Below, piece after piece: positions 1-33,152 of a stretch of 33,152 nucleotides of DNA. The first letter of the stretch is position 1, and each line of letters opens with the position of its first letter. The stretch is taken from assembly GCA_017396825.1 (NCBI GenBank), contig JAFQKR010000066.1, positions 1-33,152 on the forward strand, in the 5' to 3' direction. The position numbers were made by a program, and so were the translations under genes. Source of the DNA: Clostridia bacterium. Lineage in GTDB: Bacteria; Bacillota; Clostridia; Oscillospirales; CAG-382. The notes beneath the pieces were generated by a model. It made no database searches and was not told the origin of the DNA. It was given only the letters and a program-made list of their open reading frames with translations.

Positions 1-66
1 AAAAGCATCAGCCAAAGCTTTGGTAGTAATGCGTTCCATATTGTCGGGACGAACATTGCATTCCAT
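1..66 (-). CDS. N-terminal fragment of an unidentified protein, cut by the window edge
   Basis: Only the first 22 codons are inside the window, reading leftwards from an ATG at 66-64; they begin MECNVRPDNMERITTKALAD. The frame is open to the edge. A G-rich stretch (GGGGG) lies about 11 bases upstream of the ATG, and a perfect consensus promoter sits at 137-109, so this is very probably a real gene start. The fragment is too short to name. The Asn-Met-Glu-Arg-Ile-Thr-Thr-Lys stretch faintly recalls the segment preceding the ATP pyrophosphatase domain of GMP synthase-like proteins, but that is a guess from memory. It lies downstream of the CofE-like gene but has its own promoter. Confidence 0.6.
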   Translation of the reverse strand, partial: MECNVRPDNMERITTKALADAF

Positions 67-108
67 AATAAAACAAACCCCCAAACTATCATTTTTCATT
101 ATGCAAGA

Positions 109-137
109 ATTATAATACAATCCCGCCCGATTGTCAA
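109..137 (-). promoter_or_regulatory. Consensus sigma-A promoter for the left-edge gene
   Basis: On the minus strand TTGACA (137-132) and TATAAT (114-109) are separated by exactly 17 bases, a perfect match to the housekeeping consensus. Transcription would start near 102 and leave a leader of about 35 bases before the ATG at 66. The -35 box lies inside the terminator hairpin of the upstream gene. Confidence 0.85.
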
Positions 138-150
138 CAATCGGACGGGA
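121..150 (-). terminator. Rho-independent terminator of the CofE-like gene
   Basis: A 14-base-pair inverted repeat (arms 121-134 and 137-150, loop CA) lies 39 bases past the stop codon of the minus-strand gene. Position 126/145 is a C-A mismatch if read on the plus strand but a G-U wobble on the minus strand, so the hairpin fits minus-strand RNA better. The tail that follows (TTGTATTATAATT) is T-rich rather than pure T. Confidence 0.7.
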
Positions 151-188
151 AAATATTGCAAAAAATTTCTTCAAATTGTATGAAAAAG

Positions 189-1379
189 TTAGTCGGTAAA
201 GTTATCAAAGTAGCCCTGAACGAGAACAACGGGTGTGCCCTTGTCACCGCTACCACTGGTAAGGTCGCAAAGAGAACCGATGAGGTCGGTAAGTTGTCTG
301 GGGGTAGTGCCCTGAGAAGCCATGTTACCAACAAGATTATCGTTCTTTGCCTTTATACTTGCGGAGATAGCGTTCTTAAGAGCCTCACCGGAAAGGTCTT
401 TAAAGTCGTTGTCTGCAAGGTACTTGAGTTTAAGCTCGTTAGGAGTACCAACGAGACCGCTTGTGTAAGCAGGAGAAACAACCGGGTCAGCAAGCTCCCA
501 GATCTTACCCTGAGGATCCTTAAAGGCGCCGTCACCGTAAACCATGACCTCAACGTGCTTACCGGTTTTTTCAAGCACCTTTGCCTGTATACCTTCAACA
601 AGGTCAAAGCATTCCTTAGGGAAAAGCTTAATTGTGTCTTCGGTAGCCTTGTTAGAACCGAGAAGACCGTACTTTGCATTATATCCGCTGCCGTTTACGG
701 ATGCGTTAAGTATATCGTCAAGGCTGCAAACAACTTTAGCGCCGCCTTCAAGCAGTAAACGCTTTGTTCTCTTGCGGGTGTGGATATCACAGTTAATAAT
801 GTGGTCTGCATAAGGGAGTATGCTCTTTGCCTGATTGGCAAATACTATCTCAGCCTCAGCACCCGCAGAGGTGATGATATCGGTATAATATTTAACGTAG
901 TCAACGCCGGTAAACTCGTGAACGTTGTCACCGAACAGTTCGCGGTACTTTGAGAGAGAAAGCACGTCGCTGTAAGGGTTAACGCCTGCATCGTCAAGTT
1001 GATCATAGGTAAGAAGAGCGTTACCAACCTCGTCGCTGGGGTAGCTGAGCATAAGCACAACCTTCTTAGCGCCCATAGCTATACCCTTAAGGCATATAGC
1101 AAAACGGTTACGGGAAAGGATGGGGAAAATAACGCCGACAGTGCCGCCGCCAAGCTTAGCCTTAACATCCTCGGCAATAGCGTCAACGGTTGCATAGTTG
1201 CCTTGCGCCCTTGCAACGATGGACTCTGTTATGGCAATAACATCTCTATCGCGCAACTTAAAGCCTTCATATTCAGCAGCTTCGATAACGCTGGAGGAAA
1301 CAATATCAACCAAATCATCGCCTGCTCTGATGATGGGGCAACGGATATCTCTGGAACAAGTGCCAACTCTTCTTTCCAT
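189..1379 (-). CDS. Coenzyme F420-0:L-glutamate ligase (CofE)-like family protein
   Basis: This 396-residue protein resembles the F420_ligase family, whose archetype CofE adds glutamate to coenzyme F420-0 in a GTP-dependent reaction. The visible match is the N-terminal segment with IIRAGDDLVDIV (about residues 15-27) followed by RDRDVIAITESIVARAQG (about 44-61), the pattern CofE proteins use around the nucleotide and metal site. The rest is longer than archaeal CofE (about 250 residues), as is usual for clostridial relatives of unknown substrate. A GAAGGTG Shine-Dalgarno sequence precedes the ATG. It forms a single-gene unit with promoter 1484-1456 and terminator 150-121. No F420 biosynthesis or F420-dependent gene is visible nearby, so the real substrate is open. 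Family assignment is fairly firm; function is not. Confidence 0.75.
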   Translation of the reverse strand: MERRVGTCSRDIRCPIIRAGDDLVDIVSSSVIEAAEYEGFKLRDRDVIAITESIVARAQGNYATVDAIAEDVKAKLGGGTVGVIFPILSRNRFAICLKGIAMGAKKVVLMLSYPSDEVGNALLTYDQLDDAGVNPYSDVLSLSKYRELFGDNVHEFTGVDYVKYYTDIITSAGAEAEIVFANQAKSILPYADHIINCDIHTRKRTKRLLLEGGAKVVCSLDDILNASVNGSGYNAKYGLLGSNKATEDTIKLFPKECFDLVEGIQAKVLEKTGKHVEVMVYGDGAFKDPQGKIWELADPVVSPAYTSGLVGTPNELKLKYLADNDFKDLSGEALKNAISASIKAKNDNLVGNMASQGTTPRQLTDLIGSLCDLTSGSGDKGTPVVLVQGYFDNFTD

Positions 1380-1455
1380 AAAAACACCTTCGTTATGTAA
1401 AATTTAACGTCAAATGGCAGTAGCACGTATCCTACCGCACTTCAACACAATTTAT

Positions 1456-1484
1456 ATTATACAATCATATTAAGACTCTTGCAA
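1456..1484 (-). promoter_or_regulatory. Promoter of the CofE-like gene
   Basis: TTGCAA (1484-1479) and TATAAT (1461-1456) on the minus strand are 17 bases apart, giving a leader of roughly 70 bases before the ATG at 1379. No stable leader hairpin was seen. The rest of the 1380-1654 gap holds this promoter and the opposing one at 1589. Confidence 0.7.
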
Positions 1485-1588
1485 GTAAAATTTTTCAAAA
1501 ATTATAATAAAATTTAGTCCATTATCGGTCTTGTTTTTGTTTTTTTTGTAGTTAATGTCCTATTCCCTTGATCAAAGATAAAAAAATA

Positions 1589-1617
1589 TTGTAATTTTTA
1601 GTTTTATATGGTAATAT
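1589..1617 (+). promoter_or_regulatory. Probable promoter of the VanY-yqeG-prmA-ligA operon
   Basis: TTGTAA (1589-1594) and TAATAT (1612-1617) with a 17-base spacer lie about 40 bases upstream of the first ATG of the operon. The match is only moderate (TAATAT instead of TATAAT), but the region is AT-rich and no better candidate is visible. Confidence 0.5.
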
Positions 1618-1654
1618 TACAATAAGTATACGTTAGTGACAATGGGAGAACGAG

Positions 1655-2581
1655 ATGATGAAAAATATATTGGTTTTATTACTTTGTGCTGCTCTTTCCG
1701 CATCCTTTTGCGCCTGCACCGAAATAGGGGTTGAGAACAGCAATGAAACTGAAAGCGCTGAACAGAGCAGCTCGGTTGTTGACAGCACCGTGTCGAGTGC
1801 AGACACCGAAACCAGCGAGGACAGCAATGAAAGCTCTAACGTTATAATCGATGATAGCAGTGCGCCGGACGTTACAATCGATAACAGCAGTACCGTTGAT
1901 GTTAAATATACCACCACCGACGACTATTCTTATGCCGTTACCCTGAGTACTGAAGAACTTGATGCCATAAATGCAGGCTCCGGCAGAGAGTTTATGATAT
2001 TGGTTAACAAGGAAAATAAGTTATCCGACGATTATGTACCTCAAAATCTTGTTGACGTGAGGAACACACGCAAAGACCGCGCTCCCGGTAAAATGGTAGA
2101 GACTGCCGAAATAGCTCTTTACGCTTTTCTTAAAGAAGCGGCATACTACGGATACGGTGATGTTACCGTCACCAGTGCGTACAGAAGCATTTCTTATCAA
2201 CATTCGTTATTTTATAATAAGTATGTACCGCAAGAGATGGCAAAGGGATTGGATAGAGAAAGCGCGATAGCGGCAGCATCAAAATACTCTGCGTTTCCCG
2301 GTACAAGTGAGCATCATACAGGGCTTTGTGTTGATATGCACAACCTTTCGGCGGCAAGTCAAACCTTCGGCTCTACACCTGCCGCAAAATGGCTTGCGTC
2401 AAACGCGCATCGCTTTGGGTTCATCCTACGCTTTCCCCAAGGAAAGGATGATATAACCGGATATATGTGGGAGCCTTGGCATTTCCGTTTTGTTGGCGTG
2501 CATTATGCTACCGAAATATACGAAAGTGGGCTTTGTTTTGAAGAGTATTTGGCGGCTGATAACGAAGCAGAGGTGGGATGA
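1655..2581 (+). CDS. D-alanyl-D-alanine carboxypeptidase, VanY family lipoprotein
   Basis: This 308-residue protein is a predicted exported zinc peptidase that trims the terminal D-Ala of peptidoglycan stem peptides. It begins with a lipoprotein signal (hydrophobic 4-18, candidate lipid Cys21, possibly Cys19), followed by a low-complexity Ser/Glu/Asp/Thr linker (about 25-90) that would hold the enzyme away from the membrane. The VanY domain follows: SAYRS near 174-178, SEHHTGLCVD at 218-227 (zinc ligands His220 and Asp227), and EPWHFRFVG at 273-281 (catalytic Glu273, zinc ligand His276). All expected catalytic residues are present. GGGAG lies 6 bases before the ATG at 1655; a second ATG follows directly. 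The stop overlaps the start of yqeG (ATGA). No van resistance genes are nearby, so a role in ordinary wall turnover is inferred. Confidence 0.88.
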   Translation: MMKNILVLLLCAALSASFCACTEIGVENSNETESAEQSSSVVDSTVSSADTETSEDSNESSNVIIDDSSAPDVTIDNSSTVDVKYTTTDDYSYAVTLSTEELDAINAGSGREFMILVNKENKLSDDYVPQNLVDVRNTRKDRAPGKMVETAEIALYAFLKEAAYYGYGDVTVTSAYRSISYQHSLFYNKYVPQEMAKGLDRESAIAAASKYSAFPGTSEHHTGLCVDMHNLSAASQTFGSTPAAKWLASNAHRFGFILRFPQGKDDITGYMWEPWHFRFVGVHYATEIYESGLCFEEYLAADNEAEVG

Positions 2582-3092
2582 TGAGTTGGCTTGACAAGTT
2601 CACTCCCGACTGTATGGAGAAGGACATAAGTGCATACCCTCCACAGTTTTTTCTTAATAAGAGCATTGACCGCGTGGTTTTTGATTTGGATAACACCATA
2701 GCTCCTTACGACAAGGCATTGCCTGACGAAAAGGCAATAGCTTACATACGTTCACTGCAAGGAGCAGGGATAGAGGTTATGCTTGTTTCCAATAACGAAA
2801 AAGAGCGTGTTGATGTGTTCAATGAGGGCCTTGGGCTTTTTGCGGTGCATAAGGCGGGTAAACCGGGCATAAAAGGCATACAGGCTTGCCTTGAGCAATC
2901 TAAGAATAAAGGCAAGGCGGCTTTTGTTGGCGACCAGATATTTACGGATTGTCTTGCGGCACGCCGTGCAGGTCTTCCTTGTTTTTTGGTAGACCCCATA
3001 CAGCCTAAGGAAAGTCTGTTTTTTAAACTGAAAAGATTGGGTGAAAAGCCCTTTGTACGGAGATATAAAAGAAAGGCGGCAAAGAATAGACA

Positions 3093-3096
<4 letters not shown>
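2578..3096 (+). CDS. yqeG: YqeG family HAD IIIA-type phosphatase
   Basis: This 172-residue protein belongs to the HAD superfamily, YqeG branch, found across Firmicutes; related mitochondrial enzymes dephosphorylate phosphatidylglycerophosphate, but the bacterial substrate is not settled. Motif I is FDLDNT with Asp36 and Asp38, motif II is SNN (71-73), and motif IV is VGDQIFTD (117-124). The C-terminus is strongly basic (RRYKRKAAKNR), which could contact membrane or RNA. The ATG at 2578 overlaps the stop of the previous gene by four bases; an ATG immediately after it (2581) is an alternative start. It overlaps prmA by four bases at its end, so it is translationally coupled on both sides. Confidence 0.9.
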
Positions 3097-5995
<2,899 letters not shown>

Positions 5996-6025
5996 AAAAA
6001 GACGGCAGAATGCCGTCTTTTTTTG
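5996..6025. terminator. Bidirectional terminator between ligA and the Cys-rich peptide gene
   Basis: A 12-bp stem (AAAAAGACGGCA / TGCCGTCTTTTT) with a GAA loop and runs of A on the left and T on the right can end transcription from both sides: ligA from the left and the small minus-strand gene from the right. Confidence 0.9.
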
Positions 6026-6042
6026 TTTAACTTATGTCGGGA

Positions 6043-6129
6043 TTAGCCACAGCAGCAAACAATGATAATTGCGATCAAAATGATGATCCAACAGCTGTTG
6101 TTACCAAAGAACGAATCAAAGCAGCCCAT
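6043..6129 (-). CDS. Very small Cys-rich hydrophobic peptide (28 aa)
   Basis: An ORF below usual annotation limits encodes 28 residues: a polar head with GCFDSFFGNNSC, an unbroken hydrophobic run WIIILIAIIIV (14-24), and a CCCG C-terminus. A textbook Shine-Dalgarno sequence (AAGGAGG) lies 7 bases before the ATG at 6129, and a terminator follows the stop by about 20 bases, so expression is likely. The layout resembles tiny Cys-rich membrane peptides annotated in many Firmicutes (YjcZ-like or HCB-type), several tied to sporulation, but the function is unknown. No convincing sigma-A promoter is visible upstream; a CATAAGAT motif near 6157-6150 might instead be read by a sporulation sigma factor, which is weak evidence. 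Confidence 0.7.
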   Translation of the reverse strand: MGCFDSFFGNNSCWIIILIAIIIVCCCG

Positions 6130-6255
6130 CGCTAAACCTCCTTCCATGCTACATCTTATGTCCGTGGTATCCTTTGTGTTACACGGTGGAGATGGACTTG
6201 TCAAAATATACATAAGAAGTGAGTAAAAGAAAGTAAAATATTTTAAAAAAGCATA

Positions 6256-6284
6256 TAGACAAACGGCGTTTTTTTTGGTAAAAT
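6256..6284 (+). promoter_or_regulatory. Promoter of the oadG-oadB operon
   Basis: TAGACA (6256-6261) and TAAAAT (6279-6284) are separated by 17 bases, the spacer containing a run of eight T. The predicted leader is about 80 bases and includes a weak imperfect hairpin at 6305-6336. Confidence 0.6.
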
Positions 6285-6370
6285 CATCATTAAAGAAATA
6301 ATTGGGGAAGTAAGGCGTTTTTATGCCGTGCTTTCCAAAACGATTTTATGAAATGAGGAGGAATTGTTCT

Positions 6371-6793
6371 ATGCCCCTTATGCACTTTTTGAACAGCGCC
6401 AGCAGCGTAGACGTCAGCAGTGAAGCAGCTGCAAATGCAGAAGTTACTCTTACCGACGCTCTCGGTTATTCCGGTCTCGGTGTAGGTATCGTTTTCGCTG
6501 TACTCGTTGTGCTTATGGCATTCATTGCATTGATGTCCGCTTTACTTAGGGGAAGTGATAAGCCCAAGGCTGCACCCGCTCCCAAGGCTGAAAAGCCCGC
6601 TCCCGCCCCTGCTCCCGTTAGTAAGGTTGAGGAATCTGTTCCCGTTTCCGCTCCTGACGGTGCCATGTACGTTACCCTTGATGGCAAGAAGCATACCGTT
6701 ACCGTAGTGGAAAAGGTTCCGCAGTTTACCGTAAAGCTCGGCGGTAAGGTTCACTCCGTTGACGTAGAGCCTGTAGAGGAGGTTGTAGAATAA
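6371..6793 (+). CDS. oadG: OadG-like gamma subunit of a sodium-pumping decarboxylase
   Basis: This 140-residue protein has the OadG layout: a short N-terminus, one membrane helix (about 33-58) and an Ala/Pro/Lys-rich linker (62-83). In known complexes the gamma subunit holds the cytoplasmic carboxyltransferase on the membrane beta subunit. The C-terminus is odd: VTLDGKKHTVTVVE (101-114) and VKLGGKVHSVDVE (121-133) form two similar copies of a motif recalling the strand segment before biotin carrier domains, but no biotin-accepting AMKM motif follows. The ATG at 6371 is chosen because GAGGAGG lies 9 bases before it; an in-frame ATG at 6323 has no such site. The stop overlaps oadB by one base (TAATG). 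Confidence 0.75.
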   Translation: MPLMHFLNSASSVDVSSEAAANAEVTLTDALGYSGLGVGIVFAVLVVLMAFIALMSALLRGSDKPKAAPAPKAEKPAPAPAPVSKVEESVPVSAPDGAMYVTLDGKKHTVTVVEKVPQFTVKLGGKVHSVDVEPVEEVVE

Positions 6794-7983
6794 TGAATGT
6801 AGGTCAGATTTTAACAAACCTTTGGGAAAGCTCGGGCTTTGCGGCTTTACAGTGGGAATCCTACGTGATGATCGTTATCTCCTGCGTTCTCCTTTATCTT
6901 GGTATAGTAAAAAAGTTTGAGCCCCTTTTGCTCATAGGCATAGCCTTCGGTATGCTTATATCCAACCTTTCTCTTGTTGAAGGTAACGCTCTTTATCACG
7001 CTGACTGGTGGGTTGGCGAGGATGCGGTTGCCAACGGCGTAAACTACGGTCAGGTCCTCAGAAAGGGTGGCTTTGTAGATATTCTTTACATAGGCGTTAA
7101 GACCGGTATTTATCCCTCCCTTATATTTATGGGCGTTGGCGCAATGACCGATTTCGGTCCCATGATAGCAAACGCTAAGAGCATGCTCCTCGGTGCGGCA
7201 GCACAGGTTGGTGTTTACGTTGCTTTCTTCCTTGCGATACTTCTTGGCTTCAGCGGTACCGAAGCGGCTTCCATTGGTATAATCGGCGGCGCAGACGGCC
7301 CTACCGCTATTTGGCTTACCAAGAGCCTTGCTCCTCATCTTCTCGCGCCCATAGCCGTTGCGGCTTACTCTTACATGGCGCTTATCCCTATGATACAGCC
7401 TCCCATTATGCGCGCATTTACCACTAAAAAGGAACGCAGCGTAAAGATGGAACAGCTTCGTAACGTTTCCAAGGCAGAAAAGATAATATTCCCCATCGCA
7501 GTTACTGTTATCACCTGCCTCTTCCTTCCCTCTGTTGCATCGCTTCTCGGCTGCCTCATGTTCGGTAACCTTCTCAGAGAATGCGGTGTTACCGAAAGAC
7601 TTTCTGACACTGTTCAGAATGCCCTTATGAACATCGTTACCATCTTCCTCAGCATTTCCGTTGGTGCTACCGCGGTTGGTAGCAGCTTCCTTGCTCTTGA
7701 TACCCTCAAGATCATCGGCCTTGGTCTTATGGCGTTCTGCTTTGCAACTGCAGGCGGCGTTCTCTTCGGTAAGGTTATGTATAAGCTTTCCGGCGGTAAG
7801 ATCAATCCTCTTATCGGTTCCGCAGGTGTTTCAGCGGTTCCTATGGCGGCGCGAGTTGCACAGCTTGAAGGCGCAAAGGCTAACCCCTCCAACTTCTTGC
7901 TTATGCATGCAATGGGTCCTAACGTAGCAGGCGTTATCGGTTCTGCTGTTGCAGCGGGCTTCCTTATGGCAGTGTTTGGTTAA
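6793..7983 (+). CDS. oadB: Sodium ion-translocating decarboxylase, beta subunit
   Basis: OadB is the membrane pump that decarboxylates carboxybiotin and exports sodium ions. The 396-residue protein is strongly hydrophobic with about nine to eleven membrane segments and carries the family signature GIIGGADGPTAIW with the conserved Asp168, plus NPLIGSAGVSAVP and the C-terminal MGPNVAGVIGSAVAAG block. Length matches the family. It starts one base inside the oadG stop. No alpha (carboxyltransferase) subunit or biotin carrier is encoded in the window, so the substrate (oxaloacetate, methylmalonyl-CoA, malonate or glutaconyl-CoA) cannot be told from here. A terminator follows at 7995. Confidence 0.93.
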   Translation: MNVGQILTNLWESSGFAALQWESYVMIVISCVLLYLGIVKKFEPLLLIGIAFGMLISNLSLVEGNALYHADWWVGEDAVANGVNYGQVLRKGGFVDILYIGVKTGIYPSLIFMGVGAMTDFGPMIANAKSMLLGAAAQVGVYVAFFLAILLGFSGTEAASIGIIGGADGPTAIWLTKSLAPHLLAPIAVAAYSYMALIPMIQPPIMRAFTTKKERSVKMEQLRNVSKAEKIIFPIAVTVITCLFLPSVASLLGCLMFGNLLRECGVTERLSDTVQNALMNIVTIFLSISVGATAVGSSFLALDTLKIIGLGLMAFCFATAGGVLFGKVMYKLSGGKINPLIGSAGVSAVPMAARVAQLEGAKANPSNFLLMHAMGPNVAGVIGSAVAAGFLMAVFG

Positions 7984-7994
7984 TAAAACTATTA

Positions 7995-8026
7995 ATAGAC
8001 AGGCGCAAAAACGCCTGTCTATTTTG
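7995..8026 (+). terminator. Terminator after oadB
   Basis: An 11-bp stem (ATAGACAGGCG / CGCCTGTCTAT) with loop CAAAAA, followed by TTTGC. It separates oadB from the lipoprotein gene whose ribosome binding site begins at 8033. Confidence 0.8.
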
Positions 8027-8046
8027 CAAATCAGGAGTAATTGTTT

Positions 8047-9573
8047 ATGAAACGTATCTTATGTATTCTTTTATCCCTTGTTCTTCTTATCGGCTTTGCC
8101 GCTTGCGGTGAAGCAGAAAACGTACCCGACAGTTCCGAAAGCACTGATAGCTTTACCGGTTCTTCTGAAGAGGGAAGCAGTGCGGAAGGTTCTGAGTATT
8201 CTTCCGAGGCAGAAAACGGTGGCGAACGGTTTGATGAAGACGGTAATTATATACCCCTTAACTTTGATTTTCCTAAGATAATGAAGCTTACCCAGTGGGA
8301 TCTCAGTGAAAATATTTTACTTACTGGTGGCGGATCTGCACAACCTAAGAAAACCTTTGAGAGAAAGGTTGAGGCTATAATGCAAAATATTAAAAACGGC
8401 GGCTACAACACGGTTCTTTTGCAGATACGCCCCTTTGCCGACAGTTTTTATGAATCCGAGTACTATCCTCTCTCTTATTTTGTTACAGGCTCTTACGCTA
8501 ACCAAAGCGTAAAATATGATGCGGTGCAGATATTCGTTGAAGAGGCCCACAAGGCAGGTCTTTCAATTCACGGTTGGATAAACCCCATGCGCTGTATGAC
8601 CAGAAACGAGATAGAAAAGGTTACCGGTGACTGGGCTATTACTGATTGGTACAGCCACATGGGTGACGGCGGCGATATGAGTGAATATATGTTTGCCGGT
8701 ACCGACGCAGGCGGCACCGCGCGTCTTTATCTTAATCCGGCTTACGAGGATATCCGTAATCTTATAATAAACGGCGTTGACGAAATACTTACCAAATACA
8801 ACGTAGACGGCATATTTATGGACGACTATTTTTATCCCGAGGAGGTTAAAAATAAGACCGCCATCGATGAAAAGGCCTACGCTAACCGTACCGATGGCAG
8901 AACCACTCTCCACGAATTCAGATGCAATAACGTTAACACTTTGATAAAGGGCATCTATTCCAAGGTGAAAGAGCATGGTACTGATTATATATACGGTATA
9001 TCTCCCAACGGTGATATAACCCACGCTTTCAGCTCCGAATGTGCCGATATTTATACGTGGTGCTCTGAAACCGGATATTGTGACGTAATGTATCCCCAGT
9101 TCTATTACGGCATGATACACGGCAGAACCAGCATAAGCGCTTTGATGGAGCAGTGGAATAAGGTTCTCACCGAAAAGAGCATAAAGCTTGTACCCATCCT
9201 TACGGTTCACAAGGCGGGCGCCAACGACCAATGGGCGATAACCGATTTCGGTAAGGCAGAATGGACTAAATACAGCGACATAGTTTTTGAAAGCATGACC
9301 TATTTGCTTATAAACGAATATCGTCCGGTTGACGGTCTCGGCTTCTTCTGTTACGCGTATTTCTATGGCAATAAGCAGACCGAAGCTGTAAAGAAGGAGA
9401 TAGACGCTTTTACCCCTATATGGCCAGAATACGAAACTCTTATAGGGAAGGATAAGGCGGCCCTTAAAGCCTATTACAAAGAAATAGGTCTTGACCTTAA
9501 GATGTTGGGTCAGACCTGGGACGACAGACTTGAGGGTACAGGGATGTTCGACCCTCTGTTCAATATAGACTAA
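8047..9573 (+). CDS. Family 10-like glycosyl hydrolase lipoprotein (GHL10/YngK type)
   Basis: This 508-residue protein is a predicted surface lipoprotein with a TIM-barrel glycosidase domain of the GHL10 (DUF187, YngK) type, suspected to act on cell-wall or other glycans. Seen: lipoprotein signal with LIGFAAC and lipid Cys20, a Ser/Glu-rich linker (about 21-60), then family blocks YNTVLLQIRPFADSFY, LSIHGWINPMR, LNPAYEDIRNLIINGV and VDGIFMDDYFYP, the last holding the acidic pair expected at the active site. The ATG at 8047 is chosen because AGGAG lies 9 bases upstream; a TTG six bases earlier is too close. It follows the oadB terminator, so it is probably transcribed separately. The real substrate is unknown. 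Confidence 0.85.
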   Translation: MKRILCILLSLVLLIGFAACGEAENVPDSSESTDSFTGSSEEGSSAEGSEYSSEAENGGERFDEDGNYIPLNFDFPKIMKLTQWDLSENILLTGGGSAQPKKTFERKVEAIMQNIKNGGYNTVLLQIRPFADSFYESEYYPLSYFVTGSYANQSVKYDAVQIFVEEAHKAGLSIHGWINPMRCMTRNEIEKVTGDWAITDWYSHMGDGGDMSEYMFAGTDAGGTARLYLNPAYEDIRNLIINGVDEILTKYNVDGIFMDDYFYPEEVKNKTAIDEKAYANRTDGRTTLHEFRCNNVNTLIKGIYSKVKEHGTDYIYGISPNGDITHAFSSECADIYTWCSETGYCDVMYPQFYYGMIHGRTSISALMEQWNKVLTEKSIKLVPILTVHKAGANDQWAITDFGKAEWTKYSDIVFESMTYLLINEYRPVDGLGFFCYAYFYGNKQTEAVKKEIDAFTPIWPEYETLIGKDKAALKAYYKEIGLDLKMLGQTWDDRLEGTGMFDPLFNID

Positions 9574-9591
9574 GATTATATTTATAAGAAT

Positions 9592-9638
9592 AACCCCTTT
9601 CCGTTTGGATATACTATCCATTGGGAAAGGGGTTTGTT
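9592..9638 (+). terminator. Two-tier hairpin terminator after the glycosidase gene
   Basis: An outer 11-bp stem (arms 9592-9602 and 9624-9634) encloses an inner 6-bp stem (TGGATA 9606-9611, TATCCA 9615-9620). The tail is TGTTTT. The 3' outer arm contains the AAAGGGG that would serve as ribosome binding site for the small ORF at 9641. The hairpin could also stop transcripts of the minus-strand glycosylase gene. Confidence 0.7.
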
Positions 9639-9640
9639 TT

Positions 9641-9745
9641 ATGAAACGTTTAGTAAAAAAGGTGTTTGTTTGTCTGATTCCGTGTATATGTGTGGGTGCG
9701 TTTTTGCTTTTGTATACCTATATTTTCAACGGATTATTCGGCTAA
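9641..9745 (+). CDS. Possible 34-residue single-pass membrane peptide
   Basis: The ORF begins MKRLVKKVFVCLIPCICVGA and ends with a hydrophobic stretch and FNGLFG: a basic head, one membrane helix (about 8-27) and a short polar tail. AAAGGGG lies 8 bases before the ATG, inside the 3' arm of the preceding hairpin. The last 12 bases overlap the convergent DNA glycosylase gene. No promoter of its own is visible; expression would need read-through past the hairpin. I do not recognise a family. It may be a chance ORF. Confidence 0.4.
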   Translation: MKRLVKKVFVCLIPCICVGAFLLLYTYIFNGLFG

Positions 9746-10558
9746 ATATCTTTCATGGTAGAAAAGATATTGTTGGGCTATTCCTGCGTATTTACCGAAA
9801 ACCGATGGGGTGAAGTTTTCGTCATAGTACTTGTCTATAACCCGCTTTATCCATACGTCAATGGGGAAGGCATCCATATGTCCAAGGCCGAAAAGTGCAA
9901 CGCAGCCTGCTACCTTCGGCCCCACCCCCTTAACAGTGCATAGGGCGGTAATTGCTTCGTCAAGACTTACGTCGTAAAGGCTGTCAAGAACCAACTCTCT
10001 CCTTGCAACCTTTTCCGCCGCATCTGCGATGTATTTAGCGCGGAACCCTGCTTTGATTGGGGACAGTCCTTCAACACCTAACACTGCGATTCTATCGGCG
10101 GTGGGGAATGAGTATATGCCTTCACCCAGCTCATCCCCGCAAAGAGCGCAAAGAGCGGCTATTATTTTTTTAATACGTGGTATGTTGTTGTTTTGGGAAA
10201 TTATAAAAGAGCATAAGGCCTCCCAAGGGTCTTGCCGCAGTATATGTATACCTTTACCGCTTTGTAGGGCGCCGTCGTGAAGCCCTGTTTTTGATAGGGA
10301 GAGATGTATATCCTCGTAGTCTCTGTCTAAATCCAAAAACAAAGAAAGCTTGCCCTCGAACTCTTCTTTGGTCATATCTTCAACGAAAAAACCGTCCTCT
10401 ACCACATTTATAGCCAAGGGTCTGCCAAGGGCAACCCCCCTGAAGGTTTTACCGTCTACGGTGTCAAAACGGAAGCACTGTCCGCAGTCAAAGGTCTTAT
10501 AAAGGTCTATATCGCAGTCGGTAACAAGAATGCCGCCTGCCTTTTCTGTGATACGCAT
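9734..10558 (-). CDS. 8-oxoguanine DNA glycosylase/AP lyase-like (OGG1/AlkA HhH-GPD family)
   Basis: This enzyme would excise oxidised or alkylated bases from DNA. The 274-residue protein has the N-terminal OGG-type domain with FDCGQCFRF (23-31) and a helix-hairpin-helix GPD domain: LCSFIISQNNNIPRIKK (115-131), the hairpin GVGPKVA (211-217) with the candidate Schiff-base lysine Lys215, and the catalytic aspartate Asp234 in FPIDVW. The lysine argues for a bifunctional glycosylase/lyase of the OGG type rather than AlkA. AGGAG precedes the ATG at suitable distance. It is a single gene divergent from the DUF6062-like gene, with only about 80 bases between them. Confidence 0.88.
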   Translation of the reverse strand: MRITEKAGGILVTDCDIDLYKTFDCGQCFRFDTVDGKTFRGVALGRPLAINVVEDGFFVEDMTKEEFEGKLSLFLDLDRDYEDIHLSLSKTGLHDGALQSGKGIHILRQDPWEALCSFIISQNNNIPRIKKIIAALCALCGDELGEGIYSFPTADRIAVLGVEGLSPIKAGFRAKYIADAAEKVARRELVLDSLYDVSLDEAITALCTVKGVGPKVAGCVALFGLGHMDAFPIDVWIKRVIDKYYDENFTPSVFGKYAGIAQQYLFYHERYLAE

Positions 10559-10579
10559 AAACTAACTCCTAAAAAGTAC

Positions 10580-10608
10580 TTGAAAAGAAATGTAAATTAC
10601 TGTATAAT
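10580..10608 (+). promoter_or_regulatory. Promoter of the DUF6062-VTT pair
   Basis: TTGAAA (10580-10585) and TATAAT (10603-10608), 17-base spacer, 30 bases upstream of the ATG at 10638. Confidence 0.8.
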
Positions 10609-10637
10609 GAAACCGTTGCAAAAAGGACGGTGAAACA

Positions 10638-11318
10638 ATGAAGGAACATATATATACCATACCCGTAAACGAGGCCTTTGATGATGAAAGCGGCAAGTGC
10701 CCCTTCTGCTTGCTTTACGAAAAACTGCAGGAGGATGAGCTTACCCTTATTCTCGGTGCCTCTATGATGGAGCCGGACGTTCGTATCCAAACCAACGAAA
10801 AGGGCTTTTGTCCGGAGCATTTCGGTATGCTTGTGACACGCAAAAATCGACTGGGGCTCGGTCTTATATTGGAAAGCCACCTTGAGGAACTAAAAAAGGA
10901 CGTAAAACTTGGCGGTATGCTTTCAAGAGATAAGACTGCTTCTCCCAGAAAAAAGATTGGAGAACTTGAAAAAAGCTGTTATATCTGCGACCGCATAGAG
11001 AACAATTTTGCCGCAATGATCAGTACCGCGGCCATACTTTACGAAAGAGAAGAGGCTTTCCGCAAAAAGTTTGCGGCAAAAAAGAGCCTTTGTCTTCCTC
11101 ATTATCGTAGAGTCCTTGAGGAAACCAATCATATGCATAAGCCCTATAATGCCGATATGGCAAAGGATGCGGCAGTGATAGTGGAAAACTATCTCAACAA
11201 GCTTAAAGACGACGTTTCTTGGTTTTGCAAAAAGTTTGATTATCTGTATGATAATGAGCCTTGGTACGATTCAAAGGACGCGATAGAACGCGCGATAGCG
11301 TTTCTTACTTCAAAATGA
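10638..11318 (+). CDS. DUF6062-like Cys-rich cytoplasmic protein
   Basis: A 226-residue soluble protein with paired metal-binding-like motifs: CPFC near 21-24, CPEHF near 58, CYIC near 115-118 and CLPHY near 152. The arrangement of two CxxC motifs each followed by a Cys-Pro-x-His or Cys-Leu-Pro-His motif suggests two zinc or iron-sulphur binding sites from an internal repeat. It matches my memory of DUF6062 proteins of Clostridia, whose function is unknown. AAGGACGG acts as the ribosome binding site. The stop overlaps the next gene start (ATGA), so it is coupled to a membrane protein. Confidence 0.8.
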   Translation: MKEHIYTIPVNEAFDDESGKCPFCLLYEKLQEDELTLILGASMMEPDVRIQTNEKGFCPEHFGMLVTRKNRLGLGLILESHLEELKKDVKLGGMLSRDKTASPRKKIGELEKSCYICDRIENNFAAMISTAAILYEREEAFRKKFAAKKSLCLPHYRRVLEETNHMHKPYNADMAKDAAVIVENYLNKLKDDVSWFCKKFDYLYDNEPWYDSKDAIERAIAFLTSK

Positions 11319-12016
11319 CGGATAAAGCTTTAAGAAACAAACGTATCCTTGCGATAGTTTCCGTAGTGGTGGTAGTTGCCCTGGTATCTGCCTTGGCGCT
11401 CCTTATATGGAAGGGCTTTGAAAATAATATCAGCACACCCGAAGGCTTTAAGGAGTATATAGAAGGCTTTGGCTGGAAGGGTTATCTTGTTGCTGTTGGT
11501 ATTCAAATGCTCCAGGTAGTTGTTGCCCTTATCCCCGGCGAGGTGGTGGAAATCGGCGCGGGCTGTGCATTTGGCTGGCTTGGGGGCACGCTTATATGCC
11601 TTGCAGGGGTCACCATCGCTTCCTCAGTGGTGTTTCTCTTAACAAAACGTATTGGCATTAAAATGGTGGAGCTTTTCGTAGACCCTGCAAAGATAGACAG
11701 CCTTAAGTTTTTGAACAGCGAAAAGAAACTTAAGCTCACAGTATTTTTGCTGTTTTTTATACCGGGCACCCCAAAGGATCTCATAACATATTTTGTGGGT
11801 CTTACACGAATAAAACTCAGCGAGTTTTTGGCTATATCTCTTGTGGCCCGTATCCCTTCTGTGCTATCCTCTGCCATTGTCGGCCATAACGTTATAGAAG
11901 AGAACTATATGACAAGCATAATCGTTTTCGGCGTAACGGCATTGGTAAGTCTTGCAGGCATCCTTATTTATAACAAGATGTTAAGCCGCAAGCAAAGAAA
12001 AACAGAAAGTAACTGA
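11315..12016 (+). CDS. TVP38/TMEM64 (VTT domain) family membrane protein
   Basis: A 233-residue integral membrane protein of the VTT/DedA-related class, whose members are linked to lipid scrambling or membrane homeostasis. Seen: N-terminal helix (about 11-32), the family block IPGEVVEIGAGCAFGWLGG (about 73-91), a central FIPGTPKDLITYFVGLT segment, and a last helix before a basic tail (SRKQRKTESN). The start at 11315 is chosen because its ATG overlaps the previous stop (ATGA); an in-frame upstream start would lie inside the DUF6062-like gene. It ends its unit, followed by a bidirectional terminator. Confidence 0.88.
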   Translation: MTDKALRNKRILAIVSVVVVVALVSALALLIWKGFENNISTPEGFKEYIEGFGWKGYLVAVGIQMLQVVVALIPGEVVEIGAGCAFGWLGGTLICLAGVTIASSVVFLLTKRIGIKMVELFVDPAKIDSLKFLNSEKKLKLTVFLLFFIPGTPKDLITYFVGLTRIKLSEFLAISLVARIPSVLSSAIVGHNVIEENYMTSIIVFGVTALVSLAGILIYNKMLSRKQRKTESN

Positions 12017-12035
12017 CAATACAATATTAACACAA

Positions 12036-12070
12036 AACCCTCTCTAAATCAACAGATTTTAGAGAGGGTT
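12036..12070. terminator. Bidirectional terminator between convergent genes
   Basis: A stem of at least 13 bp (AACCCTCTCTAAA / TTTAGAGAGGGTT) with a short AACA-containing loop lies between the VTT gene and the convergent dehydrogenase gene. The tails are AT-rich both ways (TTTTGTG on minus, AATATTTG on plus). Confidence 0.85.
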
Positions 12071-12080
12071 AATATTTGTA

Positions 12081-13244
12081 TTAAAGCTTGGACATTACGT
12101 ACTCTGCAAATTCTGCGTTTGTTGCGCCGTCGGGTCTGCCGGTGATTTTTATCTTTGCTTCCTCAAACATGCAAAGGTCAAGAGCCTTTTCAAGCTTTTC
12201 AGCCTTTTCTATTCTGCCTATGTGTCGGAGAAGCATAACTACCGCGCGGAGCATGGAGCAGGGGTCTGCATATTGGGCTCTGCCTTCGTTTACCATACGG
12301 GGCGCACTGCCGTGGATAGCCTCAAACATTGCGTAACGCTTACCTATGTTAGCACTGCCTGCAGTACCAACGCCGCCTTGGATTTCTGCCGCTTCATCGG
12401 TAAGTATATCGCCGTAAAGGTTGGGGAGAATCATAACGCGGAAATCACGTCTGCGCTTTTCGTCGATGAGTTTTGCAGTCATTATGTCGATATACCAGTC
12501 CTCAAGAGATATCTCGGGATACTCCTTGCCTATCTCCTTGCAGATGTTCAAAAATTTGCCGTCGGTTGTCTTGATTACGTTTGCTTTCGTAACAACATCC
12601 ACGCGATTAATGCCGTTTTTACGGGCATATTCAAAGGCGAGACGTGCTATGCGCTCAGTGCCCTCGGTTGTGGTAACGACAAAGTCCATAGCAAGGTCGT
12701 CGTTAACCTTTATACCCTTACTGCCCACAGCGTAGCCACCCTCGGTGTTTTCACGGAAGAAGGTCCAATCTATACCGAGAGCAGGAACCTTAACGGGACG
12801 CATGTTTGCAAAAAGGTCAAGCTCTTTACGCATTGCAACGTTTGCGCTTTCGATGTTGGGCCACGGGTCGCCCTGTCTGGGGGTTGTGGTGGGACCCTTA
12901 AGAATAACGTGGCAAGCCTTAAGCTCTGCCATTACGTCATCAGGAATAGCCTTGTTAACTGCAGCGCGGTTTTCTATGGTAAGTCCGTCGATGTTTCTTA
13001 TCTCAACCTTCCCTGCATCTATTTCATCCTTAAGCATATACTCAAGCACGTCGCGGCTTACCTTGCAGATGTAAGGACCGATACCGTCGCCGCCGCACAC
13101 GCCGATTATAAGCTTATCAAGGTTTTGATAATCAACGAAATCCTTAACGGACTTAATGCGTTCTGCTCTTTCAAGCTGTTCGTCAAGCAAAGCCTCAAAG
13201 TGCTTGAGAGCCGCCTGCTTTTCTGCATAAAACTTGTCACTCAT
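12081..13244 (-). CDS. Isocitrate/isopropylmalate dehydrogenase family protein, probably isocitrate dehydrogenase
   Basis: A 387-residue beta-decarboxylating dehydrogenase. Seen: GDGIGPYI (53-60), the substrate-binding helix IESANVAMRKELDLFANMRP (131-150), FFRENTEGGYA (162-172) and the metal-site segment LPNLYGDILTDEAAEIQGG. The Ser in ESANVAMRK matches the position that binds the gamma-carboxylate in isocitrate enzymes, so I favour isocitrate over isopropylmalate; no leu genes are nearby. If so it supplies 2-oxoglutarate and hence glutamate. The ATG at 13244 is chosen because GGAGG lies 10 bases upstream; an in-frame upstream ATG at 13277 lacks a site. It has an unusual structured upstream region and its own terminator. 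Confidence 0.8.
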   Translation of the reverse strand: MSDKFYAEKQAALKHFEALLDEQLERAERIKSVKDFVDYQNLDKLIIGVCGGDGIGPYICKVSRDVLEYMLKDEIDAGKVEIRNIDGLTIENRAAVNKAIPDDVMAELKACHVILKGPTTTPRQGDPWPNIESANVAMRKELDLFANMRPVKVPALGIDWTFFRENTEGGYAVGSKGIKVNDDLAMDFVVTTTEGTERIARLAFEYARKNGINRVDVVTKANVIKTTDGKFLNICKEIGKEYPEISLEDWYIDIMTAKLIDEKRRRDFRVMILPNLYGDILTDEAAEIQGGVGTAGSANIGKRYAMFEAIHGSAPRMVNEGRAQYADPCSMLRAVVMLLRHIGRIEKAEKLEKALDLCMFEEAKIKITGRPDGATNAEFAEYVMSKL

Positions 13245-13300
13245 GTGTAAAAATCCTCCAAAATTGCATTGTATCACTTTACATAATATCTGCTGTTAAA

Positions 13301-13421
13301 TTAGCCGTTGTGTGGAAAAACCACATTTCCCACACGGTTTCCCGCATTTTGCAAATTGAAAAACGGCTAAATATCTCACTTTTGATGTGGAAAACCCGAA
13401 TAACACTACAAGTTTCCCACA
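13301..13421 (-). promoter_or_regulatory. Structured upstream region of the dehydrogenase gene with repeated TGTGG(G)AAA boxes
   Basis: The 233-base gap between tsaD and the dehydrogenase gene holds a perfect 9-bp inverted repeat (TTAGCCGTT 13301-13309, AACGGCTAA 13362-13370). In and beside it are copies of one box: TGTGGAAAA at 13311 and 13386, and its inverted form TTTCCCACA at 13326 and 13413, with a variant TTTCCCGCA at 13338. The boxes alternate in orientation. No ORF is supported here. It could be a protein-binding array or a structured leader RNA; I cannot match it to a known riboswitch. Confidence 0.45.
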
Positions 13422-13466
13422 TTTTCGTCTCGCATTATGTCACATTACGTATCATGCATAATGTGT

Positions 13467-13507
13467 GTAAAAATGCGTTACGCTTGCATACAAGCGTATG
13501 CATTTTG
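13467..13507 (-). terminator. Terminator of the galU-tsaD operon, embedded in the tsaD 3' end
   Basis: A roughly 16-bp stem with one bulged base (arms about 13469-13486 and 13491-13506, loop CATA) is followed on the minus strand by TTTTTAC. The tsaD stop codon at 13480-13478 is inside the stem, so the last codons of tsaD form the 5' arm. Confidence 0.7.
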
Positions 13508-14488
13508 TGCAAGCTCGGCGCGTTTTCCGTCCAAAAATTCGTAGTAACCTTGGGCGGCAATCATCTGTGCATTGTCGCCGCACAGTGATAAAGGGGGCAC
13601 AAAAAACCCTACGCCTGCCTTGTCGGTAAGTGCTTTTAAAGCGGCGCGCAGATGGCTGTTTGCGGCAACACCGCCCGATAGCACAAGGGGCAGTCTTTCG
13701 CCGCTTTCGTAAAGCTTTTCAACACCCTTGCACACAGTCTTAACAGCCGCTGCAGTAAAGGAAGCGGCAATATCTGCCTTAAGAGGCCCTTCTATTTTTT
13801 CACCTCTCATTTCCATCGTGTGCACAAGGTTAATAACGGCCGTTTTAAGACCTGAAAAACTAAAATCGTATTCCGCATCATGCACCTTGCCTATGGTAAA
13901 TGGGAAACGCTTTTTATCACCCTCGGAGGCAAGTCTGTCCATGGCAGCGCCGCCGGGATAGGGAAGTCCTAAAACTCTGGCCGCTTTATCAAAGGCCTCT
14001 CCTGCTGCATCGTCGCGTGTGACGCCGATGGTGGTAAGTCTGGTGTAATCCTCCACCTTTATGAGAGAAGTATGTCCTCCGCTGACTACCAGTGCGATAA
14101 ATGGTGGCTTTAATTCAGGGCTGGAAATATAGTTTGCCGCAATGTGACCCCTAATGTGATGAACGGGTACTAAGGGCTTTCCGCAGCTGTATGCAAGCCC
14201 CTTTGCAAAGCTTAGCCCTGTAAGGAGCGCGCCTATAAGGCCGGGAGCGTAGGTAACGGCGATAGCATCTATGTCGTTGATGGTAAGGCAAGCCTTTTCA
14301 AGTGCTTCGTTGACAACGCCGCAAAGAGCCTCCGTATGTGCTCTGGATGCTATTTCGGGTACAACGCCGCCATAAAGAGCGTGAACATCCACTTGTGATG
14401 CAACTACGCCCGAAAGTACCCTCCTACCGTCTTCAACAATAGCTGCGGCTGTTTCATCACAGGAGCTTTCTATACCAAGTATCTTCAT
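13478..14488 (-). CDS. tsaD: tRNA N6-adenosine threonylcarbamoyltransferase TsaD
   Basis: TsaD transfers the threonylcarbamoyl group to A37 of ANN-decoding tRNAs. The 336-residue protein shows GIESSCDET at 5-13, metal-binding His111 and His115 in HHIRGH, SGGHTSL, DDAAGEAFDKAARVLGLPYPGG, and the C-terminal SGGVAANSHLR and CGDNAQMIA blocks. Length is normal. Its ATG overlaps the rimI stop (ATGA). The partner genes tsaB and tsaE, often adjacent in Firmicutes, are not in this operon. Confidence 0.96.
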   Translation of the reverse strand: MKILGIESSCDETAAAIVEDGRRVLSGVVASQVDVHALYGGVVPEIASRAHTEALCGVVNEALEKACLTINDIDAIAVTYAPGLIGALLTGLSFAKGLAYSCGKPLVPVHHIRGHIAANYISSPELKPPFIALVVSGGHTSLIKVEDYTRLTTIGVTRDDAAGEAFDKAARVLGLPYPGGAAMDRLASEGDKKRFPFTIGKVHDAEYDFSFSGLKTAVINLVHTMEMRGEKIEGPLKADIAASFTAAAVKTVCKGVEKLYESGERLPLVLSGGVAANSHLRAALKALTDKAGVGFFVPPLSLCGDNAQMIAAQGYYEFLDGKRAELAQNAYACMQA

Positions 14489-14925
14489 TTTTTTATCTCC
14501 TTTATCATAACTATCGCATCGTCATTTTGTTTGCGATAAAATCCCTTTCGTATACCCGCCTTAACAAACCCTGCTTTTTCGTACAATGAAACAGCGGCGG
14601 CGTTTCTGCTTGCAACCTCAAGGGATAACTGCTCGGCATTTCTGCAAATAGCCTCTGCTTCTGCAAGGGAAATAAGCCCAAGCGCCGCGCCCTTTCTGCG
14701 ATGGTTTTCGTCAACAGCAAGGTTTTCTATCATACCTTCGTATAGCGAAAATACGCAGCTTAAAACAGCGCAAAGCTCGCCATTTTCGGTGGCTATCAGA
14801 TACAAGGTATCATCGCGTTCCAAGGCTTCTCTTATTTGATTTTCGGACCATGCGGTGTCAAGATAAGCCGCCTCCGTCAAAGCGGCGGCGGCTATATATT
14901 TTTCGCTTATTCTTGAAAATTCCAT
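14485..14925 (-). CDS. rimI: GNAT acetyltransferase, RimI-like (ribosomal protein S18 N-acetyltransferase)
   Basis: A 146-residue GNAT-fold acetyltransferase. The acetyl-CoA loop NHRRKGAALGLISLAE (about 75-90) and the C-terminal ASRNAAAVSLYEKAGFVKAGIRKGFY pattern are characteristic of RimI. RimI acetylates the N-terminal alanine of S18, though clostridial members may have wider targets. Its position directly before tsaD with a four-base overlap is a common arrangement and supports the name. It starts 3 bases after the stop of the upstream unknown gene. Confidence 0.87.
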   Translation of the reverse strand: MEFSRISEKYIAAAALTEAAYLDTAWSENQIREALERDDTLYLIATENGELCAVLSCVFSLYEGMIENLAVDENHRRKGAALGLISLAEAEAICRNAEQLSLEVASRNAAAVSLYEKAGFVKAGIRKGFYRKQNDDAIVMIKEIKK

Positions 14926-14928
14926 ATC

Positions 14929-15663
14929 TTAGCCAATCATTCTTACGGTAACCTCGTCGGGACAAGGCACTGTTTTACCCGTAACCATGTCAGTGAGGTA
15001 AGCCATTCCGTTTTCATCGGTGCAAAAACCCACCTCGTAATAGAGCCCCGGATAGTTTTCTGAGTATAGCCTTATGTAAAACTCGTTTTCTTCGGTAAGC
15101 TCGCCCGTGGGGGTAGTATTGTTGCCGCTAATGAGAGCGTCGCGTATAAGGTCAACGTATTTGGAGCCGTCCTCAACGCTGTTTTCCTCGGCAACTGTCT
15201 TTGAGTAAAAGTGATCAATGGCGCTGTTAAGCTCGCCCATAAAAATTCCTGCTGCGACAGGAGCAAAACTTTTTAGCGTGATTTCATCTGTATCTGTGGA
15301 ACGGTAAACGTAAGAGCCGCCAAGGACGTCTTTCGCCTCGGATATAAACCTTTTAGGATCTTCAAACATTATGGTGTAAAAGTTGATTCCCTCGGATTTG
15401 TCACTGCCACCCATGGTGATATATACGTCCTTCAGGGTGTTTGCGCCTATTCCTATGGGGCATCTAACGTAGCGCCTGCCGTTATCTGTATCAATAACAA
15501 CACCGCTTTCCATATTTCCGCTGTTGGGGTTGGGAGTTTCCTCTCTCCCGTCACAGTGGGAAAGAACGTAAACCAAAAGAAGTACAAGACCGGTCGCCGC
15601 GATAACGGTAATCAGCCCCAGCACCTCTTTAAGCTTTTCGTTGCCTTTGGTTTTTTTTGTCAT
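14929..15663 (-). CDS. Unknown protein with one N-terminal membrane helix
   Basis: I do not recognise this 244-residue protein. It has a basic cytoplasmic head (MTKKTKGNEKLKE), one membrane helix (about 15-35), an Asn/Pro/Glu-rich linker (about 40-55) and an extracytoplasmic domain of about 190 residues rich in Thr, Asp, Glu and Gly. Repeated short blocks such as YVRCPIGIG, YVYRSTDTDEITLKSF and FYIRLYSENYPGLYYEVGF suggest a mainly beta fold. No catalytic motif or lipobox is visible. It begins one base after the comEB stop and is followed closely by rimI, so it is part of the galU-tsaD operon. Confidence 0.75.
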   Translation of the reverse strand: MTKKTKGNEKLKEVLGLITVIAATGLVLLLVYVLSHCDGREETPNPNSGNMESGVVIDTDNGRRYVRCPIGIGANTLKDVYITMGGSDKSEGINFYTIMFEDPKRFISEAKDVLGGSYVYRSTDTDEITLKSFAPVAAGIFMGELNSAIDHFYSKTVAEENSVEDGSKYVDLIRDALISGNNTTPTGELTEENEFYIRLYSENYPGLYYEVGFCTDENGMAYLTDMVTGKTVPCPDEVTVRMIG

Positions 15664-15664
15664 A

Positions 15665-16150
15665 TCAGTATCCTATCTGACCTAGGGAGTCGTCGTTCTC
15701 TATCCAATCGCTAACGGTGTAAACGGTGTATTTGCCGTCCTCCTCCATAACGATAACCTTCTCAATGCCTGCGTTTATAACCATACGCTTGCACATTTGG
15801 CAACAGCAGGTGCCGGGTACCGTTTCACCCGTTTTGGGATCCACGCAAGCTAGGTAAAGGGTAGAACCAAGCATTCTGTCTCTGGATGCGGCAATTATAG
15901 CGTTTGCTTCAGCGTGAACGGAACGGCAAAGCTCGTACCTTTCGCCCCTGGGGATGTTCATTTTATCTCTGAGACAATAATTAAGGTCACAGCAATTTAC
16001 TCTGCCGCGGGGTGCCCCTGCGTATCCCGTGGAGATAATAACATCGTCCTTAACGATAATAGCGCCGAATTTGCGTCTTATACAAGTGCCTCTGCCGGCA
16101 ACGGTCTTTGCTATATTCAAATAATAGTTTTCCTTGCTTATCCTTGCCAT
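15665..16150 (-). CDS. comEB: dCMP deaminase (ComEB-type)
   Basis: A zinc-dependent deaminase converting dCMP to dUMP for dTTP synthesis. The 161-residue protein has the catalytic HAEANAI (His79, Glu81) and the zinc pair Cys117/Cys120 in CCCQMC, plus the ComEB-type insert with NCCDLNYCLRD and PRGERYELC that holds extra Cys residues. The ATG at 16150 is chosen because GGAGGTG lies 5 bases upstream; an earlier in-frame TTG (16171) overlaps galU and has no site. It lies 13 bases after galU. ComE competence proteins are not nearby, so a nucleotide metabolism role is more likely. Confidence 0.92.
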   Translation of the reverse strand: MARISKENYYLNIAKTVAGRGTCIRRKFGAIIVKDDVIISTGYAGAPRGRVNCCDLNYCLRDKMNIPRGERYELCRSVHAEANAIIAASRDRMLGSTLYLACVDPKTGETVPGTCCCQMCKRMVINAGIEKVIVMEEDGKYTVYTVSDWIENDDSLGQIGY

Positions 16151-16163
16151 AACGGCACCTCCG

Positions 16164-17033
16164 TCAGTCAATTTTAAGGCCCTTCAGGTATTCTTTTAAA
16201 GCCTTACCCGTTTCCGGATGTAAAAGCCCCTGCTCAATGTTTGCGATAAGCATACCCAATTTGGAGCCTATATCGTATCTCGTACCTTCAAATTCACAAG
16301 CCGTCATACCCTTGCTTCTTGCAAGCGTGCACATGGCATCTGTAAGTTGAATTTCGTTGTTTGCACCGCGGGGAGTGGTTTCCAAAATATCAAAAATTTC
16401 CGGGGGCAAAACTACACGCCCCAGTATGGAGAACAAAGAAAATATCTTATCAGGCGAGGGCTTTTCTATCATATCACTTACTTTGTAAACGTTATCGCGA
16501 AGATTATCCACTTTGAGAGAACAGTATTTTACTATCTGCTCAGGGGTAACCTTTTTAACGCCTGCAACGCCAAGCCCGTATTCGTAATACACATCCGTAA
16601 GCTGCTTGACAACGGGTGTTTTTGAAACTATAACGTCGTCGCCGTATAAAACCGCAAATGGGTCGTCGCCAACAAAACTTTTAGCGCAATAAACTGCGTG
16701 TCCCAAGCCTTTTGCTTCCTTCTGACGAACAAAGCTTATATTTGCAAGATTTGCTATGGCATTCAGTTCTTCTGCCAAAGCGTCCTTGCCGGAAGCGTAA
16801 AGCTTGGTGTTATATTCAAGGCTGTAATCAAAATAATCCTCAATGGCTTCCTTGCCACGACCGGTGATGATAAGTATATCGGTAATACCGGCAGCCGCGG
16901 CTTCTTCAACCAAGTATTGCATACAGGGCTTGTCCACTATCGGAAGCATTTCCTTGGGAACGCTTTTTGCGATAGGGAGCATGCGCGTGCCAAGCCCTGC
17001 GGCTGGGATTATGGCCTTTGTTATTTTCTTCAC
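16164..17033 (-). CDS. galU: UTP-glucose-1-phosphate uridylyltransferase
   Basis: GalU makes UDP-glucose from UTP and glucose 1-phosphate for wall polymers, glycolipids and capsule. The 289-residue protein shows AIIPAAGLGTRMLPIAKSVPKEMLPIVDKP at the N-terminus (nucleotide loop and active-site Lys), FAVLYGDDV, and the FEGTRYDIGSKLG block near the C-terminus. It starts with GTG, supported by AAGGAGG 9 bases upstream. It follows the mini sortase-type peptide gene by 21 bases and precedes comEB by 13, so it shares their promoter. Confidence 0.95.
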   Translation of the reverse strand: MKKITKAIIPAAGLGTRMLPIAKSVPKEMLPIVDKPCMQYLVEEAAAAGITDILIITGRGKEAIEDYFDYSLEYNTKLYASGKDALAEELNAIANLANISFVRQKEAKGLGHAVYCAKSFVGDDPFAVLYGDDVIVSKTPVVKQLTDVYYEYGLGVAGVKKVTPEQIVKYCSLKVDNLRDNVYKVSDMIEKPSPDKIFSLFSILGRVVLPPEIFDILETTPRGANNEIQLTDAMCTLARSKGMTACEFEGTRYDIGSKLGMLIANIEQGLLHPETGKALKEYLKGLKID

Positions 17034-17054
17034 GGCTTTATGCCTCCTTGTGTT

Positions 17055-17237
17055 TTATTTTTTCTTGCTTGTAACCGCAAGCACCACTACCATTGCAACG
17101 GCAACGACAGCAAGTATGAGATATATCCACCAATTTTCGTCACCTGTCATAGGTACGCCGCTATCAGCAGAAGCCTGTAAAGCGCCTATAACAACGGCAG
17201 ATAAAAAAGCCATTACCACGGAAAGAGCCTTTTTCAT
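17055..17237 (-). CDS. 60-residue secreted mini-protein with a VPMTG sortase-like anchor
   Basis: The protein is a signal peptide (1-24, cleavage likely after QASA), then DSGVPMTGDENWW, a membrane helix (37-55) and a SKKK tail. VPMTG (28-32) followed by a helix and basic tail is the layout of an LPxTG-type sorting signal with Val for Leu. Nothing lies between signal peptide and anchor, so a sortase would leave only about seven residues (DSGVPMT). GGAGGT precedes the ATG at 17237 by 7 bases. It is the first gene of the galU-comEB-tsaD operon, behind a perfect promoter. It may instead be a two-helix membrane peptide. No sortase gene is in the window. Confidence 0.8.
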   Translation of the reverse strand: MKKALSVVMAFLSAVVIGALQASADSGVPMTGDENWWIYLILAVVAVAMVVVLAVTSKKK

Positions 17238-17278
17238 GTAAAATACCTCCATATAAAGTTATACAAACATACAACGTA

Positions 17279-17307
17279 ATTATATAACGGTTGCCGGGTT
17301 TTGTCAA
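17279..17307 (-). promoter_or_regulatory. Consensus promoter of the mini-protein-galU-tsaD operon
   Basis: TTGACA (17307-17302) and TATAAT (17284-17279) with a 17-base spacer, a perfect match. It begins only 7 bases after the dinB stop codon, and no terminator separates them. Confidence 0.88.
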
Positions 17308-17313
17308 GGATAA

Positions 17314-18561
17314 TTACGAACCGTCTACACGGCTTTTAGCCATCGGCAAGGAAAGTCCCGACTGGGAAAAACTCATGTCGGTTTTGCATATCAACGCGGG
17401 CAGTATAGCATTTTTCCCAAAACGCCTTCTTATGCCGTCTATGGTCTTGTCAAGAGCCTTTTTCTTTTCAAGCCTTCTCTGGTCGGTAAACAGATCGGTT
17501 TGCTGAGGAAGGGTGCTGTCCTCAAGATTTATGGCAGTAACCGTCAAAGAACGCAAAGGCTCGTTTATGCCTCCCTTTTCCAAAAACATACGGTAAGCGG
17601 TATCTGCTATAACACCCGAATTATCCGTTGCCATATTAAGCTTACACTGATGGTTTGTGATTTTAAGTCTTTTGTCTCTCAAGGAAAGGCTTACACCAAG
17701 ACAGCGTAAGCGATGTCTGCGTAGTTTTTCGCCTATGTCCTGACTGAGGGCGGTTATAAGCCTTTTCACTTCTTCGTTGGTAGTAAGGTCGTGGGGCGGG
17801 GTAGTGCCGTGACCTACGCTTTTTACGGGCGGCGCTTCTTTTTCCGTGATTACAGGCGCAAAGTCAAAGCCGTTGGCAAAGGCCCAAAGGGTTTCACCGC
17901 TTTTGCCGAATAAGTCTTTTAAAAAACGTTTATCGGCAGATGCCAATTGACCTATGGTGTATATACCGTGTTTGTTAAGTATACTTTTCGTGGAACGGCC
18001 TACGCCCAATAACGCTTCCGCAGGTAGCCCAAACAGTTGATTTTTAAACCCCGTTTTGGTTATTACCGTAGTACCGTTTGGCTTCTTAAGGTCTGATCCA
18101 AGCTTTGCAAAGACTTTGTTAAAGGAAACGCCTACGCTTACTGTTATGCCAAGTTCTTTTTTTACCCTTGCTCTTATCATATCTGCGGCAAGAGCACCGT
18201 CCTCGTATTTTTTTATGGCGCTGCTTACGTCCAGCCAACATTCATCCATACCAAAGGGCTCTATCCTGTCAGAAAAATCCGCATATATTTTTCTTAAACC
18301 GTCTGAATAATCCGCATACGTGTTATAATGAGGTCTTACTATGCAAAGGTCGGGACAGCGTTTTTTTGCGTCTCCCACGGTCATGCCGGTGATTATACCC
18401 GCCTTTTTCGCCTTTTCGCTTTTTGCAAGCACTATACCGTGCCTTTCCTCCACCGCGCCGCACACAGCCACCGGCTTGCCGCTAAGACCGGGGTCAATAG
18501 CCATTTCCACCGAGGCGAAAAAGCTGTTAGCATCGGAGTGTAAAATTATTCTCTCTTCCAT
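17314..18561 (-). CDS. dinB: DNA polymerase IV (Y-family translesion polymerase)
   Basis: A 415-residue error-prone polymerase that copies past DNA lesions. Seen: HSDANSFFASVE with metal ligand Asp10, the catalytic pair Asp106-Glu107 in GMDECWLDVS, and the SVGVSFNKVFAKLGSDLKKPNG block, followed by the thumb helix-hairpin-helix (GVGRSTKSILNKHGI) and little-finger domain. A QTDLF motif near 355-360 matches the beta-clamp binding consensus. The ATG at 18561 is chosen because GGAGGAG lies 5 bases upstream; a longer frame starting at 18633 would run through the promoter and LexA boxes. It is under LexA control by sequence. No terminator follows. Confidence 0.95.
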   Translation of the reverse strand: MEERIILHSDANSFFASVEMAIDPGLSGKPVAVCGAVEERHGIVLAKSEKAKKAGIITGMTVGDAKKRCPDLCIVRPHYNTYADYSDGLRKIYADFSDRIEPFGMDECWLDVSSAIKKYEDGALAADMIRARVKKELGITVSVGVSFNKVFAKLGSDLKKPNGTTVITKTGFKNQLFGLPAEALLGVGRSTKSILNKHGIYTIGQLASADKRFLKDLFGKSGETLWAFANGFDFAPVITEKEAPPVKSVGHGTTPPHDLTTNEEVKRLITALSQDIGEKLRRHRLRCLGVSLSLRDKRLKITNHQCKLNMATDNSGVIADTAYRMFLEKGGINEPLRSLTVTAINLEDSTLPQQTDLFTDQRRLEKKKALDKTIDGIRRRFGKNAILPALICKTDMSFSQSGLSLPMAKSRVDGS

Positions 18562-18580
18562 CGTGTCTCCTCCACAAAAA

Positions 18581-18593
18581 GAACGTTTGTTCG
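18581..18593 (-). promoter_or_regulatory. LexA (SOS) box 1 of dinB
   Basis: Minus-strand CGAACAAACGTTC matches the Gram-positive SOS box CGAAC-N4-GTTCG in all but the last position. It lies in the dinB 5' leader, just downstream of the predicted transcription start, where LexA would block initiation or clearance. Confidence 0.85.
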
Positions 18594-18603
18594 ACTGGTG
18601 CTT

Positions 18604-18633
18604 ATTGTAACACATCGAACAAACGTTTGTCAA
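18604..18633 (-). promoter_or_regulatory. dinB promoter
   Basis: TTGACA (18633-18628) and TACAAT (18609-18604) on the minus strand with an 18-base spacer. LexA box 2 fills most of the spacer, so repressor and RNA polymerase would compete. Confidence 0.8.
18616..18629 (-). promoter_or_regulatory. LexA (SOS) box 2 of dinB, in the promoter spacer
   Basis: CGAACAAACGTTTG on the plus strand: the left half-site is perfect, the right half-site has TTTG in place of TTCG. It is 35 bases from box 1 (start to start), about three and a third helical turns. Confidence 0.75.
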
Positions 18634-18639
18634 GAGGGG

Positions 18640-18666
18640 GAAGAAAAAAGCCGCTTTAGCGACTTT
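18640..18666 (-). terminator. Minus-strand terminator upstream of dinB
   Basis: On the minus strand AAAAGTCGCT / AGCGGCTTTT forms a 10-bp stem (one G-U pair) with an AA loop and a TTTTTTCTTCC tail just before the dinB promoter. The same GTCGCTAAAGCGGC core recurs at 18907-18928. It would insulate dinB from transcripts coming from the aquaporin side. Confidence 0.75.
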
Positions 18667-18813
18667 TCAGACTGTAGACAAAGTCTACAGTCTGACTCAG
18701 AGTGAGAGAAACGAAGCTGTTTTTTACGAAAAACAAGCGTCGGCGTAGTGACCTACGGTAGCGAAGTTTTTCGTAAAAGTACCCTGAATATACTAAATAT
18801 AACCATTGATATC

Positions 18814-18850
18814 AAAAATGCCTCCCGCTACGGCAGCGAGAGGCGTTTTT
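18814..18850. terminator. Bidirectional terminator-like hairpin within the repeat mosaic
   Basis: AAAAA-TGCCTC-CCGCT / AGCG-A-GAGGC-GTTTTT with a five-base ACGGC loop, flanked by A and T runs; one mismatched pair near the middle. Confidence 0.7.
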
Positions 18851-18906
18851 GTTTTGTTGATTCTTTTTTCTCAGGGTACGTAAAGAGCGAGTTTGTCTTC
18901 GCTCTG

Positions 18907-18928
18907 AAAGGCCGCTTTAGCGACCTTT
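18907..18928 (-). terminator. Hairpin after the aquaporin gene
   Basis: AAAGGTCGCT / AGCGGCCTTT on the minus strand with an AA loop lies 14 bases past the aquaporin stop. The tail (CAGAGCG) is not T-rich, so it may be weak or serve RNA stability. Confidence 0.5.
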
Positions 18929-18942
18929 CTGTTTCTTGGCGT

Positions 18943-19608
18943 TTATTTAACTTCTTTCTTGCCTGCAAGGAACTTGTAAACGATAGCGGCAAGGGCGCCG
19001 CCAACGAGAGGGGCAACTATGAATACCCAAACGTTTGCAAGAGCGTCGCCACCTACCAAAAGAGCGGGACCGAAGCTTCTTGCAGGGTTAACGGAAGTGC
19101 CTGTGAAGGAGATGCCTAGGATGTGAACAAGGGTGAGGGAAAGACCTATAACGATACCTGCTACGGAACCGTTGCTTACCTTAGATGTTACGCCTAAAAT
19201 CGCAAACACGAATACGAAGGTAAGAATTATTTCGATAACTATCGACTTTGCAACATCGCCTTCAAAAAGAGCGTTTGTGCCAAGTCCGCTATCCTTGCCT
19301 ACAAATGCCATAAGGGCAGCAGCGCCGGCGATGGCTCCTGCGAACTGAGAAACCACGTAACCGATAAAATCTTTTACCGTAAGACTGCCGTTTATAAGCA
19401 TTGCGATGGAAACTGCGGGATTGATGTGGCAACCGGAAACGTTACCAACGGAGTAAGCCATGGCAACGATAACCAAGCCAAAGGACAAAGCGGTCATAAA
19501 ATAGCCGCCTTCGGTATCACAGCCGACTACTGCAGCGGTACCGCACGCAAAGAAAACCAATACAAACGTACCGATAAACTCTGCAAGGTATTTTTTGATA
19601 GATTCCAT
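18943..19608 (-). CDS. aqpZ: Aquaporin (MIP family, AqpZ-like)
   Basis: A 221-residue six-helix channel for water. Both NPA boxes are intact: HINPAVS (NPA at 63-65) and SVNPARSFGPAL (174-176), the Arg after the second box being part of the selectivity filter. The lack of the Asp insertion after the second NPA box (it is followed by ARSFGP) favours a water channel over a glycerol facilitator. The ATG at 19608 is chosen because AGGAGG lies 5 bases upstream. It follows trkH by 50 bases on the same strand with no terminator between, so joint transcription with the potassium system is likely. Confidence 0.92.
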   Translation of the reverse strand: MESIKKYLAEFIGTFVLVFFACGTAAVVGCDTEGGYFMTALSFGLVIVAMAYSVGNVSGCHINPAVSIAMLINGSLTVKDFIGYVVSQFAGAIAGAAALMAFVGKDSGLGTNALFEGDVAKSIVIEIILTFVFVFAILGVTSKVSNGSVAGIVIGLSLTLVHILGISFTGTSVNPARSFGPALLVGGDALANVWVFIVAPLVGGALAAIVYKFLAGKKEVK

Positions 19609-19658
19609 AAAAGCCTCCTGTAAACGTATATTTCTACCCATAAGGGCAACGGAACAAA

Positions 19659-21101
19659 TTATTTTTTAGACCAAGTAGATGGGCTCAGTGCTATAAGCAT
19701 AGGATAAAGCTCAAGTCTGCCCAACAGCATGGCGGCGGAAAGTATGGTTTTTGAAAAATCCGAATAACCGGCGAAATTCCCGGCGGGACCTACTGCTCCG
19801 AAACCGGGTCCTATGTTATTAATGCAGGCGGCAACAGCCGAAAAATTCGTTTGAAAATCGTATTTATCAAGACAAAGTAAAAGAAACATCACGAAAAAAC
19901 CGCCCATAAACAGAGAAAAGTATGAACTTACACTGTTGAGGGTATCGTCGTTTACGGTTTTACCTTCAAACCTTACCGCAGAAACGGACCGTGGGTGAAG
20001 CATGTGTAAAAATTCGCGTTTTATCATTTTGAAGAGCAATACTATTCTGGAAACTTTAAGACCGCCTGCGGTGGAGCCTGCCATGGCGCCTATAAACATA
20101 AGTACCAGAAGTATGCCTTTTGAAAACTCCGGCCATGCATTAAAATCTGCCGTAGCAAATCCGGTAGTGGTGGATATGGATGCTACCTGAAATGCTGAAA
20201 GCCTTATGCTTTGTTCGACGCTGCCGTAAAGGTTGAATATGTTAACAGCGATTATTGCGGTAGCAGCGAAATTTATACCCAGATACGTCCAAAGTTCACC
20301 GCTTTTGAATACGGAATTGAAACGGCGCAAAAGAAGAAGGTAATAAAGGTTAAAGTTAACGCCGAAAAGAAGCATAAATGCAGTTATAACCCATTGTATG
20401 TAGGGGCTGTAACCTGCAATGCTGTCTCCTCTTGCACCGAAACCGCCGGTACCTGCGGTACCAAAGGTATGTACTGCGCTTTCAAATACGCTCATACCGC
20501 CGCATAACAGCATTATAAATTCCAACACAGTCATAGCCACGTATATGAGATACAGTATTCTGGCGGTTTGCTTGACCCTTGGTACCAGTTTACCCATTAT
20601 AGGGCCGGGAACCTCGGCCTTCATTATGTGTATAGAGCGATCTGTGGCTGAAGGAACTATTGCCATAATAAAAACCAGTACGCCCATGCCGCCTATCCAG
20701 TGGGTAAAACTACGCCAAAATAGGTTACCGTGGCTCATAAGCTCCACGTTTGGCAATATAGAAGCGCCGGTGGTGGTAAAGCCGCTTACAGTTTCAAAAA
20801 ACGCATCAACGACACGCGGTATTTCTTTGCTTATTACAAAGGGCAAAGCACCGATAAAGGACATGAGGATCCATGATACGGCAACTATCACAAAGCCTTC
20901 TTTTGCAAAAATAAGCTTTGTACCGGGTTTGCTTATCAGGGTAAAGCCAAAGCCAACGGCTAAAGCAATACCTATGGTTGCGGCGTAGGCTTGCCAACAG
21001 CTTTCTCCATAGCAAAGGGACACGATAAGGGGAAGCACCAGTAATAGCGCTTCTACCTTTATTATCTGACCTATCATATAAAAAACCATTCTACGATTCA
21101 T
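19659..21101 (-). CDS. trkH: Potassium uptake protein TrkH (membrane subunit)
   Basis: TrkH is the potassium-conducting subunit of a Trk/Ktr system. The 480-residue protein has four pore-loop repeats: SGFTTTGAS (107-114), GTAGTGGFGARG, SISTTTGFATADF and the C-terminal INNIGPGFGAVGPAG, each with the filter glycine, plus the AGSTAGGLKVSRIVLLFK segment. Start choice: the ATG at 21101 has AGGGG 8 bases upstream; a GTG three codons earlier is possible. It begins 11 bases after the trkA stop. Confidence 0.95.
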   Translation of the reverse strand: MNRRMVFYMIGQIIKVEALLLVLPLIVSLCYGESCWQAYAATIGIALAVGFGFTLISKPGTKLIFAKEGFVIVAVSWILMSFIGALPFVISKEIPRVVDAFFETVSGFTTTGASILPNVELMSHGNLFWRSFTHWIGGMGVLVFIMAIVPSATDRSIHIMKAEVPGPIMGKLVPRVKQTARILYLIYVAMTVLEFIMLLCGGMSVFESAVHTFGTAGTGGFGARGDSIAGYSPYIQWVITAFMLLFGVNFNLYYLLLLRRFNSVFKSGELWTYLGINFAATAIIAVNIFNLYGSVEQSIRLSAFQVASISTTTGFATADFNAWPEFSKGILLVLMFIGAMAGSTAGGLKVSRIVLLFKMIKREFLHMLHPRSVSAVRFEGKTVNDDTLNSVSSYFSLFMGGFFVMFLLLCLDKYDFQTNFSAVAACINNIGPGFGAVGPAGNFAGYSDFSKTILSAAMLLGRLELYPMLIALSPSTWSKK

Positions 21102-21112
21102 CAGAAGCACCC

Positions 21113-22471
21113 CTATTTGATAATATCGGACAAGTCCTTAAGTCTTTGCTCTGCGGCGATAACCACAACTCTGTCACCTATAAGCATTCTGTCATCACCG
21201 GTGGGGATGATGGTTTTTCTGTCTCTTAATATACCCGCAATAAGTATACCGGGTTTAAAACGTATATCTTTAAGTGGGACGTCTATCATGGGGAAGTCTT
21301 CACCAACCTTAAATTCCAAGGCTTCCGCCATGCCGTCCATTATTTTGTAGAGAGTTTCAACGTTGCTGCCCATGGAGTTTTGAATAGCTCTTGCATAACG
21401 AACTACTATGCCCGAGGAAAGCTCCTTTGGGGAAACTATACAGTCAAGCCCTATTTTAGAGGCCAGAGAAATCAACTCGTCTCTGTTTACCTTGGTCATA
21501 ACCTTTGGAACCTTTTGTGTGGTTGCAAACATGGAGACGAGTATATTTTCCTCGTCCTGACCCGTAAGGCAAACAAAAGCGTCAACGTCTCTCAGTCCTT
21601 CTTCTATAAGAATCTCTTGGGTAGCGCCGTCGCCTTGAATAATTACCGCCTTAGGAAGGAGCGTGCTGAGTTCAATGCAACGCTCGGGACTTTTTTCTAT
21701 TATCTTTACGGACATGCCTACCTCGGTACACATCTTCGCCAAATAGTAGGCGGTACGGCTGCCTCCAAGTATTATAATGCTTTTTGCCTGCTTTTTCATC
21801 TCCCCAAGAAGTCTTAAAAACTTAAGAATTTCCGTAGGCGCAGCAATAACACCTATTTTATCACCGCTTTCAAGAACAAAACCGCCGTGGGGGATAAACA
21901 CCTTGTCGCCTCTTCTTACGGTGCAAATCAGAAAGCTTGCGTTGTATTTTTCACGCATTTTTTGAACAGTCAGTCCATGAAGCTTTGTTCCGTGGTCAAG
22001 TCTGAACTCCACCACCTCAAACCTTCTGCGAGAAAAACTTTCGCGTCTTACTGCGGCGGGGAGTTTGAGTACGTTAAAAAGCTCGCCTGCGGTAAGTTGT
22101 TCCGGATTGAGAGCCATGGCAAGCTCCAAGTGCTTACGCATAAAAACAAGACTGCTGTCGTTGTACTCAGGGTTTCTTATACGGGCTATAGTGTGCCCTG
22201 CACCCATTCTTTTTGCTAAAAAGCAACTAAGCATATTAAGCTCGTCTGAGTCGGTAGCGGCAACAAACATGTCGGTATCGGCAATTCCTGCTTCCTCCAG
22301 TGTGTAACAGTCGGCGCAGTTGCCACAAATAGCCATAACGTCGTGAATGTTTGTAATCTCCGAAATAAGCTCAGGGCTTTCATCGAGCGCAGTAACGTCG
22401 TGACCTTCAGCAACAAGATCCGCCAGTATAGCCGTGCCTATTTTTCCGCATCCTGCAACTATGATTTTCAT
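21113..22471 (-). CDS. trkA: Trk system potassium transporter, NAD-binding peripheral subunit TrkA
   Basis: TrkA gates TrkH from the cytoplasmic face in response to nucleotides. The 452-residue protein is a tandem of two RCK units: a first Rossmann fold (GCGKIG at 7-12, acidic end of strand 2 at TALDESPE) with an RCK_C domain (about 140-215), and a second Rossmann-like fold beginning IIILGGSRTAYYLAK (about 225) with its own RCK_C domain. The double unit is the usual full-length TrkA. The ATG at 22471 is chosen because GGAG lies 9 bases upstream; an in-frame ATG at 22516 lies beside the -10 box. It is the first gene of the operon. Confidence 0.95.
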   Translation of the reverse strand: MKIIVAGCGKIGTAILADLVAEGHDVTALDESPELISEITNIHDVMAICGNCADCYTLEEAGIADTDMFVAATDSDELNMLSCFLAKRMGAGHTIARIRNPEYNDSSLVFMRKHLELAMALNPEQLTAGELFNVLKLPAAVRRESFSRRRFEVVEFRLDHGTKLHGLTVQKMREKYNASFLICTVRRGDKVFIPHGGFVLESGDKIGVIAAPTEILKFLRLLGEMKKQAKSIIILGGSRTAYYLAKMCTEVGMSVKIIEKSPERCIELSTLLPKAVIIQGDGATQEILIEEGLRDVDAFVCLTGQDEENILVSMFATTQKVPKVMTKVNRDELISLASKIGLDCIVSPKELSSGIVVRYARAIQNSMGSNVETLYKIMDGMAEALEFKVGEDFPMIDVPLKDIRFKPGILIAGILRDRKTIIPTGDDRMLIGDRVVVIAAEQRLKDLSDIIK

Positions 22472-22506
22472 AAAAAAATACTCCGTATGCTTTGTAGTTT
22501 GTAGTA

Positions 22507-22535
22507 ATTTTATCACTTTTTATTGGATTTTGCAA
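22507..22535 (-). promoter_or_regulatory. Promoter of trkA-trkH-aquaporin
   Basis: TTGCAA (22535-22530) and TAAAAT (22512-22507), 17-base spacer, 36 bases upstream of the trkA ATG. Confidence 0.65.
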
Positions 22536-22593
22536 TATTTTTTATACACTTTGCGGTATTTATATTTCTTACTTATTTATTTATATAGCAGTG

Positions 22594-22622
22594 TTGACTT
22601 TTTAAGACGTTAAATGTATAAT
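22594..22622 (+). promoter_or_regulatory. Promoter of the MATE transporter gene
   Basis: TTGACT (22594-22599) and TATAAT (22617-22622) with a 17-base spacer, 38 bases upstream of the TTG start. Confidence 0.8.
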
Positions 22623-22659
22623 TAATATGTTGCATAATGGGTTAGTGTGAGGTTGCGTT

Positions 22660-24006
22660 TTGACAAGAAAAAAAGAAAGAATAAAGCTTTCAGAACACTT
22701 TACATATAGTAAACTTTTACGTTTCGTTTTTCCTTCTGTGGTGATGATGGTATTCACCTCTGTTTACGGCATGGTGGACGGGCTTTTTGTATCAAACTAC
22801 GTTGGTACCACCCCCTTCGCGGCTATAAACCTCATATGGCCTCTTATCATGATGGTTTCTGCATTGGGGTTTATGATCGGCACAGGAGGCACCGCAATAG
22901 TTGCCAAAACCTTTGGAGAGGGAGAAAACGAAAAGGCGAATCGTTATTTTTCCATGCTGGTTTATTCTGCAACTATAGGGGGCGTGATTCTTGCTTTGGT
23001 GGGGATCCCGTTTCTCAGACCTATATCTGTTATGTTGGGTGCCGAGGGTGAAATGATAGATGACTGCGTGCTTTACGGCACGGTGTTGCTCATCTCGATG
23101 CCATTCTTCATGCTTCAAAACGTTTTTCAAAGCTTTTTTGTTACTGCGGAAAAGCCAAAGCTTGGTTTGTTAGTAACAGTAGGGGCAGGCGTTGTCAATA
23201 TTGTGTTAGACGCCGCTTTCATCGTTTGGTTTGAATGGGGGCTTATAGGTGCAGCCTTAGCTACTGCGCTCAGCCAATTTGTTGGCGGAGTGTTACCGTT
23301 TTTGTATTTCGCAAGGAAAAACGATAGTCTTCTTAGACTTTGTAAAACCAAATTTTACGGAAAAATATTTTTTAAGACTTGCACTAATGGCTCTTCAGAA
23401 CTTATGAGCAATGTTTCAGCATCGTTGGTAAGTATGCTCTTTAACCATCAGCTTTTGAAAATGGCCGGCGAAAACGGCGTGGCGGCTTATGGCGTTCTTA
23501 TGTACGTTTCTTTTGTGTTTGCTGCTATTTTTATAGGTTATGCCGTTGGAGGAAGTCCGGTTATAAGTTATCATTACGGTGCGGAAAACAGTGGTGAGTT
23601 AAAGAATTTGTTTCGTAAAAGCCTTGTAATAGTCGGTTTAGCGGGACTCTTGATGTTAGCCTCGGGGCAGTTATTGGCAGCTCCGCTATCTTCGCTGTTT
23701 ACCGGATACGACAAGGAACTTTACGATATTACCTTAAACGGCTTCAGAATATTTGCATTCAGTTTCATTTTAAGTGGCTTTAATATATTCGGTTCGGCGT
23801 TTTTTACCGCTTTGAACAACGGCTCGGTTTCCGCTGTTATATCATTTTTGCGAACCTTGGTCTTCCAAGTTGTGGGCGTAGTGCTTTTGCCTTTGATTTT
23901 CGGCTTGGATGGCATTTGGTATTCCATGGTGGCTGCGGAACTTTTGTCCTTTGTGGTAACAGGAGTGTTTATAGTCGCCAAACGAAAAAAATACAATTAT
24001 GTGTAA
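22660..24006 (+). CDS. MATE family efflux transporter
   Basis: A 448-residue transporter with about twelve membrane helices in two homologous halves (about 15-220 and 235-445), matching the MATE fold that exports drugs or metabolites with sodium or proton influx. Characteristic stretches are PSVVMMVFTSVYGMVDGLFVSNYVG near the start and GTGGTAIVAKTFGEGENEKANRYF. The start is TTG at 22660 with GAGG 7 bases before it; no ATG or GTG in frame is better placed. It precedes the kinase-like gene by 10 bases, so the two are probably co-transcribed. Substrate cannot be told from sequence. Confidence 0.9.
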   Translation: MTRKKERIKLSEHFTYSKLLRFVFPSVVMMVFTSVYGMVDGLFVSNYVGTTPFAAINLIWPLIMMVSALGFMIGTGGTAIVAKTFGEGENEKANRYFSMLVYSATIGGVILALVGIPFLRPISVMLGAEGEMIDDCVLYGTVLLISMPFFMLQNVFQSFFVTAEKPKLGLLVTVGAGVVNIVLDAAFIVWFEWGLIGAALATALSQFVGGVLPFLYFARKNDSLLRLCKTKFYGKIFFKTCTNGSSELMSNVSASLVSMLFNHQLLKMAGENGVAAYGVLMYVSFVFAAIFIGYAVGGSPVISYHYGAENSGELKNLFRKSLVIVGLAGLLMLASGQLLAAPLSSLFTGYDKELYDITLNGFRIFAFSFILSGFNIFGSAFFTALNNGSVSAVISFLRTLVFQVVGVVLLPLIFGLDGIWYSMVAAELLSFVVTGVFIVAKRKKYNYV

Positions 24007-24016
24007 GGAGGCTTTT

Positions 24017-24622
24017 ATGGGAAGGATAATAACCGTCGGACGTCAGTTTGGAAGCGGCGGACGCGAATTAGGGCGCCGTTTGGCGGAACTTATAGGCGCA
24101 GAATATTACGATAAAGAAATTATTACCGAGATAGCAAAGCACACCTCTCTTTCCGAGGAATACGTAAAAAATTTGATTGAGTGCAAGCCTCATAATCTTT
24201 ATCCCATAACTATAGGTAAAAGTATTGCTTACGTAGGTGACTATCAGCTTATGCAACAGCAGTCTGTGTACAGCGCGCAAAACGCAATAATCAAAGACCT
24301 TGCAAGTAAGTCGGATTGCGTTATCGTAGGACGCTGTGCCGATTATATTTTGCGTGATCAAAACCCTTTCCGTATATTTGTTTATGCAGAAATGGATAGC
24401 AGAATAAAACGCTGTATGTCACGCATCGAGTCAGGTGAAAAGTTTTCGGAAAAAGAAATTAAGCGTCACATTAAAGAAATAGACAAGGGCAGGGCTAAGT
24501 ATTACGAATACTATACCGGCAAAGAGTGGGGCGATATGGAAAACTACGATTTGTGTATAAATACTACAAATTCCGTAATAAAGGATATAGTTCCTGCTAT
24601 TGCTCGTATTTTTAATAAATAA
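24017..24622 (+). CDS. Cytidylate kinase-like family protein
   Basis: A 201-residue P-loop protein beginning MGRIITVGRQFGSGGRELGR, where GRQFGSGG is the modified nucleotide-binding loop of the cytidylate-kinase-like (Cytidylate_kin2) family. Further family marks are YDKEIITEIAKHTSLSEEYV, VIVGRCADYIL and the Arg-rich lid with RIKRCMSRIE and KRHIKEIDKGRAKYY. Many Clostridia carry such proteins beside transporters; the substrate is not established and it need not be CMP. The ATG at 24017 is chosen because GGAGG lies 5 bases upstream; an in-frame ATG at 23999 overlaps the MATE gene. Confidence 0.85.
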   Translation: MGRIITVGRQFGSGGRELGRRLAELIGAEYYDKEIITEIAKHTSLSEEYVKNLIECKPHNLYPITIGKSIAYVGDYQLMQQQSVYSAQNAIIKDLASKSDCVIVGRCADYILRDQNPFRIFVYAEMDSRIKRCMSRIESGEKFSEKEIKRHIKEIDKGRAKYYEYYTGKEWGDMENYDLCINTTNSVIKDIVPAIARIFNK

Positions 24623-24626
24623 CCTT

Positions 24627-24677
24627 GCATAATTACCAAAAAAACAGACGTAAATAGCCAAAAATAAGCATAATTAC
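24627..24677 (+). repeat. Direct repeat GCATAATTAC upstream of the arg promoter
   Basis: GCATAATTAC occurs at 24627-24636 and 24668-24677, start-to-start distance 41 bases (about four helical turns), the second copy ending just before the argG -35 box. The TGCATAATTA core resembles half of a classical ARG box (TGAAT-W4-ATTCA), so these may be upstream regulator sites, but the match is partial. Confidence 0.4.
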
Positions 24678-24679
24678 TA

Positions 24680-24714
24680 TTGACAGTATACACTCTTGAG
24701 TGTATAATATACAC
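24680..24714 (+). promoter_or_regulatory. Promoter and operator-like palindromes of the arg operon
   Basis: TTGACA (24680-24685) and TATAAT (24703-24708) with a 17-base spacer form a perfect promoter. Overlapping it are two palindromes built from one half-site: TATACACTC-TT-GAGTGTATA (24687-24706) in the spacer, and GTGTATA-A-TATACAC (24700-24714) covering the -10 box. Three alternating half-sites thus sit exactly where a repressor would block polymerase. ArgR/AhrC is the natural candidate by context, though the sequence differs from the Escherichia coli and Bacillus ARG boxes. Confidence 0.75.
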
Positions 24715-24757
24715 ACGATGATAAAATTTTTGTATAAAAATACGGAGGAAACTTATA

Positions 24758-25987
24758 ATGAACAAAGAAAACATAAAGAAGGTAGTGCTTGCGTATTCCG
24801 GCGGTCTTGATACTTCCATAATTATTCCGTGGCTTAAGGAAAACTACAATAACTGTGAGGTTGTTGCGGTTTCCGGTAACGGTGGACAGAATGATGAGCT
24901 TGAAGGTCTTGAAGAAAAGGCGATAGCTACCGGCGCTTCTAAACTTTACGTTCTTGATCTTACCGATGAATATGTAGATGATTATATCATTCCTACTATG
25001 AAGGCGGGCGCTATATATGAGGATTATCTTCTCGGCACCAGCCACGCTCGTCCTTGCATAGCAAAGGGCCTTGTTGACATCGCAATCAAAGAGAACGCAG
25101 ATGCTATCGTACACGGCTGTACCGGCAAGGGTAACGATCAGGTTAGATTTGAACTTGCTATTAAGCATTTCGCTCCCAATATGCCCATAATTGCACCTTG
25201 GAGAGAATGGGATATCAAATCTCGTGAAGAAGAGATTGATTACGCTGAGGCTCACAATATTCCTCTTAAGATAAACCGTGAGACCAACTATTCCAAGGAT
25301 AAGAACCTTTGGCACCTTTCTCACGAGGGCATGGACCTTGAGGATACCGGTAATGAGCCTATGTATGAAAAAGAGGGCTTCCTTGAAATGGGCGTTTCTC
25401 CCATTCAGGCTCCCGACGTACCTACTTACGTAACTCTTGACTTTGATAAGGGTGTTCCCGTTGCTCTTGACGGCGTAAAGATGACCGCTAAGGAAATTAT
25501 CCTTAAGCTTAACGAGATAGGCGGCGCAAACGGTATAGGTATAATTGACATCGTTGAAAACCGTCTTGTTGGTATGAAATGCCGCGGCGTGTATGAAACT
25601 CCCGGTGGTACCATTCTTTATAAGGCTCATCGCGTGCTTGAAAGCATCTGCCTTGACAAGATGACAATGCACGAAAAGGAAAAGCTTGCTATTACTTTTG
25701 CAGAGTTGGTTTATAACGGTCAGTGGTTTACCCCTCTCAGAGAGGCGCTTTCTGCTTTTGTAGATAAGACTCAGGAAACCGTTACAGGTAAAGTAAGACT
25801 TAAACTTTATAAGGGTAATATGATAAATGCAGGCGTGTGGAGTGATTACTCCCTTTACAGCGAAGAAATTGCAACCTTTGGTGAAAGTGACTACGATCAA
25901 AAGGATTCTGCAGGCTTTATCAACCTTTACGGTCTTCCTATCAAGGTTAAGGCAATGGTTGATGCTAAGAATAAGGGCAATAAATAA
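24758..25987 (+). CDS. argG: Argininosuccinate synthase
   Basis: ArgG condenses citrulline and aspartate with ATP. The 409-residue protein has the PP-loop AYSGGLDTS (12-20), [27 protein letters not shown] and [15 protein letters not shown], covering ATP, citrulline and aspartate sites. Length is normal for the family. Two conserved blocks show mild variation ([13 protein letters not shown] where VTADVGQGEELEG is more usual; [11 protein letters not shown] for GTSLARPLIAK), which seems lineage variation rather than loss. GGAGG precedes the ATG. It is the first gene of the seven-gene arg operon, 16 bases before argH. Confidence 0.96.
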
Positions 25988-26002
25988 AACAGGAGTAAAT
26001 TT

Positions 26003-27382
26003 ATGGCAAAGCTGTGGGCCGGTCTTACTTCCGGCGATACCGATATAATAGCAGATTATTTTAATTCTTCCCTTCGTTTTGATTGCAAAATGTATAAGCA
26101 GGATATAAAGGGCAGCATGGCGCACGCCGCCATGCTTGCCGCTAAGGGCATAATTGCAAAGGAAGAGGCGGATGCGCTTATTGAGGGACTTTCTTCTATT
26201 CTTGAAGACCTTGAAAGCGGCAGTCTTGCCTTTGACGAAAGCTGCGAGGATATACATATGTTCGTTGAGCAGGAACTCACCGGTCGTATTGGCGATGTGG
26301 GTAAAAAACTGCACACTGCCCGCAGCCGTAACGATCAGGTTGCCCTTGATATGCGTATGTATTTAAGGGACGAGGCAGGGAAGATAAGCGCTTTGCTTAA
26401 GGAGCTTGTGGATGCTGTTGTTACCGTGGCAGAGGAGCACAAGGCTTCCATTATGCCCGGCTATACCCATTTGCAAAGAGCGCAACCTATTACCTTCGGT
26501 CACCACTTGCTTGCATATGCCATGATGCTTCTCAGAGATATTGACCGTATTTCCGACTGCGTACGTCGTATGAATGTTTCTCCTATAGGTTGTTGTGCTT
26601 TGGCCGGCACTACATATAACACGGACAGAAGAATGGAAGCGGCAGCGCTTGGATTTGACGGTGTTGTACTCAATAGCATTGACGGCGTTTCAGATAGAGA
26701 TTTTTGTCTTGAACTTATGGGAGACTTGTCTATCGTTATGATGCATCTTTCCCGTTTTTCCGAGGAAATAATTCTATGGTCAAGTTGGGAATTTGGATTT
26801 GTAAGACTGGATGATAATTATACCACGGGTTCTTCCATAATGCCTCAAAAGAAAAACCCCGATATGGCAGAGCTTGTCAGGGGTAAAACGGGTCGTGTTT
26901 ACGGTGACCTTATGGGTCTCCTTACCACTCTCAAGGGTCTTCCCTTAGCATACAATAAGGATATGCAGGAGGATAAAGAGGGCGTGTTTGATGCCGTTGA
27001 AACCGTTCAGCTTTCCTTGCAGGTGTTTATTCCCATGATAAAGACTATGCAAGTTCGTACCGAAGCGATGAAGCGTGCGGCTCAAACCGGCTTTATTAAT
27101 GCTACCGACCTTGCGGATTATCTGGTATGTAAGGGCTTGCCCTTCAGAAGCGCTTATAAAATATCCGGTAGTATAGTTGCAAGATGTATGAAGGATGGAG
27201 AGGTGCTTGAAACCTTACCTCTGGCAGTATATAAGGAATACAGTGATTTGTTTGAAGAAGATTTGTATAACGCCATTGACCTAAATACCTGCGTAGAAAA
27301 GCGTATTTCCGAGGGCGGTACCTCTGTTTCCTCCGTTGAAGCGCAGATAAAATATGTGAAAGAGATGCTGGAAAAATGTTAA
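26003..27382 (+). CDS. argH: Argininosuccinate lyase
   Basis: ArgH splits argininosuccinate into arginine and fumarate. The 459-residue protein shows the family signature GSSIMPQKKNPDMAEL with the catalytic serine loop, KKLHTARSRNDQVALDMR and MPGYTHLQRAQPITFGHHLL. Length is typical. AGGAG lies 6 bases before the ATG. Its last seven bases overlap argC, giving translational coupling. Confidence 0.97.
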   Translation: MAKLWAGLTSGDTDIIADYFNSSLRFDCKMYKQDIKGSMAHAAMLAAKGIIAKEEADALIEGLSSILEDLESGSLAFDESCEDIHMFVEQELTGRIGDVGKKLHTARSRNDQVALDMRMYLRDEAGKISALLKELVDAVVTVAEEHKASIMPGYTHLQRAQPITFGHHLLAYAMMLLRDIDRISDCVRRMNVSPIGCCALAGTTYNTDRRMEAAALGFDGVVLNSIDGVSDRDFCLELMGDLSIVMMHLSRFSEEIILWSSWEFGFVRLDDNYTTGSSIMPQKKNPDMAELVRGKTGRVYGDLMGLLTTLKGLPLAYNKDMQEDKEGVFDAVETVQLSLQVFIPMIKTMQVRTEAMKRAAQTGFINATDLADYLVCKGLPFRSAYKISGSIVARCMKDGEVLETLPLAVYKEYSDLFEEDLYNAIDLNTCVEKRISEGGTSVSSVEAQIKYVKEMLEKC

Positions 27383-28299
27383 AGGTTTTTATAGACGGTA
27401 GTGCAGGCACTACGGGTCTGCGTATAGTAGACAGACTTATGGGTAGGGAAGACATAAGCCTTATAAAACTTCCCGAGGAGGTTCGAAAGGATACCAAGGC
27501 AAGAAAGGAAGCGATAAACAGCGCAGACGTGGTTTTCCTTTGCTTACCTGATGCCGCGGCAATAGAGGCGGTTACTCTTGTTGAAAACGATAAGGTTAAG
27601 ATTATTGATACTTCTACGGCTCATCGTACTGCTGATGGCTGGACTTACGGCTTTCCGGAACTTAAGGGTCAACGCGAACGCATAGTTGCTTCAAAAAGGA
27701 TTGCCAATCCGGGTTGCCACGCAAGTGGTTTCGTTGCGTTGGTCGCTCCGTTGGTTCAGGCGGGGGTAATTAATTCCTCTGCAAGACTAAGTTGCTTTTC
27801 TCTTACCGGCTATTCTGGCGGCGGCAAAAAAATGATAGCGGACTATGAGTCTGCTGATAGAAGCCCTCTTCTTTCGGCGCCCAGACAGTATGGTCTTACT
27901 CAGCAGCATAAGCACCTGAAAGAAATGGTTTACGTATGCGGTCTTGAGAAAGCACCTGCTTTTTGCCCTATCGTTGGCGATTTTTACAGCGGCATGGAGG
28001 TAACAGTGCCTTTGTTTGCGGCTGATTTAAAGGGGAGCGCTGAGGATATTAAATCGGTTTATACTGAGTATTATTCAAACGGCCTTGTAAGACTCTCTTT
28101 GGAGGATGACGGCGACGGTATGCTTTCCGCTGCTGCTCTTTCGGGTAGAGACGATATGGTTATTAACGTTAACGGCAACGACGAGCGTATCCTTCTTACC
28201 GCAAGGTTCGATAATCTTGGTAAGGGCGCTTCGGGTGCTGCAATCCAAAACATGAACATTCTCCTTGGCGCAGACGAGGCAGAAGGACTTATTATATAA
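27376..28299 (+). CDS. argC: N-acetyl-gamma-glutamyl-phosphate reductase, short (type 2) form
   Basis: ArgC reduces N-acetylglutamyl phosphate to the semialdehyde using NADPH. At 307 residues it is the shorter type 2 class rather than the usual 340-350. Seen: a variant Rossmann loop IDGSAGTTGLRI (6-17), DTSTAHR (78-84), the catalytic cysteine in NPGCHASGF (Cys114) and the Cterminal half with HKHLKEM. The ATG lies within the last codons of argH. The type 2 form in an otherwise standard arg operon may reflect replacement of the gene in this lineage. Confidence 0.93.
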   Translation: MLKVFIDGSAGTTGLRIVDRLMGREDISLIKLPEEVRKDTKARKEAINSADVVFLCLPDAAAIEAVTLVENDKVKIIDTSTAHRTADGWTYGFPELKGQRERIVASKRIANPGCHASGFVALVAPLVQAGVINSSARLSCFSLTGYSGGGKKMIADYESADRSPLLSAPRQYGLTQQHKHLKEMVYVCGLEKAPAFCPIVGDFYSGMEVTVPLFAADLKGSAEDIKSVYTEYYSNGLVRLSLEDDGDGMLSAAALSGRDDMVINVNGNDERILLTARFDNLGKGASGAAIQNMNILLGADEAEGLII

Positions 28300-28317
28300 T
28301 ATAAAGGAAGCTTTTTT

Positions 28318-29532
28318 ATGAATATGATAAACGGCGGCGTTTGCGCCGCAAAGGGCTTTAAGGCAAACGGTATACATTGCGGTATACGTAAAAACCGCAC
28401 CAAAAGGGATCTTGCTCTTATAGTCAGTGATGTTCCTGCAAAAGCGGCGGCTGTATATACCACCAATCTGGTAAAGGGTGCACCTCTTGCAGTTACAAAA
28501 GAGAATATCAAAGACGGTATAGCCCAAGCGATTATCTGCAACAGCGGCAATGCCAATACTTGTAATGCCAATGGTATAGAGATCGCAAATGCAATGTGTA
28601 ATCTGGTTAGCAACGAAATAGGTATAAACGCAAACGACGTAGTAGTTGCATCTACCGGTGTTATCGGTCAACCCCTTGACATAGCACCTATTATGGGTGG
28701 CATGAAGGAATTGGCAGAAGGTCTTTCCTATGAAGGCAGCCAAGTAGCGGCAGAAGCTATAATGACCACCGATACCGTGCTTAAGGAGATTGCGGTGGAG
28801 TTCACCGTTAACGGCAAGAGTTGTCGTATCGGCGGTATCGCTAAGGGCAGCGGTATGATTCATCCCAACATGGCAACCATGCTCGTGTTTATTACTACTG
28901 ACGTAGCTATTTCCGCGGAAATGCTTTCTAAAGCGCTTTCCACCGATATAACTAACACCTTTAATATGCTCAGTGTTGACGGCGATACCTCTACAAACGA
29001 TATGGTTACCGTTCTTGCTAACGGCATGGCAGGTAACGCTATCATAGATAGCGAAGGCGAAGGCTTTGACGCTTTTATGAAAGCACTTAACACCGTTACT
29101 GTTGCTCTCTGCCGCGTGATAGCGGGCGACGGCGAAGGTGCAACAAAGCTTTTGGAATGCACCGTAAGCGGTGCCGAAGATATGGAAACCGCAAAGAAAT
29201 GCGCTAAAAGCGTTATTTGCTCCAGCCTTCTTAAAGCCGCTATGTTTGGCGCCGATGCCAACTGGGGCAGGGTGCTTTGTGCAATAGGCTACAGTGGTGC
29301 TAATGTTGACGTTACCAAGATAGACGTTTCCTTCCGTTCCACAGCAGGCGAGATAGAGGTTTGCAAGGATGGCTTTGGCGTTCCCTTTTCCGAAGAAAAG
29401 GCAAAAGAAATTCTTCTCGAAAAAGAAATAGAAATACTTGTAAAAGTAGGCAACGGTCCTTGTACCGCCTCTGCGTGGGGCTGTGACCTTACCTACGATT
29501 ATGTAAAAATCAACGGCGATTACCGCACGTAA
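28318..29532 (+). CDS. argJ: Bifunctional ornithine acetyltransferase / N-acetylglutamate synthase
   Basis: ArgJ moves the acetyl group from N-acetylornithine to glutamate, closing the acetyl cycle, and in bifunctional forms also acetylates glutamate from acetyl-CoA. The 404-residue precursor carries the self-cleavage site KGSGMIHPNMATML with nucleophile Thr187, where it splits into alpha and beta chains. Other marks are STGVIGQPL (112-120) and the NWGRVLCAIGYSGA block. No argA or argE is in the operon, so a bifunctional form is likely but not proven. AAGGAAG precedes the first ATG; a second ATG two codons on is possible. Confidence 0.95.
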   Translation: MNMINGGVCAAKGFKANGIHCGIRKNRTKRDLALIVSDVPAKAAAVYTTNLVKGAPLAVTKENIKDGIAQAIICNSGNANTCNANGIEIANAMCNLVSNEIGINANDVVVASTGVIGQPLDIAPIMGGMKELAEGLSYEGSQVAAEAIMTTDTVLKEIAVEFTVNGKSCRIGGIAKGSGMIHPNMATMLVFITTDVAISAEMLSKALSTDITNTFNMLSVDGDTSTNDMVTVLANGMAGNAIIDSEGEGFDAFMKALNTVTVALCRVIAGDGEGATKLLECTVSGAEDMETAKKCAKSVICSSLLKAAMFGADANWGRVLCAIGYSGANVDVTKIDVSFRSTAGEIEVCKDGFGVPFSEEKAKEILLEKEIEILVKVGNGPCTASAWGCDLTYDYVKINGDYRT

Positions 29533-29547
29533 AAAGGAGCATACCAA

Positions 29548-30411
29548 ATGCATAACAGCTTTTCTAACGCCGAAAGGGCAGAGGTGCTTACTCAGGCACT
29601 CCCATATATACAGCGCTACAACGGTAAAGTAGTTGTAGTAAAATACGGCGGCAACGCAATGATAAACGAGCAGCTTAAGGAGCAGGTTATGGAGGACATA
29701 GTGCTTCTGTGGCTTATAGGTGTCAAGGTTGTTCTCGTTCACGGCGGCGGCCCTGAGATAAGTGATACAATGACCAGACTTGGCAAAAAGACAGAGTTTG
29801 TAAACGGTCTTCGTGTTACCGATAAGGAAACTGTGGACATAGTCCAAATGGTGCTTGCAGGTAAGGTCAATAAATCTCTTGTAAACCTTCTTGAGACCAA
29901 GGGGGGCAAGGCCATGGGCATCTCCGGTATCGATGGCAGGCTTATAGAGGCAGAAATGAAGGACAGTGCCTTGGGTTACGTTGGTAATATCACCAACATA
30001 AACATCGGTGCGGTAACGGATCTCCTTGAAAAGGGCTACATTCCGGTTGTTTCCACCATCGCCTGCGATAAAGACGGTAATGTTTATAACATCAACGGCG
30101 ATACGGCAGCAGCTCATATAGCAGGCGCATTGGAAGCAGAAAGAATGCTTATGATGACCGATATCGCAGGAATTCTTCGTGATAAGGATGATCCTTCAAC
30201 TCTGATCCCCAAAATCACCATAGACGAAGCAAAAACTCTCTTCGAAACCGGTGTCATAAGCGGCGGCATGATTCCTAAGGTTGATTGTTGCATAGAGGCG
30301 CTTACCCACGGTGTAAATAACGTTATCATCATGGACGGCAGAATTCCGCACTCAATATTGATGGAGCTTCTTACCGACGAGGGCGCGGGTACCATGGTGA
30401 CGAAAGGCTGA
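29548..30411 (+). CDS. argB: Acetylglutamate kinase
   Basis: ArgB phosphorylates N-acetylglutamate, the committed step. The 287-residue protein shows VVVKYGGNAM (29-38), VLVHGGGPEIS and VSTIACDKDGNVYNINGDTAA. The N-terminal helix (about 6-24, AEVLTQALPYIQRYNGK) before the first strand and the C-terminal DEGAGTMV block are those of hexameric, arginine-inhibited enzymes, so feedback inhibition by arginine is inferred. AAGGAG precedes the ATG; argJ ends 15 bases upstream. Confidence 0.96.
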   Translation: MHNSFSNAERAEVLTQALPYIQRYNGKVVVVKYGGNAMINEQLKEQVMEDIVLLWLIGVKVVLVHGGGPEISDTMTRLGKKTEFVNGLRVTDKETVDIVQMVLAGKVNKSLVNLLETKGGKAMGISGIDGRLIEAEMKDSALGYVGNITNINIGAVTDLLEKGYIPVVSTIACDKDGNVYNINGDTAAAHIAGALEAERMLMMTDIAGILRDKDDPSTLIPKITIDEAKTLFETGVISGGMIPKVDCCIEALTHGVNNVIIMDGRIPHSILMELLTDEGAGTMVTKG

Positions 30412-30420
30412 TATAACAAT

Positions 30421-31596
30421 ATGGAAAGCATTATTTCAATAGATAACCAATACGTGGCAAATACCTACGCCCGTTTCCCGTTAGAGCTTGTTTCGGGCGA
30501 AGGCAGTATCCTGACCGACGTAAACGGCAAAAAGTATATAGATATGGGCTCGGGCATCGGTGTAAGCTGCCTCGGCTTTAACGACGAAGATTGGAAAAAG
30601 GCGGTAATCGAGCAGATCAGCAAGGTACAGCACACCTCCAACCTTTATTACACAAGCCCCTGCGCATTACTTGCAAAAGCACTTTGCGAGCGTACCGGTA
30701 TGAGGAAGGTGTTCTTCTCCAATTCCGGTGCAGAGTCAAACGAGTGCGCTATAAAAGCCGCCCGTAAATACTCGGCAGAGAAGAAGGGGGACGACTGCTA
30801 TACGGTAATCACTCTAAAGAACAGCTTCCACGGCAGGACTCTAACCACCCTTTCCGCAACCGGTCAGGATGTCTTTCATAAACTGTTCAACCCTCTCACC
30901 CCCGGTTTTGTTCATACCGAAGCAAACGATAGCGACGCCCTTGTAAAGCTTGTAGACGAGGTAAACCCTGCGGCAATAATGATAGAGTGCGTTCAGGGTG
31001 AAGGCGGCGTCTTACCTTTAACTATGGAATTTGCGGCAACAGTTCAGAGCTTAGCCACTGAAAAGGACATCCCCTTGGTGGTTGACGAGGTGCAAACGGG
31101 TAACGGCAGAACGGGTACACTTTACGCCTACATGCAGTACGGTCTCACTCCCGATGTTGTTTCCACTGCCAAAGGTCTCGGCGGCGGTTTGCCGATCGGC
31201 GCAACCCTGCTTGGTGAGAAGATGGAAAACGTGCTAAAAGCAGGCGACCACGGCTCCACCTACGGCGGCAACCCGGTGTGTGCGGCAGGCGCGCTTAACG
31301 TTATCGAACGCCTTGACGATGCCTTCCTTGCAGAAGTAAAGACAAAAAGCGAGTATGTATTTACCGAGCTTTCACAAGCCAAAGGCGTAACCGCTGTTAG
31401 CGGTATGGGCCTTATGATAGGCATAAAAACGGTAAAGGACGCAAAATCAGTGGTAAACGCTTGTATAGAAAAGGGCGTTATCTGCCTTACCGCAAAGGAC
31501 AAGGTGAGATTGTTACCTGCGCTGAATATACCTATGCCGGTGCTTAAAGAAGCAATAGCGGTTATCAAAGCCGTATGCGCGGAAGGAGTAGAGTAA
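30421..31596 (+). CDS. argD: Acetylornithine aminotransferase
   Basis: ArgD is a pyridoxal phosphate enzyme that makes N-acetylornithine. The 391-residue class III aminotransferase has [18 protein letters not shown] (99-116), [28 protein letters not shown] (220-232) and the PLP lysine Lys251 in [13 protein letters not shown]. The ribosome binding site is weak (ATATAACAAT before the ATG, no AGGAGG), which may be offset by coupling to argB 9 bases upstream. It ends by overlapping argF by one base. Confidence 0.94.
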
Positions 31597-32585
31597 TGGA
31601 CAACTTTAAAGGAAAAAGTTTTTTAAAGCTGCTTGACTTCAGCGGGGAAGAGATCAACGCACTTATCGACCTCGCGGCAGATTTCAAAATAAAGAAGAAG
31701 ATGGGCATCCCCCACAGATATCTTGAGGGCAAGAACATCGCCTTGGTTTTCGAAAAGACCAGCACTCGTACCCGTTGCTCCTTCGAGGTAGCGGCGGCAG
31801 ACCTTGGCATGCACCCCGTGTATCTTGACCCTAAAAGCTCTCAAATGGGCAAAAAAGAAAGCATCGCTGATACCGCAAGGGTCCTCGGCAGGATCTTTGA
31901 CGGCATAGAATACCGCGGATACGGTCAGGAAATAGTGGAGGAGCTTGCGGCATACGCAGGTGTTCCCGTGTGGAACGGCCTTACGAACGAGTATCATCCC
32001 ACCCAGATCCTTGCCGACTTCCTAACAATAAAAGAGCACTTTGGCACCCTTGAGGGCATCAAGCTTGTATACATGGGCGACGCCCGTTACAATATGGGCA
32101 ACTCCCTTATGGTTGGCTGTGCAAAGATGGGCATGCATTTCGTTGCTTGTGCCCCTAAAAAGTACTTCCCGAACCAATCCCTTATCAACGAGTGCCAAAA
32201 GATAGCGGCAGAAACAGGCGCAGTACTTGAGTTTATCGAGGACCCCGTGGTGGCAACCAAAGGCGCCCACGTAATATATACTGACGTTTGGGTGTCCATG
32301 GGCGAACCTGCCGAGGTATGGTCCGAGCGTATTAAGGACCTCACTCCTTACAGAGTTACTTCGCAAATAATGGCAAACGCAGGCGAGCAGTGCCGTTTCA
32401 TGCACTGTCTACCCGCCTTCCACGACCTCAAGACGGAAACGGGCTACGAGGTGTATAAGCAGTTCGGTATAAATTGTATGGAAGTTACTGACGAAGTTTT
32501 TGAAAGCGAAGCGTCGATAGTCTTTGATGAAGCAGAAAACAGAATGCACACAATCAAAGCGGTAATGGCGGCAACCCTAATGTAA
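31596..32585 (+). CDS. argF: Ornithine carbamoyltransferase
   Basis: ArgF makes citrulline from ornithine and carbamoyl phosphate. The 329-residue protein has the carbamoyl-phosphate loop [12 protein letters not shown] (STRTR 56-60), [27 protein letters not shown] and the catalytic MHCLPAFHD. Length and motifs fit anabolic OTCase; the arginine deiminase genes of the catabolic route are absent. The ATG at 31596 is chosen because it overlaps the argD stop (TAATG) and has GGAAGGAG 7 bases upstream; an earlier in-frame start at 31575 lies inside argD. A strong terminator follows. Confidence 0.96.
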
Positions 32586-32598
32586 TAATGCACAACCT

Positions 32599-32629
32599 GA
32601 GGACGGCTTGGCGCCGTCCTCTCTTTTTT
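32599..32629 (+). terminator. Terminator of the arg operon
   Basis: A perfect 9-bp GC-rich stem (GAGGACGGC / GCCGTCCTC) with loop TTGGC and a TCTTTTTT tail, 14 bases past the argF stop. Confidence 0.95.
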
Positions 32630-32647
32630 GCCCCGTAGTTGTACCCC

Positions 32648-32755
32648 GTAGGGGCGATTCACGAATCGCCCGTTACAAAAGGAGTTATGCCCAACCATCA
32701 ATAGAAACGCCGTCTTTACGCGTTAAGTAACGGGTCATTCATGAATGACCCCTAC
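32648..32755. repeat. MITE-like element with hairpin-forming terminal inverted repeats
   Basis: Two 29-base ends face each other: left 32648-32676 and right 32727-32755. Read outward-in, both follow GTAGGGG-nn-ATTCA-n-GAAT-nn-CCCGTTAC. Each end is itself a palindrome: left pairs GGGCGATTC with GAATCGCCC, right pairs GGGTCATTC with GAATGACCC. The two bases that differ between ends are changed on both sides of the stem, keeping it paired. The 50-base interior has no supported gene. Such GTAGGGG hairpins recur as small intergenic repeats in many genomes. Confidence 0.7.
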
Positions 32756-33037
32756 AATATAATTGTGAGCTCACGTTACAGACGGCTGCGCTTTTCGGCT
32801 TGGCGAGCCCCTCGCGGTGAAAATGTGCAAACGGTTTACCGTGGGGGCGATTCACTTTTCGCCCGCACCGCAACGCCCCGCACCCACCACCTCGGCGTAA
32901 AATTTCTCGCAACCGTTTTACACCGATGAAATGTAAAAATCCGCCTATCCTTAAACCGCTTTAAGCCGCAAACTAGGCAAAACCACCAAAAACCCACGCC
33001 CACGTTTATGCCAAATATAAAAATGTAATAATTTGTA
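32756..33037. other. Non-coding stretch between the repeat element and the right-edge promoter
   Basis: No ORF with a ribosome binding site is seen on either strand. The part at 32770-32900 is more GC-rich than its flanks and holds a third hairpin related to the terminal repeats (32841-32868). The remainder is plain AT-rich spacer with short A and T runs. A 10-bp palindrome GTGAGCTCAC lies at 32765-32774. Confidence 0.5.
32841..32868. repeat. Third GGGCGATTC-type hairpin
   Basis: GTGGGGGCGA / TCGCCCGCAC forms a 10-position stem with one G-G mismatch around an eight-base loop. The GGGGCGATTCAC core matches the left end of the nearby element, suggesting a decayed or solo copy. Confidence 0.55.
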
Positions 33038-33066
33038 TTGACATCAAATAGCAACAGTGCTATAAT
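33038..33066 (+). promoter_or_regulatory. Consensus promoter for a gene beyond the right edge
   Basis: TTGACA (33038-33043) and TATAAT (33061-33066) with a 17-base spacer, a perfect match. The remaining 80 bases contain no start codon with a ribosome binding site, so the leader runs out of the window. It includes a small hairpin AAAGCA-CCCA-TGCTTT and an imperfect repeat of GCATAAAAAACC / GGTTTTTGC, so the transcript has a leader of at least about 80 bases. Confidence 0.85.
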
Positions 33067-33152
33067 CAATACATATTAAAGCACCCATGCTTTACCCTTT
33101 TTGCGAAACTGCATAAAAAACCATGTTTTTGGCGGTTTTTGCATAAAATTCA

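Follow-up and report, generated by a model that had tools for sequence, protein, structure and literature searches.

A hairpin-dense segment at positions 18642-18930 of the window (by which we mean the whole stretch of 33,152 nucleotides that was analysed), lying between an aquaporin-like and a dinB-like gene, raises the question of what so much structure is for. We found that both strands of the segment fold far beyond chance (+ strand z = -7.9, - strand z = -12.1; for each, 0 of 100 shuffles folded as well). A preliminary description had counted six hairpins, two perfect 13-bp stems, a long-range pair and a direct repeat at both ends, with no gene, and had proposed either stacked mobile repeats or a structured RNA. 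Both 13-bp stems are present (18667-18679/18683-18695 and 18722-18734/18766-18778), the six hairpins can be counted as two copies of a flanking hairpin, P1, P2, an inner hairpin (18820-18844) and a right-end hairpin (18884-18905, with arms 18884-18890/18899-18905), and the long-range pair is the stem P3 of Table 1. The segment indeed has no gene of its own: it contains no ORF of at least 80 aa, and a 123-aa ORF at 18748-19119 (+) extends into the aquaporin gene on the opposite strand. The direct repeat is real and had been given as too short, its two copies being 23 nt long; their two differences fall on stem partners, A-T in one copy against G-C in the other, so that both fold.

The segment turns out to be a single copy of a mobile element, small and without genes, that occurs in gut Clostridia. 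The suggestion of mobile repeats was therefore right in kind and wrong in number, since the segment holds a single element, and the direct repeat flanking it is a target hairpin that was duplicated. Because the direct repeat overlaps the ends of the element, these can be placed only to within 1-2 bases.

Table 1. Coordinates of the element, its parts, its neighbouring genes and related arrays, with evidence for the element, its parts and the genes
Feature	Position	Strand	Evidence
Mobile element, TCAG...CTGA, 241 bp, non-coding	18667-18907	+	profile match, model positions 1-243; 19-copy alignment; second near-full copy in genome
Left target-hairpin copy AAAAGCCGCTTTAGCGACTTTTC	18646-18668	.	direct repeat, 21/23 identical; T run after it on - strand
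Right target-hairpin copy AAAGGCCGCTTTAGCGACCTTTC	18907-18929	.	direct repeat, 21/23 identical
P1, 13-bp hairpin, left end, holds left terminal repeat	18667-18695	+	inverted-repeat search; consensus fold; covariation
P0, 5' strand; partner is the right end, about 18886-18906; closes the core	18698-18717	+	consensus fold; helices 3-5
P2, long hairpin, conserved internal loop, apical CGTAG/CTACG stem	18722-18778	+	helices 6-8, 100% of cells paired
P3, long-range stem 18779-18787/18871-18879	18779-18879	+	helix 9, 5/6 pairs changed on both sides
P4, inner hairpin of terminator type, with T run	18820-18851	+	scan detected it on - strand; two alignments
Right end with right terminal repeat (reverse complement TCAGAGCGAAGACAAACTC)	18882-18907	+	sequence; copy alignment; end pattern
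Y-family DNA polymerase (dinB-like) gene	likelier start ATG at 18561	-	Pfam IMS
Major-intrinsic-protein (aquaporin-like) gene	18943-19641	-	Pfam MIP
Tandem arrays	L183 5035-5404, L155 3758-4176, L185 3304-3738; also L137, L149, L114, L115

Copies of the element and their fold

Upon searching the genome that the window comes from (1.63 Mb in 99 contigs, 87% complete), we detected a second near-full copy, 89% identical, at C42:14169-14415 and half a copy, 79% identical, at C10:10204-10318, besides some short and weak matches, so the check for further copies proposed in the preliminary description came out positive. Within the family, element matches (E <= 0.001) occur in 17 of 63 genomes, comprising the window's own genome (the only one of seven in its genus), 13 of the 24 genomes of genus g2, two of g4 and one of g10, with up to 12 scored places per genome in some relatives. 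In the GTDB genome collection a pattern for the core matches 93 stretches, and the 80 listed records among them are all metagenome-assembled Clostridia, many from the ruminant gut. The same pattern has no match in viral contigs, one element copy searched in plasmids and phages gave none, and the exact right-end string finds none in the genome collection. A profile built from 19 copies gives 183 hits in the collected loci, or 127 without duplicates. Pairwise comparison in three genomes shows that many copies are 94-100% identical to one at another site, others having diverged further, to about 0.8-0.87. Full copies span TCAG to CTGA and carry imperfect terminal inverted repeats (TCAGnnYGnAGACAAA); the pattern for these repeats hits 101 sites in 24 genomes against 0 for a control pattern read backwards, with chance hits in coding-like DNA at 8 of the 21 loci read.

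Next, we derived a consensus fold from the 19 copies. RNAalifold returns 52 pairs, which form P1, P0 (the start of the core paired with the right end), P2 and the long-range P3 around the variable inner P4, whose sequence is not conserved among copies in either of two alignments. Across these helices 97.3% of cells pair, compared with 33-47% in slid versions. Changes on both sides are seen in 24 of the 52 pairs and on each of five measures 0 of 500 shuffles came up to the real alignment, although the pair counts are not probabilities because the structure came from the same related sequences. This covariation and the copies in the genome contradict the outcome that had been set against a functional reading, namely a single-copy segment whose pairing is not conserved. 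Furthermore, the wobbles on the + strand are strongly uneven, with 49 G-U against 2 A-C; two conserved positions (columns 40/261 and 74/99) account for 29 of the 49 G-U, and the remainder still stands at 20 against 2. A cruciform kept on both strands should not show such a bias, and therefore selection appears to hold one strand folded, in the form of RNA or single-stranded DNA. The suggestion of a structured RNA is thus partly right as well, since for the conserved, covarying and strand-biased interior either a structured RNA or a folded single-stranded DNA is likely. Rfam at gathering score has 0 matches in the window and 0 in seven further loci, and at a relaxed threshold gives 20 matches (best E-value 0.029), none of which attains its gathering score. 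We regard the covarying, strand-biased fold as a candidate RNA family that is without a match in Rfam 15.

Separately, a hairpin-like repeat, GGGGACCCCGAAAAT...TTTTTGGGG, lies in or beside the element copies of loci L172, L110, L109 and L076, and in L172 it splits P2.

Insertion duplicates a whole terminator hairpin

A terminator-type hairpin adjoins each end of the element, forming a direct repeat across it and differing from site to site. Among 30 full-length copies, two stop at contig ends, leaving 28 that are testable, and in 26 of these the direct repeats, 21-34 nt long, are the whole hairpin. Twelve of the 26 repeats are exact and the weakest matches at 17 of 22 positions; in 26/26 the element end is 1-2 bases away from a hairpin foot, and repeat length tracks hairpin span (Spearman 0.66). 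Junctions show the same arrangement, a hairpin foot being found at 27 of 29 intact right junctions (129 of 1260 control positions) and at 35 of 38 intact left junctions (84 of 740 control positions). One of the 26, L147, has an AT-rich hairpin that fails the stricter junction test, and two copies, L136 and L177, are exceptions without hairpin duplication. Mismatches between the two hairpin copies amount to 32 positions in 14 copies, of which 12 are in the loop, 6 are compensatory, 6 are one-sided but still paired and 8 break a pair, some of these 8 being register errors.

We then examined places without the element, by comparing the flanks of 12 sites with 24 genomes and reading nine candidate places. 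Four are orthologous and element-free (that of L138 in G023, and those of L132, L178 and L125 in G020), and the hairpin is single in each. The first has nearly identical flanks, and there AAACGGAACGTTTTTCGCGTTCCGTTT occurs a single time in the genome lacking the element but flanks the element left and right in the genome that carries it. It follows from the single hairpin at the four empty sites that insertion duplicated it, which does not by itself show the enzyme. The site of L131 holds 436 nt of other DNA in G023, and the matches of L138 in G020, G018 and G009 and of L054 in G021 are one-sided only. L170 and L107 form a filled and an empty pair that is uninformative on duplication because their hairpins differ. 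In regard to the window's own copy, the aquaporin gene has matches in five of the six other genomes of the genus; reading by eye the 900 bases downstream of it in these five genomes, we saw no dinB, and consequently no empty site can be demonstrated for this copy. The element inserts at terminator-type hairpins and duplicates the entire hairpin, giving the order hairpin, element, hairpin.

Two copies have unusual surroundings. In L136 (1333-1576) a full-length copy sits between both arms of one palindrome, as if in the loop of a hairpin, and in L153 (7119-7356, the same as the L032 copy) the flanking loops are inverted (CAAAAG to one side, CTTTTG to the other), which looks like a flip of the loop between the arms.

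Mechanism of insertion and its alternatives

With moderate confidence, we favour the reading that the element is a small non-autonomous, MITE-like DNA transposon that targets the hairpin of intrinsic terminators. The palindrome would extrude as a cruciform, or become single-stranded during replication, upon which a transposase acting on the terminal repeats would join the 3' ends of the element at the 5' foot of each stem-loop, and repair of the gaps would leave a whole stem-loop on each side. The folded + strand, as RNA or single-stranded DNA, may aid its spread, and both neighbouring genes would keep a terminator, making insertion nearly harmless. A crude ORF call shows one or both adjacent genes reading towards the element in 25 of 26 full-length copies, and since the hairpin is duplicated and P4 is carried along, both neighbours should retain a terminator.

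The closest parallel is IS1272 of the IS1182 family, which, in the part of PMC5678879 available to us, picks stem-loops by structure, replaces them and leaves no target duplication. The element is alike in that its target is a stem-loop chosen by structure and not by sequence, its hairpins differing by site, and in having terminal repeats of about 16 bp, whereas IS1272 has a transposase and replaces the stem-loop, and the element is gene-less and duplicates it. The model given there includes a hypothetical branch (pathway b) in which the entire stem-loop would be duplicated if joining took place at the 5' feet; the regular product of the element is what that branch predicts, which is our reason for favouring DNA transposition onto a cruciform terminator. 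We do not claim membership of the IS1182 group, and say only that the element seems to act like a stem-loop-targeting insertion. Within the accessible text of PMC5678879, the sole paper we found on stem-loop-targeting insertion, duplication of the whole stem-loop is only hypothetical, and here it is regular and accompanied by empty sites. The copies also share the features of prokaryotic MITEs as far as the available portion of PMC10969869 describes them: they are short, non-coding, multicopy and intergenic, with imperfect terminal inverted repeats, a target site duplication and an expected structured transcript. They differ from these in duplicating as their target an entire terminator hairpin, the length of which varies, and in having no known parent element.

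Turning to the enzyme, we searched for six families in the draft genomes of g2, 24 in total and 13 with the element. RVT_1 occurs in six of the 24 genomes and four of the 13, Y1_Tnp in five and one, rve in four and one, and Cas1 in two and none, while DDE_Tnp_1 and DDE_Tnp_1_6 occur in one each, both in G026, a genome without element matches, and in 0 of the 13. None of the six families was found in nine of the 13 element-bearing genomes, including G013 (99% complete), G010 (97%) and G027 (91%). Draft assemblies often lose multi-copy insertion sequences, and the absence of the enzyme is therefore weakly supported. No gene-bearing autonomous partner was found in the draft genomes by the end pattern or by a scan for duplicated hairpins in 216 loci and the window (1.02 Mb), L047 apart; what the scan returned were elements, tandem arrays, the CRISPR repeats of L215 and L216, and a small number of pairs without explanation. 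In L047 (1482-2763) the hairpin that accompanies a right end recurs at a distance of 1.24 kb; the two small ORFs in between match no Pfam family, and the locus is possibly a longer relative or a rearranged remnant. L039 was considered as a longer element and rejected, being a truncated copy beside ordinary ORFs. Against the favoured DNA transposon stand the lack of a transposase tied to the element, the failure to find a long gene-bearing relative, the want of a demonstrable empty site for the window's own copy, the two copies without duplication, the fact that IS1272 leaves none in the available text of PMC5678879, and one left-truncated copy, L071, which is not easily the product of a two-ended DNA transposon.

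That copy is the best single argument for a SINE-like retroelement, in which target-primed reverse transcription, starting from nicks flanking the hairpin, would write the folded + strand RNA into the terminator: L071 lacks model positions 1-90, yet has hairpin repeats on both sides. Such an origin would also suit the strand-biased fold and the frequent loss of the left end, which is not intact in 35 of 64 copies with a right end and flank, 20 of the 35 keeping the hairpin of the right junction. We nevertheless judge it unlikely, as RVT_1 is found in four of the 13 element-bearing g2 genomes, with G013, G010 and G027 not among them, as the element has terminal inverted repeats, and as two young copies without a left end, L145 and L179, have lost the left hairpin too, which fits a later deletion. 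Group IIC introns insert beside intrinsic terminators, but Rfam reports no intron fold here, RVT_1 was not detected in nine of the 13 genomes and the hairpin is duplicated. A different enzyme might give the same product, a structure-specific recombinase or a Cas1-like integrase cutting palindromes at both edges, and to this we assign a small but appreciable chance. It would account for the duplicated palindrome, which varies in length and is cut where its edges lie, and Cas1 duplicates CRISPR repeats, likewise a palindromic unit duplicated at its edges; the element, however, uses any terminator hairpin, and Cas1, one of the six families searched, is found in none of the element-bearing g2 genomes.

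Vertical inheritance of a structured RNA gene that has a terminator of its own, with the doubling of the hairpin as a secondary event, would explain the covariation, the core that L117 and L106 (in two genomes) keep between the same genes despite different flanking hairpins, and the tandem arrays of a related core, spaced by about 180-225 bp, that are without P1 and without flanking hairpin duplication. It is contradicted for full-length copies by the single-hairpin empty sites and by the 94-100% identical copies at different sites, although some copies without P1 could still fit it, and overall we regard it as improbable. The least probable account, to which we give hardly any weight, is that of REP-type palindromic repeats moved by a Y1 (RAYT-like) transposase: the copies are intergenic, palindrome-rich and several in number, but Y1_Tnp occurs in a single element-bearing genome of g2, and to our knowledge Y1 transposition leaves no target duplication, which we count against it.

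As a bolder reading, to which we give a low probability, the element might belong to a class in which its own folded strand, as RNA or single-stranded DNA, joins in insertion; a structure-specific enzyme beyond the searched transposase, reverse-transcriptase and Cas1 families would cut the cruciform of the terminator at the 5' foot of either stem-loop, and every insertion would thereby rebuild a terminator on each side. The pattern shows how an element can insert between genes without terminator cost, the order hairpin, element, hairpin provides a sequence tag for finding others, and the missing enzyme becomes a testable question.

Other palindromes of the window

Outside the segment, before dinB, there is a third perfect 13-bp inverted repeat (18582-18594/18615-18627). 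Two palindromes at 18581-18592 and 18617-18628 (GAACGTTTGTTC; GAACAAACGTTT, one base off GAAC-N4-GTTC) overlap a sigma-70-like promoter there; they resemble LexA/SOS boxes, and from these motifs the dinB-like polymerase is likely under SOS control. Additionally, another palindrome, GGGCGATTC..GAATCGCCC, recurs at 32646-32672 and 32839-32865 of the window, in L144 (1379-3254) and in L183 (4460-4897), and may represent a separate family of dispersed repeats.
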